Part shown: in pieces, positions 1 to 64,000 of the stretch
Layout of the letters: each line of letters begins with the position of its first letter
Numbering within the stretch: position 1 is the stretch's first letter
DNA from: Chloroflexota bacterium
GTDB lineage: Bacteria; Chloroflexota; Anaerolineae; J036; Brachytrichaceae
DNA: 64,000 bases
Assembly (NCBI GenBank): GCA_025354985.1
Contig: JANXLU010000066.1
Location: forward strand, 62,001 to 126,000
Direction: 5' to 3'
Notes under the pieces: model-generated
What the model saw: the letters and a program-made list of their open reading frames with translations, nothing else
Database searches by the model: none
What the model was told of the DNA's origin: nothing
Translations under genes and position numbers: made by a program

Positions 1-1205
1 CGCAATGCTTCAACCGGCGGCAGCATGCTTGCCCGCCATGCCGGATACAAACCAAAAACCACGCCAATAAACACGCTGACGCCAAAGCTGATCGCTACGG
101 AATATGCCTGAACTTCGGGTACCAGGGTTGTCTGGACTTTGCCGATAACAAACGACAGACCCCATCCAAACGCCACGCCCAACAGACCGGCCAGCATGGT
201 TACGACAAGTGCTTCAATCAAAAACTGCCAGCGGATTGCGCCATCGCTGGCGCCAATGGCCTTGCGCACGCCGATTTCGCGGGTGCGCTCGGTCACTGTG
301 ACCAACATAATGTTCATGATGCCAATGCCACCTACCAGCAGTGATATGGCGCCGATGGCGCCAAGGAATGCTGTGAGCGCAGTGACAACCGTGTTGAGCG
401 TGTTGGCAACCTGGGCCTGGGTGAAGATGCGAAAGTCATCATTCTGTCCGGCAAGCAGGCCATGCTGTGCGCGCAGTATTCGGGTAATATCATTTGTGGC
501 TGCCTCGGCTCGCGTGTTGGTGGTCAGCTCACCATAAATAGTGTTGAGTGCCTTTAACCCGCCCGCACGGTTCGGATAGAGTTTTTCCATCGCAACATTT
601 AACGGTACGAATGCTGCATCATCGCTGCTACCTCCCGGACCAAATGTTCCGGTTACCTCGGTGATGCCAACCACGCGAAACGGAACGCTGCCAATTAGCA
701 CGGTTTGATCGAGTGCTCCACCCTTCGGGAACAAGGTGTCGGCAAGTTTGCCACCAAGCACTACTACCCGGTTGCGTTGTTCGTTATCGACCTGTGTGAA
801 GAGGGTGCCTTGGGCAATTTTTACATTTCGAATGCGAAACAGATCAATTGTTGCGCCTTGGATTTGGGTTGCGCGATACAAAATGCCCGCACTGACCTTG
901 TCATTTCCCTGCACAACCGGGACGACGGTCACCAAATCCGGCACATCCACTCGTTCGCTAAGTGCAGTGACATCGCTCATTGTGAGGCGTGCCCCGCCAG
1001 AGCGGTTGTCAGTTTGGATCGTGATCAAGTTTGATCCAATCCCTGCAATTTGGGCGCCAATATAGTTTTGCACACCAGCTCCCAATGCCAGCAATGTGAC
1101 CACGGCGCCAACGCCGATGATGACGCCGAGCATTGTTAGCGCGGTGCGGAGCTTGTTTGCGGCGAGGCTTTCAATTGCGGATCGAACTAATTCAAGTATT
1201 CCCAT
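1..1205 (-). CDS. MacB/FtsX-type ABC transporter permease (C-terminus outside window)
   Basis: Permease of a MacAB-like exporter, translated here from the raw reverse strand because the gene runs off the window edge. It begins MGILELVRSAIESLAANKLR with the typical N-terminal transmembrane helix (TALTMLGVIIGVGAVVTLLALG), followed by a long extracytoplasmic domain (IGAQIAGIGSNLITI...) and then returning membrane helices around SLLVGGIGIMNIMLVTVTERTREIGVRKAIGA, which is the FtsX signature. The start is 3 nt downstream of the ATPase stop, so it is the last visible gene of a three-gene operon (adaptor, ATPase, permease). Substrate is unknown; family members export peptides, lipoproteins or macrolides. 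The final residues are missing. Confidence 0.9.
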   Translation of the reverse strand, partial: MGILELVRSAIESLAANKLRTALTMLGVIIGVGAVVTLLALGAGVQNYIGAQIAGIGSNLITIQTDNRSGGARLTMSDVTALSERVDVPDLVTVVPVVQGNDKVSAGILYRATQIQGATIDLFRIRNVKIAQGTLFTQVDNEQRNRVVVLGGKLADTLFPKGGALDQTVLIGSVPFRVVGITEVTGTFGPGGSSDDAAFVPLNVAMEKLYPNRAGGLKALNTIYGELTTNTRAEAATNDITRILRAQHGLLAGQNDDFRIFTQAQVANTLNTVVTALTAFLGAIGAISLLVGGIGIMNIMLVTVTERTREIGVRKAIGASDGAIRWQFLIEALVVTMLAGLLGVAFGWGLSFVIGKVQTTLVPEVQAYSVAISFGVSVFIGVVFGLYPAWRASMLPPVEAL

Positions 1206-1208
1206 GGC

Positions 1209-2600
1209 TTAACCTTTTTTGGTTGACTTGGTTGATTTTGTGCTATTTGTCGCGTTGGAAAGAACCAGCACACTTATGGCTGCTGCGGCGACATGCATGG
1301 AAGCCAACGCCGCCTCCATGTTAAGCACAAAGTTTGCATTCCGTGTTCCACCGGGCTGTCCGCCTGCGGCTACGCCTTGGCCCTGTCCGGCGGCCTGGGT
1401 GGCTTGACCCTGGCCGCCCGCGGCATTTTGTCCCTGGCCAAACTGGCCACCACCGGCCGGGCGGGAGCCAGTTAGTCCGGGAATGGCCACAACCGGTGGG
1501 AGAATGCCGGCAATTGTCAGACCATTTGGGATAAATGAGATCAAGAGCGCGACTAGAGCAAGTAGACGATAGCTCGGATTAATACGATCCGGCTTGGCAA
1601 GCCGGCTTACCAATAGGTATCCAAGACCGGCCAACAAAACACCTGCCGTGGTGAATACCGCTGTTACTGGCAAGGCCAAACCGCCAATCCCGGGGATACC
1701 CAGAATGTTGGTGATGCCTACATTTAGCAGAGCGTTGATCCCGGTTGCAAGACCCATCGCCAATGCAACCCAGGCAAGCACGCGCAAAACAGTTGGTCGC
1801 TTGGGGGAATCTTCGTTTTTAATTTTCGGTGGTGACTTTGACTCGGTTGCCGCCGCATCGGCGATGCCCGGAGCGTGCTGAGGAAGTGCAACCGAAATTG
1901 GTTCAACTACGCGACCGTCGACTTTACGGACGACATCGCTCTCTATGCGACCATCGCGAATGGAAATGACGCGATCGGCATGGCTGGCGACATCCATGTC
2001 GTGTGTCACCAAGATGACGGTCTTCTTCTGTTCGCGGTTGAGCTTTTCAAAGAGGGCAAGGATATCCTTGCCCGTCTTTTGATCAAGCGCGCCGGTAGGC
2101 TCGTCCGCCAATAATACATTTGGCTTGTTTACCAGTGCCCGTGCAATTGCAACGCGCTGTTGTTGACCACCGGACAGCTCGGTGGGCTTGTGCTTGATGC
2201 GATCAGCCAGGCCGACAATGGTCAGCGCCTCAACAGCATTTTTGGCGCGCTCACGGGTCCCCTGCCCGGCGTAGCGCGCCGGGAGCTCAACGTTTCGTTG
2301 CGAAGTTTGGCGTCCCAGAAGGTTAAATCTTTGGAACACGAAGCCAATATTTTTATTGCGAATATGGGCGAGCTGGCCACTATTCATGCGGCTGACGTCC
2401 TGACCATTCAGCCAATATTCGCCATCTGTCGGTGTATCCAGGCACCCGAGCACGTTCATCATCGTGCTCTTTCCGCTGCCGCTCGGCCCAATAATGGCAA
2501 CGAATTCCCCGTCGTCTATTTTTAAGCTAACGTTATCCAGGGCCTTAATTTCCTCGTCGCCCATTACGTAGCTTTTGGTAATGTTCTTTAGATCGATCAT
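1209..2600 (-). CDS. ABC transporter ATPase (LolD/MacB type) with C-terminal membrane extension
   Basis: The first ~225 residues form a complete ABC ATPase: Walker [10 protein letters not shown] (38-46), Q-loop Gln90, signature LSGGQQQ (142-148), Walker B VLLADEP (162-168) and switch His200. It should power the neighbouring permease. After residue ~270 comes a ~190-residue extension absent from ordinary LolD/MacB ATPases. It has three hydrophobic segments ([21 protein letters not shown], a second ending in [10 protein letters not shown], and [15 protein letters not shown]), a Gly/Gln/Ala-rich loop, and a last hydrophobic helix starting [13 protein letters not shown]. The extension resembles the four-helix DUF6069 family in pattern (tentative). 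The protein ends in a Ser/Thr/Lys tail. Confidence 0.9.
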
Positions 2601-2666
2601 GAATTGGTTGTTGAATGTTGAAAGATAGCCTCTGTATGCTTATGACTTCAACATGGAATTCAAAAA

Positions 2667-4085
2667 CTAGCCGCCCGGAGGCCCACCTGGTCCCCCTTGG
2701 TTGGTTGTGGTGGTGCTGTTAGATGGAATGGCGAGCTTGTCACCCACAGCAATTCCGCTCAGAATTTGCACGCTGTCTCCACTGCGATAGCCCAATACGA
2801 CAGGCGCCCGGTTTGTTGTCGTGCCATCGGGTCCGACCTTGAGCACGCTATATTCGCGGGTGCTGGCGTCGATAACAAGCGCGCGGGCGGGAATCACAAT
2901 TGCGTCATTGGCCTTGCCGGTAACAATTTCGCCTGTACCGCTCATGCCCAATAGGATCGGCTTTGTCGGATCGGTGGGTTTGGCAGTAATTTTTACCTTG
3001 TAGGTAACCACGTTGCTGCTGGTGGTTCCAGCGGGCGCAATATTGGTGACTTTGGCCGGTATGGGGGCGTTCGGGTAAGTTTGAAGTTGCACGCGGGCAT
3101 CCTGTCCAAGCTTGACATTACCCAAGTCTGCCTCGTCCACATCCATTTCAAAGATTGGCTCGCTGAAATCCACTACGGTAACGAGCGCATTGTTGGCGGC
3201 AACCGCATCACCAAGCTCAAACTTGACCGAAGTGACCAGACCATCCGCCGGGGCAATGAGTTTGCTGTTCTTGATGTTTTCCTGCGCCTGTTGCCATGCG
3301 ATAAAGCTTTGATCCATCTTGGCCTTGTTCTGCATGATGGTCTCAGTAACGGGGTTCAGGCTGTCTATTTTGGCCTGGGCGCTGGAGATATTTGCCGAGG
3401 CACTGGCATATTGCGCGATCGTCTTCTTTTCAAACTTTGCATCGTAGTTGGCCTTGGCAACGTTAAATGCATTCGTCGCAGATTCAAGATCCAGCGACTG
3501 CTGGGTGCCACCAATGCCACCCTGGACGCGACCAAACTCACGGTCATAGGCGGCCTGCTTAAGCTTTACCGTGGCCTCGGCGTTCATTAAGGTCGCCTTT
3601 AACGAAGCAATATCGCTTTCGGTCGGCGCACGATCAAGATCCGCATACTGAGCATAAGCGTTGTTTAGCGCTGATTTGGCCGAGGCTAGATCGGCCGTGG
3701 TGGGGCCCTTCAGGCTTGAACTGTAGGCATATTGTGCGCTGAGATAGCCCTGATATTGTTGGTCGGCGGTGAACCGGAGATCACGTGTATCCAGCTCGGC
3801 AAGAATTGCACCTGCTTTTACGGTGTCGCCTTCCGCTACAGCTTTTTTGGCTACCGTGCCGGTACGGGTGAACGCCACGCTGTAACTGGTTTTAGCGGCT
3901 ATTTTGCCTGTGGCGACGACACGGTTTTCGACCGTTCCGGTCTTTACGTCAATTCGTTCGGACGAGGCGCGGGCACTCGCGGCACCACTTGTATTATTGC
4001 CGCCGGCGCGGTTGCATGCGGAAAGAAGTATTGCTGCGACCGCCACTGCGGTCAACGTCCATTTTTGATATCGAAGGTGAGTCAT
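2667..4085 (-). CDS. HlyD/MacA-family periplasmic adaptor lipoprotein
   Basis: Membrane-fusion adaptor linking the exporter to the outside. The N-terminus carries a lipoprotein signal with lipobox LLSACN (Cys about residue 24). A biotinyl-lipoyl-like half motif (GTVAKKAVAEGDTVKAGAILAELD) is followed by a helical hairpin rich in Ala, Gln and Lys, the second lipoyl half (IAPADGLVTSVKFELGDAV) and beta-barrel/membrane-proximal domains. It ends in a Gly/Pro-rich tail (GGPGGPPGG). It lies 66 nt upstream of the ATPase gene and leads the operon. Length (472 aa) is slightly above typical MacA because of an enlarged hairpin. Chloroflexota are monoderm, so a TolC partner is not expected. Confidence 0.9.
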   Translation of the reverse strand: MTHLRYQKWTLTAVAVAAILLSACNRAGGNNTSGAASARASSERIDVKTGTVENRVVATGKIAAKTSYSVAFTRTGTVAKKAVAEGDTVKAGAILAELDTRDLRFTADQQYQGYLSAQYAYSSSLKGPTTADLASAKSALNNAYAQYADLDRAPTESDIASLKATLMNAEATVKLKQAAYDREFGRVQGGIGGTQQSLDLESATNAFNVAKANYDAKFEKKTIAQYASASANISSAQAKIDSLNPVTETIMQNKAKMDQSFIAWQQAQENIKNSKLIAPADGLVTSVKFELGDAVAANNALVTVVDFSEPIFEMDVDEADLGNVKLGQDARVQLQTYPNAPIPAKVTNIAPAGTTSSNVVTYKVKITAKPTDPTKPILLGMSGTGEIVTGKANDAIVIPARALVIDASTREYSVLKVGPDGTTTNRAPVVLGYRSGDSVQILSGIAVGDKLAIPSNSTTTTNQGGPGGPPGG

Positions 4086-4278
4086 TGTTGGTTACATCTC
4101 CTGTGGCTTTGAGCAAGGTTGACCAGTTGTTATTGTTCAACAGTGGTCGTGTGTCGAATAGAAACCTTGCAAGGGTTACAAGTTCGTTGAATAGGATACA
4201 AGCCATCGCACTCGCAGCCAAGTGCAGCCCGTCATGGACGTCACACCACTTCCATGACAGGTGTCATAGAGCTGCGGG

Positions 4279-4293
4279 TATAGTTGAAGCCTC
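4279..4293 (+). promoter_or_regulatory. -10 element of a near-leaderless promoter for the M32 gene
   Basis: TATAGT at 4279-4284 lies 9 nt before the ATG at 4294, and no Shine-Dalgarno sequence is present. A possible -35 (ATGACA, 4254-4259) is 19 nt upstream. An inverted repeat TGACA-gg-TGTCA overlaps the -35. The rest of the 208-nt divergent spacer (4086-4293) shows no gene. Confidence 0.45.
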
Positions 4294-5802
4294 ATGGGGA
4301 ACCACTTTACACAATTGAAGCAACGGTTGGGAGAGGTATCGGATTTGGATCACGCCACGGCGGTCCTTTCGTGGGATCAGGAAACCTATATGCCGGAGGG
4401 ATCCGTGGCACCGCGCAGCGAACAGCTTGCGACGTTGAGCAAACTTAGCCACGCGATGTTTACTGCGCCTGCTACGTTGCGGCAGTTAAAGGCGGCGGCG
4501 GAAGAAACGGACACGCAAAAAAACGCCAAGAACCTGGCGATTGTCACGGTTTCGCGCGCGGATTATGCGCGCGCGCGCAAACTTCCCGCCGACTTTGTAG
4601 CCGAAGTGAGCCGGACCAGTTCACAGGCACAACATGCTTGGATGGACGCTAGGAAGAAGAGCGAATTTAAGTTGTTTGCGCCCTGGTTGCGCAAGAATAT
4701 TGAGTTGGCACGGCGGCGTGCAGACTATCTGGGCTACACGGACCACCCGTATGATGCGTTGCTTGATCAATACGAGCCGGGGATGAAGACCAGCGACGTG
4801 CACCGCATTTTTGAGGAATTGCGGGTAAAGACAGTGCCATTGATCCAGCAGGTAGCAGCACGCTCCGAGCGTGTTGGCGACGCATGCATTCATCAGGCAT
4901 TTGACAAGGCGGCCCAAGAGCGATTTGGCCGCCATGTCGCGGAGGTGATTGGTTATGACTTTAAGCGCGGACGTGTGGACTACACCACGCACCCATTCTG
5001 CACCACGTTTGGGATTGACGATGTGCGGATCACCACACGTGTTGATGAAAACTTTTTGAACCCATATTTGTTTGGCGTTATGCATGAGGTGGGCCATGCG
5101 CTTTATGAGCAAGGGATCGACCACTCCTACGAACGGACGCCGCTTGCGAGCGGGACAAGCCTAGGACTGCACGAAAGCCAGAGCAGACTGTGGGAGAACC
5201 TGGTGGGTCGCAGTCGTGAATTTTGGCAGTTTATGTGGCCGTCGCTGGTGACCCACTTTCCACAACTGGCCGAGGCGGGCGTTGAGGATTTTTACGAGGC
5301 CATCAACAAGGTTGAAGCAAGCCTAATTCGGGTTGAGGCGGATGAATTGACCTATAACATGCACATCATGGTCCGGTTCGAAATGGAAGTGGCCATGATA
5401 GAGGGCAACCTAAAGGTCAAGGACATTCCAGAGGTATGGAACCAAAAATACAACGATTACCTGGGTATTGCGCCGCCAAATGACGCGCTGGGCTGTCTTC
5501 AGGATACCCATTGGGCTGGTGTCGGAATCGGCTATTTCAGCACCTATTCGCTTGGCAACATTATTTCCGCGCAGCTGCTAGAGAGTGCGGAGCGCGCCAT
5601 GCCAACCTTGAGAGACGACTTTTTACACGGTCGGTTTGGGCCGCTGCTGACGTGGCTGCGACGAAACGTGCATCAACATGGCCGGCGCTTTAAGCCGCAG
5701 GAGCTGGTAAAGCGTGTGACTGGAAGCACAATTGACCCGACAGCGTATATTGCGTATCTAACGACAAAATATTCGGAATTGTATGAACTCGATCATGCTT
5801 GA
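4294..5802 (+). CDS. M32-family metallocarboxypeptidase (carboxypeptidase Taq type)
   Basis: Cytoplasmic zinc carboxypeptidase that removes C-terminal residues from peptides. The active site HEVGH is at residues 264-268, and the third ligand Glu294 sits in the HESQSR motif (293-298), both diagnostic of family M32. The 502-residue length is normal. The N-terminus (LDHATAVLSWDQETYMP) also matches the family. The start at 4294 is supported by a -10 element 9 nt upstream. The 3' end overlaps the following glycosyltransferase start, suggesting co-transcription, although no functional link is obvious. Confidence 0.95.
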   Translation: MGNHFTQLKQRLGEVSDLDHATAVLSWDQETYMPEGSVAPRSEQLATLSKLSHAMFTAPATLRQLKAAAEETDTQKNAKNLAIVTVSRADYARARKLPADFVAEVSRTSSQAQHAWMDARKKSEFKLFAPWLRKNIELARRRADYLGYTDHPYDALLDQYEPGMKTSDVHRIFEELRVKTVPLIQQVAARSERVGDACIHQAFDKAAQERFGRHVAEVIGYDFKRGRVDYTTHPFCTTFGIDDVRITTRVDENFLNPYLFGVMHEVGHALYEQGIDHSYERTPLASGTSLGLHESQSRLWENLVGRSREFWQFMWPSLVTHFPQLAEAGVEDFYEAINKVEASLIRVEADELTYNMHIMVRFEMEVAMIEGNLKVKDIPEVWNQKYNDYLGIAPPNDALGCLQDTHWAGVGIGYFSTYSLGNIISAQLLESAERAMPTLRDDFLHGRFGPLLTWLRRNVHQHGRRFKPQELVKRVTGSTIDPTAYIAYLTTKYSELYELDHA

Positions 5803-6739
5803 CGGTCAACCCACGTTTAGCATTATTGCCCCGTGCCACAATGAGGAATTGGTTTTACATGAGTTGCACAAACGGATGCGTGAGGTCATGGACACGACGG
5901 GCGAACCATGGGAACTAGTGCTGGTCAATGACGGCAGCAAGGACAAAACGGCCGAGATTATTGCCGCGCTTAATGCTATAGATCCGCGCGTGAAAGGGTT
6001 GAGCTTTAGTAGAAATTATGGCTTTCAGGTGGCTGTGACCGCGGGTCTGGACTACGCGTCCGGCAAGGCCGTGGCCCTTATTGACGCCGACTTGCAGGAT
6101 CCCCCCGAAGTCATTCTGGATATGATCAAAAAATGGCGAGAAGGATTCGACGTGGTTTATGGCGTGCGGGGTGAACGGGACGGTGAAACCTGGTTTAAGA
6201 AATCGTCCGCGGCAATGTTTTACCGGTTGATCCGTGCCATTACCAACGTCAATATTCCGGTTGATACCGGGGACTTCCGCCTAATGGATCGGAGGGTGGT
6301 GGATGCGCTAAAAAAAATGCCGGAGCGACACCGGTTTATTCGGGGTATGGTCAGCTGGGTCGGATACAAGCAAACTGGCGTAACATATAAACGCGCGCCG
6401 CGGTTTGCGGGATCGACTAACTTTACGCTGGTAAAGATGATGCGTTTGGCTTGGGATGCCATCACCAGCTTTAGTTATTTTCCATTGCAAGCCGCGACAT
6501 ATCTTGGGTTCATCATCGCCGGCTTAAGCGCGGTCATGATTGTGGTGGTCGCAGCATTGCGATTGTTTGGTAACAGCAACTTCTTCTTTGGCCAGGCGAC
6601 AACGCTGGTTATGGTGCTGTTCCTGGGGGCAATTCAGCTGATCTGTCTAGGTGTTATTGGGGAATATCTTGGGCGAATTTACGACGAGGTGAAGGGCAGG
6701 CCGCTGTATCTCGTTGCACAGAAATGGGGATTAGATTGA
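5783..6739 (+). CDS. family 2 glycosyltransferase, GtrB/DPM1-like
   Basis: Membrane-anchored GT-A glycosyltransferase that probably moves a sugar from a nucleotide donor to a polyprenyl phosphate carrier. Visible motifs are FSIIAPCHNEE near the N-terminus, LVNDGSKDKT, and the nucleotide-metal site ALIDADLQDPPE; DTGDFRLMDR is characteristic of the undecaprenyl/dolichyl-phosphate glycosyltransferase branch. Two C-terminal transmembrane helices (TYLGFIIAGLSAVMIVVVAAL and TLVMVLFLGAIQLICLGVIGEYL, in part) complete the GtrB architecture. Start may be 5783 or the in-frame ATG at 5795, which would overlap the M32 stop by 8 nt; both overlap the upstream gene. Confidence 0.93.
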   Translation: MNSIMLDGQPTFSIIAPCHNEELVLHELHKRMREVMDTTGEPWELVLVNDGSKDKTAEIIAALNAIDPRVKGLSFSRNYGFQVAVTAGLDYASGKAVALIDADLQDPPEVILDMIKKWREGFDVVYGVRGERDGETWFKKSSAAMFYRLIRAITNVNIPVDTGDFRLMDRRVVDALKKMPERHRFIRGMVSWVGYKQTGVTYKRAPRFAGSTNFTLVKMMRLAWDAITSFSYFPLQAATYLGFIIAGLSAVMIVVVAALRLFGNSNFFFGQATTLVMVLFLGAIQLICLGVIGEYLGRIYDEVKGRPLYLVAQKWGLD

Positions 6740-6744
6740 ACGGA

Positions 6745-6775
6745 AGCCACCCCGGACGTACGATAGAGGGTGGCT
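6745..6775. terminator. hairpin between convergent genes
   Basis: Inverted repeat AGCCACC (6745-6751) / GGTGGCT (6769-6775) lies between the convergent glycosyltransferase and dienelactone hydrolase genes. There is no strong T run on either side, so termination efficiency is uncertain. Confidence 0.4.
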
Positions 6776-6786
6776 AATTGAAGGTG

Positions 6787-7482
6787 CTAGGCCAGTTTTG
6801 CCTTGAAGAAAGCCATAGCGCGGGCCCAGGCATCCGTGGCCGAGGGTTGATGCAGGGCACCATGACTCGGGTTTAGGAAGGCGTGACCGGCACCCTCATA
6901 GATCTTGAACTCAGCGTCCTTACCGGCAGTTTTGTACAGGGACTCAATTTTTCTAACCTGGTCTTCGGGAATCCCTCCATCGAGCGCACCATAGATCGCA
7001 AGAACTGCTGCGGATACCTTTGCAACATCCTCTGCGGAGGGGTCATAGCCGCCGCCATACCAAGGGCTGATGGCACCGAGGTTTGGATAACGTTCGGCGA
7101 CCTTGTAGGTGAGCATGCCACCCATGCAAAAGCCCATGACACCCAGCTTCTTGGGTTGTACACCAACGTTATTGTAAAGATAGGTGCAGGCGGTTACGAC
7201 TTCACCGATTGCAACGTCCAGATTTTGGCGCATCGCCATAACCAGTTTCATCGCTTCGTCGGGTTCGTTGGCCACCTTGCCGTGGAAGAGGTCGGGCACC
7301 ATCACGATAAATCCCTCCCGTGCTGCGCGCTCCGCAATGTCGAGCACATGGGGTTCAATGCCCCACCATTCCTGAATCATGACCAGACCCGGGTATGTCT
7401 TGTCGTCGTCCGGCCGAATCAAATGTCCGATGGTTCCGAGATTATGTAGTTCGGTATATACCGTTTGATGTTGAATAATCAT
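6787..7482 (-). CDS. dienelactone hydrolase family protein
   Basis: Alpha/beta-hydrolase of the DLH family. The nucleophile Cys119 is in GFCMGG, acid Asp168 in YGALDGG, and His200 in GAGHAF; Glu38 of the QEWWG motif, which activates the cysteine in true DLH enzymes, is also present. Family members open dienelactones in chloroaromatic breakdown, but many act on other esters, so substrate is open. Length of 231 residues is standard. It is a single gene with its own leaderless-type promoter. Confidence 0.92.
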   Translation of the reverse strand: MIIQHQTVYTELHNLGTIGHLIRPDDDKTYPGLVMIQEWWGIEPHVLDIAERAAREGFIVMVPDLFHGKVANEPDEAMKLVMAMRQNLDVAIGEVVTACTYLYNNVGVQPKKLGVMGFCMGGMLTYKVAERYPNLGAISPWYGGGYDPSAEDVAKVSAAVLAIYGALDGGIPEDQVRKIESLYKTAGKDAEFKIYEGAGHAFLNPSHGALHQPSATDAWARAMAFFKAKLA

Positions 7483-7488
7483 GATTGG

Positions 7489-7494
7489 ATTCTA
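7489..7494 (-). promoter_or_regulatory. -10 element, leaderless start of DLH gene
   Basis: TAGAAT on the minus strand lies exactly 6 nt before the ATG at 7482, which places the expected transcription start on the A of the start codon. No Shine-Dalgarno sequence is present. Confidence 0.5.
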
Positions 7495-7555
7495 TGTGCC
7501 ATCCGCAGCCGGGCATCCGAACCTGCGCGTCAGCTTCAGGAACCTGAATAGAGAT

Positions 7556-8575
7556 TTATTTTAGGTCAACCATAACGCCACCGTTTTTTGCGCTTTTGCG
7601 GGCGGCATCCCACAACTGAATCATGCGCAAGCCTATTTCAGGAGGGCAGGGGTTGGGCATTTCGCCGCGGCGCACTTTCAAGAAGCTCTCGACCACGCCC
7701 AGGGAGGCGGGTAGCTCAACGGGTTTTAGCTCGGTTTCGCCTTCGCGCTGGAGAAGGAGTCGCTCGCCCCAGATACCTGTTACAAGCAGACCTTTTTCAC
7801 AAATCACCTTGATGTCACTGTTGATAAAGCAGGCATTGCCCGTCGCGTTCATTGAAATCTTTATGCCGGATTTTGTTTGGGCTGCAATGACCGACTGAAT
7901 ATCCACCGCTGACCCGCAGTTGTCCATGATGGCGCTAACACGAGAAAATCCTTCGCCCACCAAGTCTGATACCGTGTTTAGGAGGTGTGCACCCGTGTCA
8001 AACAAGAATCCGCCACCGCTGATCTTGGGCACTTGACGCCAAGTACCGGTGGTGTTTGACTGCCAATTTTGCCAAACGGCTGCTGCAACGCTCAGAATTT
8101 TGCCCAGCTCCCCTGCGCGCAACATATCGACACTTTTGCGAATAGCGGGGGAGTGACTGCCGTTGAATGCAACATCCAACAAGCATCCACTCGCCTTTTG
8201 TGCCGCCATCAAGGCCCTGGCTTCCTTGGTATTTAGGACCATGGGTTTCTCAAGCAGGACATCCTTTTTCGCCGCCAACAGGGCGGACGCCTGCGAAACG
8301 TGCTGGTTGTGTGGGGTTATGACAAAGGCCGCGTCAAAATTCTTACGGTGTTTTTTGACGAATTTTTCAAAATCAGGCTCGCACGGTGGAACCGGAAGTC
8401 CGGCTTCCTCGAAAATTTCGGCGGCCTTTTCATAGTTATCCCCGCTGGGTTCGCAAATTGCCGTAATTTCCAGCACGTTACGCATTTTGACGATTGATTT
8501 CAAGTGGTGTCGTGCCATTCCGCCAGCGCCGACGATGGCCAGACGGGTGATGCCGGGTGCAGTTGATGTTGCCAT
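7556..8575 (-). CDS. Gfo/Idh/MocA-family NAD(P)-dependent oxidoreductase
   Basis: Two-domain dehydrogenase of sugar, inositol or related substrates. The Rossmann motif is LAIVGAGGMARHH near residue 15, and the family motif EKPM (LLEKPMVLNT) carries the catalytic-site lysine. The C-terminal alpha/beta domain contains the GGGFLFDTGAHLLNT segment, with the conserved D-x-x-x-H. An in-frame TTG lies 6 nt further upstream, but ATG at 8575 is preferred because a TACAAT -10 element ends 6 nt before it. Specific substrate cannot be told from sequence. Confidence 0.92.
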   Translation of the reverse strand: MATSTAPGITRLAIVGAGGMARHHLKSIVKMRNVLEITAICEPSGDNYEKAAEIFEEAGLPVPPCEPDFEKFVKKHRKNFDAAFVITPHNQHVSQASALLAAKKDVLLEKPMVLNTKEARALMAAQKASGCLLDVAFNGSHSPAIRKSVDMLRAGELGKILSVAAAVWQNWQSNTTGTWRQVPKISGGGFLFDTGAHLLNTVSDLVGEGFSRVSAIMDNCGSAVDIQSVIAAQTKSGIKISMNATGNACFINSDIKVICEKGLLVTGIWGERLLLQREGETELKPVELPASLGVVESFLKVRRGEMPNPCPPEIGLRMIQLWDAARKSAKNGGVMVDLK

Positions 8576-8581
8576 ATGCAA

Positions 8582-8587
8582 ATTGTA
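8582..8587 (-). promoter_or_regulatory. -10 element, leaderless start of oxidoreductase gene
   Basis: TACAAT on the minus strand ends 6 nt before ATG 8575. This spacing puts the transcription start on the start codon and decides the start choice. Confidence 0.5.
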
Positions 8588-8605
8588 TGGTCGGACTGCG
8601 AAATT

Positions 8606-11284
8606 TCAGCCGCAGATTAGGCGTGTTTGATCTACCTCCCATGGCAAACCCAACGCCACGTATAACGCGATTGCGGCCTCGCATTCAGCTTGAGCATCTT
8701 GGGACAAGTTTTGGGCGCGCAAGCAGGCAGCCAAAGTGCGACGCGCCGGGGCCTCGGCCCAGCGATCCTCCAAGCCTGCGGCCATTTGAACCGCTTCTCG
8801 CAGATACCGTTCGGATAGGGAAAGCTGTGCGCGCGCCAGATGGACTCGTCCCAAAACAGTCAATGCATAGGGTCGGCTGCTTTGTTCTTCCGCGGCCAGC
8901 ACTTGAGTTGACAGCTGTTCGGCCTCGTCCAAATTTCCCAGTTCTAAATTTGCCTCGGCGGCGTTGCCAAGGTTTGTACACATCCACGCCGGCTGTTTTA
9001 GGCGCTTAAAGAACGCAACAGCTTCGGTTGCAGGCGTCAAGGATGCTTCGAACTGTCGATTTTGGATAAGGTGCGCGCCCAGGTTTGTTTTGCAGCGCAT
9101 GATGCCTACGACGTCTCCCACTTGTTCAAAACCAGCCAAGGCACGCTCAAAGTGGTCCTCCGCCTCAGTAGGCGCTCCACGCTGCGAGTTCAGCCAGGCC
9201 AGCTGCGAATGAACCATGGCACATGCGGCCGGGTCCTCTGCTTGCTGGGCCAACTCAAGCGCAGCGGTGTAATGTCTCAGGGCTGCCTCAAGGTCGCCTC
9301 GGCGGCGAAACATAATGCCCTGAAATTGCTCCGCGGCATAGCGGCCCCGCAACGCTTGTCTGAAGCCTCCCGGCATGTCTCCGGCAAGCCAATAGGCATC
9401 ACCAAGGCGAATGTGAAGTCTGGCGCGCTGAGATTCGATGCGCTGGCTGGCCGTTTCAAGGGCTGCCAAACCCGCAAGGTATTGAGCGGCAGCACGCTCG
9501 GGTTGGTCTGAATCACGCAGCACGTCTCCTTTGATTTCGAATGCGGCGCCGGCAAGTGGATCTGTTCCGGGCCACGAAACAGCGTCCATGTCATCCAGTA
9601 TCGCATCCGACTCGCCGATAAGCCGGCGGAGTTCGGCACGGATGAGAATCAACATACGGCGGGGTTCGGGACTAAGTTCTTCACGTGAAATGGAATTGAA
9701 TATTTCCAGAGCAGTGCCGGCGTTACCGCGGCCAATTTCCAATGAACGTGCCGGAAACCATAGCGAAATTGCTTGTGCCGATTCACGCGCATTGACCAAG
9801 TGCCACGCGGACTCGGTAAAGTGGGATCGGATTGCAAGAGCCGCGGCCGCTCGCTTGTGGGCGTGCTGTCGCGCCTCCGCACTGGTTTGTTGAAGCCACG
9901 CCTCGCGGAGAGTGGGTAGCAAGGCGATGCCACCGGACCCATCCCGCGTCATGAGCTCCAACTGCGCAAGCCGGTCGACAACGGCATCGTTGGTGACGAG
10001 ATCTGCGGGCAAATAGCCGCGGAACACGGATACGAAGTCCATGGTCATGCGCTCCTGAAGGGTAAATTTTCTGCGGATGCGCTGAAGCAGCAGACCCACT
10101 GTTGGCGTTGCCTGTACTAGAGACAGGGCCTCCTTTACAGTGGATGACCCGTCTATGAGGGAGCAGAAGAGTTTAAGTAGAAGGGGATTACCCCGGGTCG
10201 CAACCTGCAGCGCACGGGCTTCATCGTGGTTAAGTTGAATATTTGACTGGCTGGTTACTATTCGAGCTTGGTCAGTTGACAGACCATGCAGAACGTGGTG
10301 GACGTTTGGTTCAAGTAGAAGCTGCTGCCCGATGAGCAATACTGGAAACACCGCAGTGAGCGGGTTATGAGGTGTTTGCACAATCGCCTCTATAAGTGAG
10401 CGCAACCTCACGGTTTCAATGGTGTCTGAATCCGCAGGCAACAGGATATCGATTTCATCCAAAACCATCAAGGGTTTGGGGTTTATCTGTGCCAGCCCGG
10501 ACTGCGCAAGATCCAAAGCAACTTGTTCATTGATCTTTGTTTGCCCTGCGGTGAGCTGCAACCACAACCCATTCTGACCATTGTCGAGGAGAAAATTTGC
10601 CAGTGCGTATAAGAACGCCTCGGTGTGATCATTGAGGCCCCGTCGGAATGTGTACCAGAAGGTCGGCGCGCTACCCGTTGCACTTTGGCTGGTCAAGCGC
10701 CGGGCAACGGCGGCACCCAGGCTTGTTTTGCCAAGGCCGCTGCCACCGCTGATCGCCACGCACTGGCCTCGGGAAAGGGCGGTTACGCATGAGTCAAGTA
10801 GTTGGTCGCGCCCCACCAAGGGCCTTGGAGGAGGTACAAGTTCTGTGCGGGTGGTCGGCTGAAGCGTTCGTGCGAGTGCATCATCGAGAAGTGCCAGGGC
10901 CTCAAGACGATGACGGTAGTAGGTGGCTGGAGACAGGCCGAGTTGCATCGCAATGCCGGCCTGGTTCAAATTTTGATGTGATTGGAAGAACGTAAGCGAC
11001 AGCAAGCGGGCTGGGTCGAATCGACCATCCAGGCTGGGTGAAAGTTCACGTGCACACGCGGCAAGCACTCGTTGTAATACTTTGCCGCGGGTTTCGCCGT
11101 GGTGAGCGGTCTTTTCCTTTAGCAGTTCACGTTGGAGCATAAACGGTGCTGCCAAGGGTGAATTTGAACCCAGCCAGGCAGCATCAAAATAGTGATCGAG
11201 CGCGCATTCCAATGCGACCCGAAAGGGCGAACTATTGGGCGCTTGGGACGCCAATTTCGACCGGCTGGTGTTGCTTTTCAACAT
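8606..11284 (-). CDS. STAND-type ATPase/TPR transcriptional regulator
   Basis: Large (892 aa) signal-transduction protein. Residues ~1-140 include a likely helix-turn-helix (LNQAGIAMQLGLSPATYYRHR). This is followed by an NTPase domain beginning LVGRDQLLDS, with Walker A SGGSGLGKTS and Walker B PLMVLDEID, then a winged-helix-like stretch. The C-terminal half is helical TPR-type repeats, recognisable in units such as LRHYTAALELAQQAED and AEDHFERALAGFEQVGD. The layout matches MalT/AfsR-like STAND regulators, but with the DNA-binding part at the N-terminus rather than the usual LuxR C-terminus. Ligand and targets are unknown. Start at 11284 is preceded by GATAAT 4 nt upstream. Confidence 0.85.
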   Translation of the reverse strand: MLKSNTSRSKLASQAPNSSPFRVALECALDHYFDAAWLGSNSPLAAPFMLQRELLKEKTAHHGETRGKVLQRVLAACARELSPSLDGRFDPARLLSLTFFQSHQNLNQAGIAMQLGLSPATYYRHRLEALALLDDALARTLQPTTRTELVPPPRPLVGRDQLLDSCVTALSRGQCVAISGGSGLGKTSLGAAVARRLTSQSATGSAPTFWYTFRRGLNDHTEAFLYALANFLLDNGQNGLWLQLTAGQTKINEQVALDLAQSGLAQINPKPLMVLDEIDILLPADSDTIETVRLRSLIEAIVQTPHNPLTAVFPVLLIGQQLLLEPNVHHVLHGLSTDQARIVTSQSNIQLNHDEARALQVATRGNPLLLKLFCSLIDGSSTVKEALSLVQATPTVGLLLQRIRRKFTLQERMTMDFVSVFRGYLPADLVTNDAVVDRLAQLELMTRDGSGGIALLPTLREAWLQQTSAEARQHAHKRAAAALAIRSHFTESAWHLVNARESAQAISLWFPARSLEIGRGNAGTALEIFNSISREELSPEPRRMLILIRAELRRLIGESDAILDDMDAVSWPGTDPLAGAAFEIKGDVLRDSDQPERAAAQYLAGLAALETASQRIESQRARLHIRLGDAYWLAGDMPGGFRQALRGRYAAEQFQGIMFRRRGDLEAALRHYTAALELAQQAEDPAACAMVHSQLAWLNSQRGAPTEAEDHFERALAGFEQVGDVVGIMRCKTNLGAHLIQNRQFEASLTPATEAVAFFKRLKQPAWMCTNLGNAAEANLELGNLDEAEQLSTQVLAAEEQSSRPYALTVLGRVHLARAQLSLSERYLREAVQMAAGLEDRWAEAPARRTLAACLRAQNLSQDAQAECEAAIALYVALGLPWEVDQTRLICG

Positions 11285-11403
11285 AAGTATTATCGTCGGC
11301 GCAGTGCTGTGGCTTGAATATTGTGATAGCAGGTGATGAGCCGATGAGACAAGCGTGCGTCAAAAAATGATTAAACTCATCTACACCCGCGCACAACGTA
11401 TTC

Positions 11404-11691
11404 ATGGAATCCTCGAAAGACACCTATTGGCACAACGATGACGAGCTTGAACTGGCTCGAGCGACCATCTTGCATGCGTCACAAATGCCGTGTAATGAAC
11501 CAGACGCGATTGTGCTGATGCTGGTGTTGGAGGTTAGAGTGCGGGGTTTGCCACCTTATCAAACGGCCGTAAGCAGGCTTGTATCACCGGAATTGGCCGG
11601 TCGCCTTGAAGCTGGAACAACCTTAGACGTACGTGTGAATCCGAGCACACCTACGAACGTGATAATGGACTTTCGAAGTGTTCTTTTTTAA
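11404..11691 (+). CDS. hypothetical 95-aa protein
   Basis: Small soluble protein not assigned to a family. The sequence has a hydrophobic strand pattern (AIVLMLVLEVRVRG, LDVRVNPSTPTNVIMDF) reminiscent of small beta-barrel domains in which the last strands read 'V.VDP..P..V.LD'. It lies divergently from the STAND regulator with a 119-nt spacer and ends 42 nt before a secreted-protein gene. No Shine-Dalgarno sequence. Coding status is supported by length, position and plausible composition only. Confidence 0.6.
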   Translation: MESSKDTYWHNDDELELARATILHASQMPCNEPDAIVLMLVLEVRVRGLPPYQTAVSRLVSPELAGRLEAGTTLDVRVNPSTPTNVIMDFRSVLF

Positions 11692-11733
11692 GTTTATCGT
11701 GATATTTTTATTACAATTCAAATAGGAGTCAAC

Positions 11734-12483
11734 ATGAAATCAATTTCCAGACACATTATGGCGGCTATAACCGCGGCAGCTGCAATCATATCGGTAGCCC
11801 AGCCGGCAGCGGCCGATGTGAGCCCAAACTGGCCCACTTCCTGTCAAAGCAAGGCCATTTTGCAGAACGGCAAGTGGCAGTTTGTATTGAACTTTGACAC
11901 GGCTACGGCGGTGAGTTGCATCGCATCAAAGACGTCAAATGGCACGCTGACTTTTTCGCAGCAGCAGTGCGATGTTGTGGGCGCCGTGGACGTAGCGGGC
12001 GGCACGGCCACGTTTAATGGTGGATATATTCGCTGCGCTTTGAACCCACCTGGTGCGGGAGTGGGCAGTTTTGGTCAATTTACCGTCTTTGCACGAGCGG
12101 ACGTGCAATCTTTTGGCTCGGCGGTGAATGACAACCCGGTCGTGGTGCACCCGAATGTCAGCTTGTATCTTCCACGCGAGAACTTGAGCCCGTATATAGA
12201 TATGAGCAGCAGCTTTAACGGGGTACTACGCAACACAAAGAGTGTGGCGACAACGGCGGTCATGCACAGTTATCTCGCCGAGTATCTCTGCCCATCGTCG
12301 TGCCAGCGCTATCACTTGGTGGATGGATCAGCTAGACAGAGTTTTGTAGAGGCTAACAAGGTGGCGTTTGATAAAAACGCCAATGCCATCTATATTGGGT
12401 TTGATCCGGCGACTGGCAAACTGTTTAAAGGAAAGATCGATTTGATCGTGGTTGATCCACAAGGTCGCGACAACTGTTGCTAG
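11734..12483 (+). CDS. secreted hypothetical protein
   Basis: 249-residue exported protein of unknown function. The N-terminus MKSISRHIMAAITAAAAIISVAQPAAADVSP is a classic Sec signal with a probable cleavage after AAA. The mature part contains several cysteines (SCQSK, SCIASK, QQCDVVG, RCALNPP, LCPSSCQ, DNCC) that could form disulfides. A good Shine-Dalgarno (AGGAG, 7 nt before ATG) supports the start. It has no recognisable domain. Confidence 0.8.
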   Translation: MKSISRHIMAAITAAAAIISVAQPAAADVSPNWPTSCQSKAILQNGKWQFVLNFDTATAVSCIASKTSNGTLTFSQQQCDVVGAVDVAGGTATFNGGYIRCALNPPGAGVGSFGQFTVFARADVQSFGSAVNDNPVVVHPNVSLYLPRENLSPYIDMSSSFNGVLRNTKSVATTAVMHSYLAEYLCPSSCQRYHLVDGSARQSFVEANKVAFDKNANAIYIGFDPATGKLFKGKIDLIVVDPQGRDNCC

Positions 12484-12495
12484 GTAGGGGCAAAA

Positions 12496-12614
12496 CGGTG
12501 CGCGCACCGCGCAAACTTGATTGAGATAAATTGCTTCGAAGGTGAGATAAACCGCCCGATGGTTTGCGATAGGCTGACGAAACAAGATTTGTCGATCAAA
12601 CAGTCGATCAAAAA
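12496..12614. repeat. palindrome and tandem 12-mer in intergenic region
   Basis: The 156-nt spacer contains a perfect 14-bp palindrome CGGTGCGCGCACCG (12496-12509) just after the upstream stop, and a tandem pair GTCGATCAAACA / GTCGATCAAAAA (12591-12614) 25 nt before the next ATG. Either could be regulatory; the palindrome may act as a weak terminator but lacks a T run. Confidence 0.45.
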
Positions 12615-12639
12615 GTTTATATAAAGGGAGCAAAAATAA

Positions 12640-13134
12640 ATGAAAGCAATAATGGAACTCAAGTCAGTCGTGGCGCTATTTTTGGCAGCTGTCATCATCA
12701 CGGGCTGTGGCGGCGGAGCGCCTGTGGCCATTGCGGATTTGCCGGTATATGCCGGGGCGACAGAACTGAAGGCTGATAACAGCGCGATCGCCAAGACGTT
12801 GCAAAACAATGAGGCACAAGCCAAGGCGCTTGGGCAAAAGATTGAGCAAAAGGGATTTGCACTGCCCAAGGATGCAAGCTGGGACAAGGTGAAGACGTTT
12901 TATACCGATTCGCTTAAGGCCAAAGGCTGGTCCGAGGGGCTGGGTGGCGGTGGTCTTGCGGGTGGCCTGGCAAATGACATTACAAGCAAGGCGCTTGGCC
13001 AGGTCAATTCCGCCAATGATTCATTTCAGACCACCTTCTTTAGCAAGGGCAACCAAACGTTGGCGCTGATCCGTCTGGCGGGCGTGCCAAGTAAGGATGA
13101 TGTGCAATTGCTGCTTTCACTAAACTCGAAGTAG
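12640..13134 (+). CDS. small lipoprotein of unknown function
   Basis: 164-residue exported protein. The signal ends in the lipobox IITGCGGG, so it should be lipid-anchored at the outer face of the membrane. The mature part has a YAGATELKADNS...SWDKVKTFYTDSLKAKGWSE pattern typical of small lipoproteins with a 'KVxxFYxxxLxxxGW' helix, seen in several actinobacterial and Chloroflexota families. A strong Shine-Dalgarno (AAAGGGAG) precedes the ATG. Function unknown. Confidence 0.8.
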   Translation: MKAIMELKSVVALFLAAVIITGCGGGAPVAIADLPVYAGATELKADNSAIAKTLQNNEAQAKALGQKIEQKGFALPKDASWDKVKTFYTDSLKAKGWSEGLGGGGLAGGLANDITSKALGQVNSANDSFQTTFFSKGNQTLALIRLAGVPSKDDVQLLLSLNSK

Positions 13135-13167
13135 TACGGATTAATGGACAGGACGGCGCGCAAGCAG

Positions 13168-13199
13168 TTGGATCGTGCAAACTAGGCATGAGTTATAAT
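13168..13199 (+). promoter_or_regulatory. probable rplJ promoter
   Basis: TATAAT at 13194-13199 is a consensus -10. The best -35 (TTGGAT, 13168-13173) has a long 20-nt spacing, so only the -10 is convincing. It would start a ~215-nt leader ahead of rplJ. Confidence 0.5.
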
Positions 13200-13204
13200 A
13201 CATG

Positions 13205-13340
13205 TTGCCGTTCGCCAGTGATCATCGGTATTCTGCAGCACTTCGTGTGCTTGCCGAATGTAAAGGCATACGCCACCGGTCGAGGTAATGGAGCAAATTG
13301 AAGATGTGACTGCGCAACGCGCAGGAAGCTGAATCTATGC
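13205..13340 (+). ncRNA. ribosomal protein L10-leader-like RNA
   Basis: The untranslated stretch between a consensus -10 and an intrinsic terminator directly upstream of rplJ has the position, length and layout of the L10 leader, where the L10(L12)4 complex binds its own mRNA and represses it. Local complementary arms are visible (for example GCAGCAC/GTGTGC around 13231-13250). The identification rests mainly on context; no covariance model was run. Confidence 0.5.
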
Positions 13341-13373
13341 GCCCTGATCACTTATTGGTCAGGGCGTTTTTTT
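13341..13373 (+). terminator. intrinsic terminator/attenuator before rplJ
   Basis: GCCCTGA (13341-13347) pairs with TCAGGGC (13359-13365), followed by seven T residues (13367-13373). It sits inside the leader, 45 nt before the rplJ start, as expected of transcription attenuation. Confidence 0.85.
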
Positions 13374-13418
13374 GTGCATGGCACGCGGTAAATTCTATGG
13401 AAGAGGGGGTGAATAAAT

Positions 13419-13955
13419 TTGGCGATTTCAAAAAGCAAGAAGGAAGGCATGGTGGCCGAATACCAGGAATTGGTTAAGAAGAGCCAGGCCATTATTATTT
13501 CCAAGTATGGTGGCATGACCATGCCGCAATTGGACAAGGTTCGCACAACGGTGCGCGCCAGCAAAGGCGAGTTTCACGTAACGAAAAATACGCTTTTGCT
13601 CAAGGTGCTGAGCGAATCGGGCTACAAGGTGCCCGAGACGTGGCTTAAGGGTCAGACCGGCGTGGCATTTGCATTTGCAGATCCGTCCGGGACTGCCAAA
13701 GTCGTTGGCGACCTTTCAAAAGAGTTTGAGCCCTTTAAGACGATTGGTGGCGTGTTGAGCGGTGTGGTGATCGAGCCGGCAAAAGTGGCGGCTCTCGCGG
13801 CTATGCCTCCGATCGAGACCATTCGGGCTCAGATTATCGGCGCGATCTCCGGTCCAGCCAGCAACCTGGTCGGCGTACTCAACTCCGCGGTCGGCAGTTT
13901 GATGTATGCACTTCAGGCGCGTGTAGACAAGGAACAGGCAGCGCCCGCTGCATAA
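13419..13955 (+). CDS. rplJ: 50S ribosomal protein L10
   Basis: Base of the ribosomal stalk; its C-terminal helix holds L7/L12 dimers. The 178-residue sequence starts MAISKSKKEGMVAEYQELVKKS and contains the conserved TVRASKGEFHVTKNTLL segment that contacts 23S rRNA. The start codon is TTG, supported by GAGGGGGTG about 8 nt upstream. It forms a two-gene unit with rplL. Neither rplK-rplA upstream nor rpoBC downstream is present, unlike the common bacterial arrangement. Confidence 0.97.
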   Translation: MAISKSKKEGMVAEYQELVKKSQAIIISKYGGMTMPQLDKVRTTVRASKGEFHVTKNTLLLKVLSESGYKVPETWLKGQTGVAFAFADPSGTAKVVGDLSKEFEPFKTIGGVLSGVVIEPAKVAALAAMPPIETIRAQIIGAISGPASNLVGVLNSAVGSLMYALQARVDKEQAAPAA

Positions 13956-14030
13956 CAGATAGCGCCAAACTGTTCTTGGTTTGCCCCGGGCAAACAGGGA
14001 TGATTGGCAATAAATTCATAGGTAAACAAA

Positions 14031-14414
14031 ATGGCAGATTTGAATGCAATCGTTGACACATTGAGCGGCTTGACGCTGCTCGAAGCAGCTGAACTGAAGA
14101 CCATGCTGGAAGCCAAGTGGGGCGTAACCGCCGCCGCAGCGCCAGTGATGATGGCTGGTGGTGCCGCTCCGGCAGCCGCAGCCGCGGCTCCTGTTGAAGA
14201 GAAGACTGAATTTGATGTGATTCTCACCGATCCGGGTGCGAAGAAGATCGAAGTCATCAAGGTCGTGCGCGCGATCACCAATCTGGGCTTGAAGGAAGCC
14301 AAGGACCTGGTTGAGGCGCCGAACTCCATGGTTCAGCAGGGTGTGAGCAAAGCCACCTCCGAGGACACCAAGAAGAAGCTCGAAGATGCCGGCGCGAAAG
14401 TGACCGTCAAGTAG
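14031..14414 (+). CDS. rplL: 50S ribosomal protein L7/L12
   Basis: Stalk protein that recruits translational GTPases. It has the N-terminal dimerisation helix ([24 protein letters not shown]), an Ala-rich hinge, and the conserved C-terminal domain [21 protein letters not shown]...[11 protein letters not shown]...[14 protein letters not shown]. Length 127 is normal. It lies 75 nt after rplJ and is followed by a strong terminator. Confidence 0.98.
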
Positions 14415-14440
14415 ACCGCTGAAGGTTCACTCTGAGCGTT

Positions 14441-14485
14441 CGGGTGCCGCACTATCTTTATAGTGTGGCACCCGATGATTTTTTT
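14441..14485 (+). terminator. strong rplL terminator
   Basis: A long hairpin, GGGTGCC-g-CACTAT (14442-14455) with ATAGTG-t-GGCACCC (14460-14473), is followed shortly by a run of seven T. Thirteen base pairs with one mismatch make it the clearest intrinsic terminator in the window. Confidence 0.9.
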
Positions 14486-14505
14486 CAGACTGATAATTGG
14501 AAATC

Positions 14506-15765
14506 ATGACAAAGTCATTGGAAGGACTGCGGCAAATGTATGCGCATCTACTTATCAAGATTGGCGTGAACCTTCAGCCGGGGCAGGGACTTTCCCTGGC
14601 TTGCGAGCCTATTCATCGGGTGTTTGCACACGAGATAGTGGTGGCGGCGTATCAGGCCGGGGCAAAATACGTGGATATTAACTGGATCGATACCGTGATA
14701 TCCAAGGCGCGCTTTCAGCATGCTTCGGCTGACGCGCAGTCATTTTTCCCTCAGTTTGAGGTGGCAAGGCGCCGCCAGTTTGTAGACGAGAAGTGGGCAA
14801 CTTTGCGCATTTGCGGCGAAGAATTCCCGGATATTTTTGCCGACGTGGACCCGACGATAATGCGCCGAGCGCAGGAACTTCGATTTAAGAACACCGCCTT
14901 TTTTGCAAATGCGCAAATGGCCGACGCCTTTCAATGGTGTGTTTGTGCGGCGCCAACGCCGAATTGGGCACAAAAACTATTCCCAGACCTACCCCAAGAT
15001 CAGGCCGTGGACCGACTGTGGCACACCATCTTGCAATCGGTGAGAGTGGGGGAGATGGATCCGGTGGCCTCCTGGCAGGCGCATGATCGCCGGCTAATTG
15101 GAATTGCAAAAGTGCTTATGGCGAGACGGGTGCGTGAGTTGCATTTTGTCGATACTGTGTTGGCGGAGGACAATCTACCCCGCACCGACCTTAAGGTTGG
15201 ATTGGTGGAAAGTCCAATTTGGGTTGCTGCCTCGGCGGTCACGCCGGAGGGGATACGATTCTTGCCAAACATGCCGACTGAGGAAGTATTTACAACGCCG
15301 CATCGGTTGCGCACCAATGGCCACGTAAGGCTAAGCAAGCCCGCCATTATTGGTGGTCGAGAAGTGCGCGACGCTTATTTTGAATTTGTTGACGGAGTCG
15401 TGGTGGCTCACCGAGCCAGCCATGGTCAGCAGGTATTGGATGAAATCCTCGCGATCAACGGCGCGCGCAGGCTGGGCGAGGTTGCGCTTGTAGATGTGCG
15501 CAGCCCAATCAACCAGACGGGCATTCTGTTTTATGACGGGTTGTTTGATGAAAATGCTGTTTGCCATATTGCGTTTGGCAAAGCGTATCCGACTGCGCTC
15601 CAAAACGGCACTTCCATGTCTGCAGAGGCTCTGGAGTCTGCAGGTGCCAACAACAGCGACGCGCACGAGGATGTGATGATTGGCACGGACACGATGAACG
15701 TAGCGGGCACATGTGCGGACGGTACGGTAATTGATGTGATGAGGGACGGAAAATTCGTGCTTTAG
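14506..15765 (+). CDS. M29-family aminopeptidase
   Basis: Metal-dependent cytoplasmic aminopeptidase (AmpS/aminopeptidase T group). Family-typical segments are LLIKIGVNLQPGQGLSLACEP near the N-terminus, PNMPTEEVFTTPHR, and the C-terminal metal-binding stretch NNSDAHEDVMIGTDTM. ATG 14506 is chosen; an in-frame TTG at 14497 is less likely because homologues begin near this residue. About 419 residues, full length. No operon partner is certain; the following gene is 34 nt away on the same strand. Confidence 0.93.
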   Translation: MTKSLEGLRQMYAHLLIKIGVNLQPGQGLSLACEPIHRVFAHEIVVAAYQAGAKYVDINWIDTVISKARFQHASADAQSFFPQFEVARRRQFVDEKWATLRICGEEFPDIFADVDPTIMRRAQELRFKNTAFFANAQMADAFQWCVCAAPTPNWAQKLFPDLPQDQAVDRLWHTILQSVRVGEMDPVASWQAHDRRLIGIAKVLMARRVRELHFVDTVLAEDNLPRTDLKVGLVESPIWVAASAVTPEGIRFLPNMPTEEVFTTPHRLRTNGHVRLSKPAIIGGREVRDAYFEFVDGVVVAHRASHGQQVLDEILAINGARRLGEVALVDVRSPINQTGILFYDGLFDENAVCHIAFGKAYPTALQNGTSMSAEALESAGANNSDAHEDVMIGTDTMNVAGTCADGTVIDVMRDGKFVL

Positions 15766-15799
15766 TGACTGCCAGCCGGGAACATCGGGTTCGTTCGCG

Positions 15800-16804
15800 A
15801 TGAGCTGGGCGCTGATCGGCAATGAATCCAGCTGGACCTCGGTGCTTACCTCGTTTCGGATGCCGCACCTTCTCCAGCAGTGGGCATGGGGCGAACTTAA
15901 GGCACGCTGGGGATGGCGTGCCCAGCGGTGGCGTCTAGTCTCGGATGGCATTACCGTTGCCGCAGCACAGGTGCTCACGCGGCAAGTTGGCCCGGTTTGC
16001 GTTATGTATGTGCCAAAGGGGCCGGTCGCACATGACATTTCTGGCTACGTCGCAGCCTTAAAATTTCTTAAAGGTTTGGCGTGGCGAAAACGCGCATTGT
16101 GGTTAAAGGTCGATGGAGACTTTATTTCCACGCAACCGGCCGACATTGATTCTTCGAAGGATTTGGGATCCGCCTATAGAAGCCTGGGATTTGCATTTTC
16201 GTCCGCCCAAGTGCAGTTTCGCAATACCGGCTTGACTCAAATTGCAGCCCGGGACCAAGATCAACTTGGCGCGATGCATCAAAAGTGGCGTTACAACATA
16301 CGACTGGCCGCCAAGCGCGGTGTGGCAGTGCGCGTTGGTGGCGAACAGGATTTCCCTGCGCTATACGAGATGTATGCCACAACCGGATTGCGGGATGGCT
16401 TTGCCATCAGGGAGCAAACTTATTACGTTGACGTGTGGCGCAGCCTTGGCGGACACGCACTTATCGCCGAACGCGAAGGTCAGGCCCTGGCAGCGGTTAT
16501 CTTGTTTGGCTTTGTGGGGCGTGCCTGGTATTTCTATGGGATGAGCCGCACTGAGGGACGGGAGCACATGCCGACGTATGCGCTGCAATTTGAAGCCCTG
16601 AAGTGGGCGCGCGAGCAGGGGTACGAGATTTACGATTGGTGGGGCGCACCTGATGACCTGGCGGACACCAACGACGGGATGGCCGGTGTGTGGCGGTGGA
16701 AAGAAGGCTTCGGCGCCGTGTTTTTTGCCGGCGCCGGGGCCTGGGATTACAAGCCGATCCCGCTCTTGACCAAACTGGCTGGCAAGTTTGCGCCGCAGGG
16801 GTAG
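15800..16804 (+). CDS. FemAB-family peptidoglycan bridge aminoacyltransferase
   Basis: 334-residue protein with the double-GNAT FemAB fold. FemAB enzymes add amino acids from tRNA to the lipid II stem or interpeptide bridge; relatives use the fold for other acyl transfers. Diagnostic parts are the N-terminal HLLQQWAWGELKARWGWRAQRW and VPKGPVAHD, the central MHQKWRYNIRLAAKRGV and the C-terminal YALQFEALKWAREQGYEIYDWWGAP. The C-terminus matches the family's end (GVWRWKEGFGAVFFAGAGAWDY). It suggests cross-bridged peptidoglycan in this organism. Confidence 0.92.
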   Translation: MSWALIGNESSWTSVLTSFRMPHLLQQWAWGELKARWGWRAQRWRLVSDGITVAAAQVLTRQVGPVCVMYVPKGPVAHDISGYVAALKFLKGLAWRKRALWLKVDGDFISTQPADIDSSKDLGSAYRSLGFAFSSAQVQFRNTGLTQIAARDQDQLGAMHQKWRYNIRLAAKRGVAVRVGGEQDFPALYEMYATTGLRDGFAIREQTYYVDVWRSLGGHALIAEREGQALAAVILFGFVGRAWYFYGMSRTEGREHMPTYALQFEALKWAREQGYEIYDWWGAPDDLADTNDGMAGVWRWKEGFGAVFFAGAGAWDYKPIPLLTKLAGKFAPQG

Positions 16805-16854
16805 GGCCTGGTCAGGGTGCGGAGCATCTGCGGATTCCGCATCTCCGTGCAGTC

Positions 16855-17175
16855 CTACATATGTTCAAATCGTTCCACGTTCATGACGAACACGGTTGCA
16901 CCACCGACCTCCACATCAATGACTTGAGCATTAAGCGCTCCGGGAACCTCGCGCGGAACCGAAATATAGGCCGTGCGCTTGCGCCCGGTTTTCTTTAGAA
17001 CGGCCACCACTTCTTCCACCTTTTCGTCCTCGACGCCGAGGAGCAAGGTGACATTTTCACGCTTTAGCCAACCACCTTCCGTGGCGACGCGGGTGACACG
17101 GTGTCCCGCTTCGACCAATCCCTTCATAATCTTGCCGGCATCATCTGCCTGAACGATCGCCAATACCATTTTCAT
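16855..17175 (-). CDS. cyclic-di-AMP receptor, PII-like (DarA/PstA type)
   Basis: 106-residue trimeric PII-like protein that binds cyclic-di-AMP. Visible signatures are MKMVLAIVQADDAGKIMKGL, RVTRVATEGGWLKRENVTLLLGVEDEKVEEV and the C-terminal EVEVGGATVFVM-type strand. The large T-loop of true PII proteins is replaced by the short B-loop of this family. Its presence implies c-di-AMP signalling. It is a single gene with a leaderless-type -10 (TAATCT, 17082-17087 region on minus strand at 17182-17187) 6 nt before the ATG. Confidence 0.92.
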   Translation of the reverse strand: MKMVLAIVQADDAGKIMKGLVEAGHRVTRVATEGGWLKRENVTLLLGVEDEKVEEVVAVLKKTGRKRTAYISVPREVPGALNAQVIDVEVGGATVFVMNVERFEHM

Positions 17176-17181
17176 ATAACT

Positions 17182-17187
17182 AGATTA
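17182..17187 (-). promoter_or_regulatory. -10 element, leaderless start of c-di-AMP receptor gene
   Basis: TAATCT on the minus strand ends 6 nt before the ATG at 17175, with no Shine-Dalgarno between. Confidence 0.45.
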
Positions 17188-17255
17188 AACCAACAAAGCT
17201 TAAAACTGGCAACTAGCACTTTGGCCCGCTTCGCTCAAACAAACTTAGTCTAAGT

Positions 17256-18104
17256 TTATTGTGGGAGGGCTGCGCGTGGAAAGCTGCCAAATAATCTGAA
17301 AATCGTGGTGTATTCCTGTAAATGGGCAAGCGCCCGGGCCATCACTTCGTCATCCTTGTGCCCGACGACATCCACGTAAAAGAGATATTCCCAGGGCGAG
17401 CCGGCCAATGGTCGACTTTCGATTTTGCACAGATCGATGTCGCGCAGCGCAAATGCGGCCATGGCGCGGTGGAGCGACCCCGGGATATTGTTTAGAGCAA
17501 ATACCATTGACGATTTGAATCTCTGTCCTTCCGCTTGGCGAAGTGTTGGTTCCGTCTCGGTTTCGCGACTTAGCACCACGAATCGCGTGTAATTACCACG
17601 GTCATCCTCCAAGTTCTCGCGCAGAATCGGCACGTGATAAATATCTTTGGCGCGTGCGCCTGCGATGGCGGCCGTTTGCAGCATGTTTTGTTCGACGACC
17701 ATTTTGACCGCGCCGGCGTTGTCGTATACATCCTTGGTGGCTATTTTGGGCAACAGGCGGGCCAGCGTTTGCTCGCACTGAGCCAGTGTTTGCCAGTGGG
17801 ACATTACCAAGGTTATGTCTGCCATGGTCACGCCTGGCAAGGCATAGAGATACCAGCGGATGGGAACAATGATTTCGCCGACAACGTGGAGATCATGGCG
17901 CATCAACAAATCATAGTTCCGGTGGATGCTGCCGCCCAGGGTGTTTTCCACTGGCACAACACCGAATTCCGCAGCGCCGCTAGAAACATCGCTAAATACG
18001 TCATCAAACGAGGTGCGGCCTTTTGGACTGCAGGAAGAGCCGAAGAATTCAAGGGCAGCCTGTTCACTGTATGCCCCGGGTTCACCTTGATACGAGACGA
18101 CCAT
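17256..18104 (-). CDS. pheA: prephenate dehydratase with ACT domain
   Basis: Converts prephenate to phenylpyruvate in phenylalanine synthesis. The N-terminal catalytic half begins VSYQGEPGAYSEQAA and contains GVVPVENTLGGSIHRNYDLL, which carries conserved active-site residues, although the classical TRF motif appears here as NYTRFVVLSRE. The C-terminal ACT domain includes NNIPGSLHRAMAAFALRDIDLCKIESRPLAGSPWEYLFYVD, with the GALV/ESRP allosteric motif in the form NIPGSL and ESRP, so phenylalanine feedback is likely. The gene starts 3 nt after proS and is co-transcribed with it. Confidence 0.95.
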   Translation of the reverse strand: MVVSYQGEPGAYSEQAALEFFGSSCSPKGRTSFDDVFSDVSSGAAEFGVVPVENTLGGSIHRNYDLLMRHDLHVVGEIIVPIRWYLYALPGVTMADITLVMSHWQTLAQCEQTLARLLPKIATKDVYDNAGAVKMVVEQNMLQTAAIAGARAKDIYHVPILRENLEDDRGNYTRFVVLSRETETEPTLRQAEGQRFKSSMVFALNNIPGSLHRAMAAFALRDIDLCKIESRPLAGSPWEYLFYVDVVGHKDDEVMARALAHLQEYTTIFRLFGSFPRAALPQ

Positions 18105-18107
18105 GGT

Positions 18108-19541
18108 TTAGTAAGCCTTTGCAAATAGAGCCCGCTCGCGGGTGGGCTTGCCCGTGATGATGCAGGGACGTTCGCGGTCATCCTGCAAGTCGTATGGGAA
18201 ATTTCGATTGGTGGCACGTGTTTCCGCTTTTATTTGGGCATCCACGGCAGGATCGTCCAAAACAGGGGCAAGCGCCCAGCCATCTTCAACGGCCACCTTT
18301 AAGTCCGCATATGTTTCGACTTCGCGGATATTGGATTTTTGGAACGCCGTTGCCTGCGCAAGGTATTGGGATTGGATTTCGACCAACAGAGACTTGATTC
18401 GATCACCCAGACCCTCTCTACTCATGATCAGCTTGCCTGGTTTGCCAGGTATATCCCGGCGTGCCAACAACACGGTGTTGCCTGTTACATCACGAGGACC
18501 GATCTCAATTCTGATAGGCACACCACGCATTTCCCAATCGTAGAACTTGGCTCCCGGGCTGTCGTCGCGGTCATCCAATTTAATCCGGATTCCTTCGGAT
18601 TTGAGTTGTGCAAACACCTGATTGGCCACGTCCATTACGCTCGATTTTTCGGCGTCGGTCTTGAAAATTGGGACAATCGCGGTTTGCACTGGAGCTATTT
18701 TGGGTGGGAGACGAAGCCCGGTGTCATCGCCATGCACCATAATCACCGCACCGGTCAGGCGCCAACTCAGACCCCAACTGGTCGTCCAACAATATTTGAG
18801 TGAGTTGTCGCGATCCAGGAACTTCATTTCGAAGGCATGGGCGAAATTCTGACCAAGATCGTGACTGGTGCCGCTTTGGAGAGCCTTTTTGTCGCCCATC
18901 ATGGCTTCGATACTGAGGGTCCGGTCGGCGCCCGGGAATTTCTCGCTGATACTCTTTCGCCCCTTAATGGCGGGGATGGCACAGTCAATGCGGGCGTGTT
19001 CCTCATAGACATCCAGCATGCGGCGTACTTCCTCCCAGCTCTCTTCATGCGTGGCGTGTGCGGTATGTCCTTCCTGCCAATAGAACTCCATCGTTCTAAG
19101 GAAGGGTTTGGTGCGCTTTTCCCATCGCACGACGCTGTTCCAGGTATTTATCAGGATCGGTAAATCGCGATAGCTCTTTATCCACTGTGCATACATGTGG
19201 CCGATGATGGTTTCACTGGTTGGGCGCACGACGAGTGGCTCTTCGAGTGTTTCACCGCCCCCAATTGTTACGACGGCAAGCTCGGGTGAAAACCCCTGGA
19301 CGTGACTGGCCTCTTTTTGGAGGAAGCTCATGGGTATGAACAGCGGGAAAGCTGCGTTGCTGTGACCTGTATCCTTAAATCGCTTGTCAAGATGATCGCG
19401 CATGTTTTCATAGAGCGTCCAACCATAGGGCTTGACCACTATGCACCCGCGCACCGGTGCATAGTCGGCGAGGTCGGCCTCGCGAATCAAATCCAAATAC
19501 CATTCGCTGTAATCCGTGGCGCGCGACGTAATTTTTCCCAT
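18108..19541 (-). CDS. proS: prolyl-tRNA synthetase, archaeal/eukaryal type
   Basis: Class II synthetase charging tRNA-Pro. Length and motifs (VVRPTSETIIGHMYAQWIKSYRDLP, RTMEFYWQEGHTAHAT, TSWGLSWRLTGAVIMVHGDDTGLRLPP) belong to the short type lacking the editing insertion found in many bacterial ProRS. A C-terminal zinc-like domain ends in Tyr (LFAKAY), typical of this type. An ORF extends to 19631, but ATG 19541 (MGKITSRATDYSEWY) is preferred: homologues begin there, and a TAAACT -10 lies 10 nt upstream. The longer reading would overlap the divergent ROK gene. Confidence 0.95.
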   Translation of the reverse strand: MGKITSRATDYSEWYLDLIREADLADYAPVRGCIVVKPYGWTLYENMRDHLDKRFKDTGHSNAAFPLFIPMSFLQKEASHVQGFSPELAVVTIGGGETLEEPLVVRPTSETIIGHMYAQWIKSYRDLPILINTWNSVVRWEKRTKPFLRTMEFYWQEGHTAHATHEESWEEVRRMLDVYEEHARIDCAIPAIKGRKSISEKFPGADRTLSIEAMMGDKKALQSGTSHDLGQNFAHAFEMKFLDRDNSLKYCWTTSWGLSWRLTGAVIMVHGDDTGLRLPPKIAPVQTAIVPIFKTDAEKSSVMDVANQVFAQLKSEGIRIKLDDRDDSPGAKFYDWEMRGVPIRIEIGPRDVTGNTVLLARRDIPGKPGKLIMSREGLGDRIKSLLVEIQSQYLAQATAFQKSNIREVETYADLKVAVEDGWALAPVLDDPAVDAQIKAETRATNRNFPYDLQDDRERPCIITGKPTRERALFAKAY

Positions 19542-19551
19542 GCTGCAGATG

Positions 19552-19557
19552 AGTTTA
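19552..19557 (-). promoter_or_regulatory. -10 element, near-leaderless start of proS
   Basis: TAAACT on the minus strand ends 10 nt before ATG 19541. It lies in the 82-nt spacer to the divergent ROK gene and supports the shorter proS start. Confidence 0.45.
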
Positions 19558-19623
19558 TCATCGGACTTGTGAATCAGAGACATACTGCCAGACCGTGCGG
19601 AGACATCCACCTGGCGTAGAAAC

Positions 19624-20493
19624 ATGTCCATCTATCTGGCCCTTGATATCGGTGGCACCAAATTTATGGTTGCGGCAGTGGATGCGCGTGGGACGATCCT
19701 GCGCCGCACGCGGGCCGACACACCGCTGGATTTGGACAAGGGTCTGGCACTGTTGATGAGCATGGCGCACGAGGTCGCGGGTAGCGACCGCGTTGTTGCA
19801 ATTGGCGCCAGCGCAGGTGGCCCACTGGACTGGCGAAGCGGTGTTATTTCTCCGTTGCATCAACCCCAATGGCGTGGCGTCCCCCTTGCGCAACTATTTG
19901 CGACCGAATTTGGCTGTCCGTTACGCGTTGAGGTGGATACGGACGCCGCAGCCCTGGCCGAATTCGCATCTGCAACGTCGGGCAAGCCCATCCAACCAAC
20001 GCGATTGTTATATGTAACGATCAGCACCGGAGTGGGTGGGGGATTTATTGTGGATGGACAAATCTATCGCGGGCATGACGGTACACATCCGGAGGTGGGC
20101 CATCATGCCATTCGGTGGAGAATGAACCATGGTGATCCACGTGCATTGCACTGCTCATGTGGGGCCACCGACTGTCTGGAATCCCTGGTATCCGGGTCTG
20201 CTATTCGAGCGCTTTATGGGAAACCGGCTGAAGAATTGAGCGAAGCAGAGTGGAATGAAGTCGGGTTTAATCTTGGACAGGGTCTGAGGAATATGGCTGT
20301 GATACTGGCCCCAAGCGTCATTGTTTTGGGCGGTGGCGTTGCGTTTGGGGGCGGCGAGCGTCTACTGCGTGAAGCGCGCCAGGTTATGAATGACGGCTTG
20401 CGGCTGGTGCCTGCACCGGAGGTGCAATTATCTTCGCTGGGATATGACACGGCGCTACGAGGTGCTATTTCGTTGGCGTTGGCACCTCGGTGA
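19624..20493 (+). CDS. ROK-family sugar kinase (glucokinase-like)
   Basis: ATP-dependent sugar kinase. The N-terminus has the phosphate motif LALDIGGTKFMVAAVD; there is no helix-turn-helix, so it is a kinase rather than a ROK repressor. The catalytic region includes EVDTDAAALAEF, a variant in which the common Asn-Asp pair reads Thr-Asp. The ROK zinc motif is HCSCGATDCLE, and GTHPEVGHH carries zinc and sugar ligands. It is 12 nt upstream of an M90 peptidase gene, which is notable because the E. coli M90 protein MtfA acts on the ROK repressor Mlc. Confidence 0.92.
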   Translation: MSIYLALDIGGTKFMVAAVDARGTILRRTRADTPLDLDKGLALLMSMAHEVAGSDRVVAIGASAGGPLDWRSGVISPLHQPQWRGVPLAQLFATEFGCPLRVEVDTDAAALAEFASATSGKPIQPTRLLYVTISTGVGGGFIVDGQIYRGHDGTHPEVGHHAIRWRMNHGDPRALHCSCGATDCLESLVSGSAIRALYGKPAEELSEAEWNEVGFNLGQGLRNMAVILAPSVIVLGGGVAFGGGERLLREARQVMNDGLRLVPAPEVQLSSLGYDTALRGAISLALAPR

Positions 20494-20505
20494 ACTCTTG
20501 ATAAG

Positions 20506-21375
20506 GTGTGTGTTTCCTTGGATTTTGGATATTACTTCCCGCGCTACAAAACCCTTAGTTCCACGCGTAAGGAGGAATTTGAGCGGCTCTGCACTCACAT
20601 TATTGATAACCCGAACATGCAAATTCAACTGATAGGTCCAAAGTCTCTGGACAATGCATTGTCCGTGCCCATCGATGCAGCAGGACTGGTTGCAGGCCAT
20701 ATTGCAGAGCTATTTTTGGGTCGCACTGATATTCTTGATCGCGTGCTTGGCCATCCGCTCGCGTTTTTGTTTTACACGACGCGTCAGGCTTACCTGGATG
20801 CGGGTGGCGCGATGGGCGGTCAATTTGACCCTATTCGCGGTGCGGTGATGATGGAGCACAAGCGGTTGGTTGAAGGATTTGGCGCCGAACGACCGGGTGT
20901 TTCACCATTTTTGCACGAGTTCGGACATATGCTCGACTTCGTGGATATCGTGTTGGGTGGTTACCGGATGACGAGCGATGGGATGCTGCCCGGACTGCGC
21001 AAGAATGACGGCGCCATCTTCACGCCCGAGGCGCGCATGCTTTTTATAGAGGGCAAACAACTTGAGCGGGAGCGGTATCTGGCTTTGGCAAACTCGGCTG
21101 CGCGGAAACCAGTTTCTGCCTACCCGATCGGGCATCCATATGTGTTTCAAAATGACGGGGAGTTTTGCGCGGGTTACCTTGAACTGTGGCTGCGAAACCC
21201 GAACTACTTTGCAACGCAAAACCCGAGGTTGTTTGATAGTTATGCAACATTATTCAAGTGGGATCCAAGAACCGCCTGGCCCAAGGATTTTGACTTCTAT
21301 GTGCTACAAAATCGGGCCTTCTTTGATTCAGGCGAACCCCTATGGCCCTGTGGCATCACGGTTGGAGAGCCATGA
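20506..21375 (+). CDS. M90-family zinc peptidase, MtfA-like
   Basis: Gluzincin-like peptidase. The active site is LHEFGHMLD, and the downstream segment NDGEFCAGYLELWLRNPNYFATQNPRLFDSYATLFKWDP closely follows the MtfA pattern 'EFFAVxSExFFexPxxLxxxxPxLYxxLxxFYxxDP', including the expected glutamate ligand. 289 residues, within the family range. Start is GTG 20506. It overlaps the Rieske gene by ATGA and follows the ROK gene by 12 nt, so three genes form one operon. E. coli MtfA regulates glucose uptake through Mlc; a comparable role here is inference. Confidence 0.85.
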   Translation: MCVSLDFGYYFPRYKTLSSTRKEEFERLCTHIIDNPNMQIQLIGPKSLDNALSVPIDAAGLVAGHIAELFLGRTDILDRVLGHPLAFLFYTTRQAYLDAGGAMGGQFDPIRGAVMMEHKRLVEGFGAERPGVSPFLHEFGHMLDFVDIVLGGYRMTSDGMLPGLRKNDGAIFTPEARMLFIEGKQLERERYLALANSAARKPVSAYPIGHPYVFQNDGEFCAGYLELWLRNPNYFATQNPRLFDSYATLFKWDPRTAWPKDFDFYVLQNRAFFDSGEPLWPCGITVGEP

Positions 21376-21737
21376 CCGTTGATGAATTGAGCTGTTCTGG
21401 ATTTGCGCGGGCCATAGCTGTTTCCGAACTGGCATCAGGGAAGCCGCTGCACGTGACGTTACCTTCCGGGCCCGCGATCATCGTGCTAACGACGGGAGAT
21501 ACCAATGAGATCGTGGCATTTAGCCCGCTGTGCCCACACCAACTTGGGAATCTTGCGACGGGTACATGGGCGAATGGTCGTATTTCATGTCCGGTTCATG
21601 AATACGAATTTGACGTGCTAAGTGGAGCGTGTGTCCTTCCGCGTGACGAGGCAATGCATTTGAGGAAGTATGAGGTGGCTGTCAGTGCCGGAGACCTCTG
21701 GATAAAAATTCCGCGACCAAAGTGGCGACGGGACTAG
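21372..21737 (+). CDS. Rieske [2Fe-2S] domain protein
   Basis: 121-residue soluble ferredoxin-like protein. The cluster ligands are in CPHQLGNL and CPVHEYEFD, giving the C-x-H...C-x2-H Rieske pattern. It resembles the stand-alone Rieske ferredoxins that feed electrons to dioxygenases or nitrite reductase (NirD). No oxygenase is adjacent. The ATGA overlap with the M90 gene fixes the start at 21372; a longer frame to 21342 would read into the peptidase gene. Confidence 0.9.
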   Translation: MTVDELSCSGFARAIAVSELASGKPLHVTLPSGPAIIVLTTGDTNEIVAFSPLCPHQLGNLATGTWANGRISCPVHEYEFDVLSGACVLPRDEAMHLRKYEVAVSAGDLWIKIPRPKWRRD

Positions 21738-21795
21738 GAATCTAAAGAGCCTGCCGCATGCTAAACTGACACAAAATAGGAATACACGTTATCAA

Positions 21796-24168
21796 ATGAC
21801 AATAAAAAACATTGTGGTTGTCGGCGCTGGAACCATGGGTGGAGGTATCGCCGCACATTGTGCCAACTCCGGGTTCAACGTAACGCTGCTTGATATTACC
21901 GCCGCTGGGGGCGATCCAAACACCATCGTCCAATCATTATGGGACAAGCAACTCAAGATGAAACCGGCCGCATTGATGAATGCCGATGCTGCACGGTTGG
22001 TGGTGCTTGGAAACCTGGATGATGATCTTAAATTGGTCAAAGACGCGGACTGGATCATTGAAGTCATCATCGAGCAGTTGCAACCCAAGCGCGACCTGAT
22101 GAAACGGATTGATGCATTGCGCAAGCCGGACAGCATTGTCAGCAGCAACACTAGTGGCATTCCGATACACGCCATCGCCGAGGGTTTGAGTGAGGGATTT
22201 CGGACGCATTTTTGCGGCACTCATTTTTTTAACCCTCCGCGTTACCTGAAGCTGCTTGAGGTGATTCCCACGGCGGATACCCTGCCGGAGATCATCCAGC
22301 GCGTTACCAAATTTGCCGAAGACAAGCTGGGCAAAAGCGTCGTAGTTTGCAAGGACACGCCAAACTTTATTGCGAATCGAATTGGATCGTTTGTTGGGCA
22401 ATACCGCGCACTCGCCGCAATAGACAACGACTACACGGTTGAAGAAACGGACGCATTGTGCGGTCCGATCATAGGCAATCCCAAGACTGGTGTTTTTCGG
22501 CTAAGTGACGTGGTTGGAATCGACGTCTGGGGTCATGTGACCCGAAACTTGTATGAACTGGTTCCAGACGATGAAAGCCGCGAAATATTCAAGCTTGCTG
22601 GTGTAGTTGAAAAGGTCATTCAGAATAAGTGGTTGGGAAACAAGACGGGTCAGGGTTTCTACAAAACAGTCAAGGCCGCAGACGGATCGCGGGAATTCCA
22701 TGCGCTAAATTTGAAAACGCTTGAGTATTCCCCGTCCATTAAGGTGCGGTTTGACGTTATAGGCGAATTGAAGGATCTGCCTCTCTCGGAGCGATTGCAT
22801 GAATTGTTTACCAACCCCAAGTGGCAGGAGGATCGCGGAGGTGGATTCATTATTGAAACCACACTGCCCATCCTGGCATATTCGGCACGCCGGATCCCCG
22901 AGATTGCGAATACCCCGTTCGAAATCGATCGCGCGATGGAGCTTGGCTATGCGACTGAGTCCGGGCCGTTCAAAACGTGGGATGCGATTGGTGTTGCGCA
23001 TGGCATTGAATTGATGAAAGCACGTGACATCGCGGTGCCAACCTGGGTTGACCACATGTTGAGCATCGGCCACCAGACGTTTTATCAAACGATCGACGGG
23101 CGCACAGTTGGCGTATATGACCCGGTGAAGGCGACCTATGTTCCGGTTGATCGACACAAGCTGAATATCATCCTGAGTGAAAGCAGCGGGACGCAGCGCG
23201 AGTTGAAGCGCAATGCGAGTGCAAGCCTCCTTGATTTGGGTGATGGCGTGCTGTGTCTTGAGTTTCACAGCAAGGGCAATACTATTGATCAGTTCGCCCT
23301 GGATATGGGCAAGGCGGCGCTGGATACCCTAACGAACGACGCGTGGCGGGGCTTGGTAATTGCCAATCAGGGCAAAGAATTTTCCCTTGGTGCAAATATC
23401 GGCATGTTTATCATGGCTTTGGGCGATCTGACGGCGCTGGAGAAGGCGGTGCGTACCGCGCAATACGCAATTCTTGACTTTCGGTTTGCACCAAAGCCGG
23501 TGGTCGCGGCGCCGCGTCAGCGGGTGTTGGGAGGAGGCACCGAGATTTGCATGGCAGCCTCCAGGATGGTGGTGGCCGCTGAAACGTATATGGGTCTGCC
23601 GGAAATTGGAGTTGGGATCATTCCGGGGTGGGGCGGCTGCAAGGAACTGTTGAGGCGCAACGTAAGCCCGCACATGACATCAGATAAGGTCGACGCACTG
23701 GAACATTTGCAAAAAGTATTTGAAACGATTGCGTATGCAAAGATCGGTGAGAGCGCGGCACAAGTGCGCAGGAATGGTTTCTTGACGGATGCGGATGTCA
23801 TTGTTCCCAACGACGAGCACTTGATTGGTTATGCCAAGCAAACTGCATTAGCCATGGCAGATGCCGGTTACGTGCCGCCGTCACGAGATGCCAGGTCCGT
23901 ATACGCAATAGGCAGCCGGGGCAAGGCTGCCATGACGATGGCGGTCGAGTCATTGCGCTGGGGCAAATTTATCAGCGCTCACGATGCATTGATCGCAAAA
24001 AAATTGACTCATGTATTGTGCGGCGGAGACTTGACTGCACCTACCTGGGTAACGGAGGACTATATTCTTGACCTTGAGCGTGAAGCCGAGCTGTCGCTGT
24101 TCACCGAGCCGAAGACCCAGGAGCGCATTACGTTTATGTTGAAGAATGCCAAGCCGTTAAGAAACTAA
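21796..24168 (+). CDS. fadN: 3-hydroxyacyl-CoA dehydrogenase / enoyl-CoA hydratase, FadN type
   Basis: Bifunctional beta-oxidation enzyme. Unlike FadB, the dehydrogenase comes first: NAD site IVVVGAGTMGGGIAAHCANSG, catalytic CGTHFFNPPRYLKLLEVIP, and two C-terminal HADH domains through residue ~420. The crotonase domain follows (CLEFHSKGNTIDQFA, ANQGKEFSLGANI, GGGTEICMAASRMVVAAETYMGLPEIGVGIIPGWGG), carrying the oxyanion loop and the Glu of PEIGVG. 790 residues, as in Bacillus FadN. It is followed 61 nt later by the thiolase gene. Confidence 0.95.
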   Translation: MTIKNIVVVGAGTMGGGIAAHCANSGFNVTLLDITAAGGDPNTIVQSLWDKQLKMKPAALMNADAARLVVLGNLDDDLKLVKDADWIIEVIIEQLQPKRDLMKRIDALRKPDSIVSSNTSGIPIHAIAEGLSEGFRTHFCGTHFFNPPRYLKLLEVIPTADTLPEIIQRVTKFAEDKLGKSVVVCKDTPNFIANRIGSFVGQYRALAAIDNDYTVEETDALCGPIIGNPKTGVFRLSDVVGIDVWGHVTRNLYELVPDDESREIFKLAGVVEKVIQNKWLGNKTGQGFYKTVKAADGSREFHALNLKTLEYSPSIKVRFDVIGELKDLPLSERLHELFTNPKWQEDRGGGFIIETTLPILAYSARRIPEIANTPFEIDRAMELGYATESGPFKTWDAIGVAHGIELMKARDIAVPTWVDHMLSIGHQTFYQTIDGRTVGVYDPVKATYVPVDRHKLNIILSESSGTQRELKRNASASLLDLGDGVLCLEFHSKGNTIDQFALDMGKAALDTLTNDAWRGLVIANQGKEFSLGANIGMFIMALGDLTALEKAVRTAQYAILDFRFAPKPVVAAPRQRVLGGGTEICMAASRMVVAAETYMGLPEIGVGIIPGWGGCKELLRRNVSPHMTSDKVDALEHLQKVFETIAYAKIGESAAQVRRNGFLTDADVIVPNDEHLIGYAKQTALAMADAGYVPPSRDARSVYAIGSRGKAAMTMAVESLRWGKFISAHDALIAKKLTHVLCGGDLTAPTWVTEDYILDLEREAELSLFTEPKTQERITFMLKNAKPLRN

Positions 24169-24229
24169 TGGCGGACATTCGCTCTGCCCAGTCTTCAAAG
24201 CGCATAATTGGTTTGAGAAAGGTGCAATC

Positions 24230-25411
24230 ATGAATGAAGCAGTTATAGTAAGCGCGGCGCGAACAGCCGTAGGGCGGGCCACAAAAGGTTCTTTGCGAAC
24301 CACCAGGCCGGATGACCTTGCGGCAACGGTGATTCGTGCCGTTGTTGAACGAGCGCCGGGTTTGGATCCCAGGGAGATTGACGATTGTGTGATTGGGTGC
24401 GCGATGCCGGAAGCCCAACAGGGGTTGAACATGGCAAGAATTGCGACCATCCGCGCCGGGTTGCCGTATGACGTGCCAGGGCAAACCGTAAATCGATTCT
24501 GTTCGAGTGGGCTACAGACGATTGCGATTGCTGCCCAGCAAGTTATGGCGGGGATGGGCGAGGCGATCATCGCTGGCGGAGCGGAGAGTATGAGCATGGT
24601 CGGCATGTCGGGCAATTTTTTTTCACCCAATCCAGCGCTTGTTGAGATCAACCCAGAGGTATATATGGGAATGGGGCACACGGCGGAAAACGTCGCGCGA
24701 GAATACAACATTACTCGCGACGCACAAGATGCGTTTGCAGTGAGGTCTCATCAACGTGCAGCTGCAGCCATTGATGCAGGCAAGTATGTTTCCGAGATTG
24801 TGCCCGTTGATGTGACTGCGACCGAGCTTGATTCAACTGGCAGGCCCGTTAGCAAGACAGCACGATTTGAAGTGGATGAGACTGTCCGGCGTGAGACGAC
24901 ACTGGACGGACTTCGCGCACTCAAGCCTGTGTTTGCAGTCAATGGGAGTGTGACCGCAGGAAATGCCTCGCCGCTTAATGATGGCGCCGCCGCCGTCATG
25001 GTGATGAGCGCCGCAAAGGCTGCGCAACTTGGTCTAAAGCCTCTTGTGCGGTTTGTAAGTTTTGCCGTAGGTGGCGTGCGCCCGGAGGTTATGGGTATTG
25101 GTCCGATTGCAGCGATCCCCAAGGCATTGCGATTAGCCGGGTTGCGGCTGGACCAGATTGATGTGATCGAATTGAACGAGGCATTTGCCGCACAAGCGCT
25201 GGCGGTTATGCAGCACTTGGAAATCGACCCCGACCGCGTCAATGTAAACGGAGGTGCGATTGCACTTGGTCACCCGCTTGGTTGTAGTGGGGCTAAGCTC
25301 ACGGTAATGCTCATTAATGAAATGGCTCGGCGCAAATGCCGTTACGGAATGGTCAGCATGTGCATCGGTGGTGGTATGGGCGCAGCCGGAATTTTTGAGA
25401 ATCTGCAATAA
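24230..25411 (+). CDS. fadA: acetyl-CoA acyltransferase (thiolase)
   Basis: Last step of the beta-oxidation cycle: thiolytic cleavage of 3-ketoacyl-CoA. Catalytic Cys lies in NRFCSSGLQ, the NEAFAAQALAV motif and His in GHPLGCSGA follow, and the second Cys is in CIGGGMGAAG. 393 residues, standard length. A Shine-Dalgarno-like AAAGGTG precedes the ATG. Pairs with the upstream fadN; no acyl-CoA dehydrogenase is in the window. Confidence 0.95.
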   Translation: MNEAVIVSAARTAVGRATKGSLRTTRPDDLAATVIRAVVERAPGLDPREIDDCVIGCAMPEAQQGLNMARIATIRAGLPYDVPGQTVNRFCSSGLQTIAIAAQQVMAGMGEAIIAGGAESMSMVGMSGNFFSPNPALVEINPEVYMGMGHTAENVAREYNITRDAQDAFAVRSHQRAAAAIDAGKYVSEIVPVDVTATELDSTGRPVSKTARFEVDETVRRETTLDGLRALKPVFAVNGSVTAGNASPLNDGAAAVMVMSAAKAAQLGLKPLVRFVSFAVGGVRPEVMGIGPIAAIPKALRLAGLRLDQIDVIELNEAFAAQALAVMQHLEIDPDRVNVNGGAIALGHPLGCSGAKLTVMLINEMARRKCRYGMVSMCIGGGMGAAGIFENLQ

Positions 25412-25416
25412 AAGTT

Positions 25417-26004
25417 ATGACGAAAGGGCGACTTGAAGCGTTTAGCGACGGTGTGATTGCCGTCATTATTACGATCATGGTGTTGGAACTTAAGACGCCA
25501 ATCGGACATGATTTGGCTGCAATAGAGCCATTGCTACCAACGCTGCTAATTTATGTGCTCAGTTTCCTGATGGTGGGCATTTATTGGGCCAATCACCACC
25601 ACGTGTTTCAGGCGGTTGAAAAAGTGAACGGTGCGGTCTTGTGGGCAAATATGTTCCTGTTGTTCTGGTTGTCACTTATTCCGCTTCTCGCCTCGTGGCT
25701 CGGAGAAACCTGGCTTTCGCCATGGCCTGTGGCAATCTACGGTGTGGATGCGATCATGGCGGGAATTGCCTACACCTTGCTTGTTCAGGCGTTGGTTCGC
25801 GTCCCGGGCCAACCATCCACATTGGCCGCGGCCATAGGAAAGAGTTACAAGGACAAACTCTCTATACTGCTGTATGGCTTGGCCATTGTTGTGGCGTTCA
25901 TTTTCCCGGCCGGTTCAATTGCCCTTTTTCTGTCAGTATCGGCGATGTGGCTTATTCCAGATCGTCGTATTGAACGTGTAATCAAGGCACCGGGCACCGA
26001 CTAA
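25417..26004 (+). CDS. TMEM175-family potassium channel (DUF1211)
   Basis: 195-residue membrane protein with six hydrophobic segments. The first begins RLEAFSDGVIAVIITIMVLEL, containing the RxxxFSD signature of the TMEM175 family, whose bacterial members form tetrameric K+-leak channels. LMVGIYWANHHHVF is also typical. It starts 5 nt after the thiolase stop and is likely co-transcribed, without evident functional relation. Confidence 0.93.
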   Translation: MTKGRLEAFSDGVIAVIITIMVLELKTPIGHDLAAIEPLLPTLLIYVLSFLMVGIYWANHHHVFQAVEKVNGAVLWANMFLLFWLSLIPLLASWLGETWLSPWPVAIYGVDAIMAGIAYTLLVQALVRVPGQPSTLAAAIGKSYKDKLSILLYGLAIVVAFIFPAGSIALFLSVSAMWLIPDRRIERVIKAPGTD

Positions 26005-26037
26005 CCACGGACGTGGCGCGGTCTGTTTTGTGTATGG

Positions 26038-26847
26038 CTAAATCACAGGCGGCGTGGATGGCGCGGCGGAAAAAACCGGCCCAGCCTCCCGTGCACCCAG
26101 GGCTCCATCAACGCCAAGAATGACGCCGGAAATGTAGCTTGCTGCCGGCGAGGCCAGGAACAGTATGGCTTGGGCAATTTCATCCGGGGTGCCAAACCGT
26201 TGAAACGGGATGTGCTGTTGCACCGCTTCCAATCGCCGTGGGTCGGTAAAGCCAGCCAACATGGCATCAGTTTGAATGAGTCCCGGTGAAACGGCATTTA
26301 CGCGTATGCCGCTGGCCGCCAGGTCAAGAGCCATCGCACGGGTAAGGCTTTCAAGTGCGCCCTTGCTTGCGGCGTACGCACTACGTGTCGGGACCGCCAA
26401 TTGGGCCAAAATGGAGCTGACGTGAACAATTGCACCTGTCTTCCGGGATGACATGCTGCGGGCGACGATTTGGCTCAGCAAGAAGAGGCCGCGGAAGTTT
26501 GTGTTCATGATGACATCAAGCTCATCGGCGGACACATCCAGAAAGTGCCTGCGACTAAACGCTGCAGCGTTGTTGACCAGAATATCAACAGGCCCGAGTG
26601 CAGATTCAACCAAGCCGACCATTTTTTCAGTTCCAGCCGCGTCGGCGATATCTGCCGGAGCCAGAATCGCCTTGCCGCCGGCATCGATAATCCCATTAAG
26701 CACCCCGGTCGCACCAGCCAGGTCTGCGCGGTAATTGATGGCCACGCGGGCGCCGGCGTTGGCAAAGGCCATTGCGGTCGCAGAGCCGATACCGCGGGAT
26801 GCGCCCGAAATCAGGACTGTTTTGCCGGAAAAATCAAATAATGCCAT
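26038..26847 (-). CDS. SDR-family oxidoreductase (FabG-like)
   Basis: Short-chain dehydrogenase. NAD(P) motif SGASRGIGSA, NNAA motif (LVNNAAAFS), catalytic Ser in HVSSILAQ and YAASK. The end GVDGALGAREAGPV is family-like. ATG 26847 (MALFDFSGKTVLISG) is preferred to an upstream in-frame start at 26883; it overlaps the preceding amidohydrolase stop by 14 nt. It is the last gene of the nine-gene operon that begins with the solute-binding protein at 35102. Substrate unknown. Confidence 0.93.
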   Translation of the reverse strand: MALFDFSGKTVLISGASRGIGSATAMAFANAGARVAINYRADLAGATGVLNGIIDAGGKAILAPADIADAAGTEKMVGLVESALGPVDILVNNAAAFSRRHFLDVSADELDVIMNTNFRGLFLLSQIVARSMSSRKTGAIVHVSSILAQLAVPTRSAYAASKGALESLTRAMALDLAASGIRVNAVSPGLIQTDAMLAGFTDPRRLEAVQQHIPFQRFGTPDEIAQAILFLASPAASYISGVILGVDGALGAREAGPVFSAAPSTPPVI

Positions 26848-28096
26848 TTTCAAGTTCTTCGGTGCGCATGCTCTGGGCCACAAGTCGACCGCGCAAAATC
26901 ACAAAGCGCTTCGCGGGTTGAAATTGAACTGCAGCATGCCAGTCGGGTGTATCCAATACGACCAAATTTGCTTGACAGCCAACGGCAAGCCCATAGTCGG
27001 GAAGTCCAATTGCCCGGGCAGGGTTTGTGGTGATCATGGGAAGGACTCGGTCAACCTCGCCATCCCATGCAAACTGTCCGGTGTGGGCCATAAACTGGGC
27101 CCATTCCATCGGATCGTTGCGGCCAAATGGATAGAACCAGTTGTCGATATCATCCTGAGCGCAACAGACAGTAACTGCTGAATCTAATAGCGCACGAACC
27201 CGCGTGATTGCCCGGGGCATTGGTTCACGCGGCCAGGCTCCGTTCATGGGAAGGTCAGTTGCGATAAGTCCAACATGACTGTTACAAACGATTGAGATTT
27301 GCGCCTCATATACGCGCGCAATCAAGTCAGCGGCATAAGTGTCGTCATATGCCGCGAGCGCTGCGCATTGTGTTGCGCACACACGGCCCTGCATGGATTT
27401 GGCAATTGTTTGCTCAACGATCATTTCCAGGGTGCGCAAGTTTGTATTGATGGCATCATCGCAAACCATGTGAACGGGCCGGTCATATTGTTGGGCTAAA
27501 TCAAAGCAAAGCTGGGTGTGCTCACGCTGCAGCGCAATGGTCGGCTCGATCCACGGAATGCCACCGACAACGTCTGCTCCGAGATCGAGCGCGGTGCGCA
27601 TCAGAGATTGGGTTTGGCTTCCGAGAACGCCATCCTGGGGAAAGGCCACCACCTGAACGGTCATGATGTGCTTATATCGTTCTCGAATGCGTAACAATGT
27701 GCGTAGGGCCACCAGACCGGAGTGCTCATCCACATCGGCAAAGAGTCGAATGGCACAGGTGCCGTTTAGGATGGCCAGGCGCATCGTTTCATCCACGCGG
27801 GCAAAGACATCCTCCTCGGTGTAGGCCTCTTTGACGCTCCGTGCGGCTTCAAACCTTGGCAAACGCTGCACGGGCTCGGGCATATGAACCAGATTTCTTC
27901 GGTAAAAGCTTTTGCATGCGTGCAGCTGACCATTTACAAAAGCCGGCAATGTGAGCCTGTGCCCGATGTCCAATATTTTGTCCCACCCAAGATGTGCGAT
28001 TGGTGTGCGGGAGATTTCGACTATCCGGTCATCCACTATTCCAATGTCATGCACACTCCCATCGGCAAATCGCGCGTTTCTTAAAATCAAGTCCAT
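26834..28096 (-). CDS. cytosine-deaminase-like amidohydrolase with degenerate metal site
   Basis: 420-residue amidohydrolase-fold protein aligning by motif with cytosine deaminase. The N-terminal metal motif HxH reads Gln57-Leu-His59; the His of CodA HCDE is replaced by Val211 and its Glu by Asp214 (VCDDAIN); the catalytic His of SHTTAM is Gln243 (CATQCAAL). Only the Asp of the GHDD motif is kept (Asp315 in CAQDDIDNWFYPFG). The CodA alignment is by eye. The protein may be non-catalytic, use another metal arrangement, or bind rather than hydrolyse. Reading frame is intact and embedded in a tight operon, so decay is unlikely. Confidence 0.88.
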   Translation of the reverse strand: MDLILRNARFADGSVHDIGIVDDRIVEISRTPIAHLGWDKILDIGHRLTLPAFVNGQLHACKSFYRRNLVHMPEPVQRLPRFEAARSVKEAYTEEDVFARVDETMRLAILNGTCAIRLFADVDEHSGLVALRTLLRIRERYKHIMTVQVVAFPQDGVLGSQTQSLMRTALDLGADVVGGIPWIEPTIALQREHTQLCFDLAQQYDRPVHMVCDDAINTNLRTLEMIVEQTIAKSMQGRVCATQCAALAAYDDTYAADLIARVYEAQISIVCNSHVGLIATDLPMNGAWPREPMPRAITRVRALLDSAVTVCCAQDDIDNWFYPFGRNDPMEWAQFMAHTGQFAWDGEVDRVLPMITTNPARAIGLPDYGLAVGCQANLVVLDTPDWHAAVQFQPAKRFVILRGRLVAQSMRTEELENGII

Positions 28097-28116
28097 AAAT
28101 GGCGGAGTTTGATCTG

Positions 28117-28902
28117 TCAGGCGCGAGGATGGGCGACCTCGAACGTGCTTATGACCTCAATCAAATGAGCCAACCGGGGCACGGAAGATTTGAGAATTGC
28201 CTCACCTTTTTCCGACGTCCCAATCGTTGCGTCACCAAACACACCGCTGGAACTCCAGTCTCGGGTCAGCCAGGCGCTTGAAGCATTGCCAAAGAAAAAC
28301 AAGGGATCGGCCTCCGGGAACGGTGCAAAGTGTTTTACGGCATGTTCCATGTGTACGGTGTCAGGGGCCAGCGTCAACATCAGAGAAGTCTCCAATTCAC
28401 CCGCGTGAAATCCAAATTTTCGTTCGGCGTCCGTAATTTCAAAAGGCGCCGATACGAATACGTGCGGATGTATGCAGAAGGTCATCAAATTGGTTGCTGC
28501 GCGGATGTCCCGAGCTGCGGCATCCAGCACCGCCATGTTGCCGCCATGGCCATTGATAAATGCCAATCTGCGAAACCCGGAATCCTTTGCGCTTTGTGCA
28601 AGGTCCATGAGTACTGCAGTCAGGGTTGAAGCACTTAGGCTGAACGTGCCGGCAAAACCCATATGTTCGTTGCTTTTGCCGTAATTGATGGCGGGAAGCG
28701 CCCAAGCCACAGTGTCGTCTGGCAGCGCTTCAAGCGCGCGCCCAAGCAATTCGGTCACCTGGCATGTGTCGGTCAAAACCGGCAGGTGCGCTCCGTGTTG
28801 CTCAATTGCGCCAATCGGCAGCAATAAGACACCGTCCTTTTTGGGTAGATCACGAATCTCCGGGGAAGTCAGGCGGGCGAGGTTTCGATGGACGCCGCTC
28901 AT
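28117..28902 (-). CDS. creatininase-family amidohydrolase
   Basis: 261-residue protein of the creatininase/MftE fold. The metal motifs are LLPIGAIEQHGAHLPVLTDT (Glu, His, Asp ligands), INGHGGN and a late Glu in HAGELETSLML. Family members hydrolyse cyclic amides such as creatinine or act in cofactor maturation. An open frame extends further upstream to 29127 but is a shadow of the FAD oxidase gene; ATG 28902 overlaps that gene's stop by ATGA. No mycofactocin precursor is nearby, so a cyclic-amide or related ring hydrolase is more probable. Confidence 0.9.
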   Translation of the reverse strand: MSGVHRNLARLTSPEIRDLPKKDGVLLLPIGAIEQHGAHLPVLTDTCQVTELLGRALEALPDDTVAWALPAINYGKSNEHMGFAGTFSLSASTLTAVLMDLAQSAKDSGFRRLAFINGHGGNMAVLDAAARDIRAATNLMTFCIHPHVFVSAPFEITDAERKFGFHAGELETSLMLTLAPDTVHMEHAVKHFAPFPEADPLFFFGNASSAWLTRDWSSSGVFGDATIGTSEKGEAILKSSVPRLAHLIEVISTFEVAHPRA

Positions 28903-30251
28903 AGGCCGGCCATGTGCCCGGGATTTAGCAGGCCCTTCGGGTCCCACATTGCCTTGCCGTCCAGGATGGGCTGGCCGTTCCAACGCACGTCCTCGTCCAG
29001 CTTGTGGGTGTGCGGATTTGCCACCCACATGCCTAGCGTTTCGCAATCCGCAATCAGCTTCCAAAGCTGGTCTTTGGATTTGAAACGCACCAGACTCAGG
29101 CCTGCAGGCGTCATCACTCCGCCCCATTTAAGGAACTCGATATGGGTCAACACATCGTCACCGTATATTGCCTTGCGGGCATGATGCTGCTCGGTTAGTC
29201 TGGAGATATCAAATGCGTCCTGTAAATACGTCAGATTTTCGTCGGCCTTCATCGCCCACAAGGTGGTGTGGTTGTAGCTAAAATCGGAAAGTTTAAGCTT
29301 CCCCGTTTTGTGATAATCGGCGTGGGGTTGATGCCAGGTAACGGTAGCCCCGGCGGAAGTTGCCCGCCGTGTCACCTCATCAAGTGACATTTCAGCCTCG
29401 ATTAGCAACAGGTGCTTGCCGTCCGGAGCGGCGCCGTTCTTAACCAGCTGGACAAAGTACGACGGTATTGGCCACTCATGAAGCGACAATAGTCGGGACT
29501 TAACCTTTGTATCGCGAGCCAACGCCGCGCTGAAGGTTAGAGCAACATCAAAGTCCTCGAACGCCAGAATATGTTGTTGCCAGGCAACGGCGGGCGTCAG
29601 CGCAAATGTAACGTCGGCGATGATGCAGGTCAATCCGCAACTGTGGATGATGCTGCGCATGCCGGCGTACGTGGTGGCTTGGATGATGCGTGGCGTTGAC
29701 TCTGCTGTTACGATCGTTGCGCCCAGGATATTTCCCTCATCCCAAACGGTGCCGTGCATGATGGACCCCGGCCCGCCGGCGCCACCAGCGATGAACCCGG
29801 CCGCTGTCGACGTGATTATGGTGCTGGGATAAAAGCGCATCTCGGCGCCGATTGCACGCGCCCTGCGTTCGATTTCTATCAATCTCGTACCGGCTTGAAC
29901 GTGAGCTTTATCGGCGTCAAGGCTCAGAATGCGATCAAGGCGGACTGTGCTGAGCAATATGCCGCCGTGCATGGGCACGCCTTGACCGTAGTTTCCGGTT
30001 CCCGCGCCGCGACATGTAATGGGCGTTGACGTGCGAACTGCTGCGGCTATTACGGCACATAATTCTTCCAGAGTTGCGGGCGACACGATGCAGTCAGCCG
30101 CCATGCCATCAAGTTCCGGTCGCAGCACCGGCGAATACCAGTAGCAATCGCGCGACAAATCATTCAGTTTTTTTAGATCATCGACCACATTGTCTGGACC
30201 AACGATTTGTTGTAGGTCGGTTAGGAGGTTGCTGTCAATCATGATGGTCAA
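28899..30251 (-). CDS. FAD-binding oxidase (PCMH/GlcD-like)
   Basis: 450-residue flavoprotein of the vanillyl-alcohol-oxidase fold. The N-terminal FAD domain shows ITCRGAGTGNYGQGVPMHGGILLS, VQAGTRLIEIER and FIAGGAGGPGSIMHGTVWDEGN, the usual flavin-contact stretches. The C-terminal substrate cap is less conserved and ends with NPHTHKLDEDVRW...WDPKGLLNPGHM, the family's characteristic finish. Substrates in this fold include 2-hydroxyacids, aldonolactones and sugar alcohols. It overlaps both neighbours by 4 nt within the operon. Confidence 0.92.
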   Translation of the reverse strand: MTIMIDSNLLTDLQQIVGPDNVVDDLKKLNDLSRDCYWYSPVLRPELDGMAADCIVSPATLEELCAVIAAAVRTSTPITCRGAGTGNYGQGVPMHGGILLSTVRLDRILSLDADKAHVQAGTRLIEIERRARAIGAEMRFYPSTIITSTAAGFIAGGAGGPGSIMHGTVWDEGNILGATIVTAESTPRIIQATTYAGMRSIIHSCGLTCIIADVTFALTPAVAWQQHILAFEDFDVALTFSAALARDTKVKSRLLSLHEWPIPSYFVQLVKNGAAPDGKHLLLIEAEMSLDEVTRRATSAGATVTWHQPHADYHKTGKLKLSDFSYNHTTLWAMKADENLTYLQDAFDISRLTEQHHARKAIYGDDVLTHIEFLKWGGVMTPAGLSLVRFKSKDQLWKLIADCETLGMWVANPHTHKLDEDVRWNGQPILDGKAMWDPKGLLNPGHMAGL

Positions 30252-31261
30252 ACCACTCTGTGGATGAGAGGTGCATTTGCGGCAAGTGCCACAATATTGT
30301 CAAAATCCTCGGCTCTGCCGACACGTTTAGATGCGCCGGCGCCGGCTGCGGTATGTGGTGTCAGAAACAAATTTGCCATGGGATCTCTAGCAAGTTCCAC
30401 AAGCGGATCATTTGGCCGCATCGGTTCAAATGTATACGTGTCGAGCGCGGCTCCACCAAGATGACCGGCACGAAGTGCGGCGATAAGTGCGTCTTCATCC
30501 ACGGTGCCGCTTCCGCCACAGTGTGCAAGGAAAGACCCCCTGGGCATCATGTTAAACATGCGGGCGTTAATGCTGCAATCCGTTGCCTTTGAATAAGGAA
30601 GTAGGGTCACCAGGAAATCACATTGGGAAACCAACAGATCCGGCTCGTTGTACGTGATTGCGAGCTCCCTTTCTGCCTGCTCGGGCAGGCGTGTCCGCTT
30701 GTTGTATAACACGCGGCACTCAAAGCCACGGAGGCGACGGGCCAGTTCGATGCCAATCTCACCGAATCCAAGAATTCCCACCAGCGCATCCTGCAAACCC
30801 TTTAGATTCTTCCGGCCAGACCAGTTGTAGGCAAAGGTGTCTTCGTCACTACGTTTTGATTGCCCGCCAAAATCTTTCGCCTGCACAACAATCTCCATTT
30901 GTTCGCGTGCCCGTCGACTCATAGACAACATTTGCCACACCATATGTTCAGCTACATTGACACACCCGCGAACGGGCATGCTGCACACTGGTATGCCCGC
31001 TGACTTGGCAGCGTGTAAATCAATGTCCGCGGTATATGAACCCAACCTCTGGATTAACTTTAGGTTTGGAGCCGAGTTGAGCACAGATGCATCGATCACA
31101 CCGGCGCGTTCGCTAATCAGCACGTCATAATTGCGTAAACGGTCGGAAACTTGATCCTTGGTTGGATCGCGGATAAATTCAACCTCGATGCCGGCGGGAA
31201 TAGCCGCTTCGGCCAGCTGCTGTTGAAAGAGTCCGCGCGACGTTGTAAATAGTACTTTCAT
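30248..31261 (-). CDS. D-2-hydroxyacid dehydrogenase homologue lacking the catalytic Arg
   Basis: 337-residue protein of the phosphoglycerate-dehydrogenase-like family. NAD motif GILGFGEIGIELARRL (162-178); the catalytic Glu279 (TFEP) and His303 (LTPHTAA) are kept. The strictly conserved catalytic Arg of the 'INTARG' motif is Gly250 in LAHCGGSGTVDEDAL. The frame around this site is otherwise intact, so it is not a simple sequencing slip. It may bind substrate without normal hydride transfer or use a different mechanism. Overlaps the FAD oxidase by 4 nt and starts 6 nt after the ABM gene. Confidence 0.88.
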   Translation of the reverse strand: MKVLFTTSRGLFQQQLAEAAIPAGIEVEFIRDPTKDQVSDRLRNYDVLISERAGVIDASVLNSAPNLKLIQRLGSYTADIDLHAAKSAGIPVCSMPVRGCVNVAEHMVWQMLSMSRRAREQMEIVVQAKDFGGQSKRSDEDTFAYNWSGRKNLKGLQDALVGILGFGEIGIELARRLRGFECRVLYNKRTRLPEQAERELAITYNEPDLLVSQCDFLVTLLPYSKATDCSINARMFNMMPRGSFLAHCGGSGTVDEDALIAALRAGHLGGAALDTYTFEPMRPNDPLVELARDPMANLFLTPHTAAGAGASKRVGRAEDFDNIVALAANAPLIHRVV

Positions 31262-31266
31262 TAAAT

Positions 31267-31569
31267 TTACTTTGCGGGCACGGCATCGCCGCGCACTTCG
31301 TATTCCTCACAACTTAGAGCGGTGTAGAGATGGCACATTTTTGCGTCCAGCTCCTCTATGATGTGATGCGGAAAGGATTTCCATTGACCCATGGTTTCCC
31401 AATGAACTTTGATCACGACCCGGGTGGGGTCCACAAGGTCAGACCAAAGTTCTTTGCTAATAAATCCCGGATGACTTGACAACGCCTCATTCCAAATGCG
31501 CCCGTCGCACTCGATAAATTCTTCGCGCAAATGGGCGGGAATGGTAAATCTGAGTAATTCAACGACCAT
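31267..31569 (-). CDS. small ABM-fold protein (TIGR03792-like)
   Basis: 100-residue protein of the antibiotic-biosynthesis-monooxygenase fold. It reads VVELLRFTIPAHLREEFIECDGRIWNEAL...HPGFISKELW...VVIKVHWETMGQWKSFP, matching the TIGR03792 type known mainly from cyanobacteria. Such small dimeric alpha+beta barrels act as cofactor-free oxygenases or isomerases, or have unknown roles. It is flanked by the ABC permease (6 nt) and the hydroxyacid dehydrogenase homologue. Confidence 0.8.
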   Translation of the reverse strand: MVVELLRFTIPAHLREEFIECDGRIWNEALSSHPGFISKELWSDLVDPTRVVIKVHWETMGQWKSFPHHIIEELDAKMCHLYTALSCEEYEVRGDAVPAK

Positions 31570-31575
31570 GGTGAA

Positions 31576-32562
31576 TCATCCTTTGACCGCGCCTTCAACC
31601 ATGGCGCTAAAGAACACTTTGCGGGTTAGGAGAAACAGCACGATAACTGGAACCATAACAAGCACACATGCTGCGGCGAGCACCTGATAGTTAATCAGGT
31701 TTGCACCGGTAAGGTCATAGACCGCAACCATGACCGAACGAAGGTTCTGTTTTGTTGTACCGACTAGAAGGTAGTTGGTCAAAAATTCATTCCAGATGTT
31801 GACAAATGACAGCAGAAATGCGGACAGTAGCCCCGGCGCTGCAAGCGGAGCGACAACGCGCAGCAGTGCCTGAAATGGTGTGCATCCGTCGATGACCGCC
31901 GCCTCTTCAAGATCTCGAGGAATGGCATCAAAGAAGGACTTTACAATCCAAATGCTAAATGGCATCAACAAACCGGTGTAAACGGCGATCAAAATGGCCC
32001 GGTCGAGCGAATCCGTCAGAAATTTTGTGGTGGCTTCAGAAAATTGTTGAGACGCCGCCACGCGTTCAATCGTCGGGACGATCAGACGTCGAACGCTTAC
32101 CGTCATTTGATACAGGGCAATTAGATTGGTCAGCAGTGGTATGCCGGTCAACGCAAGAATGGAAACCTGCAGGAATTGGCGACCCTTAAAAACGAAACGG
32201 GAAAATGAAAAACCGGCCATGCCGGCGAAAATTGTTATGAAAAAGGACGAAGCCACCGCATAAACGAGCGAGTTCGGCATGTACCTGCTGATGATTGGTC
32301 CGGTGGCTTCCCACCCAAACAAGGCGGCTGCGTTGTCCTTGAATTCAAATATTCGCTCGTAGCCTTCGAGAAAGAATCTGCAAGCGGGCAATGAAAAGTC
32401 GGTTTCTAGAGTGTCACACGGGAACAAGAGCGGCGGATTTCGAGCTACATCGCTTTGCTGTTTGAATGAAATTACGACGGTGGCAAACACGGGAAACAAC
32501 ATGATCATGCAAATAATGATCATGGCCAGATTTGGAATGAACTGAATACGACGTTGGCTCAT
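31576..32562 (-). CDS. sugar-type ABC importer permease, MalG-like
   Basis: 328-residue inner-membrane subunit with six transmembrane helices. The ATPase-coupling EAA loop is LEEAAVIDGCTPFQALLRVVAPLAAPG. The first periplasmic loop is longer than usual (includes ARNPPLLFPCDTLETDFSLPACRFFLEGYERIF) and has two cysteines that may pair. It lies 15 nt after the partner permease. No ATPase gene is in the operon. Confidence 0.93.
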   Translation of the reverse strand: MSQRRIQFIPNLAMIIICMIMLFPVFATVVISFKQQSDVARNPPLLFPCDTLETDFSLPACRFFLEGYERIFEFKDNAAALFGWEATGPIISRYMPNSLVYAVASSFFITIFAGMAGFSFSRFVFKGRQFLQVSILALTGIPLLTNLIALYQMTVSVRRLIVPTIERVAASQQFSEATTKFLTDSLDRAILIAVYTGLLMPFSIWIVKSFFDAIPRDLEEAAVIDGCTPFQALLRVVAPLAAPGLLSAFLLSFVNIWNEFLTNYLLVGTTKQNLRSVMVAVYDLTGANLINYQVLAAACVLVMVPVIVLFLLTRKVFFSAMVEGAVKG

Positions 32563-32577
32563 TGGTGCAAGGATTTT

Positions 32578-33549
32578 TTAGGCGTAGTTTTCGGAACCTC
32601 GTCTGGATACCCGAAGTGCGAGTGTAATCAGCGTAAGATTTATTGCCGCGATAAACACCGACAATGCGGCAGCACGACCAAAATCGAGCTCGGAAAATCC
32701 GATTGTGTACAAGAGGTAGCTTAGGACCTCGGTTGAGGAACCGGGCCCGCCGCCGGTGAGGCTGAATACCATTCCGACACCATTCATCCCGCCGAGAATC
32801 AGGTTAAATAGCGCGACGACAACCGATGGCAGCACGAGCGGGAACGTGATGGCCAGGAAGCATTGACGGCCACTTGCCCCATCGATCTGCGCGCTCTCCA
32901 ACACTTCCTTGGGCACGGTTTGCATAGCGGCCAACAACAAAAGTGTGATGAACGGGAGCGCCTTCCATACCGCGGCAAAAATGAGATAGATCATTGCCGG
33001 TGATGGTGGAAATGGGATCGAATCGATGAAGCGAAATGTGGGCACTTTCGTCAACAGTGCCGAGCCTTCCAAACCAAATATGGGAAGTGAGACGAGGGGT
33101 GAAAGTATTCCGGTGTCAGGATCGGCAAATAGTTTCCAGACAAGGCCGACTATGACGTCGGACAAAACCCATGGAATAAAGACCAGCGCAAGGTAGGCGC
33201 CACTTAACCGCAGCTTTCGGTTTAACAGGAGGGCCAATCCCAGACCGAGCGACATGGTCAGAATGATGTAGCCGACAATAAACGTCACCGTATGCCAGCT
33301 GCTTTCCATGAATGCTTCGCTGTCAAAAACTACTTGAAAATTGTCCGTGCCCGAAAAACTCTGGATACCTGCGTTTGACTGTTGGGTGCTTAGAAAAACG
33401 GTGTACAGCCCCGGATAAAGCTGAACCAGAGCGATCATGATGAGGGCGGGCGCCAAAAGCAGGAAGGGCAAAGCCCGTGAGGTCCTCATTAGTAGTATTT
33501 TTTCGCTGCGAAGAATTTGCGGTGGCGGGCCAATGTATGGGTCCGCCAC
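32578..33549 (-). CDS. sugar-type ABC importer permease, MalF/UgpA-like
   Basis: 323-residue permease with six transmembrane helices. The EAA loop is VLESAQIDGASGRQCFLAITFPLVLPS. It carries the usual ALIMIALVQLYPGLYTVFLS first helix. Second gene of the operon, 29 nt after the binding protein. Pairs with the MalG-like permease. Confidence 0.93.
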   Translation of the reverse strand: MADPYIGPPPQILRSEKILLMRTSRALPFLLLAPALIMIALVQLYPGLYTVFLSTQQSNAGIQSFSGTDNFQVVFDSEAFMESSWHTVTFIVGYIILTMSLGLGLALLLNRKLRLSGAYLALVFIPWVLSDVIVGLVWKLFADPDTGILSPLVSLPIFGLEGSALLTKVPTFRFIDSIPFPPSPAMIYLIFAAVWKALPFITLLLLAAMQTVPKEVLESAQIDGASGRQCFLAITFPLVLPSVVVALFNLILGGMNGVGMVFSLTGGGPGSSTEVLSYLLYTIGFSELDFGRAAALSVFIAAINLTLITLALRVSRRGSENYA

Positions 33550-33578
33550 CGCTGAAGCTAGTTCAAATCAACAACACG

Positions 33579-35102
33579 CTATTTGACAGTCTTGTTGAAT
33601 TCGTCCTGTGCCTTTTGAAGAACACCAGCGATATCAGCATTTTTGGAGTCCTTTCCTTTGATGATGTCAAAGAATGCACCAGCAATGATCTTTCTCGCAA
33701 GGGCACCGTCCTGGATCGAGGTCTGCCAGGATTTGCAAATGCCGGCCGTAGCGGCAGCAGCTTGCTTGTAGAACGGGGTATCAAATGCCTTGTCGGCCAG
33801 GAGCACGCTGCTGGTGGGGAAGCCACCGCCCGGCTTCTGCACCCATTCGATTCCATTCTTTGGGTCGAATAGCCAGTTTATGTAGGCCTTCGCGGCATCC
33901 GGATTCTTGGCGCCTTTCGGAATGACATACCCGGCAGTGCTGAACCCGCAAGAAGGGGTGGTGGCATCTCCGCCAGTGAACATTGGCGCAATTCCCATTG
34001 CGTCTTCCGCAATTGCCTGAAGTATTGGTCCGCCGGTTGGGTCAAAATCCTTGCCGTACTGCTTGCCTGCCGGTGACTTTACCGGCTGAATGTAGCGATA
34101 GCCGAAAATTCCGGTTGGGAACGATGCGGCGAATGGCTTCTTTGGATCAAGACCCTTGAGGTCCTCTTCTTCTTTGAAATCGCCCAGGAAAACGCTCTCC
34201 GAGGAGTAACCATTTACCACCACTTTGCGCATAAATTCCGCGGCTTTCACGTTGGCGGGCGTGTTCAATAGCATCTTGCCGGCGCCATCATCGTATTGGC
34301 CGCCAAACGAACTTACGACACTCCAAAAATAGCGGCCGGCGGCTTCCCCGTTAAATGCGGTGCTTCCAAAATAGGTGATCGCATAAACATTCTTTTTCTT
34401 TAGTTCGGCAGCCTGCTTTAGAAATTCATCGGCTGTTTTGGGATAGCCGTTGGGGAAGTTGTCCTTCCAATAGAAAACCAATGCCGGCGAAGATGCGAGG
34501 GGTATGCAGTAAAGTTTGCCATCTTTACCAGTGCAGTCCTTTATAGCTGCCGGATCAAGCGTGGCGAACCACGACTGTTGTTTTGCCCAATCCGTCAGGT
34601 CCTGAACCGTGCCGGTTTTGGAAAATTGTGCGATGTCGGAGCCGTTACCCTGTGCAAGATCGGGGACGTCTCCGCCAGCCTGGACAGCAGCCACTAGCGA
34701 CGTTGTCAGCTTTGCAAATGGCTGGGGTTGATTAACCCATTTGTACTTGCCGGCAAACTCCGCATTAAATTTAGGGATGCTGCCTCGGTAATACGCGTTA
34801 CCCACGGCCTCATCGTTCTTGGGGTCTTCATTCTTGTCGTCATATTGCAGCCAGGTCACAAACGGCTTCGCTTCGGGCGCCTTGGTGGGTTCGGGTGCCT
34901 TGGTTGGATCTGGAGCTTTGGTGGGGGCGGGTGCAGCGGTCGGAGCGGGTACCGACGTAGCTGCGGGCGCCGCAGGAGCTGACGTTGGCGCTGGCGCGGT
35001 CGGAGCAGGCGTTGGCGCGGGTGCGCAAGCGGCGAGGGCGACCGATGCAGCTGCAAGCAGCCCCAGGGTGCGCGAAAAACGGTTACTGATTGGGTCCTTC
35101 AC
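33579..35102 (-). CDS. ABC importer solute-binding lipoprotein (family 1)
   Basis: Extracellular binding protein anchored by lipid. The signal ends in the lipobox ALAACAPA, followed by a ~55-residue Pro/Ala/Thr/Lys linker with PTKAPDPTKAPEPTKAPE repeats that is typical of Chloroflexota. The mature part is a sugar-type binding protein (YKQAAAATAGICKSW..., GNGSDIAQFSKTGTVQDLT). The start is GTG 35102, 6 nt after a strong AAGGAG, instead of an upstream in-frame start at 35168 that would add residues in front of the signal peptide. First gene of the nine-gene operon. Ligand unknown. Confidence 0.92.
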   Translation of the reverse strand: MKDPISNRFSRTLGLLAAASVALAACAPAPTPAPTAPAPTSAPAAPAATSVPAPTAAPAPTKAPDPTKAPEPTKAPEAKPFVTWLQYDDKNEDPKNDEAVGNAYYRGSIPKFNAEFAGKYKWVNQPQPFAKLTTSLVAAVQAGGDVPDLAQGNGSDIAQFSKTGTVQDLTDWAKQQSWFATLDPAAIKDCTGKDGKLYCIPLASSPALVFYWKDNFPNGYPKTADEFLKQAAELKKKNVYAITYFGSTAFNGEAAGRYFWSVVSSFGGQYDDGAGKMLLNTPANVKAAEFMRKVVVNGYSSESVFLGDFKEEEDLKGLDPKKPFAASFPTGIFGYRYIQPVKSPAGKQYGKDFDPTGGPILQAIAEDAMGIAPMFTGGDATTPSCGFSTAGYVIPKGAKNPDAAKAYINWLFDPKNGIEWVQKPGGGFPTSSVLLADKAFDTPFYKQAAAATAGICKSWQTSIQDGALARKIIAGAFFDIIKGKDSKNADIAGVLQKAQDEFNKTVK

Positions 35103-35255
35103 AAATTTCTCCTTTACAAAATAACTGAGACAAACGGTTGAACCGCTTTGGTTCGCACCTGTGCACACTCAAAGAGCGGAAGCTTCGAGTGATCCGCTTG
35201 GTGCAACGCCGAGGGTGCCCAAGACAGGTGTGAAGCCGTGCCATTGTAACCAACT

Positions 35256-36005
35256 CTAAAAGTTTTGGTATGGAAACGGTGCATATTGCTGACCGCCATC
35301 AACAAAATAGGTTTGGCCCGTCAGATATTCATGCTCAATTAGGAACACGAGCATTCGGGTGACGTCCTCCGGACTGCTCCACCGTTTGGTCATGGTGCTT
35401 TCGGCCACTCCGGCTATTTGAGCTGCCGTATAGCTTTGTGGAGGCAGAATCGGTCCCAGCACGAGCGCATTAGATCGAATGGCAGGACCGAGTTCTGAAG
35501 CGATATACCGGGCGAGCTGTACGAGCCCGGATTTGCCAATCGCATGATGGGCGTATCCATGGGAAACCATAAACGCCGACATATCGCTGATGTTCAAAAT
35601 GACGCCGGAACCCTTGGCGATCATGTGTCGCGCCGCCGCTTGAGCCGCGAAAAACGCCATTTTGACGTTGATGCCAATGCTGAGATCCCATTCATCCTCG
35701 GATAGTTCAAGAAACGGACGTTTGATAAAAGGTGATGCATTGTTGATCAGAACATCCACGCTCCCCAAGGTGTGAAACGTGTCGTCAACCCATTCACGAA
35801 CTGCAACCAGGTCACGACCATCAACGGCATATGCCATGCATCGAACCCCGAATGATTCGATGTCTTGCACGGATTCATGCCAGGGTTCTCCAGGGACATA
35901 GGTAAACGAAATGTGCGCTCCGAGGCTTGCAAGGTATCTCGCGTGCGCCCGCCCCACCCGAATGGCGCCGCCAGTGATGGCAATGACAGAGTTGCGTACG
36001 TTCAT
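35256..36005 (-). CDS. SDR-family oxidoreductase
   Basis: 249-residue short-chain dehydrogenase. NAD(P) motif TGGAIRVGRAHA, a variant of TGxxxGIG in which the middle Gly-Ile pair reads Arg-Val; NNAS motif (LINNASPF), catalytic region NISDMSAFMVSHGYAHHAIGKSG, where the usual YxxxK reads His-His-Ala-Ile-Gly-Lys, so the catalytic Tyr is displaced or replaced (Tyr lies two residues earlier: GYAHHAIGK). It starts from a near-leaderless promoter shared with the divergent amidohydrolase and ends 154 nt before the ABC operon. Confidence 0.88.
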   Translation of the reverse strand: MNVRNSVIAITGGAIRVGRAHARYLASLGAHISFTYVPGEPWHESVQDIESFGVRCMAYAVDGRDLVAVREWVDDTFHTLGSVDVLINNASPFIKRPFLELSEDEWDLSIGINVKMAFFAAQAAARHMIAKGSGVILNISDMSAFMVSHGYAHHAIGKSGLVQLARYIASELGPAIRSNALVLGPILPPQSYTAAQIAGVAESTMTKRWSSPEDVTRMLVFLIEHEYLTGQTYFVDGGQQYAPFPYQNF

Positions 36006-36015
36006 GAGGTTTTTG

Positions 36016-36042
36016 AGTGTAACATCCGGCTATTCATGTCAA
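36016..36042. promoter_or_regulatory. overlapping divergent promoters of SDR and amidohydrolase genes
   Basis: Minus strand: perfect -35 TTGACA (36037-36042), 15-nt spacer, -10 TACACT (36016-36021), then 10 nt to ATG 36005. Plus strand: TAACAT (36020-36025), 10 nt before ATG 36036. The two -10 elements share bases, so the two directions should compete. Neither gene has a Shine-Dalgarno. Confidence 0.55.
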
Positions 36043-37463
36043 CGTCAGATTCCGCACAACAGTCAATCCCGGAGCCATTTCCAAAGAATGGCGTAATAGA
36101 TACGATCATCAGGCACGCCACTGTAATTACGCAGAATGACCAGAGGACTGCAATTAAGGACGGAGCGGTAGCCATTCATCACGGTCAGATCGTGTCGGTT
36201 GGCGCTGATACGATGGTTTCGGGATCATACTCCGCCATGCGCGAAATCGATGCGTCCAATAGACCGCTCTTTCCCGGTCTCGTCAATACTCACACGCACC
36301 TGTTTCAATCAGCGGTAAAGGGACTGGGTGAGGACTTGCCGTTAGGTGACTGGCTTCGTCAGGTCACTGTTCCGACATCGCAGGCCATGACTGCGGACGA
36401 GCTTTATATATTTGCACTGCTCAGCTGTGTGGAAAATATTCGCAGCGGGGCCACGACGATCAACGAGTTTTCGTATCCGCTACCAGATTCCAACATGCAT
36501 GCCGCGGCAATTCGCGCGATGAACGCAAGTGGATTGCGGGGCAGGTATTCACGCGGAATTGTGGACGGCGGTGAGGAATTTGGCTCGAGCCCCAGGTTTA
36601 TCCGCCCAATCGAGCAAAGCCTGGCGCATGTGCGCCAACTGCGAACGGAAGCACATTCTCAAGGTGGACTGATTGACGTGGGCGTGGCGATCGGGATCAT
36701 ATGGGGTATGACCGAGCACGGACTGCGCGCGATTCGGGCGTTTGCAAATGACACGGGCGTCCCGGTCTCTATGCATGTTAATGAAGTTCCTTTTGATGCG
36801 GAATGCTCATTCACGGCGTGGGGTAAATCGACCGTGCCGATGCTTGAGTCCACAGGGCTGCTTGGGCCCGATTTCCTGCCTGTGCACTGCGTACATATGT
36901 CAGCCGAAGATATACACACATTTGCAAGGCATGGCGTGCCGGTCAGTTATAACGCAGTGAGCAACATGATCTTGGGATCGGGAATTCCGCCAATTGCCGA
37001 AATGATGCGGGCGGGCATAAACGTCTGTATTGCCACGGACGGCTCCGGGAGTAATAACAGCAATGACATGCTCGAGTCGCTAAAATTTAGCGCGCTTTTA
37101 CAGCGAGCAGCGTGTCGCGATGCTGCCGTTGTTACGGCTCCGACTGCCGTTGATTGGGCAACCCGCAATGGCGCGCGCGCGATGAATATGTTTGACAAGG
37201 TCGGGTCCATCGAGGTTGGCAAGCGGGCGGACATGTTCATTTTTGATTCCGCGACCGCCAAGTCCACGCCGTTGCATGATCCGATCGCGACACTGGTCCA
37301 TTCGTCCTCACCGGCAAACATGCATATGGTCATGGTTGACGGGAACGTTTTGCTCGAACATGGTCGGCTGACACGATTGGATGAGGCAAAATTGATTCAG
37401 GATGCGCAGCAAATGTCCGCTGCCTTATCGCAGCGCTGCGGCACGCATAGCTTATTGCGATAG
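36036..37463 (+). CDS. ATZ/TRZ-type amidohydrolase (TrzA/SsnA-like)
   Basis: 475-residue metal hydrolase. All ligands of this subgroup are present: HTHLF (HxH), HVNEVPFD, HCVHM and ATDGSGSNNSNDM with the catalytic Asp. Relatives deaminate or dechlorinate N-heterocycles (melamine, atrazine, guanine, 8-oxoguanine, S-adenosylhomocysteine). The frame runs upstream to 35865, but that part overlaps the SDR; ATG 36036 is preferred because a -10 element lies 10 nt before it. It starts the plus-strand pair with the flavin oxidoreductase gene 66 nt downstream. Confidence 0.92.
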   Translation: MSTSDSAQQSIPEPFPKNGVIDTIIRHATVITQNDQRTAIKDGAVAIHHGQIVSVGADTMVSGSYSAMREIDASNRPLFPGLVNTHTHLFQSAVKGLGEDLPLGDWLRQVTVPTSQAMTADELYIFALLSCVENIRSGATTINEFSYPLPDSNMHAAAIRAMNASGLRGRYSRGIVDGGEEFGSSPRFIRPIEQSLAHVRQLRTEAHSQGGLIDVGVAIGIIWGMTEHGLRAIRAFANDTGVPVSMHVNEVPFDAECSFTAWGKSTVPMLESTGLLGPDFLPVHCVHMSAEDIHTFARHGVPVSYNAVSNMILGSGIPPIAEMMRAGINVCIATDGSGSNNSNDMLESLKFSALLQRAACRDAAVVTAPTAVDWATRNGARAMNMFDKVGSIEVGKRADMFIFDSATAKSTPLHDPIATLVHSSSPANMHMVMVDGNVLLEHGRLTRLDEAKLIQDAQQMSAALSQRCGTHSLLR

Positions 37464-37529
37464 TTGCGATAACAATTTGGTTGGAAGTTTGGTCGCATAC
37501 AAAAAATGACGCCATTGCGGAAAAACGAT

Positions 37530-38501
37530 ATGGAATTAGGATTGCAGATATTTCCCAGTATGTCGGTCACCGACATCATCACGATTGCATGTGAAGCCGA
37601 ACGTCTTGGATATAACCAGTGTTTGCTCGCGGACGAAGGATTTCTACCGGACCCATATGTCGCGCTGGGTGCAATTGCGGTTCAAACCTCCCGAATCAAA
37701 CTTGGGCCCGTGACAAACGGCTACACGCGGCATCCGGCGGCAAGCGCAATTGCGATGGCAACGTTGCATGAATTGTCAGCCGGTCGTGCGTTGGTGACAC
37801 TGGTGGCGGGTGGGGCGATTGTTCTTAAGCCGATGGGGATCCCGCGTGACATGCCGCTGATCGTTGTCAAAGAAACCATTGAAATCATGCGAAGTTTGTG
37901 GAGTGGTGAACGCATAACTTGGAAAGGTGATCGCTACAGCCTTGATGGTGCGCGATCTGGAATGGGTCAGCAAACGATACCGATTTGGGTCGCGGCGCGC
38001 GGGCCAAAGATGATTGAGCAGGCGGCGGAATTAGCGGATGGGGTTTGGCTCATGGGCAAAGCCGACTTGCTGCCTGCACTGAAAATTGTTGATTTAGCAA
38101 AAACCAAGCGGCAGCTTACAAGGCCGGCGCTGCGAGTATTTCAGGATCAGGTGGCCAATACTCCGGCATTGATGGAGGATGCCCGCGTTGTGTGCACGTT
38201 TTTGTTAAACGATTCGCCACCGCGTTTGGCGCAGGCCCTGGGAATTTCAGATGAAAAACTAAGTGCGATCAAGCAAACCTTTGCTGAAAAGGGAGTTGCC
38301 AGCGCGGCGGCTCTGGTGGACAACGCGCTTATGCGGCAGCTTGTCATTTGCGGTACCGACCGGGAATGTGCCGCCGAAATGGACGAGCTTGAACAAACAC
38401 ACAAATTGGACGCGTTGGTCATCAACATCATGTCCACTGACCTTGAGACGAATTTGAAAAGTCTGCGTGATGTGGCGATGATGGCGAAATTGGGTTCCTA
38501 A
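37530..38501 (+). CDS. LLM-class flavin-dependent oxidoreductase
   Basis: Luciferase-like TIM-barrel flavoprotein (FMN or F420). It starts MELGLQIFPSMSVTDIITIACEAERLGYNQCLLADEGF and contains the typical GPVTNGYTRHPAASAIAMATLHELSAGRALVTLVAGG segment of the methylene-tetrahydromethanopterin reductase-like branch. About 323 residues. An in-frame ATG at 37506 is 8 codons upstream; neither has a strong Shine-Dalgarno, and homologues start at MELGLQ. Pairs with the upstream amidohydrolase. Confidence 0.9.
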   Translation: MELGLQIFPSMSVTDIITIACEAERLGYNQCLLADEGFLPDPYVALGAIAVQTSRIKLGPVTNGYTRHPAASAIAMATLHELSAGRALVTLVAGGAIVLKPMGIPRDMPLIVVKETIEIMRSLWSGERITWKGDRYSLDGARSGMGQQTIPIWVAARGPKMIEQAAELADGVWLMGKADLLPALKIVDLAKTKRQLTRPALRVFQDQVANTPALMEDARVVCTFLLNDSPPRLAQALGISDEKLSAIKQTFAEKGVASAAALVDNALMRQLVICGTDRECAAEMDELEQTHKLDALVINIMSTDLETNLKSLRDVAMMAKLGS

Positions 38502-38529
38502 ATCATCCCGCACAGAACCGAAGCACGCG

Positions 38530-39381
38530 TTAGTGACGACCAAGTATCGTGTCGTTTGGTTCTTCGCCAACAATCTCCAGGACGGGCGCACCATTTCGTG
38601 TGACCCAAGTGCCACAGGTGCCACCCCGTTCGCTCGTGCCGATGTCGACTTCTGTTCCGTCAAATCGGAGCGCGGGCTTGTACCATTTGTACACTTGCTC
38701 GGCCTCACCCGCAATGTAATGCGCGATGAGCGACCGACGGAAGCGATTTGCCGTTTGATTTGGAAGACTGCCGTGTACGAGCTGGCCGTTAAAGAAAAGC
38801 ACGTCTCCCGCCTTCATGGGAACATTGACGGCGTGGTGCCCTTCTGCGAGCGCGACGGTCACGTCTGTAAAGCTCGTGCTCGTGTCTGCCGGCACAGTGC
38901 ACAGTATCGGCCATTGGTGGCTTCCGGGAACGACCTGAAGGCAGCCGTTTTCCGTGTCACAGTCATCGAGCGCAAGCCAGGCCGCGATGCAGGTCCCGGG
39001 CGAAACCCGGAGATAAAAATTGTCCTGGTGGAGAGCCTGGCCTCGCGCTCCTGCAGGCTTAAAGTACATCATGGTCTGAACTGCGTAAGGCGAAATGCCC
39101 ATCAAGTCCGACAGTACGTGATTGAGCCGCGGGTCCAGAAGCCAGTTGAGGCTGGTTGCGTCGCGCCGGTGCATTTGCATCAGGCGCGGCCACTTGACGA
39201 GAGGATCTGCGCCTGATACTGTTGACGTGTCATTCAAGTCCTGGTTCTCGGCGGCGCTTTCGCGCTCATGCATCGCCATATAATGCCGCAGAAGGAGATC
39301 GACTTCTTCACCGGAATACAAGCCGGGGATCAGTGCATATCCATTTTGGTCAAACCCACGTTTGTTGGTCATGATTGACAT
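38530..39381 (-). CDS. phytanoyl-CoA dioxygenase (PhyH) family protein
   Basis: Fe(II)/2-oxoglutarate-dependent oxygenase fold. Iron ligands are in LHQDNFYLRV (HxD) and GQLVHGSLPNQTANRFRRSLIAHYI (distal His, with the Arg that binds 2-oxoglutarate). QVVPGSHQWP is a PhyH hallmark. The frame extends to 39501, but ATG 39381 (MSIMTNKRGFDQNGYALIPGLYS) has a nearby AAAGGGAT and matches homologue starts. It is the last gene of the second ABC operon, 6 nt after the permease. Substrate unknown; relatives hydroxylate lipids, halogenated or amino compounds. Confidence 0.92.
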   Translation of the reverse strand: MSIMTNKRGFDQNGYALIPGLYSGEEVDLLLRHYMAMHERESAAENQDLNDTSTVSGADPLVKWPRLMQMHRRDATSLNWLLDPRLNHVLSDLMGISPYAVQTMMYFKPAGARGQALHQDNFYLRVSPGTCIAAWLALDDCDTENGCLQVVPGSHQWPILCTVPADTSTSFTDVTVALAEGHHAVNVPMKAGDVLFFNGQLVHGSLPNQTANRFRRSLIAHYIAGEAEQVYKWYKPALRFDGTEVDIGTSERGGTCGTWVTRNGAPVLEIVGEEPNDTILGRH

Positions 39382-39386
39382 CGATT

Positions 39387-40241
39387 TTATCCCTTTATTG
39401 ACCCGGCCAATAGACCGCGCATAAACAACTTGCCAAGCACAAGGTAAACAAATATGGTTGGGAAAGCCGCGATGAGCGCCCCAGCCATCTGCACATTCCA
39501 CTTGGTGTAGAGACTTCCGGCAAGATTCTGGACGGAAACCATGACCGGTGAAAGATTGGGATTACTTAGCACGATCACGCCGATGATAAAGTCATTCCAG
39601 ATGCTGGTGAATTGCCAAAGCAACACAACAGCAAACGCCGGCGCCGCCAATGGCAACAAAATACGGGCATATATATTCCAAAAGCCGCAGCCATCAATTT
39701 TTGCGGCGTCCATCAGTTCGTTTGGCACCCCGGCGTAGTAACTGCGAAACATCAGTGCACAGATCGGGATGCCAAAAATGCAATGAACAAAAATCAGCCC
39801 GGCAGGCTTGCCATACAGACCGATGCGCACAAGCATTTGGACCATGGGTATCAAAACACCTTGATATGGCAGGAACATGCCAAACAGAAACAAAAGGAAT
39901 AACAGATTTGATCCCTTGAATTTCCACTTGGCAAACACGTAGCCATTTAGCGAGCCCATCAGAGAGGAAATGATGGAGGCGGGTACGGTAATCCAAATGC
40001 TATTGACGAATCCGCTGCCGATTTTCCCTTCTGTCCACGCGCTGACGAATCCATCGATTGTGGGTTTGATCGGCAGCATCCACATGCGGGCGGTGGTCAC
40101 TTCTTCAAAGTTCTTGATACTGGTGACCAGCAGCATGTAGATCGGCATGAGGAACCAAAGAGCGGCAACGACCAGAAAGGCATATGTAAAAATTCGACCG
40201 ATGGTTAAGGGCTTGCGGTGCAGCGTTCCAGTCGCCGTCAT
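39387..40241 (-). CDS. sugar-type ABC importer permease, MalG-like
   Basis: 284-residue permease with six transmembrane helices and EAA loop ELMDAAKIDGCGFWNIYARILLPLAAPA. The frame runs on upstream to 40532 as a shadow of the partner gene; ATG 40241 overlaps that gene's stop by ATGA. Second importer in the cluster, again without an ATPase gene. Confidence 0.93.
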   Translation of the reverse strand: MTATGTLHRKPLTIGRIFTYAFLVVAALWFLMPIYMLLVTSIKNFEEVTTARMWMLPIKPTIDGFVSAWTEGKIGSGFVNSIWITVPASIISSLMGSLNGYVFAKWKFKGSNLLFLLFLFGMFLPYQGVLIPMVQMLVRIGLYGKPAGLIFVHCIFGIPICALMFRSYYAGVPNELMDAAKIDGCGFWNIYARILLPLAAPAFAVVLLWQFTSIWNDFIIGVIVLSNPNLSPVMVSVQNLAGSLYTKWNVQMAGALIAAFPTIFVYLVLGKLFMRGLLAGSIKG

Positions 40242-41158
40242 TGCTCCACCTCCTTGCGTGTGCTGATCAGATATGGAACAACAAGAACGGATGAAATGAT
40301 GATCATAACTGCGCCAATAACCGCACTCAACGAATATCGATCCGCCAAAAAGGTTTGTTCGAACATATGCAGCGCAAGCGTATCGGTTGAGAAGGCCTGT
40401 CCACTCCCGCTCATCGCCGCAATAATGTCGAATGCTCGAATTGCACCCATACCAGTCAGCACTATGGCCGTGAAAGTGATTCCAGAGAGCATCGGAATAA
40501 TGATGTGACGATAAAGCGTTACCTGACCACACCCGTCGATCATGGCGGCCTCGCGAACTTCATTCGAAATTCCGCGCAGCCCGGCCAAATACAACGCCAT
40601 TATGTAACCCACAAATTGCCAGGATGCCGCGATGGTAATAAACATCACGCCAAACGTCGGGTGGCTGTACCAAAGGGACTTAAACGCGCCAAGTCCAGCG
40701 CCATCAAGCAGCAGGTTTAGACCAGCATCCGGCCGCATGATCCATTTCCAAGCCACACCCGTGACAATCGCGGATACCGCAAATGGAAAAATGAAAATGG
40801 TTCGGAAAATTGACTCGCCCTTGATTTGTTGGTCAAGAAACGCCGCTAGAAGGAATCCAAACACCAGACATTGTGCGATAAATCCAAACGCATACATTGC
40901 CAGATTTCGCAAGTCGGTCAGGAACCGGCTGTTTTCGAGCATTATTCGCCAATTCTGCAGCGCAACAAAGGTGAAATCGGGTATTGAACTGTTCCAATTG
41001 ACCGCGGAGATCCATATCGTCCATCCGATAAAGCTGTAAATAAAAACAGCCACCGCAACGATAGAAGGTATGAGTACCAGCACTGCCATTAGCATGTCGC
41101 GGCTGGGCTTAACCCGGGGTTTGGCCTGCACGGCAGGCCTGGAGATGGCTAGATTCAT
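40238..41158 (-). CDS. sugar-type ABC importer permease, MalF-like
   Basis: 306-residue permease. The EAA loop is EVREAAMIDGCGQVTLYRHIIIPML. The N-terminus (MNLAISRPAVQAKPRVKPSRDM) is cytoplasmic and basic, followed by the first helix MAVLVLIPSIVAVAVFIYSF (in part). The start is 60 nt downstream of the binding-protein stop, across an intrinsic terminator. Confidence 0.93.
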   Translation of the reverse strand: MNLAISRPAVQAKPRVKPSRDMLMAVLVLIPSIVAVAVFIYSFIGWTIWISAVNWNSSIPDFTFVALQNWRIMLENSRFLTDLRNLAMYAFGFIAQCLVFGFLLAAFLDQQIKGESIFRTIFIFPFAVSAIVTGVAWKWIMRPDAGLNLLLDGAGLGAFKSLWYSHPTFGVMFITIAASWQFVGYIMALYLAGLRGISNEVREAAMIDGCGQVTLYRHIIIPMLSGITFTAIVLTGMGAIRAFDIIAAMSGSGQAFSTDTLALHMFEQTFLADRYSLSAVIGAVMIIISSVLVVPYLISTRKEVEQ

Positions 41159-41162
41159 ATGG

Positions 41163-41205
41163 GAAAAAAAACCGCCACCCCGCCGATTGAGACGGGATGG
41201 CGGTT
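41163..41205 (-). terminator. intrinsic terminator between binding protein and permeases
   Basis: On the minus strand AACCGCCATCCCG pairs with CGGGGTGGCGGTT (one bulge), followed by eight T (plus positions 41163-41170). It lies within the operon, 12 nt after the binding-protein stop. It should let only part of transcription pass into the permease genes, giving more binding protein than permease. Confidence 0.85.
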
Positions 41206-41218
41206 AATTTAGTCCTAC

Positions 41219-42532
41219 TTATTTATAGCCGGCAACCTTGGCTGCATCCACCAGTTTTTGGTGAGCTCCAGCCACGTCCTTTGTCGTTACAAATTCGGCA
41301 ATCACGTTGTTGTAATCGTTCACGAAGCTTTCCTTTGCTGCAGCACCATGCACGATTGATCCAGCGATCTTGTTTGTCGCAAAGTCTGATATCGCCTGCT
41401 TTTGATAGGAGTCATACTTCGATAGATCCGCATCCTTGCGCGCCGGGATGGAACCCTTGAGCGGATTGAATGCGTCCTGCCCGGCCTTGCTGCCACACAA
41501 CTTTAGCCAGTTGATCACGTTATCTTTGTTCTTGACGCCCTTTGGCAGGCCAAAGCTGTCGGAAAGTGCCAGGAAAATTCCCTTGGTGCCAGGAGCCGGC
41601 GCCCAACCCCAGTCGGTAAAATTCTTGCTCTTGTAGAAGCCGTTGGTCCAGTCGCCCATGATGTCGGAAGCGGCCTTGCCTTCCACGACGAGTGGATCTG
41701 TCGCACCCCAATCCAGCGCCGCATAGTTGGGAACTGAGTAGTCGAGCATCTTTTTCAGAGTTTCAAAGCTGGACTTGATTTTTGCGTCGCCCCAGCTCGT
41801 GGCACCTGAAAATAGTCCCATATAGCCGTCATAGCCCAGGGTGGCCAAGGCTATATTTTCAAATTCGTGACCTTGAAAGCCAGCGCCAGACCCCGACATT
41901 GCGGCCATGGGTATTCCCTTGGCCTTGAGCTTTTCAGCGATTGAGAAATACTCATCCCATGTGGCGGGCGCTGCGTTCTGGCCAATTTGGCCAAATAGCT
42001 TGGTGTTGTACCAAATTACATTGCTGCGATGAATATTCACGGGCACGGAATAGGCATTCCCTTTATCAGAGGCCAGCGCGATGACGCCAGGCGGGAACGA
42101 ATCGTTCCAACCTTCAGACTTGTAAAGGTCGTTGAGATTTTCCATTTTGTCGGCCACCGCCCACGTATCAATGAGCTCGCGACCAAGATGAACTTGAAAC
42201 GAGTCGGGTGGATCGCCACCAAGCATGCGCGTCTTTAATACCGCCTTGGCGTTCCCGCCTGCGCCAGAACCGCCGGCGATTGCGGCGTTGATGATTTCCA
42301 CGCCCGGGTAACTCTTCTTATAAATGTCATACATGGCATTAAGGCCATCGACCTCGCCGCCATTGGTCCACCAGGAGAAGATTTCCAGCTTTCCACTAGC
42401 CGTAGCTGGTGCGCCCGCCGGACCCTTCGCGGGTGCCGCTGCCGTTGGCGCTCCGCACGCCGCCAACGCTGCGGCGCCGGCACCGAGGCCGACTGTCGCA
42501 AGGAATTTTCGTCTCGTGATTGTGTTTTTCAT
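41219..42532 (-). CDS. ABC importer solute-binding protein with Tat-like lipoprotein signal
   Basis: 437-residue sugar-type binding protein. The signal MKNTITRRKFLATVGLGAGAAALAACG has an RRKFL Tat motif and a lipobox (ALAAC), so it may be exported folded and lipid-anchored. The mature part (FSWWTNGGEVDGLNAMYDIYKKSYPGVEI, WYNTKLFGQIG, DIMGDWTNGFYKS) is of the family 1 carbohydrate type. A strong Shine-Dalgarno (AAGGAGAAAG) precedes ATG. It opens the second importer operon. Confidence 0.93.
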   Translation of the reverse strand: MKNTITRRKFLATVGLGAGAAALAACGAPTAAAPAKGPAGAPATASGKLEIFSWWTNGGEVDGLNAMYDIYKKSYPGVEIINAAIAGGSGAGGNAKAVLKTRMLGGDPPDSFQVHLGRELIDTWAVADKMENLNDLYKSEGWNDSFPPGVIALASDKGNAYSVPVNIHRSNVIWYNTKLFGQIGQNAAPATWDEYFSIAEKLKAKGIPMAAMSGSGAGFQGHEFENIALATLGYDGYMGLFSGATSWGDAKIKSSFETLKKMLDYSVPNYAALDWGATDPLVVEGKAASDIMGDWTNGFYKSKNFTDWGWAPAPGTKGIFLALSDSFGLPKGVKNKDNVINWLKLCGSKAGQDAFNPLKGSIPARKDADLSKYDSYQKQAISDFATNKIAGSIVHGAAAKESFVNDYNNVIAEFVTTKDVAGAHQKLVDAAKVAGYK

Positions 42533-42692
42533 TTGTTCTCTTTCTCCTTTCTTTTATTGGTGTTCGTCTTGGAACCTTCGCATTGGTCGCGTCATGCCCA
42601 AAAACGGATGCTCGGTTGGGCACCAAAGACCATCGTGTACGAGCCCAAACCAGTACTATCCGCTGGTCCTGCTATCTGCACCAGTAGGGGAT

Positions 42693-42741
42693 TCGTATAC
42701 GATTACACAAGTATTAAATGCGCGGAACCCGGTTTTGTCAA
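42693..42741 (-). promoter_or_regulatory. promoter and operator-like palindrome of second ABC operon
   Basis: Minus strand: perfect -35 TTGACA (plus 42736-42741), 17-nt spacer, -10 TTTAAT (42713-42718). About 10 nt downstream of the -10 lies TCGTATACGA (42693-42702), a perfect 10-bp palindrome in the right place for a repressor. The remaining untranslated stretch down to ATG 42532 shows nothing else. No regulator gene is adjacent. Confidence 0.7.
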
Positions 42742-42837
42742 GGAACGTTGGGGATTTCCCGACGGCGTGGCAGGGCACAATGAGCACCGGCTCTTATCCG
42801 GCGCATTCTTCATAGAGTTGGAAGCTATCTGAAGGAC

Positions 42838-43197
42838 TTATGTCGTGCATTCGGTTTGAAATATTTGGGCCATCGACGGATCAAACGTTAGACACTCTCG
42901 TGTGCTTATTGCGAACCGTGTGGCAGAATTTACAGTAAGTGGGCTGGCTTGTTGGTCGATTTGCATAAGGGTTTGCCACTTTCCTGCGGCAAACGAGACA
43001 TGCGTGACCACCACGCATAGGATGGATCCCGAAACCGGCTGAACCAAACCGGCGTTCATTCGCAAGGCGAAGGTTTTGCCATAGCCGGAGGGGCCGACCA
43101 ACGACAGCAAACCACCTTCAACCAGAATCATATCGACATTGTCAACAACCCTGCGATGGCCGTATGTTTTGTTGAGGTTTTTGATTTGCAAATACAT
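42838..43197 (-). pseudogene. remnant of an ABC importer ATPase (MalK/UgpC type)
   Basis: The frame from 43197 begins YLQIKNLNKTYGHRRVVDNVDMILVEGG, the N-terminus of a sugar-type ABC ATPase. Walker A is altered (GPSGYGKTFALR instead of GPSGCGKTTLLR), and after ~60 residues (LVQPVSGSI) the sequence jumps to unrelated or C-terminal-like material (MQIDQQASPLTV...ATRFAIS, possibly from the region after the H-loop). Q-loop, signature motif, Walker B and H-loop are missing. It therefore cannot hydrolyse ATP and looks like an internally deleted relic of the second importer's ATPase gene. Confidence 0.75.
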
Positions 43198-43295
43198 CAG
43201 GCGCGTTTGGTTGTTGTCATCTACGCAGCCTCGGATACGTGTCTGCCGTGGTTTGCCCGGTCCCAGCTGGAAATGGTCGAAGTAGTGGACTATCT

Positions 43296-43397
43296 TTACC
43301 AGCATTGGCGGTTGGCCCGGCTGCTGACGCGGTGCTTTCGATTTGTAACGACGATTCCGATAACCAAACCCAAGCCGAAGGCCACGAACAAACACAT
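43296..43397 (-). CDS. possible 33-aa single-helix membrane peptide
   Basis: ATG 43397 opens a 33-codon frame with one hydrophobic helix (CLFVAFGLGLVIGIVV) followed by a strongly basic tail (TNRKHRVSSRANRQ). A stop lies eight codons upstream in frame. No Shine-Dalgarno was found. It could be a small membrane protein or a leftover of a decayed gene; coding status is uncertain. The remaining stretch 43398-43538 contains nothing else recognised. Confidence 0.3.
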   Translation of the reverse strand: MCLFVAFGLGLVIGIVVTNRKHRVSSRANRQCW

Positions 43398-43538
43398 TAA
43401 AATTGGTATTTCAATCAGTTAGTATCTGGTAAGCATTTCGTTGTGCCTGTTGAGATTGGCATCAGCACGATAATAAGAGTCGAAAAGTGGCGAAAAGGGT
43501 TCAAACAAGTCCCAGCAACAAATAGTTCACCCTCATCC

Positions 43539-44558
43539 ATGAAAACGATCGTCCTTGACCGCCCGGAGCACTTCACCCGACTCGAAACGTCTGAGCCTGG
43601 ACCGCTATTGCCTGGACAAGCACTTTTGCGCGTCCGAAGTATCGGGGTTTGTGGGACTGATCTCCATGGTTACATGGGAAGGCAACCGTTTTTCGAATAC
43701 CCGAGAATCATTGGACATGAGTTGGGTGCGGATGTGGTTGCAATAGCGGCGGATGTTACCAATGTCTCAGTCGGTGACCGCTGCTCTGTGCGGCCATATT
43801 TAACGTGTGGAATATGCATTGCTTGTCGCCGCGGCAAGTCCAATTGCTGCACAACCTTAAAGTGTCTTGGTGTACACACAGACGGAGGTATGCGGGATTT
43901 TATCGTGCTGCCCGCAAAAAATCTTCATGTGGCCAACGACCTTACTTATGATCAACTCGCGCTTGTTGAAACGCTGTGCATTGGTGGTCATGCGGTCGAT
44001 CGCTCCGTAGTACAACCGGATGAGCACGTTTTGGTGATTGGCGCGGGTCCGATCGGGCTGGGTGTGATTGAGTTTCTCCGGCAGGTTACGCCGAATATTA
44101 TCGTCATGGATGTAAGCACATCCCGGCTCAGCTTTTGCACCGAGCACCTTGGGATACATCGCACGGTCGTGGCCGGCGAGAATGCACTCCGCCAGGTCGA
44201 ATCCATGACCAATGGCGAATTGCCCACGGCGGTGTTCGACGCGACGGGCAACCCGGGCTCAATGATGTCCGCGTTTCAGTATGTCAGTCATGGCGGTCGT
44301 CTCGTATATGTTGGCTTATGTCAGGCGGACATAACATTTTCCGATCCATTTCTCCATCGACGCGAGATAACCTTGCTTGCCTCTCGAAATGCCGTTGCTG
44401 CCAATTTTGACAAAACCATTCGGTTGATCAAATCTGGTCGCATAGATACCCGGCCATGGATTACCCACAACGCGACGTTTGACACCGTAGTGGAAAACTT
44501 CCCTACCTGGCTGCGTCCGGATTCTGGCACTATTAAGGCCATGGTGCACTGGTCCTGA
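43539..44558 (+). CDS. zinc-dependent medium-chain alcohol/polyol dehydrogenase
   Basis: 339-residue MDR-family dehydrogenase. Catalytic zinc ligands are in GVCGTDLHGYMG (Cys) and IIGHELG (His-Glu). The structural zinc lobe has CGICIACRRGKSNCC. The NAD site is VLVIGAGPIGLGVIEFL. It belongs to the sorbitol/threonine/galactitol dehydrogenase branch; a polyol substrate would fit the nearby sugar-type importers. An in-frame start at 43443 exists, but ATG 43539 (MKTIVLDRPEHFTRLE) matches homologues. Ends 3 nt before the polysaccharide deacetylase gene. Confidence 0.92.
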   Translation: MKTIVLDRPEHFTRLETSEPGPLLPGQALLRVRSIGVCGTDLHGYMGRQPFFEYPRIIGHELGADVVAIAADVTNVSVGDRCSVRPYLTCGICIACRRGKSNCCTTLKCLGVHTDGGMRDFIVLPAKNLHVANDLTYDQLALVETLCIGGHAVDRSVVQPDEHVLVIGAGPIGLGVIEFLRQVTPNIIVMDVSTSRLSFCTEHLGIHRTVVAGENALRQVESMTNGELPTAVFDATGNPGSMMSAFQYVSHGGRLVYVGLCQADITFSDPFLHRREITLLASRNAVAANFDKTIRLIKSGRIDTRPWITHNATFDTVVENFPTWLRPDSGTIKAMVHWS

Positions 44559-44561
44559 GCT

Positions 44562-45917
44562 ATGCCGATGCGCCTCCGAGCAGTTGCAGGGTTGGTTGTG
44601 CCAGTGGTGATCGCTATGGCGTTCATTTGCGAATCAACACCGGCACGGGCGGAGACCGGGGAATGCACAACCTGGACGGCCCAAATTTTGAATCAGACTG
44701 ATGCGACGCGCTTTGTCTCAGCGCTGTTGAGTGGTCAGGATTCATTATCTGACGATCCGGAATTAATATGTGAGCAGCTTAGGCAATCTGCAGCAGAATT
44801 GGAGGACGCTGTCGACGAATTGGCTTTGCACCAGCGATTTGCCGAGGCACACGATAGGCTGGTGGCATATGTAGCCGACCACCCGGACAGTAGTTCACAT
44901 TTGTTGGCGAAGGTGGAGGAATTTCGCGTTTGGGATGCTCAAGAGCGGCTCCCTTTGGTTCCTGCACCCGCCGCCAAACATTTATTTACCCACAGCACCA
45001 TTATTCAAACCAGGCTGGCGTTTGACCGTGATTTTGAAAGTGCGGGCTACGATAAGTGGATGGTCACTACCCGTGAATTTGCCTCAATATTGCAGCAGTT
45101 GTATGACCGCAAGTATGTTTTGATCGACATTCGGTCCTTGGTTGCTGGTAGCCCCGGGGTAGCGTTACGGCAGGCAGAAATTCGTTTGCCTGCGGGCAGA
45201 ACTCCGTTGATTTTGTCTTTCGATGACGTCAACTATTACACGTATATGTCGAAAGACGGATTTGCCGTAAATCTGACCATTGATGATGACCATGAGATTG
45301 CGAGCACGTATCGCGATGATACCGGCAAACTGAATATTGGCACCCAACAGGATGTCGTACCTATGCTGGAAGAGTTTATTCTTCAACATCCGGATTTTTC
45401 GTGGCGTGGTGCAAAGGGAATCATCGCCGTTACCGGCTACGAAGGTGTGCTTGGGTATCGAACCCAACCGGCAAACAAGCAAACTGCACGTTATGCGACG
45501 GATATGGCTGATGTGCGTGAGGTTGTGCGGTTGGCTAAATTGCGCGGCTGGCAGTTTGCATCACACAGCTATAGCCACGGAAGCGGCTGGTTTGACAAGA
45601 CCGCTACGATCGGCGCGGTCCGCGCAGACGTTGCCCGCTGGAAGGCGGAAGTGGAGCCAATCGTGGGCCAAACGCGCGTGTTCATTGGGCCGTTTGGCAC
45701 GATTTGGAACGACGGAGATGCGCGACGTTTCGCACTTGTTGCCGCCGGTTTCGACATTTTGTGTGGCGTTGACGCAGCGCAGACGATCAGGGTGACCAAG
45801 TCAAGTTTGACCATGGGAAGGTTGAATGTCGATGGCTTTCGAATGAAGCGCACACCGGCTCTTTTGGCGCCATTCTTTGACGTGCGGTCGACAATTGACC
45901 CCGCCAGACCGCGCTAG
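44562..45917 (+). CDS. secreted polysaccharide deacetylase
   Basis: 451-residue exported protein with an N-terminal signal (VAGLVVPVVIAMAFICESTPARAE). Residues ~190-430 form a NodB-type deacetylase domain: LILSFDDVNYY (Asp-Asp, catalytic base and metal), HSYSHGS (metal His pair) and VFIGPFGTIWND. A ~150-residue helical region precedes it and has no assignment. Such enzymes deacetylate peptidoglycan, chitin or exopolysaccharides. ATG 44562 and 44568 are both possible starts. Confidence 0.9.
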   Translation: MPMRLRAVAGLVVPVVIAMAFICESTPARAETGECTTWTAQILNQTDATRFVSALLSGQDSLSDDPELICEQLRQSAAELEDAVDELALHQRFAEAHDRLVAYVADHPDSSSHLLAKVEEFRVWDAQERLPLVPAPAAKHLFTHSTIIQTRLAFDRDFESAGYDKWMVTTREFASILQQLYDRKYVLIDIRSLVAGSPGVALRQAEIRLPAGRTPLILSFDDVNYYTYMSKDGFAVNLTIDDDHEIASTYRDDTGKLNIGTQQDVVPMLEEFILQHPDFSWRGAKGIIAVTGYEGVLGYRTQPANKQTARYATDMADVREVVRLAKLRGWQFASHSYSHGSGWFDKTATIGAVRADVARWKAEVEPIVGQTRVFIGPFGTIWNDGDARRFALVAAGFDILCGVDAAQTIRVTKSSLTMGRLNVDGFRMKRTPALLAPFFDVRSTIDPARPR

Positions 45918-45927
45918 CAGGTATTCG

Positions 45928-46788
45928 CTAGCGCACGCCCGAAAGAAGCCAGGCGATGGCCAGCGCAACCGCCGTCACGGCGCCAAATTCCAGCAGCACT
46001 GTGCGACTCAATCGATCTTGAAAGTGTTGTTGCGCGAGACCAACCAGCACATAGAACAATGTGAGAAGTATCACCCCGGCGCTCCAGTTGCTTATATTCC
46101 AATAGTTGAGCGCCCAGGTGGCTTGCCCCATCAAGATGCCGACTATTGCACCCTGGATCAATCCGGTTCTTAGACCAATAATGTGTGGCGCAACCAAATC
46201 CAAGGTGAGGCAGAATCCAACACCGGCAATCAAGGTGGCGTTGATAATGCTTCGTTCCCGGGTGGTGTAGATCAGTGTAAACAGCGCAAATGCAGTGGCG
46301 TATACCCCGGCCGTCAGCAGCAGGCGGGATAGGGCGTATCCTGGCGTGGCGGGAGACAAGGTCAGCCATTCACTAAGAGTAATGGCGCCAATGCCAATCA
46401 CGCCCAGGAATAAGGTTAGCACCCACAGTGGCCAGCTTGCTATGTGGGTCAGACTTAGTGCCAGTGCCAATGCGGCGAACCCCGGCGCGATCCAAAACGG
46501 AAACAGAAACGGGATTTCGCCCGCTCGAACATCCGGGTGATCACGAAGCAACCAATCCACGCCCGCGCAGGTGATCGCCGGAAGGGCGGAAACCAGTATC
46601 GCTTTTCCGCTCAACGTGACGCCTATGGCGCTGCCAAACAAACTGAATACCATTCGCCTGATTGGCAAATCGATCGCTTCCAGCGCAAGCGGCGTAAGCG
46701 TTATCAACGCAAGCACTACCAGGGCGCGGTTGCGTACCTGGTCATCAAACCAGTGGATGCGCACGGCGGACTGTTGACTGTCTGGCAT
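45928..46788 (-). CDS. polytopic membrane protein of unknown function (possibly DUF5656)
   Basis: 286-residue hydrophobic protein with about eight transmembrane helices (for example LVVLALITLTPLALEAIDL, ALILVSALPA, AALALALSL, LWVLTLFLGVIGIGAI, LLLTAGVYATAFALFTLIY). Polar conserved-looking positions are few (RRMVFS, HPDVRAGEIPFLFPFW). The pattern recalls the DUF5656 membrane family known from Chloroflexota, but this is from memory and uncertain. Convergent with the deacetylase gene, 10 nt apart. Confidence 0.75.
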   Translation of the reverse strand: MPDSQQSAVRIHWFDDQVRNRALVVLALITLTPLALEAIDLPIRRMVFSLFGSAIGVTLSGKAILVSALPAITCAGVDWLLRDHPDVRAGEIPFLFPFWIAPGFAALALALSLTHIASWPLWVLTLFLGVIGIGAITLSEWLTLSPATPGYALSRLLLTAGVYATAFALFTLIYTTRERSIINATLIAGVGFCLTLDLVAPHIIGLRTGLIQGAIVGILMGQATWALNYWNISNWSAGVILLTLFYVLVGLAQQHFQDRLSRTVLLEFGAVTAVALAIAWLLSGVR

Positions 46789-46818
46789 CCTGGGAATCTT
46801 TACGGGCGTACCCGTTAC

Positions 46819-48948
46819 TCAGGGGAGTATCGACGGAATGGTGGTGTCGCTGGATGGCGACGCGAGCGCAATTTGCAGGGTGGCCGTTGCTGCGGATACT
46901 TGATTGGTGTATTCGAACAAGGGCAATTTCACGACCACTGGGTTGTCGGTGTTGGCGGAAAGGCGAACCTTTCCGTCGGCATCCGTCAGCCGCCAGTCGA
47001 TCGGAGCATTGGTGACCGAATCGAACAGCAGGACGCTCATGCCGCTCATGCCTTCACCGGGATCGATGGTGCCGTTATTGTTTGCATCGTTGAATGCCTG
47101 CACATTGATCACGACCGTGCGCACGACAACGGTTGGCTTTTGGGCGGCCACCGATACCGCGCTTGTTGGGCGTGCAATTGGCTTTACGGACAAGCTGGTC
47201 GGAGGCAAGGCGGGGTTGATTGGAATCGCCGTTCCAACCACGGGTGTGGGCGGGAACGCCGCAGGTGCGTCGGCCGGCGGCTGACCGCTTGTGGCAGGCG
47301 ACGCACCTGTTCCGGCCGCGGCGGCTGTCGGCACAACGGTTGCGGGAAGACCGATGCTGCACTTTATCTGGTAACTGCGATCTCGGGTGGCCTCACTTGC
47401 ACGCGGAGGACTTACTTCGCCGGCCAACACATAGTAAAGGCCGGTGTAACCCGACTGAAAGGTAAACCGACTTGCGAAATTGCCCTTCTGTTTTTCAGCG
47501 TCTGATATATCGTCGTTTCCACCAACGCCGACACGGTCCTTGTTGTAAATGATGATATTCGTATCGACACCAGGAGCAAGGTTTAGCGTTTCACAGGTAT
47601 AAAAGAGCCCTTGCTTGGTTGTGAATTTGTAATAGTCGTTGTCCGTATCGTCGTTGCTACCGGGTTGAAACGGCACAAAATTCGCGCTAAATTCCTTGCC
47701 AATTACGAGCAGGCAGGCTTGATCAAACGTGCCGTTTGGTTCACACGTGTCAAATCCGGTGGGAAATGGGGTGGAGGTTTGAGTTGGCGTGCCCGTCACT
47801 GAACCAACCTCCTCAAGCTTAAGATCATAGGTCTGTCCGGATCCACGAGGCGTGCGATCCAGGTTCCAAACTTTTATCCAATATGGGCCATCGGCAGGTG
47901 CGGTGAAGACCACCTGGGATGCCCGGCTGAGAGCGACATAGTCATCGTTCGAGGCGATCAGACCTTTGCCGCTGGCGTTCACGCTGGCAACCGGCACTGT
48001 CGTAATTGAGTTATCAAATACAAACATCTCGGTATCCACACCTGGTTGGACAACCGTGGTTGCCCGATAGGTGTTTCCAGCCCGTGCATAAAACAGATAC
48101 CAGTCGACATCGGCGCCGGCATCGCCGCGGATGGGGCTTTGCGTGCCACCGGCGGCATTGTAGAAGTTCATGCCGGCCAGCACGGCGTTAACGTTTATAA
48201 AGCTGTTTCGATTTTGATTTGGAAACTGATTGTTGGGCGTTTGTTGATCGAACACATCGGAGGCTGCTGAACCACCCGTCGGGCTGGGCGTGAATGTTGG
48301 TGTGGGGGTGGGAGTTTGAGTCGGCGTATTGGTTGGAGTAGCGGTTACAGTGTTCCCGGAGCTGCACATTGAAATTTGGTACGGCATGGATTCTGTGCCA
48401 GTTATGTTGCCCGCAAGACTCAGGTGCAAGCGAAATTGGGTTGTAACGGCTGTAAACAATGTAACCGTGACGTACTTTCCCGCACCATTCCCGAGCAAGT
48501 TCGCGACGCCACTGTCCCACACCTCGAGCGACAACTGCAGCGGCGTTGTTGGATCCTGTGTCTGCGCTGTGAAGGTATAAAAGTGATTTGCCGCGGCTGT
48601 ATCAGATGTATACCAGTCTTGGTCAGCTCCCGGAGACGCGATATCCAGACGATAAAACGTCAGGTCTTGGTATTGAATAGCCTGGTCACACGTCAATCCA
48701 ACGCCGCTCAGAAGCGTGGCATTTGCCGCCGTATTGTTCCAATTACTCGAAGTTGTATCCTTGTCGTAAGTATCCGTTTGAATCTTGGTGGCCTGAATTG
48801 CGCCCGGTTCGATCAGAATGGTACTGTCAGGTGCCGCGGCAGACGCCACCGGACCGGAACTGGCAAGTAGGCAAGCCCAAACAAAGGTGGCGAGCAGGCT
48901 GACCGTAGCCAACGCCAACATCAAAGGCGCGATTCGTGAACGTCGCAT
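46819..48948 (-). CDS. large secreted protein with PPC-like repeats and T/P-rich linker
   Basis: 709-residue exported protein. After a signal segment (LALATVSLLATFVWACLLASSG) come three related beta-sandwich units with the pre-peptidase C-terminal (PPC) pattern: 'DWYTSDTAAANHFYTF', 'DVDWYLFYARAGNTYRATTVVQPGVDTEMFVFD', 'DNDYYKFTTKQGLFYTCETLNLAPGVDTNIIIYN'. A T/P/S linker (TPTNTPTQTPTPTPTFTPSPTG) and an Ala/Pro linker separate them. The C-terminus has an SdrD-B/CNA-like domain (INVQAFNDANNNGTIDPGEGMSGMSVLLFD...WRLTDADGKVRLS). Probably a surface or matrix protein. The start is supported by TAGAAT 10 nt upstream. Confidence 0.88.
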   Translation of the reverse strand: MRRSRIAPLMLALATVSLLATFVWACLLASSGPVASAAAPDSTILIEPGAIQATKIQTDTYDKDTTSSNWNNTAANATLLSGVGLTCDQAIQYQDLTFYRLDIASPGADQDWYTSDTAAANHFYTFTAQTQDPTTPLQLSLEVWDSGVANLLGNGAGKYVTVTLFTAVTTQFRLHLSLAGNITGTESMPYQISMCSSGNTVTATPTNTPTQTPTPTPTFTPSPTGGSAASDVFDQQTPNNQFPNQNRNSFINVNAVLAGMNFYNAAGGTQSPIRGDAGADVDWYLFYARAGNTYRATTVVQPGVDTEMFVFDNSITTVPVASVNASGKGLIASNDDYVALSRASQVVFTAPADGPYWIKVWNLDRTPRGSGQTYDLKLEEVGSVTGTPTQTSTPFPTGFDTCEPNGTFDQACLLVIGKEFSANFVPFQPGSNDDTDNDYYKFTTKQGLFYTCETLNLAPGVDTNIIIYNKDRVGVGGNDDISDAEKQKGNFASRFTFQSGYTGLYYVLAGEVSPPRASEATRDRSYQIKCSIGLPATVVPTAAAAGTGASPATSGQPPADAPAAFPPTPVVGTAIPINPALPPTSLSVKPIARPTSAVSVAAQKPTVVVRTVVINVQAFNDANNNGTIDPGEGMSGMSVLLFDSVTNAPIDWRLTDADGKVRLSANTDNPVVVKLPLFEYTNQVSAATATLQIALASPSSDTTIPSILP

Positions 48949-48958
48949 GTCAAGAAGT

Positions 48959-48964
48959 ATTCTA
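48959..48964 (-). promoter_or_regulatory. -10 element, near-leaderless start of secreted repeat protein
   Basis: TAGAAT on the minus strand lies 10 nt before ATG 48948, and no Shine-Dalgarno intervenes. Confidence 0.45.
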
Positions 48965-49094
48965 CTAAACAGTTTCGCCCCTGTGCTTGTCCAAAAACTG
49001 CGGCTTCTTTGTCACGGATTGGTGACCCGTCGAATCTAGTACCTCCATAAGATTATTTTCATTGTGAACTAAGGCTGATTTGTTAACTGAATAC

Positions 49095-49177
49095 AGTCAG
49101 GGAGTAGCCTCTAAAGCCTTCACATCGTCAATACGTGTCATGCATGCATGGCGCCGGGGTGCAGGGATAGCAATATC
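49095..49177 (+). ncRNA. yybP-ykoY-type manganese riboswitch (aptamer)
   Basis: The leader of the TerC/Alx gene contains the two conserved boxes of this class: AGGGAGTAGCC (49099-49109) and CGTCAATACG (49126-49135). They are at the expected distance, with complementary flanks between. In E. coli alx and many terC-family genes this RNA senses Mn2+ (or alkaline pH) and turns transport on. No covariance search was run; the call rests on box sequences, gene partner and the following terminator. Confidence 0.75.
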
Positions 49178-49222
49178 GGGCGAGACTGTCGCGTGAACCG
49201 CGGCAGCTCGCCTTTTTCTTTT
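49178..49222 (+). terminator. riboswitch expression platform terminator
   Basis: GGGCGAG-a-CTGTCGCG (49178-49193) pairs with CGCGGCAG-CTCGCC (49199-49212, with one G-T pair) and is followed by TTTTTCTTTT. It lies 60 nt before the TerC start, so it would stop transcription in the off state. Confidence 0.8.
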
Positions 49223-49281
49223 GGTGTTGTCGCGGTTCTGAGAACTTGCCCATTGAATCTGGGACCACACAGGAAGAAAAT

Positions 49282-50241
49282 ATGGATCAGTCGTTAATAC
49301 CTTGGATTTCATTCAATTTGCTCGTACTGGCTCTGCTTGCCGTGGATTTGGGAGTTTTTCACCGCACTGCACATACCGTAAGTATTAGGGAGGCCTCAAT
49401 TTGGTCCACGGTCTGGATATTGCTGTCATTGCTTTTTTGTTTCGGAATCTTTCTCGTTTGGAGGCGCATCATGCCGGCAAGCGAATACTCCAACAGTGAA
49501 GCGGCACTGTCATTCTTGACCGGTTACCTTATTGAAAAGTCCTTGAGTGTGGACAACATTTTCGTATTTGTCCTCATCTTTTCAGCATTTGCGGTTCCCC
49601 CAATTTATCAACATCGTGTCTTGTTCTGGGGAATTATTGGCGCCCTGGTTTTGCGTGCAGTAGTGATCGTGGTTGGCGCGGCCCTATTAAAACAGTTTCA
49701 CTGGATTATTTTTGTTTTTGGCGCATTTTTGATCTTGACTGGTATCAAAATGGCGTTTAACAAGGGCGAGGAAATTCATCCGGAGCAGAATCCGCTGGTG
49801 AAAATGGCCAAGCGGATTGTGCCTGTGACCGATGACTATGTGGGTGCGGCGTTTGTTATTCGGCGCGCTGGCAAGCTATTAGTGACACCGCTCCTGTTGG
49901 TATTATTGGTCGTTGAGAGCACGGATTTGGTCTTTGCGGTCGACTCGATACCGGCTATTTTTGCGGTTACCAAAGACCCGTTTATTGTGTATACCTCCAA
50001 CGTGTTTGCAATTCTGGGTTTGCGATCGCTCTATTTTGTGCTTGCCGGAGTGGTGCACAAATTTAAGTATCTTAAACCTGCGCTCGCGGTTATCCTAACC
50101 TATGTTGGCACCAAGATGCTGCTTAGTGATCTCGTGAGTATTTCGCCCGTAGTGTCGCTCGCGATCATTTTGGGCATACTTGTAAGTGCGATCGCGCTGT
50201 CGCTGTTGCCGACGCGCCGAGAAGTGCCGAAGCGGACTTGA
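49282..50241 (+). CDS. TerC/Alx-family integral membrane metal transporter
   Basis: 319-residue protein with about nine transmembrane helices. Acidic residues within helices are typical of the family: LLAVDLGVFH, YLIEKSLSVDNIFVFVLIF, LVVESTDLVFAVDSIPAIFAVTKDPFIVYTSNVFAILGLRSLYF. E. coli Alx exports Mn2+. The start ATG 49282 has an AGGAAG 6 nt upstream; a TTG 12 codons earlier lies too close to the terminator. Regulated by the yybP-ykoY-like leader. Confidence 0.93.
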   Translation: MDQSLIPWISFNLLVLALLAVDLGVFHRTAHTVSIREASIWSTVWILLSLLFCFGIFLVWRRIMPASEYSNSEAALSFLTGYLIEKSLSVDNIFVFVLIFSAFAVPPIYQHRVLFWGIIGALVLRAVVIVVGAALLKQFHWIIFVFGAFLILTGIKMAFNKGEEIHPEQNPLVKMAKRIVPVTDDYVGAAFVIRRAGKLLVTPLLLVLLVVESTDLVFAVDSIPAIFAVTKDPFIVYTSNVFAILGLRSLYFVLAGVVHKFKYLKPALAVILTYVGTKMLLSDLVSISPVVSLAIILGILVSAIALSLLPTRREVPKRT

Positions 50242-50273
50242 AGGATTTCGACGCGGGACCTGCATTTTGCCGG

Positions 50274-50279
50274 TATAGT
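50274..50279 (+). promoter_or_regulatory. -10 element, near-leaderless start of ilvE
   Basis: TATAGT lies 12 nt before ATG 50292, in the short gap after the TerC gene. No Shine-Dalgarno and no clear -35. Confidence 0.35.
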
Positions 50280-50291
50280 TTAAGTATATTA

Positions 50292-51353
50292 ATGGACATC
50301 AAAATATCCGCAGCACCTAACGGTTCACCACAGCCCGTGGAGGCCCCGACCTCCTTCGGAAACGTATTTTGCGACCTGATGTTTATGCAGGAATATACGA
50401 TTGAAGCGGGCTGGCACGATGCACGGATTGTTCCCTATGGACCGATAGCGTTGGACCCCGCGGCCACCGTGCTTCACTACGGCCAGGAGATCTTCGAGGG
50501 AACCAAGGCATATCGCCGACCAGATGGGCGGATCAATTTGTTCCGCCCATGGGAAAACGCAGCACGTTTTAACCGCAGCGCGGCCCGTATGGCCATGCCA
50601 GCCGTAGATGTCGAGGATCACGTTCAGGCCATGTCTGCGTGGGTGAGCGCCGTGGCACGCTGGGTACCGTCTGAGCCAGGCACATCCTTATATATTCGCC
50701 CAACAATGATTGCAACGCAAGCCCATTTGGGCGTGAGCGCAAGTAACCGCTATTTGCACTACATTATTGGCGGCCCGGTGGCAGGGTTTCAAGGCCGCTC
50801 ATTTGGGGCAGTTGGCGTGCAAATTAGCGATGAGCACGTTCGCGCAGTCAAAGGCGGCACCGGAGCCGCAAAGACAGGCGGTAATTACGCAGCGGGTCTA
50901 CTGGCCGCTGGGAATGCCCGTGCCCTTGGATATCAACAGGTTTTGTGGCTGGATGGTGTGCACCGCCGGTATGTCGAGGAGGTGGGTGGCATGAACATTG
51001 CGTTTGTTCGCGGTAACGAAATTATTACGCCCGCCCTTAGCGGAAGTATTTTGGAGGGAATTACACGCGACAGCGTGCTGCGCCTGGCACCCGATTTGGG
51101 TTTTCCCGTTCGCGAGGAGCAAATTGATGTTGATGAGTTGTTACGAAACATCGACGCAGGGCACATCACAGAAAGCTTTGGAATCGGCACGGCAGCAGTT
51201 ATCGCGCCAGTCAATCGGTTTGGGTACAAGGGCGTTGACCACCATGTTGGTGACGGAAAGCCCGGACCGGTGACCCTGGCACTATATGCCGCATTGACCG
51301 ATATCCAGTATGGACGCGTGCCCGATCCCTATGGCTGGACTTTAATGCTATAA
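50292..51353 (+). CDS. ilvE: branched-chain amino acid aminotransferase
   Basis: PLP-dependent fold-IV transaminase for Leu, Ile and Val. It carries YGQEIFEGTKAYRR, YIRPTMIAT, the catalytic lysine in AAKTGGNYAAGLLA, and VEEVGGMNIAFV. This is the longer 'type II' BCAT (about 353 residues) rather than the E. coli IlvE size. A TTG-started frame reaches back to 50238, overlapping the TerC stop, but ATG 50292 (MDIKISAAPNGS) is preferred. Confidence 0.95.
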   Translation: MDIKISAAPNGSPQPVEAPTSFGNVFCDLMFMQEYTIEAGWHDARIVPYGPIALDPAATVLHYGQEIFEGTKAYRRPDGRINLFRPWENAARFNRSAARMAMPAVDVEDHVQAMSAWVSAVARWVPSEPGTSLYIRPTMIATQAHLGVSASNRYLHYIIGGPVAGFQGRSFGAVGVQISDEHVRAVKGGTGAAKTGGNYAAGLLAAGNARALGYQQVLWLDGVHRRYVEEVGGMNIAFVRGNEIITPALSGSILEGITRDSVLRLAPDLGFPVREEQIDVDELLRNIDAGHITESFGIGTAAVIAPVNRFGYKGVDHHVGDGKPGPVTLALYAALTDIQYGRVPDPYGWTLML

Positions 51354-51416
51354 AATTTCCCTTGGGGCGGCGGTCAGAATTTTCACTCATCCGAGCCATG
51401 CTGGGTCAAAAGATTT

Positions 51417-51785
51417 CTAGCCTCTAAAACCTGCAGGTTCATGAATCTCGAGTCGGTTTCCAAACGGATCGTGAACAAAAAAGCGTTTCCATGGTGCTGG
51501 ACGACCGTCGTCTGTTTGGACCCCTGCAACTGTGAGTCTGGTCCTAAGCTGATGTAGATCGGTGCATGCCAGTCCAATATGTCGTTGGCTCTCTAATGAT
51601 GCGAGTGCAGGGGCCACTGAAATGTGTATGTCACACGTGCCTGCCTCAAACCACAGCCCACCCCGCACGCGAAGGGTCTCGGGCTTGAGAATTTCGCGTA
51701 GTCCGAGTAGCTCGCCATAGAAATGCCGGGCTGTCGATTCGCCACTAGCTGGCATGGTGATGTTGATGTGTGTAAGCACAAGCAT
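51417..51785 (-). CDS. VOC (glyoxalase-fold) family protein
   Basis: 122-residue single-domain VOC protein: LTHINITMPASGESTARHFYGELLGLREI, LWFEAGTCDIHISV, HIGLACTDLHQLRTRLTVAGVQ and FFVHDPFGNRLEIHEP. The metal His/Glu positions of glyoxalases appear (His in LTHIN, Glu in LEIHEP). Function is unassigned. Confidence 0.88.
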   Translation of the reverse strand: MLVLTHINITMPASGESTARHFYGELLGLREILKPETLRVRGGLWFEAGTCDIHISVAPALASLESQRHIGLACTDLHQLRTRLTVAGVQTDDGRPAPWKRFFVHDPFGNRLEIHEPAGFRG

Positions 51786-51826
51786 ATGAAGGAGCTATTT
51801 TCGTGGCTTCGTAGGTAGGGAACGAA

Positions 51827-52204
51827 CTACTTTGCCTTAAACTTTAGTCCGGACCACACATCGTCTATGGCGACTTGTGAAACAGCATCAAGGCCAAACG
51901 GTGTGGCCACCTCCCAAAGTGTCTCGCGCTTTAGATCCGTCCCGAGCTGACCGGCCTTGGGATATGCCAGCCAGACCGCCGAAGCCGGGCCGCGTGCGAG
52001 CTTGGTATCCTGCAGTTGCAAACTCATCTCCGAACGTTTGATCGCGAAAATGATGACAACGTCGGCGGGAGCGTCCACTATGGTGACCATTTTGACGCCG
52101 CCTGCAAACCCCATCTTTTCGCCCATATACGAAGGGGCGTTCATAAGTAATACACTTTGCCCGGGTTTGATGAACATCTTTTGCGCAATTGTTTTCTCTG
52201 GCAT
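51827..52204 (-). CDS. DUF3052-like protein
   Basis: 125-residue protein. TIAQKMFIKPGQSVLLMNAPSYM and VVIIFAIKRSEM...SAVWLAYPKAG...TLWEVATPFGLDAVSQVAIDDVWSGLKFK follow the DUF3052 pattern ('LGIKPGxxVLLxNAP...LWxAYPK...VAIDDxWSGLRFR'). Function unknown. ATG 52204 is chosen; upstream in-frame starts at 52219 or 52276 are possible. It borders the decay zone on its 5' side. Confidence 0.8.
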   Translation of the reverse strand: MPEKTIAQKMFIKPGQSVLLMNAPSYMGEKMGFAGGVKMVTIVDAPADVVIIFAIKRSEMSLQLQDTKLARGPASAVWLAYPKAGQLGTDLKRETLWEVATPFGLDAVSQVAIDDVWSGLKFKAK

Positions 52205-52243
52205 GGTTTGTCTGGGCATCCTTCGCGGTGGTAGATTGTGAAC

Positions 52244-52390
52244 ATGGCCAACACAACTTCCGCCATCGAGCCCCAAATTCTACTCATTCAAAGACACGGG
52301 CAGCTTGGCGGGCCTGGTTGACAAAGAATGGTCAAAAGAAGGCTGGCGTATGGCTTTTTACCAATAAAGTGGTCGCCGGGAAACCGCGCG
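52244..52390 (+). pseudogene. remnant of a YdeI/OmpD-associated-like gene
   Basis: A frame from ATG 52244 reads MANTTSAIEPQILLIQ and stops; shifted by one nucleotide the sequence continues as KTRAAWRAWLTKNGQKKAGVWLFTNKVVAGKP (from 52291), which resembles the N-terminal motif of the YdeI/OmpD-associated family (AWRxWLxxNH...GVWLxxxKKxSGKP). Beyond this the similarity ends. Interpreted as a frameshifted, truncated relic. Confidence 0.5.
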
Positions 52391-52464
52391 ACTTGCCGAT
52401 AAAAACGTGCGTGCTAATGAGTGGCGCGAACAAAGAGATCACGGGCAACCGGACAAATAAAAAT

Positions 52465-52861
52465 ATGAATGTTGAACCGGTATATCTTGTAAAAACGGAA
52501 TTTTGGCAACTGATTGCAAGCAATGACTTTTTCTCAGTTGGCGCTATTCTGTCCACTGATTTTTTGCTAGACTGGCCACAGTCCGGTGAACGTATTCGCG
52601 GTGCCGAGAATTTTGCAAGAATGAACAGCGAATATCCGGCCAATGGGGTCTGGCGTTTCAAAGTGAACTCCATAGTGGTCGGCGCGACTTCGGGCGTATC
52701 GGATGTTTCGGTTACCGATGGCGTGCAGCGCGCGCGCCATTTCATTTTTTACCGTAGTTCAGGGGAAGATAAGTTACATCGTGGAGTTTTGGCCGGAGCC
52801 AATTCCGGCGCCGGCCAATCGTGCTCACGTAGTTGAGCACGTTGAAGACGAATTTTATTAG
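52465..52861 (+). pseudogene. SnoaL/NTF2-like protein gene with a frameshift
   Basis: From ATG 52465 the frame reads VYLVKTEFWQLIASNDFFSVGAILSTDFLLDWPQSGERIRGAENFARMNSEYP, a typical NTF2-like start. After TDGVQRAR the natural continuation (AISFFTVVQGKISYIVEFWPEP...VEHVEDEFY, stop at 52859-52861) is in the next frame. The change lies in a GC-alternating tract (52729-52738); loss of one two-base unit would produce exactly this shift. It may be a true frameshift, a slippage-switchable gene or a sequencing error. In the unshifted frame translation ends at 52836 with a nonsense tail. Confidence 0.7.
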
Positions 52862-52940
52862 CAGTGTTGGATGAGACCGTGCTTGCAAACAAGACAGGAT
52901 TCAGGTGGTTGCCTTATATTTATTTTGAGGCGCAGCAACA

Positions 52941-53225
52941 CTATTTGCGGGTGCCAAACCCGCGTGCGACAACGCCGGCACGGTGACGGTAAATGTTGTG
53001 GAACGCGTGCAGCGAGCCGGCGGTATCCCGTGTCAGCACGATCGGGGTTCCGAGCACCTCGGTCGCCAGAAAGTTACCCGGATGGTGCAGCTGCTCCAGC
53101 GACCCGGCGTATTGCCAGGTGCGTTCAAATACCCGGGTGCACTCCACCGGCTCCACGGCCAGATCTGAATAGCACGATGCGGTTAACGTTGCTGCAGGAG
53201 AAAGGTCCGGGTTGATCTGAAATTG
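52941..53225 (-). pseudogene. N-terminal fragment of a Rieske ring-hydroxylating dioxygenase alpha subunit
   Basis: Reading back from 53225 gives QFQINPDLSPAATLTAS..., then SDLAVEPVECTRVFERTWQYAGS, HHPGNFLATEVLGTPIVLTRDTAGSLHAFHNIYRHRAGVV, matching the start of aromatic dioxygenase alpha subunits. The first Rieske Cys (CRHR) is Tyr here, the second half of the Rieske motif (CxxH) and the whole catalytic domain are absent, and no in-frame start codon was found before an upstream stop. A clear relic. Confidence 0.8.
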
Positions 53226-53308
53226 CGGTGTTGACCTCCGTTGATTCTATTGTCTGCCTGGTTTCCCATGGCCAACGCGCTGAACGAGGCGCGATAATCA
53301 GGAAATTT

Positions 53309-54454
53309 ATGGAAGCGTTTATCGCACTGTCTCTTTATCGGGGCAAGCTTGTTAGGCTTGCTCCGTTTCGACCCGACACGGACTGCGAAGCGCTATCGCG
53401 CTGGTCGCACGATGTCGCTTTCGGCGCGGTCTGGTTTGGCCAACGCTTCGAACCAAAATCCACGCAACAAGTCCAAACCTGGCATGCTGAGCGCTCCAAA
53501 GGGCCGATGGCACCGTTATTTTCCATACGCGCCCTTGAAGATGACCGGATTATCGGCATTGGTGAGTTCTATTGGTGGTCCCAAGTTCATGGCACTGCAC
53601 GATTGCGTATTGCCATCGCATCCAACGAACGGGGGCACGGATATGGTACCGATTGCATGGGACTATTGTTGCGTCTTGCCGACGAAGAATACAACCTGGT
53701 GACGGTAGTCGCCGCCTCCTGTAGCGCCGATGATCGCATAAATAAATGGCTGCAAGTTCATGAGTTCGAGCTTCATGAATCCCGACGAGAGGCAATTTGG
53801 CGCGATGGAACACGGCACGACTTTCAATTATGGTCGCGCATGAAGGTGCCAACGACAGCGTTGTCTCCGAACCCGTCAGTTGCACCGGTGGCCCGTCTGC
53901 GCCCGGATCGCCCACTACTTCGGGGTGAACTGACACATTTGTGCGCGATAAATGCGGACACCGATTCCTCATATTTTGCTCGGTGGAATGAAGATTCTGA
54001 GTTCTATCGATTGTTTGATGATGAACCAGCGCAGTTATTTACACACGCTTACTTCAAGGAATGGATTGCCAATCAAACCGCAAATGAAATTTCGTTTTTG
54101 ATTCGTGCAATTGACCACGACAAGCCAATTGGCATGGCGGGTTTGCACCTGATTGCGGGGCCGCATAGGGATGCGTTTATTAGTATCGGTATCGGTGAGC
54201 GCGAATATTGGTCCCGTGGGTATGGCAGCGACGCATTGGGTGAGCTGTTGCGTTATAGCTTCTGTCAGTTGGATTTGCATCGGGTGTCCCTTGGGGTATT
54301 TGAATACAACACCCGAGCGCAACACGTATACAAAAAATTTGGGTTTGTGGTCGAAGGTCGGCGACCAAACATTTCCCGGCGCGGAGGGAAGCGTTGGGGT
54401 TCGATCACAATGGGATTGCTGCAAAGCGAATGGCGAGCCCTGAACGGTTACTAG
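53309..54454 (+). CDS. tandem GNAT acetyltransferase
   Basis: 382-residue protein with two RimJ/RimL-type GNAT domains. First: LYRGKLVRLAPFRPDTDCEALSRWSHD...ERGHGYGTDCMGLLLRLADEEYNL. Second: LLRGELTHLCAINADTDSSYFARWNEDSEFYRLF...GEREYWSRGYGSDALGELLRYSFCQLDLHRVSLGVFEYNTRAQHVYKKFGFVVEGRRP. Both keep the acetyl-CoA RGYGT/S loop. Substrate unknown. The start is ATG 53309 with AGGAAA upstream; GATAAT lies 10 nt before it as an alternative promoter. Confidence 0.9.
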   Translation: MEAFIALSLYRGKLVRLAPFRPDTDCEALSRWSHDVAFGAVWFGQRFEPKSTQQVQTWHAERSKGPMAPLFSIRALEDDRIIGIGEFYWWSQVHGTARLRIAIASNERGHGYGTDCMGLLLRLADEEYNLVTVVAASCSADDRINKWLQVHEFELHESRREAIWRDGTRHDFQLWSRMKVPTTALSPNPSVAPVARLRPDRPLLRGELTHLCAINADTDSSYFARWNEDSEFYRLFDDEPAQLFTHAYFKEWIANQTANEISFLIRAIDHDKPIGMAGLHLIAGPHRDAFISIGIGEREYWSRGYGSDALGELLRYSFCQLDLHRVSLGVFEYNTRAQHVYKKFGFVVEGRRPNISRRGGKRWGSITMGLLQSEWRALNGY

Positions 54455-54779
54455 GACTGTGATGAAAGTTACAAATTGTCGGTTTGCTCGCAGGTGACTT
54501 AGGAAAACCCTATCGTGTTTGGACGGTGGCGGCACCTGGAGTCACAATTCTCGTTGACGGCTGTCTAAGCAGTTGGATTCGCAACAGTGCATTGCGCTTA
54601 TTCCTGGCGAGCTTTTCGGGACTGGCAGCACTGTTGAAATCACATCCGACCTACGTGGCGCCGGCAGCTTTGCACGCAAGGATGCAGATGCTGCTTTCAG
54701 CACCGGACCCGTTTTTGTTTGAAAATGCCCTTCGACACCCTGTGATCAAGATCCAGATGCAACGCACGCGCCCTTAAGA
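54455..54779. other. intergenic stretch without a recognised gene
   Basis: A 97-codon frame with a TTG start (54484-54777) is open here, but it has no Shine-Dalgarno, no recognisable domain and weak coding character. It is left unannotated as a gene. Confidence 0.5.
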
Positions 54780-54785
54780 TAAACT
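54780..54785 (+). promoter_or_regulatory. -10 element, near-leaderless start of recG
   Basis: TAAACT ends 9 nt before ATG 54795; no Shine-Dalgarno. Confidence 0.4.
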
Positions 54786-54794
54786 TGGTCCCGA

Positions 54795-57380
54795 ATGACC
54801 AACGCAGCCATTGAAAAACTCCAGCGCATCTTGAAGTTGGAAAGCCAGAAATATGAGGATCAAGCGGTAACGCGCGGATTGGGTTCGTTTGCGCTGGCAT
54901 TTGTTGCAGATGCACAGCGGAATGGGCTTGCAACCGGTTGGGCGGAGAATGTGGCCGACCGCATGCGGCGCTATAGCGCAGCGACCGAAATAGAGGCTCG
55001 TAAAGCTGCGATGACGGAACTGTTGGAGTTTCTGCAAACGGCTGTCCAAGGCGAAAAGCCATTGCCTCACGCTCCCGTTCCCACCAGTGAACTACCGTCT
55101 TCTCGCCGACCGGCTGCACCAATGTCTTCAGGCCCAATCACACGCCTTACGGATGCGGTCGGATCACCACCCGCGCAACGTTCGCAACCGGCCCCAGACA
55201 AACAGGCGGGCTACCCAGTTCGAACCATCACACCTGCTTCACTGGTCCAGTCGCGTCTCGGGCTGGATGCCAGCATCGAACAGATCAATGGGATAGGTCC
55301 TGCAAACGCGCGCTTGTTTCAAAAGCTTGGCATCAGTTCAATTCGAGATTTGCTGTTTTATTTCCCTGCGCGTTACGATGACTACAGTGCGCTAAAAACG
55401 ATTAATCGCCTGGAATATGACGAGACCGTGACAATATTGGGACGGGTGGCAACCGTTTTTCGACAAAAGACCAAGTCCGGTCTGTATATCGTGCGGGTGG
55501 GATTGGAGGATGCCAGCGGAATGATAAATTGCAGCTGGTTCCGCGATGAGCGGGGTGTTGAAGCGCTAATGAAGCAACTGGTAGTTGGGCGCGAAATCGT
55601 GGTTAGCGGAAAGGTCGGCGAATATATGGGGCGATTGACCTTTGGCAATCCTACCTTCGAACTGGCGGAGCGCGAATGGATCACCGGCGGACGGATCGTG
55701 CCGGTCTATCGACTCACCGAAGGCCTTCACCCCATGTTGGTGCGGCGGATTATGACCCGCGTTAGCGAATACTGGTCACAGAAAGTTACCGATTATTTGC
55801 CCGACACCGCCCGTCGTAACGCCGGTCTCGTCACACTGCCGGATGCGTTGCGCGAAATCCATTTCCCGCGAGATGCGCGAACCTGCGAAACCGCTCGCAG
55901 ACGGCTGGCGTTTGACGAGCTATTCACTGTGCAAATGTCGGTGCTGCGTCAGCGCATGCTCTGGCGCAATGAGCCTGCACCGGCGATGAAGTTTGACGAT
56001 TTGAAACTCAGTGCGCTTTCTGGTGCGCTTCCATATACCCTGACCGGTGCGCAAAGCCGCGCGATTCAGCGTATCAGCAAAGATATGCAGTCAGCCGTAT
56101 GTATGCGGCGTCTACTGCAGGGTGATGTTGGCTCGGGCAAGACCGTTGTTGCCGCGCTTGGCATGGCACTGGCCGCGAGCAATGGCTACCAAAGTGCGCT
56201 TATGGCTCCGACAGAAATACTGGCGGAGCAACATTTCAAGAACTTTGAAAAACTGTTTGCGCTGTTTGCCGACCGGCAAGCCAGCACGCCGATCAAGGTT
56301 CGTTTGCTTACGGGAAGCACCAAGGTTGCAGAAAAGCGCGCCATCAAGGAGGAGCTCCAAACGGGTGCGGTGCACATTGTGATCGGCACTCACGCACTAA
56401 TCCAGGAAGACGTGTCATTTAGCCGTCTGGGATTTGTCGTTGTTGACGAGCAGCATCGTTTTGGAGTGGAGCAGCGCAAAGCTTTGCGGTCCAAAGGGGC
56501 GCCAGGCGCGGATGGGAAGCCCGTCAATCCCCACACCTTGTTTATGACCGCCACGCCGATCCCGCGGACACTGGCCCTGACGTTGTATGGTGACCTTGAC
56601 AACACGGTGCTGGACGAACTGCCACCGGGCAGGCAACCCATTGACACTCACTGGTTCATGCCAACCGAACGCGAGCGCGCCTATGCGTTTGTTCGCGGAC
56701 AGGTTGGTCAGGGTCGGCAGGCATTTGTTATTTGTCCATTGGTGGTTGAAAGCGACAAAGTTGAGGCCAAAGCTGCTGTTGAAGAACATGCCCGCCTGCA
56801 AAAGGATGTTTTTCCCAACCTAAAGCTGGGACTATTGCACGGCCGCATGAAGTCCCGCGAAAAGGAGGACGTTATGGCGGCCTTTGCCGCAAACGAGATT
56901 AATGTCCTAGTCAGCACGAGCGTGGTGGAAGTGGGCATTGATGTGCCGAATGCCACCGTGATGATGATTGAGGGTGCGAATCGTTTTGGATTGTCGCAGT
57001 TGCATCAGTTTCGCGGGCGCGTCGGGCGCGGCGCGTTTGCCAGCACGTGTTTGTTGTTGGCGGACAGTGCTGGCGCGGTTAGCGACCAGCGGTTGCAGGC
57101 GATCGTAAGCACGCAGGACGGTTTTAAGCTGGCGGAAAAAGACCTTGAGATTCGCGGTCCCGGGGAGTTTTTTGGCACACGCCAGTCTGGTGAACCGGAG
57201 CTAAAGCTGGTGGGGATTGGTGACCGCGATCTGCTGGACGTTGCCCGGAACCAAGCCGAGCTTATTTACGCTGGCGATCCAAATCTCCAGAAACCCGAAC
57301 ATGCCGCGTTAAACAATCGCATCACCGACTTTTGGGCCTCCCGAACCTCGGAGGGCGTGTCTGCGGGCGATGCCAGCTAA
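54795..57380 (+). CDS. recG: ATP-dependent DNA helicase RecG
   Basis: Branch-migrating helicase that regresses stalled forks. Residues ~150-260 hold the wedge/OB region (INGIGPANARLFQKLGISSIRDLLFYFPARYDDYS). Helicase motifs: Walker A QGDVGSGKTVVAALGMA, VVDEQHRFG (DExH), FMTATPIPRT, LLHGRMKSREKEDVMAAFAANEINVLVST, and QFRGRVGRGAF. The first ~150 residues are an extra helical and Pro/Ala-rich N-terminus, longer than E. coli RecG, giving 861 residues. Followed 17 nt later by coaD. Confidence 0.97.
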   Translation: MTNAAIEKLQRILKLESQKYEDQAVTRGLGSFALAFVADAQRNGLATGWAENVADRMRRYSAATEIEARKAAMTELLEFLQTAVQGEKPLPHAPVPTSELPSSRRPAAPMSSGPITRLTDAVGSPPAQRSQPAPDKQAGYPVRTITPASLVQSRLGLDASIEQINGIGPANARLFQKLGISSIRDLLFYFPARYDDYSALKTINRLEYDETVTILGRVATVFRQKTKSGLYIVRVGLEDASGMINCSWFRDERGVEALMKQLVVGREIVVSGKVGEYMGRLTFGNPTFELAEREWITGGRIVPVYRLTEGLHPMLVRRIMTRVSEYWSQKVTDYLPDTARRNAGLVTLPDALREIHFPRDARTCETARRRLAFDELFTVQMSVLRQRMLWRNEPAPAMKFDDLKLSALSGALPYTLTGAQSRAIQRISKDMQSAVCMRRLLQGDVGSGKTVVAALGMALAASNGYQSALMAPTEILAEQHFKNFEKLFALFADRQASTPIKVRLLTGSTKVAEKRAIKEELQTGAVHIVIGTHALIQEDVSFSRLGFVVVDEQHRFGVEQRKALRSKGAPGADGKPVNPHTLFMTATPIPRTLALTLYGDLDNTVLDELPPGRQPIDTHWFMPTERERAYAFVRGQVGQGRQAFVICPLVVESDKVEAKAAVEEHARLQKDVFPNLKLGLLHGRMKSREKEDVMAAFAANEINVLVSTSVVEVGIDVPNATVMMIEGANRFGLSQLHQFRGRVGRGAFASTCLLLADSAGAVSDQRLQAIVSTQDGFKLAEKDLEIRGPGEFFGTRQSGEPELKLVGIGDRDLLDVARNQAELIYAGDPNLQKPEHAALNNRITDFWASRTSEGVSAGDAS

Positions 57381-57397
57381 ACCATGGATATTCGCCG

Positions 57398-57892
57398 ATG
57401 ACGACAATTGCACTCTATCCCGGCACATTTGATCCGATGCACAATGGTCATCTGGATATTGCAAGGCGCAGTCTGGAAATGTTTGATCGGTTGATTGTGG
57501 GGGTCTACGACCTGCCGAGTAAGAAGCTGCTTTTTGGTCACTTGGATCGGATCGCGCTCGCGAATGAAGCGCTGGCCACCCTGCCAAGAGGCAGTCGCGC
57601 GAACGCAGTTGGCTACAGCGGTCTGACGGCAGCATTTGCCCAGCACGTGGGCGCACAAGTGATGATCCGCGGGTTGCGCAACGGTGTCGATTTTGACTAT
57701 GAATTGCAACTTGCGCTAACGAATCAGTGGTTGGCCAAGGATGTTGACACCGTCTGCTTGTTTACCGGCGCAGACTCTGCATTTATTAGCAGCACGATCG
57801 TCCGGGAAATTACGTTGCTGGGAGGCGATGTCAAGGCATTGGTGCCCGCTCCCGTTGCTGACGCGTTGGTGAGGTATCGCAGCGTAAAGTAA
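57398..57892 (+). CDS. coaD: phosphopantetheine adenylyltransferase
   Basis: Fourth step of coenzyme A synthesis. PGTFDPMHNGHLDIARR carries the HxGH nucleotidyl-transfer motif and ISSTIVRE the C-terminal motif; MIRGLRNGVDFDYE is also conserved. 164 residues, normal. The start ATG 57398 (MTTIALYPGTFDP) is chosen; the frame runs further upstream into recG but is not coding there. Co-transcribed with recG. Confidence 0.97.
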   Translation: MTTIALYPGTFDPMHNGHLDIARRSLEMFDRLIVGVYDLPSKKLLFGHLDRIALANEALATLPRGSRANAVGYSGLTAAFAQHVGAQVMIRGLRNGVDFDYELQLALTNQWLAKDVDTVCLFTGADSAFISSTIVREITLLGGDVKALVPAPVADALVRYRSVK

Positions 57893-57938
57893 TCAAAGAA
57901 AACGACCGCAGCCCGGTCTTACCACCAGGCTGCGGTCG
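57893..57938. terminator. terminator between convergent coaD and DUF1508 genes
   Basis: CGACCGCAGCC (57903-57913) pairs perfectly with GGCTGCGGTCG (57928-57938). On the minus strand the stem is followed by TTTTCTTTG, so it serves the DUF1508 gene best; it may also end the recG-coaD transcript. Confidence 0.8.
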
Positions 57939-57964
57939 TATGCTAGAGCGCGTGCTGTTGCGGG

Positions 57965-58327
57965 TTAGGCGCCGGTTTCGTCAACCAATTCGGCGCCCGG
58001 TGCGTTGGCCATCACGCTCTTTATGCCACCACGTCGGCCGGAGTCGGACTTGTACATTTCGCTCTTGCCGATGAACTGACCGTTGCCCGACTTGAGTCGG
58101 AAATAGGTTTGCTTTGGCGCATCCGCAACTTTGGACTTCATGACCGCAACCTCGAAACTTTCCTTATTGGCCGCATTTTTGCGGACGGACTCGATTCCAT
58201 TGAGCGCCGCCTCGCGGGTGGTATAAGACTCGCTGCCTGTGAGAATAATTTCGCTGTTCTTTGCGTGCAGGTTAAATTTGAATTGTCCGTTCTTCGACTT
58301 GCTGAGTTTGAATTTTGCTGTTGCCAT
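57965..58327 (-). CDS. tandem DUF1508 (YegP-like) protein
   Basis: 120-residue protein made of two DUF1508 repeats: KFKLSKSKNGQFKFNLHAKNSEIILTGSESYTTREAALNGIESVRKNA and YFRLKSGNGQFIGKSEMYKSDSGRRGGIKSVMANAP. E. coli YegP has the same doubled layout; function is unknown, though stress association is reported for relatives. Promoter (-35 TTGCGT, 17-nt spacer, -10 TACAAT) lies just upstream. Confidence 0.92.
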   Translation of the reverse strand: MATAKFKLSKSKNGQFKFNLHAKNSEIILTGSESYTTREAALNGIESVRKNAANKESFEVAVMKSKVADAPKQTYFRLKSGNGQFIGKSEMYKSDSGRRGGIKSVMANAPGAELVDETGA

Positions 58328-58336
58328 GATACGGGC

Positions 58337-58365
58337 ATTGTAGTGTCAACTTAAGGTTTACGCAA
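58337..58365 (-). promoter_or_regulatory. promoter of the DUF1508 gene, near-leaderless
   Basis: Minus strand: -35 TTGCGT (plus 58360-58365), 17-nt spacer, -10 TACAAT (58337-58342), then 9 nt to ATG 58327. This is the best-formed example of the near-leaderless arrangement in the window. Confidence 0.6.
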
Positions 58366-58402
58366 CCTGATTCCAGTCACCCGGTTCAAATGCTTTGGTA
58401 AC

Positions 58403-60829
58403 ATGCAATTTGGGATGAAAGCTTCGCAGGGCACGGACGGGCAACAGTTGCCATTGCCGCCAGCAAATCCGAAACAAGCGCAGATGCCGAGGCACCTGTT
58501 GAACCATGCGCACGAGGTCATTGGCGCGGGATTAATGTTTCTGGGTGTGTTGTCAACGATAGCGATTGTTGGCGTCGCCCAAGGCGTATTTAAGCCGATC
58601 TCAGTCTGGTTGACGACGGCCTTTGGAGTGTTTGCGATTCTGCTGCCACTTGGGGTGATTGCGCTTGGCTGGCAGATTTTGCGTAATCGTAAGCTGGCGA
58701 CGAAGGTTCGATTCTGGGTTCGCGTGCTGATCATTGAACTGGTGTTCATTTCACTGGTGTCATTTTTTCACGCATTTTTGATGACCACCGGTTCAGATGG
58801 TAGCGCACTCGTGCGCTCGGGCGGCGGCGGTGGCAGCACCGGGTTTGTGCTGGCAACCTTGCTAGCGCGGTCGTTGGGCAATTTGCCGCTTACTTCGTTC
58901 GTGCTTTTTGTTGCGCTAATACTCACCGCCGGGGCACAATTACTTCCAGTTGCAAAGTGGGCGCTGTCAAGATTGCAAACAGGCGTTGCGTCGTCGTCTT
59001 TACCAGGGGATTTGCCACAGCGTGATGCTGAGCGGTTATTGCCCATGGCCCCGCTCGTTCAATCGCGAGAGCTTCAAATTGATTTGCCGGTTCGTACCAA
59101 GCCTCGTGTGGTTGAGCAGGCGGGCGACAGGTTGATTGAACAGTCCGTCTTAAAAGGGAAGCCAGCTCAGAAAATACCGGCTGGTCCCATCGTCACGGTC
59201 AAAAGCAAAAAGCAACCGGTCGCAAATCTCAATCGCCTACCCACGCTGCCACCCATGAGTTTGCTAAAGTATGCAAAAGGCGAGAGTGCCAGCGTGGCTG
59301 ACGTTAATCAGCTCGCCGCAATTATTGAGCAAACGCTCAGGCATTTTGGATTGGTAGGGTATGTCAAGGAGAAGCTGGTCGGGCCGGCGGTAACTCAATT
59401 CGGTGTTGAACCCGGGTTTATTGAACGACCCGGGGCCAATGGAGAAATTCGCCAACAGCGCGTGCGGGTTGGACAAATCGCGGCGTTGCAGAACGATCTC
59501 GCCTTGGCGCTCAAAGCCACCACATTGCGAATCGAGGCGCCGATCCCCGGCAAGGCTTTGGTTGGCATTGAAGTGCCAAACGGAACGATTGGAACCGTTG
59601 ATCTGCGCGGGATTATGGAGAGCGAAGCGTTCCAAAAGATTAAGAGTCCGCTTGTCGTGGCTATGGGTAAGGATGTTGCCGGGAACGAGACGGCAGCCGA
59701 TCTCGGAAGAATGCCACATTTGCTTATTGCCGGAACCACTGGTAGTGGCAAGAGCGTGATGGTGAGCGCGCTGTGCGTGTGCCTCTCCATGAACAATCAT
59801 CCGGATGATTTAAAGCTGGTCATGATTGATCCGAAGCGCGTTGAACTATCGAGGTTTGCAGGGTTGCCGCACATCATAGGCAAGCCGGAGAGTGATATCG
59901 AGCGCATCCCGGCTGTGCTTCGCTGGGTGACGCATGAAATGGACGCGCGGTACAAGCTGTTTACCCAGATTGGTGCGCGCAACATTGGTGACTACAACGA
60001 GGCGGTTGATCGGGACACCCGGTCCGGGCAGCCAACCGGATTGGAGGAGAGTTCGCAGCGACGGAAATTGCCACGAATTGTTGTGTTGATTGACGAGCTC
60101 GCCGATCTTATGATGCAGGCGCCCGTCGAAACTGAAAAGACATTGTGCCGGCTGGCACAAATGGCGCGCGCGACGGGTATTCATCTTGTGGTCGCCACGC
60201 AAAGGCCAAGCGTCGATGTGGTGACGGGCCTAATTAAGGCCAACTTTCCCGCCCGTATCTCGTTTGCAGTCGCCAGCTCAGTGGACAGCCGCGTAATTTT
60301 GGATCAAATTGGCGCCGAAAGCCTGCTTGGTCGGGGAGACATGTTGTTCCTAAACCCCGAAAAGGGCAGCCCGCAACGGTTGCAAGGTTGTTTCGTAAGT
60401 GACAAGGAAGTCGAGAGTCTGATCAACTGGTGGAAGGCCCAAATGAAAACCGAGGCCGCCGATCGCGACGGCGATTTGTCGGAAGGTGACGTTGATGAAG
60501 GCGCTTATGTTGCCAACAAAAAGCCAAAGCAGGAAACGCCGTGGGACCAGGTGGTGGCTGAGCTGGCACACGAAAAGGCCATGGCTGGCGGAGCTCGCAC
60601 GGCTGGTGGCGATGCAGGTGATGATGCGCTCGTTGAAAAGGCCATGAACCTGATCAGAACCAGCGGCGGTAGCGTAAGTACAAGTTTTTTGCAGCGCAAG
60701 CTCAAGCTTGGTTATCCGCGCGCCAAAGCGCTTATGGAGGAACTCGAAGAAATGGGTTACGTCGGGGGTGCCAGCAAGCAAGCCGGCAAGGGCCGAGAGG
60801 TCCGGGATGGGGAAATTGCAGTCGAATAG
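58403..60829 (+). CDS. ftsK: FtsK/SpoIIIE-family DNA translocase
   Basis: Septal DNA pump for chromosome segregation. The N-terminal ~150 residues hold four membrane helices ([74 protein letters not shown], in part). A linker follows, then the motor: Walker [19 protein letters not shown], Walker [15 protein letters not shown], and [28 protein letters not shown]. The C-terminal gamma winged helix ([44 protein letters not shown]) reads KOPS-like sites. No Shine-Dalgarno precedes the ATG. Confidence 0.97.
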
Positions 60830-60836
60830 TCAATCC

Positions 60837-61730
60837 ATGACACAAAAGATTTTGCTCGATACCGATATAGGCTCGGATATAGACGATGCTGTTGCGCTCG
60901 CATATCTGCTCGCGCAACCGCAGTGCAATTTGCTGGGGATCACGACCGTTAGCGGTGAACCGCACCGCCGCGCCGCGATGGCAAGCGCGATGTGTCGCGT
61001 GGCGGGGCGTGATATCCCGATCCGACCTGGCACGGAACCGCCATTATTGGTTACCGCTCGACAGCCGCTGGCACCCCAGGCCGACGCACTGGTTCGGTGG
61101 CCGCATGAAGCCGATTTTCCGCACAACGAGGCGGTGGCCTTTATGCGCAAGACCATCCGCGACAATCCGGGCGAGGTGATCTTGCTGGCCATTGGTCCGT
61201 TGACGAACGTGGCGTTGCTTTTTGCCCTGGATCCAGAAATTCCCAAGCTCCTAAAGGGACTTCATCTGATGGCCGGTCGGTTTATCCCGGACAGGCCGCC
61301 CAAGATGGTTGGAGGCAATTGGGAATGGAACATTTGGTGTGACCCGCATGCAGCCGCCATGGTCTATCGCGCGCCTGTGGCGATACACAGATCAGTTGGC
61401 CTTGACGTGACCATGCGGGTAACGATGGACGCCGCGCAGGTTCGCCAGAGGTTTCAGACGAAATTGTTGCACCCCGTTCTGGATTTTGCCGAGGTGTGGT
61501 TTCGGACGGTGCAAAAAATAACGTTTCACGATCCTCTGGCGGCCGCCACAATCTTTAATCCGGATCTTTGCGTTTTTGATCGGGGTTTCATTGAAATAGA
61601 ACTGCACGATCCGGATACGTACGCGGTCTCTGGCTGGCGACCGGGCAGCGCGGGTATGCACGAAATCGCCACCGCGGTCGAACCAGAGCGCTTCTTTGAG
61701 CACTATTTCGGAGTGGTTGGTATGGTTTAG
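60837..61730 (+). CDS. inosine/uridine-preferring nucleoside hydrolase
   Basis: 297-residue calcium-dependent hydrolase cleaving N-glycosidic bonds of ribonucleosides. [21 protein letters not shown] carries the Asp cluster that binds Ca2+; [14 protein letters not shown] and [31 protein letters not shown] hold substrate and metal residues, the latter with Asp in CDPHAA. The start ATG 60837 follows the ftsK stop by 7 nt; an upstream extension to 60708 overlaps ftsK and is rejected. Confidence 0.94.
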
Positions 61731-61800
61731 GTATCGCGGGCGTGGGTCGCTCCGCCCGCAGATACCGTCAATTTTATGGCCAGGATCGCAGCACATGCGG

Positions 61801-62865
61801 TCAGGTATTCCATCGCCCCTTTTGGATGTCCTTGATTTCGCTCAGGTCCAGACCCATGACCTCGCGCCAAATTTGACGGGCCAAATCCAGCGGATCGGGC
61901 AGGGTGATGAACTGATCAAAGTAATCACAGACACGTTCAACATCGCGGGAGAATATTGTTCCGGCGTGTGGGTTCTTGTAGGGATGCACCGCCTGCGGGA
62001 AGTCGATGATGCGGGCCTCACCCTGCCAATACAGAATGTTGTAAGAGGACAGATCCCCGTGGACGACGTCATTAGCGAGCATTACCTTGATGTTTTCCAG
62101 AATCAGATCAAACAGGCGCTTAGCTTCGCGCCGGTCAAGCGTCACCGAGCCGAGTGGCGGAGCCGCCTGGCCTGGCGAACCAAGATACTCCATCAACACC
62201 ACATTCTCACCGTTTGCAAACGGTTTGGGGACGATGGCCCCGGCCTTATGGAGCCTAGTCATGACCGAAAGCTCATTCGAAAGCCAGCTTGTGTGCAGCA
62301 TCTGCAGACCGACCTTTGTGCGTTTTGCCACGGCGCGTTGCTCGCGTTCCTTGCGCAATTCGGCACCGCCAACATCCCGCATTTGCGTCCCGACCCGATA
62401 TATCGCGTCGTTCTTTAGGTTGCGAAACATGCGCGGGCGATAGACTTTTGCCGCAAGGTGTGCGACTCCGGTGCTGGGGTGCGCGACACAACAATACACG
62501 GTAGCCTCTTTACCGCCCTTGACGACCCGCAGGACATCTGAAATCACGTTGTCCTCGTGAAATGGCATTAAGGCATCGAGTAACCATCCGCGTTCGGCGC
62601 GCGCGGCTTGATAGGTGAATTCAAAGCCGCGATCTTCCGCCTGGCTGCCTGTTCGGGACTCACCTGTCAGTGATTTGAGTGCAACCCAGTCACTTTTCTT
62701 CGTGGCCCGGGCGCGCAGTGTTTTGCTTTTGATGCGTTCATCATGCAATTCAGCCGCATCTTCGTAGTCGTCGATACTTTCGACGACGTTATTTTCTATA
62801 GTTTCTTTGTCAGAGGTGACCTGATCAAGAAGGTCAACATCTTCGAGATTGATAGTGTCAATCAT
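61801..62865 (-). CDS. RIO1-family serine protein kinase
   Basis: About 354 residues. RIO fold hallmarks: VVKGGKEATVYCCVAHPSTG (flexible P-loop equivalent with STGV), VHGDLSSYNILYW (catalytic loop) and IIDFPQAVHPYKNPHA (metal loop DFPQ). WLSNELSVMTRLHKAGAIVPKPFANGENVVLMEYLG is the hinge region. RIO kinases act in ribosome maturation in archaea and eukaryotes; bacterial roles are little known. The acidic N-terminus (LEDVDLLDQVTSDKE) is low-complexity. ATG 62865 is preferred; ATG 62913 or TTG 62946 (inside a terminator T run) are alternatives. An upstream leader region appears to regulate it. Confidence 0.92.
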   Translation of the reverse strand: MIDTINLEDVDLLDQVTSDKETIENNVVESIDDYEDAAELHDERIKSKTLRARATKKSDWVALKSLTGESRTGSQAEDRGFEFTYQAARAERGWLLDALMPFHEDNVISDVLRVVKGGKEATVYCCVAHPSTGVAHLAAKVYRPRMFRNLKNDAIYRVGTQMRDVGGAELRKEREQRAVAKRTKVGLQMLHTSWLSNELSVMTRLHKAGAIVPKPFANGENVVLMEYLGSPGQAAPPLGSVTLDRREAKRLFDLILENIKVMLANDVVHGDLSSYNILYWQGEARIIDFPQAVHPYKNPHAGTIFSRDVERVCDYFDQFITLPDPLDLARQIWREVMGLDLSEIKDIQKGRWNT

Positions 62866-62940
62866 TATGGAACCTGTTTTGGGTGAAGTTTCTTCTGGTG
62901 TGGGCGAATGCATGCATTCGCTCACGTGCTTCCGGCCGAA

Positions 62941-62975
62941 AAACAAAAAAACCGAAGTGCAGTGCGCACATCGGT
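62941..62975 (-). terminator. intrinsic terminator/attenuator ahead of RIO kinase gene
   Basis: Minus strand: ACCGATGTGC pairs with GCACTTCGGT (one T-T mismatch, 5-nt loop), followed by T6-G-T5. It lies between the leader ORF and the kinase start, so it must be bypassed for kinase expression. Confidence 0.85.
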
Positions 62976-62998
62976 TTTGGTTCCAAACAAATCAATCT

Positions 62999-63061
62999 CT
63001 AGCGTGGAAAATGGCCGAGGCACGCGCTGCGCGTAGCGGGAACGACATTATTAACTTTCAT
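62999..63061 (-). CDS. putative 20-aa leader peptide upstream of RIO kinase gene
   Basis: ATG 63061 opens a 20-codon frame (MKVNNVVPATRSACLGHFPR, then TAG). It is preceded by the strongest Shine-Dalgarno in the region, AAAGGAGGTA (63071-63080); an in-frame TTG at 63067 is an alternative start. The stop is 24 nt before the terminator stem. This geometry is that of a ribosome-sensed attenuator peptide. The peptide is not otherwise recognised. Confidence 0.55.
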   Translation of the reverse strand: MKVNNVVPATRSACLGHFPR

Positions 63062-63099
63062 TTGCAACAGTACCTCCTTTAACAAAGATTTAGGTTTGC

Positions 63100-63108
63100 A
63101 TTCTAACA
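63100..63108 (-). promoter_or_regulatory. extended -10 promoter for the RIO leader
   Basis: Minus strand TG-t-TAGAAT is an extended -10 (TAGAAT, plus 63100-63105). The start point would be ~20 nt before the leader Shine-Dalgarno. The -35 is weak. Confidence 0.45.
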
Positions 63109-63142
63109 GAATTTTCGAGCGCGTGACACGTGAAACACTGAG

Positions 63143-63171
63143 TTTGGCTCGGGGATTGGTCAGCGTATAAT
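63143..63171 (+). promoter_or_regulatory. promoter of the TetR gene
   Basis: TTTGGC (63143-63148), 17-nt spacer, consensus -10 TATAAT (63166-63171). The operator palindrome starts 1 nt after the -10. Confidence 0.65.
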
Positions 63172-63172
63172 T

Positions 63173-63190
63173 AAACCGACCGGTCGGTTT
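63173..63190 (+). promoter_or_regulatory. TetR-type operator palindrome
   Basis: AAACCGACCGGTCGGTTT is a perfect 18-bp palindrome covering the expected transcription start of the TetR gene, 12 nt before its GTG start. A bound repressor would block its own transcription. Confidence 0.8.
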
Positions 63191-63202
63191 GTAAGGAGTT
63201 TT

Positions 63203-63847
63203 GTGAACTTAGCTGCAAAGATATATCCAAAGGTTGCTTCAAGACGCGAGAGCTTGGATGCCGGTATTGAGCCGATCAATACCCGGGCAAAAATCGTGGA
63301 TGCGGCGCTTGACACATTCGCGCGCAAGGGATATCACGATACCAAGCTGGACGAGATAGCGGACGCATCCGGCACATCCAAGGGCGCGATATATTTCCAC
63401 TTTCCAAACAAGGAAAAGTTGTTCCTGGGTCTGGTTGACGAATTTGCGAACTTGCTTGAGCGTCGCGTGGTCGACGAAATCGACGTTGCTCCGGTGGGCA
63501 TGCAGCGGGTTGAGATCGCCTTGCGCACCTGTTTGAACACGTTCGCAAAATACAGGCGTGCGGCAAAGGTGCTGTTGGTTCAAGCCGTGGGGCTGGGCGC
63601 CGCCTTTGAAGATGCGCGGACTATTGTGAATGATCGGTTTGCCCGCCTTATTGGACGATATCTTCAGGAGGCGGTTGAGCAGGGACAAATCAATCCGATC
63701 AACGTTCCAGTCATTTCGCTGGCTTGGATGGGCGCGATTTATGCCTTGATCATACGCTGGGTCACCACCAATGAGCCGTCGCCAGACGAGATACTTGATG
63801 CATTGGTTCCGGCGTTGCTGCGCAGTGTCGGATACGTGGAGCGATGA
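63203..63847 (+). CDS. TetR-family transcriptional regulator
   Basis: 214-residue repressor. The N-terminal helix-turn-helix is IVDAALDTFARKGYHDTKLDEIADASGTSKGAIYFHFPNKEKLFLGLVDEF. The C-terminal ligand domain is all-helical and unassigned. The start is GTG 63203 with AAGGAG 4 nt upstream. It overlaps the isochorismate synthase start by ATGA, so it likely controls menaquinone or a related pathway as well as itself. Confidence 0.92.
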   Translation: MNLAAKIYPKVASRRESLDAGIEPINTRAKIVDAALDTFARKGYHDTKLDEIADASGTSKGAIYFHFPNKEKLFLGLVDEFANLLERRVVDEIDVAPVGMQRVEIALRTCLNTFAKYRRAAKVLLVQAVGLGAAFEDARTIVNDRFARLIGRYLQEAVEQGQINPINVPVISLAWMGAIYALIIRWVTTNEPSPDEILDALVPALLRSVGYVER

Positions 63848-64000
63848 GCGGCAACCGGCTTATCAGCATTAGTATGCCGGTGGTAGGTTTGACCGCGGAG
63901 GACGTTTTACGGCTGTGTCGCGGTCAAGCGCGCGTGTATTGGCATGGGGCGCAGGATGGCGAAGCCGTCGTTGGGTTTGGCAGCGCCGCCGATCTGCGCG
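63844..64000 (+). CDS. isochorismate synthase-like protein (N-terminal part only)
   Basis: The first 52 residues are visible: MSGNRLISISMPVVGLTAED, then ARVYWHGAQDGEAVVGFGSAADLR. The 'YWH...GEAxVGFGxAA' pattern matches the start of MenF/EntC-type chorismate-utilising enzymes, which open menaquinone or siderophore synthesis. The catalytic domain lies beyond the window end, so the function is a probable call. Confidence 0.7.
   Translation, partial: MSGNRLISISMPVVGLTAEDVLRLCRGQARVYWHGAQDGEAVVGFGSAADLR

Follow-up and report, generated by a model that had tools for sequence, protein, structure and literature searches.

A candidate ribosome-mediated attenuator leader shared by RIO1-family kinase, RsgA and drug-resistance-type genes in Chloroflexota

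The window, the whole 64-kb stretch of DNA that was analysed, comes from a 4.18-Mb assembly of a Chloroflexota bacterium (Anaerolineae; genome G000). On its minus strand, an extended -10 element, a perfect AAAGGAGGT, a 20-codon uORF and an intrinsic terminator follow one another from position 63108 to 62939 and precede a RIO1-family kinase gene. The initial annotation had described this series of elements, and every item of it proved correct. The features are as follows.

63100 to 63129, minus strand: promoter, with a -35-like GTGTCA (63129-63124), an 18-nt spacer and the extended -10 TGTTAGAAT (63108-63100)
63063 to 63080, minus strand: segment 1, the SD AAAGGAGGT of the uORF (63080-63072) with spacer; predicted anti-antiterminator arm, partner of segment 2
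62999 to 63061, minus strand: leader uORF MKVNNVVPATRSACLGHFPR, 20 codons, from ATG 63061 to TAG 62999
63014 to 63031, minus strand: segment 2, the 3′ part of the uORF, CGCAGCGCGTGCCTCGGC; predicted partner of the SD or of terminator arm 3
62963 to 62978, minus strand: segment 3, the 5′ terminator arm, with which segment 2 may pair instead (putative antiterminator)
62939 to 62960, minus strand: segment 4, the 3′ arm of the terminator and the T-run; its helix is conserved and covarying in 50 leaders
62943 to 63081, minus strand: extent of the leader in its match to covariance model R2 (E 8.4e-5, 31.4 bits)
61801 to 62913, minus strand: RIO1-family protein kinase gene, in a frame open from 62946 to 61801 (Pfam RIO1, E 5e-35)

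The terminator AAAACCGATGTGCGCACTGCACTTCGGTTTT (62978-62948), which is followed by TTTGTTTTT, has 12 pairs with one U-U mismatch (-15.2 kcal/mol) and lacks the GCCACGGG-type consensus. In-frame starts of the kinase are GTG 62925, ATG 62913 and ATG 62865, and only 26 nt lie between the T-run and ATG 62913. The initial annotation had named kinase transcription from a start beyond the terminator as a finding that would speak against its reading. A sigma-70-like promoter site was looked for between the window terminator and the kinase and none was seen, so such a start seems improbable. On the other side of the leader promoter, a perfect 18-bp palindrome, AAACCGACCGGTCGGTTT, at 63173-63190 separates a TATAAT box from the start of a divergent TetR-family gene (63203-63847); it is likely a TetR operator.

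The window kinase belongs to the RIO1 family as judged by profile (E 8.6e-34 for the family profile against the PDB Rio1), and its catalytic blocks appear intact. The catalytic-loop and DFP-type residues are invariant in 15 relatives, and the GKEA-VY, HGDLS--N and DFPQ blocks are invariant or nearly so. Like Rio1 and the PA4780 family it is thus a RIO1-family protein, yet it falls below the cut-offs of both named NCBIfam subfamilies: it scores 153.5 bits with the PA4780-family RIO1-like kinase model (NF041645; curated cut-off 350), and its score with the haloarchaeal Rio1 model is also under the cut-off. Eukaryotic Rio1 is a maturation factor of the small ribosomal subunit (PMC3358306). In a literature search, no paper was found that connects bacterial RIO kinases with a leader or with translation stress.

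Is the leader retained at other kinase loci? Profile searches of 396 genomes sampled from the class detected the kinase in 143. From these and from named GTDB contigs, 147 distinct kinase loci were gathered, 144 of them with enough upstream sequence. Leaders were detected as an SD followed by an ATG and an ORF of 12-35 codons, and the terminator as a hairpin and T-run within 220 nt. Of the 144 loci, 121 have an SD-led uORF ahead of the kinase (antisense controls, 4; dinucleotide shuffles, 9), and a uORF together with a terminator was found in 90 loci, against none of 144 in either control. By these criteria, 23 loci have no SD-uORF, and 31 more have one with no terminator detected. Most of the leader uORFs are 16-30 codons long. 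Among 118 kinase leaders, 53 have an extended -10 of the form TGnTAnnnT no more than 60 nt upstream of the SD; in a control stretch, the count is 3 of 118. The sole match of the SD-uORF-terminator scan on both strands of the 64-kb window was the window leader itself; outside the kinase upstream windows, the scan gave 6 matches in 836,500 strand-bases, five of them on the kinase strand. Since 121 and 90 of 144 loci stand against at most 9 in the controls, the leader architecture at kinase loci is beyond chance.

Some kinase loci have a more elaborate arrangement. At one locus (L008, G005:C69:4193-4328), about 900 nt that include a methyltransferase-like ORF separate the leader from the RIO kinase downstream, an apparent leader-methyltransferase-kinase operon. 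The RIO kinase leaders of Ktedonobacteria (L046, L049, L052-L057) often have two tandem terminators, and several of them have a second ORF of about 40 codons, which has a GAGGT to itself and overlaps the beginning of the kinase frame. In L004, L006, L007, L012 and L032, the terminator seems to be duplicated: behind the first hairpin comes another terminator-like one, whose stem is likewise GGCCGCGGG or GCCGCAGGG.

Conservation of the leader ORF and of the hairpin in relatives had been proposed as checks. The hairpin is present in the 90 loci given above and the ORF, as an SD-led reading frame, in 121; the residues of the ORF are not conserved. A lack of in-frame conservation, the other finding that the initial annotation had named as speaking against its reading, is not what these loci show. 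Among close pairs, substitutions at codon positions 1, 2 and 3 of the uORFs number 269, 406 and 375, with no third-position (synonymous) excess. No conserved peptide motif was found in the Chloroflexota leader uORFs. Since the residues are free to vary, the uORF appears to be kept as a translated element and not as a peptide. The conserved positions are confined to the SD, the ATG, the terminator arms and segment 2, a motif near the 3′ end of the uORF. This motif, GYGCGCCTG, is read in differing frames (as APP, RL or TP) and is complementary both to the SD region (pairing 1:2) and to the 5′ arm of the terminator (pairing 2:3). Segment 2 of the window leader is its counterpart; the predicted duplexes there have energies of -20.8 kcal/mol (1:2) and -15.9 kcal/mol (2:3).

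The two pairings were tested by permutation among representatives with dissimilar peptides, 82 for 1:2 and 59 for 2:3. The within-locus 1:2 duplex has -15.2 kcal/mol versus -12.5 ± 0.25 kcal/mol when permuted, and none of 20,000 permutations was as strong. For 2:3, the values are -19.2 versus -16.4 ± 0.37 kcal/mol (z -7.8; again 0 of 20,000), and the control pairing 1:4 gave no within-locus excess. In a model-guided alignment of 50 leaders, from which the two-sided pair counts were taken, 12 of 20 pairs have two-sided changes, with 90 doubly changed cells compared with a shuffle mean of 18.7; 90.8% of the cells are paired, compared with 32-57% in slid versions. Thus, by these sequence comparisons, there are three mutually exclusive predicted pairings, 1:2, 2:3 and 3:4, of which 1:2 and 2:3 covary. 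In most loci, the SD of the uORF itself serves as the predicted anti-antiterminator arm.

From the parts, their conservation and the exclusive pairings, I infer that transcription reads through, that stalling is the signal and that the kinase helps to cope with impaired ribosomes. The leader would be a ribosome-mediated transcription attenuator with an anti-antiterminator, which raises kinase expression when ribosomes stall early in the uORF; I hold this to be highly probable. In the absence of a ribosome, the SD (segment 1) would pair with the 3′ part of the uORF (segment 2); the terminator 3:4 could then form unhindered and keep the kinase off. During normal translation of the uORF, ribosomes would cover segment 2, so that the terminator would again form and the kinase would stay off. 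A ribosome sitting on the SD and start codon, or stalled in the first codons because of a ribosome-targeting antibiotic or because elongation is slow for another reason, would block 1:2 and leave segment 2 free. Segment 2 could then pair with segment 3 as the antiterminator, and RNA polymerase would read through into the kinase gene. Induction by stalled ribosomes is the step suggested by the architecture, and the same high probability is attached to it. Given the lack of constraint on the uORF peptide, what the leader senses is probably ribosome slowing or stalling in general and not one amino acid.

Folding agrees with this scheme when the order of synthesis is taken into account. For 86 leaders, the RNA was cut before the 3′ arm of the terminator is made, and the ribosome footprint was masked. 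A ribosome at the start codon or at codon 4 leaves 2:3 at 0.62 or 0.56 of the arm, and with the ribosome on segment 2 or on the stop codon it drops to 0.08 or 0.14; in the window leader, 2:3 falls from 0.63 to 0.02. Folded without a ribosome, the complete leader takes up 1:2 plus 3:4, both in the window and in three further cases. Once finished, the window leader favours the terminator at equilibrium in every state, and 2:3 reaches at most 0.11 with a ribosome at the start. Antitermination must therefore be decided kinetically, while arm 4 is still unmade, as is commonly assumed for attenuators.

Genes other than the kinase were found behind the same leader; what is said here at genome scale comes from searches by model and by pattern. 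Covariance model R1, which was built from a narrow set of RIO leaders only, missed the window leader but already matched leaders of other genes. It was later replaced by R2, built from 50 leaders with the window leader left out of training. R2 gave three matches at E ≤ 0.1 in the host genome, one of them the window leader (E 8.4e-5). A fourth leader there (L175/L229) was found by pattern search and was not detected by R2 at E ≤ 0.1; its GCGTGCC is complementary to GGCACGC of the terminator arm. Besides the window leader, the host genome thus has the following.

G000:C80:22296-22451, minus strand: leader before an MFS transporter gene (L224/L205), R2 E 8.4e-7, uORF MKIEIQQNINFAHDAPPVKMSHL
G000:C81:38733-38849, plus strand: leader before the gene of a 682-aa tandem-GNAT protein (L284/L248), R2 E 1e-5, with a poor SD part
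G000:C64, about 5051, plus strand: leader before an ABC exporter gene and then a second transporter-like ORF (L175/L229), uORF MTIVIPKFKLRIACLLVVHL, from the pattern search

Among 199 class genomes, R2 matched 55 (E ≤ 1e-3). The downstream ORF was scanned for 39 non-RIO matches, of which, in my tally, 32 belong to a few classes: RsgA (4), ABC exporters (9), ABC-2/DrrA-type components (6), an ABC-F-like protein (1), GNAT acetyltransferases (10) and MFS transporters (2). The other seven are carA, a short-chain dehydrogenase or ORFs without assignment. As a raw tally, this list appears far from a random sample of genes. RsgA is a 30S assembly GTPase, and its gene lies behind the leader in several Anaerolineae genomes (L256, L263, L273, L276, L218 and L220, the last two coming from R1 by sequence inspection). 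The ABC-F-like protein (L278; two ABC_tran domains and ABC_tran_Xtn) is encoded directly behind its R2 match. Some candidates were set aside: R1 matches at weak E-values (L222, L223, L225-L227) are bare terminators without an SD-uORF and were not counted, and the R2 matches L291 and L288 are poor leaders.

The initial annotation had seen in the kinase leader a resemblance to ribosome-mediated attenuation. The exclusive, covarying pairings and the sharing of the leader with drug-resistance-type and RsgA genes largely bear this out, with the refinement that the element would be a general translation-stress attenuator of Chloroflexota and not a RIO-specific device. Since the leader is shared with efflux pumps, acetyltransferases and RsgA, the kinase is placed in an apparent response to blocked protein synthesis.

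Could the same elements be read otherwise? The SD, ORF and terminator resemble a complete small gene, and the kinase start lies 26-74 nt beyond the T-run, as expected if the uORF encoded a small protein and ended in a terminator of its own, with the kinase transcribed from an independent promoter. I consider this very unlikely: the peptide is unconserved, the uORF RNA covaries with its own SD and with the terminator arm, no promoter-like site was seen past the terminator, and the arrangement is retained in 90 of 144 loci. The variable peptides, with synonymous change not in excess, also count against classical amino-acid attenuation, in which the leader would sense one charged tRNA through regulatory codons. 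The anatomy of uORF, alternative hairpins and terminator is indeed of the trp type; however, MKVNNVVPATRSACLGHFPR has no run of any one codon, and the targets are kinases, pumps, acetyltransferases and RsgA, with amino-acid genes absent save one carA, so that there is next to no room for this explanation.

A riboswitch, with a metabolite- or drug-binding aptamer that includes the uORF region, would also account for alternative pairing and a terminator in the 5′ leader of drug-resistance-type genes. However, Rfam gave no match at the gathering score in the window and in 20 loci with related leaders, and only chance-level matches at relaxed thresholds; moreover, conservation limited to the SD, ATG, segment 2 and terminator arms leaves no conserved unpaired core, and a riboswitch is very improbable. 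Finally, the folding might expose or hide the ribosome-binding site of the kinase instead of switching a terminator. In the MFE structure of the window, CGUGCCUCGGCC from the uORF is paired with GGCCGGAAGCACG immediately 5′ of the kinase start, and the kinase itself lacks a strong SD. The conserved and covarying terminator with its T-run makes such translation attenuation a very unlikely substitute for termination, and both levels may act jointly, as reported for vmlR (PMC9226507).

With transcription attenuation by stalled ribosomes as the preferred reading, what would the leader mean for the kinase and for the phylum? The leader common to the kinase and the 30S factor RsgA is a regulatory hint, not proof, of a bacterial ribosome link similar to that of Rio1. 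A function deduced from regulation, such as coping with impaired ribosomes, is a hypothesis for the kinase. Its apparent regulation by the state of the ribosome, shared with RsgA, ABC-F and drug exporters, makes this function directly testable, as the kinase should be made upon ribosome stalling. For a phylum-specific, cis-encoded translation-stress regulon without a regulator protein, in which peptide-independent stall sensing would co-induce pumps, acetyltransferases, ABC-F, RsgA and the RIO kinase, the case is evenly balanced; if it is true, the bacterial RIO kinase would be a ribosome rescue, repair or assembly kinase whose induction follows the poisoning of ribosomes. Ribosome-mediated attenuation is best known from Bacillota, and a recurrent element family in Chloroflexota would extend it beyond that phylum. 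Chloroflexota are known mostly through metagenomes, and the leader offers a route to their intrinsic resistance and ribosome-protection genes. The kind of mechanism is already known; the element family, which is absent from Rfam, and its RIO and RsgA targets appear to be new.

As in trp-type attenuators, the position of the ribosome would choose between exclusive hairpins, although the Chloroflexota leader has no regulatory codon run and, with the carA exception, no amino-acid targets. The plan of anti-antiterminator, antiterminator and terminator has been proven by experiment for vmlR (PMC9226507), bmrCD (PMC4191407) and hflXr (PMC6310831), and by its anatomy the Chloroflexota leader is of the same kind. 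In the vmlR leader of Bacillus subtilis, the uORF likewise lies inside the anti-antiterminator hairpin, and ribosome stalling on it blocks this hairpin, so that the antiterminator forms and intrinsic termination is avoided; pausing elements and elements that sequester the SD of the target are also present (PMC9226507). The vmlR target is an ABC-F protein in Bacillota, whereas the present one is a RIO kinase in Chloroflexota. The bmrB/bmrCD leader of B. subtilis has a translated leader ORF, a terminator and alternative stem-loops before a multidrug ABC exporter and is induced by several ribosome inhibitors (PMC4191407). Its ORF, with 53 codons, is longer than those of the present leaders, which stand before many gene types, and the likeness is architectural. 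The rli80/hflXr leader of Listeria combines a short uORF with the same three-hairpin plan; its peptide carries an RLR stall motif (PMC6310831), in contrast to the Chloroflexota leaders with no conserved peptide motif. The gene under its control, hflXr, encodes a ribosome-acting factor (PMC6310831), and the same is proposed here for the RIO kinase and RsgA.
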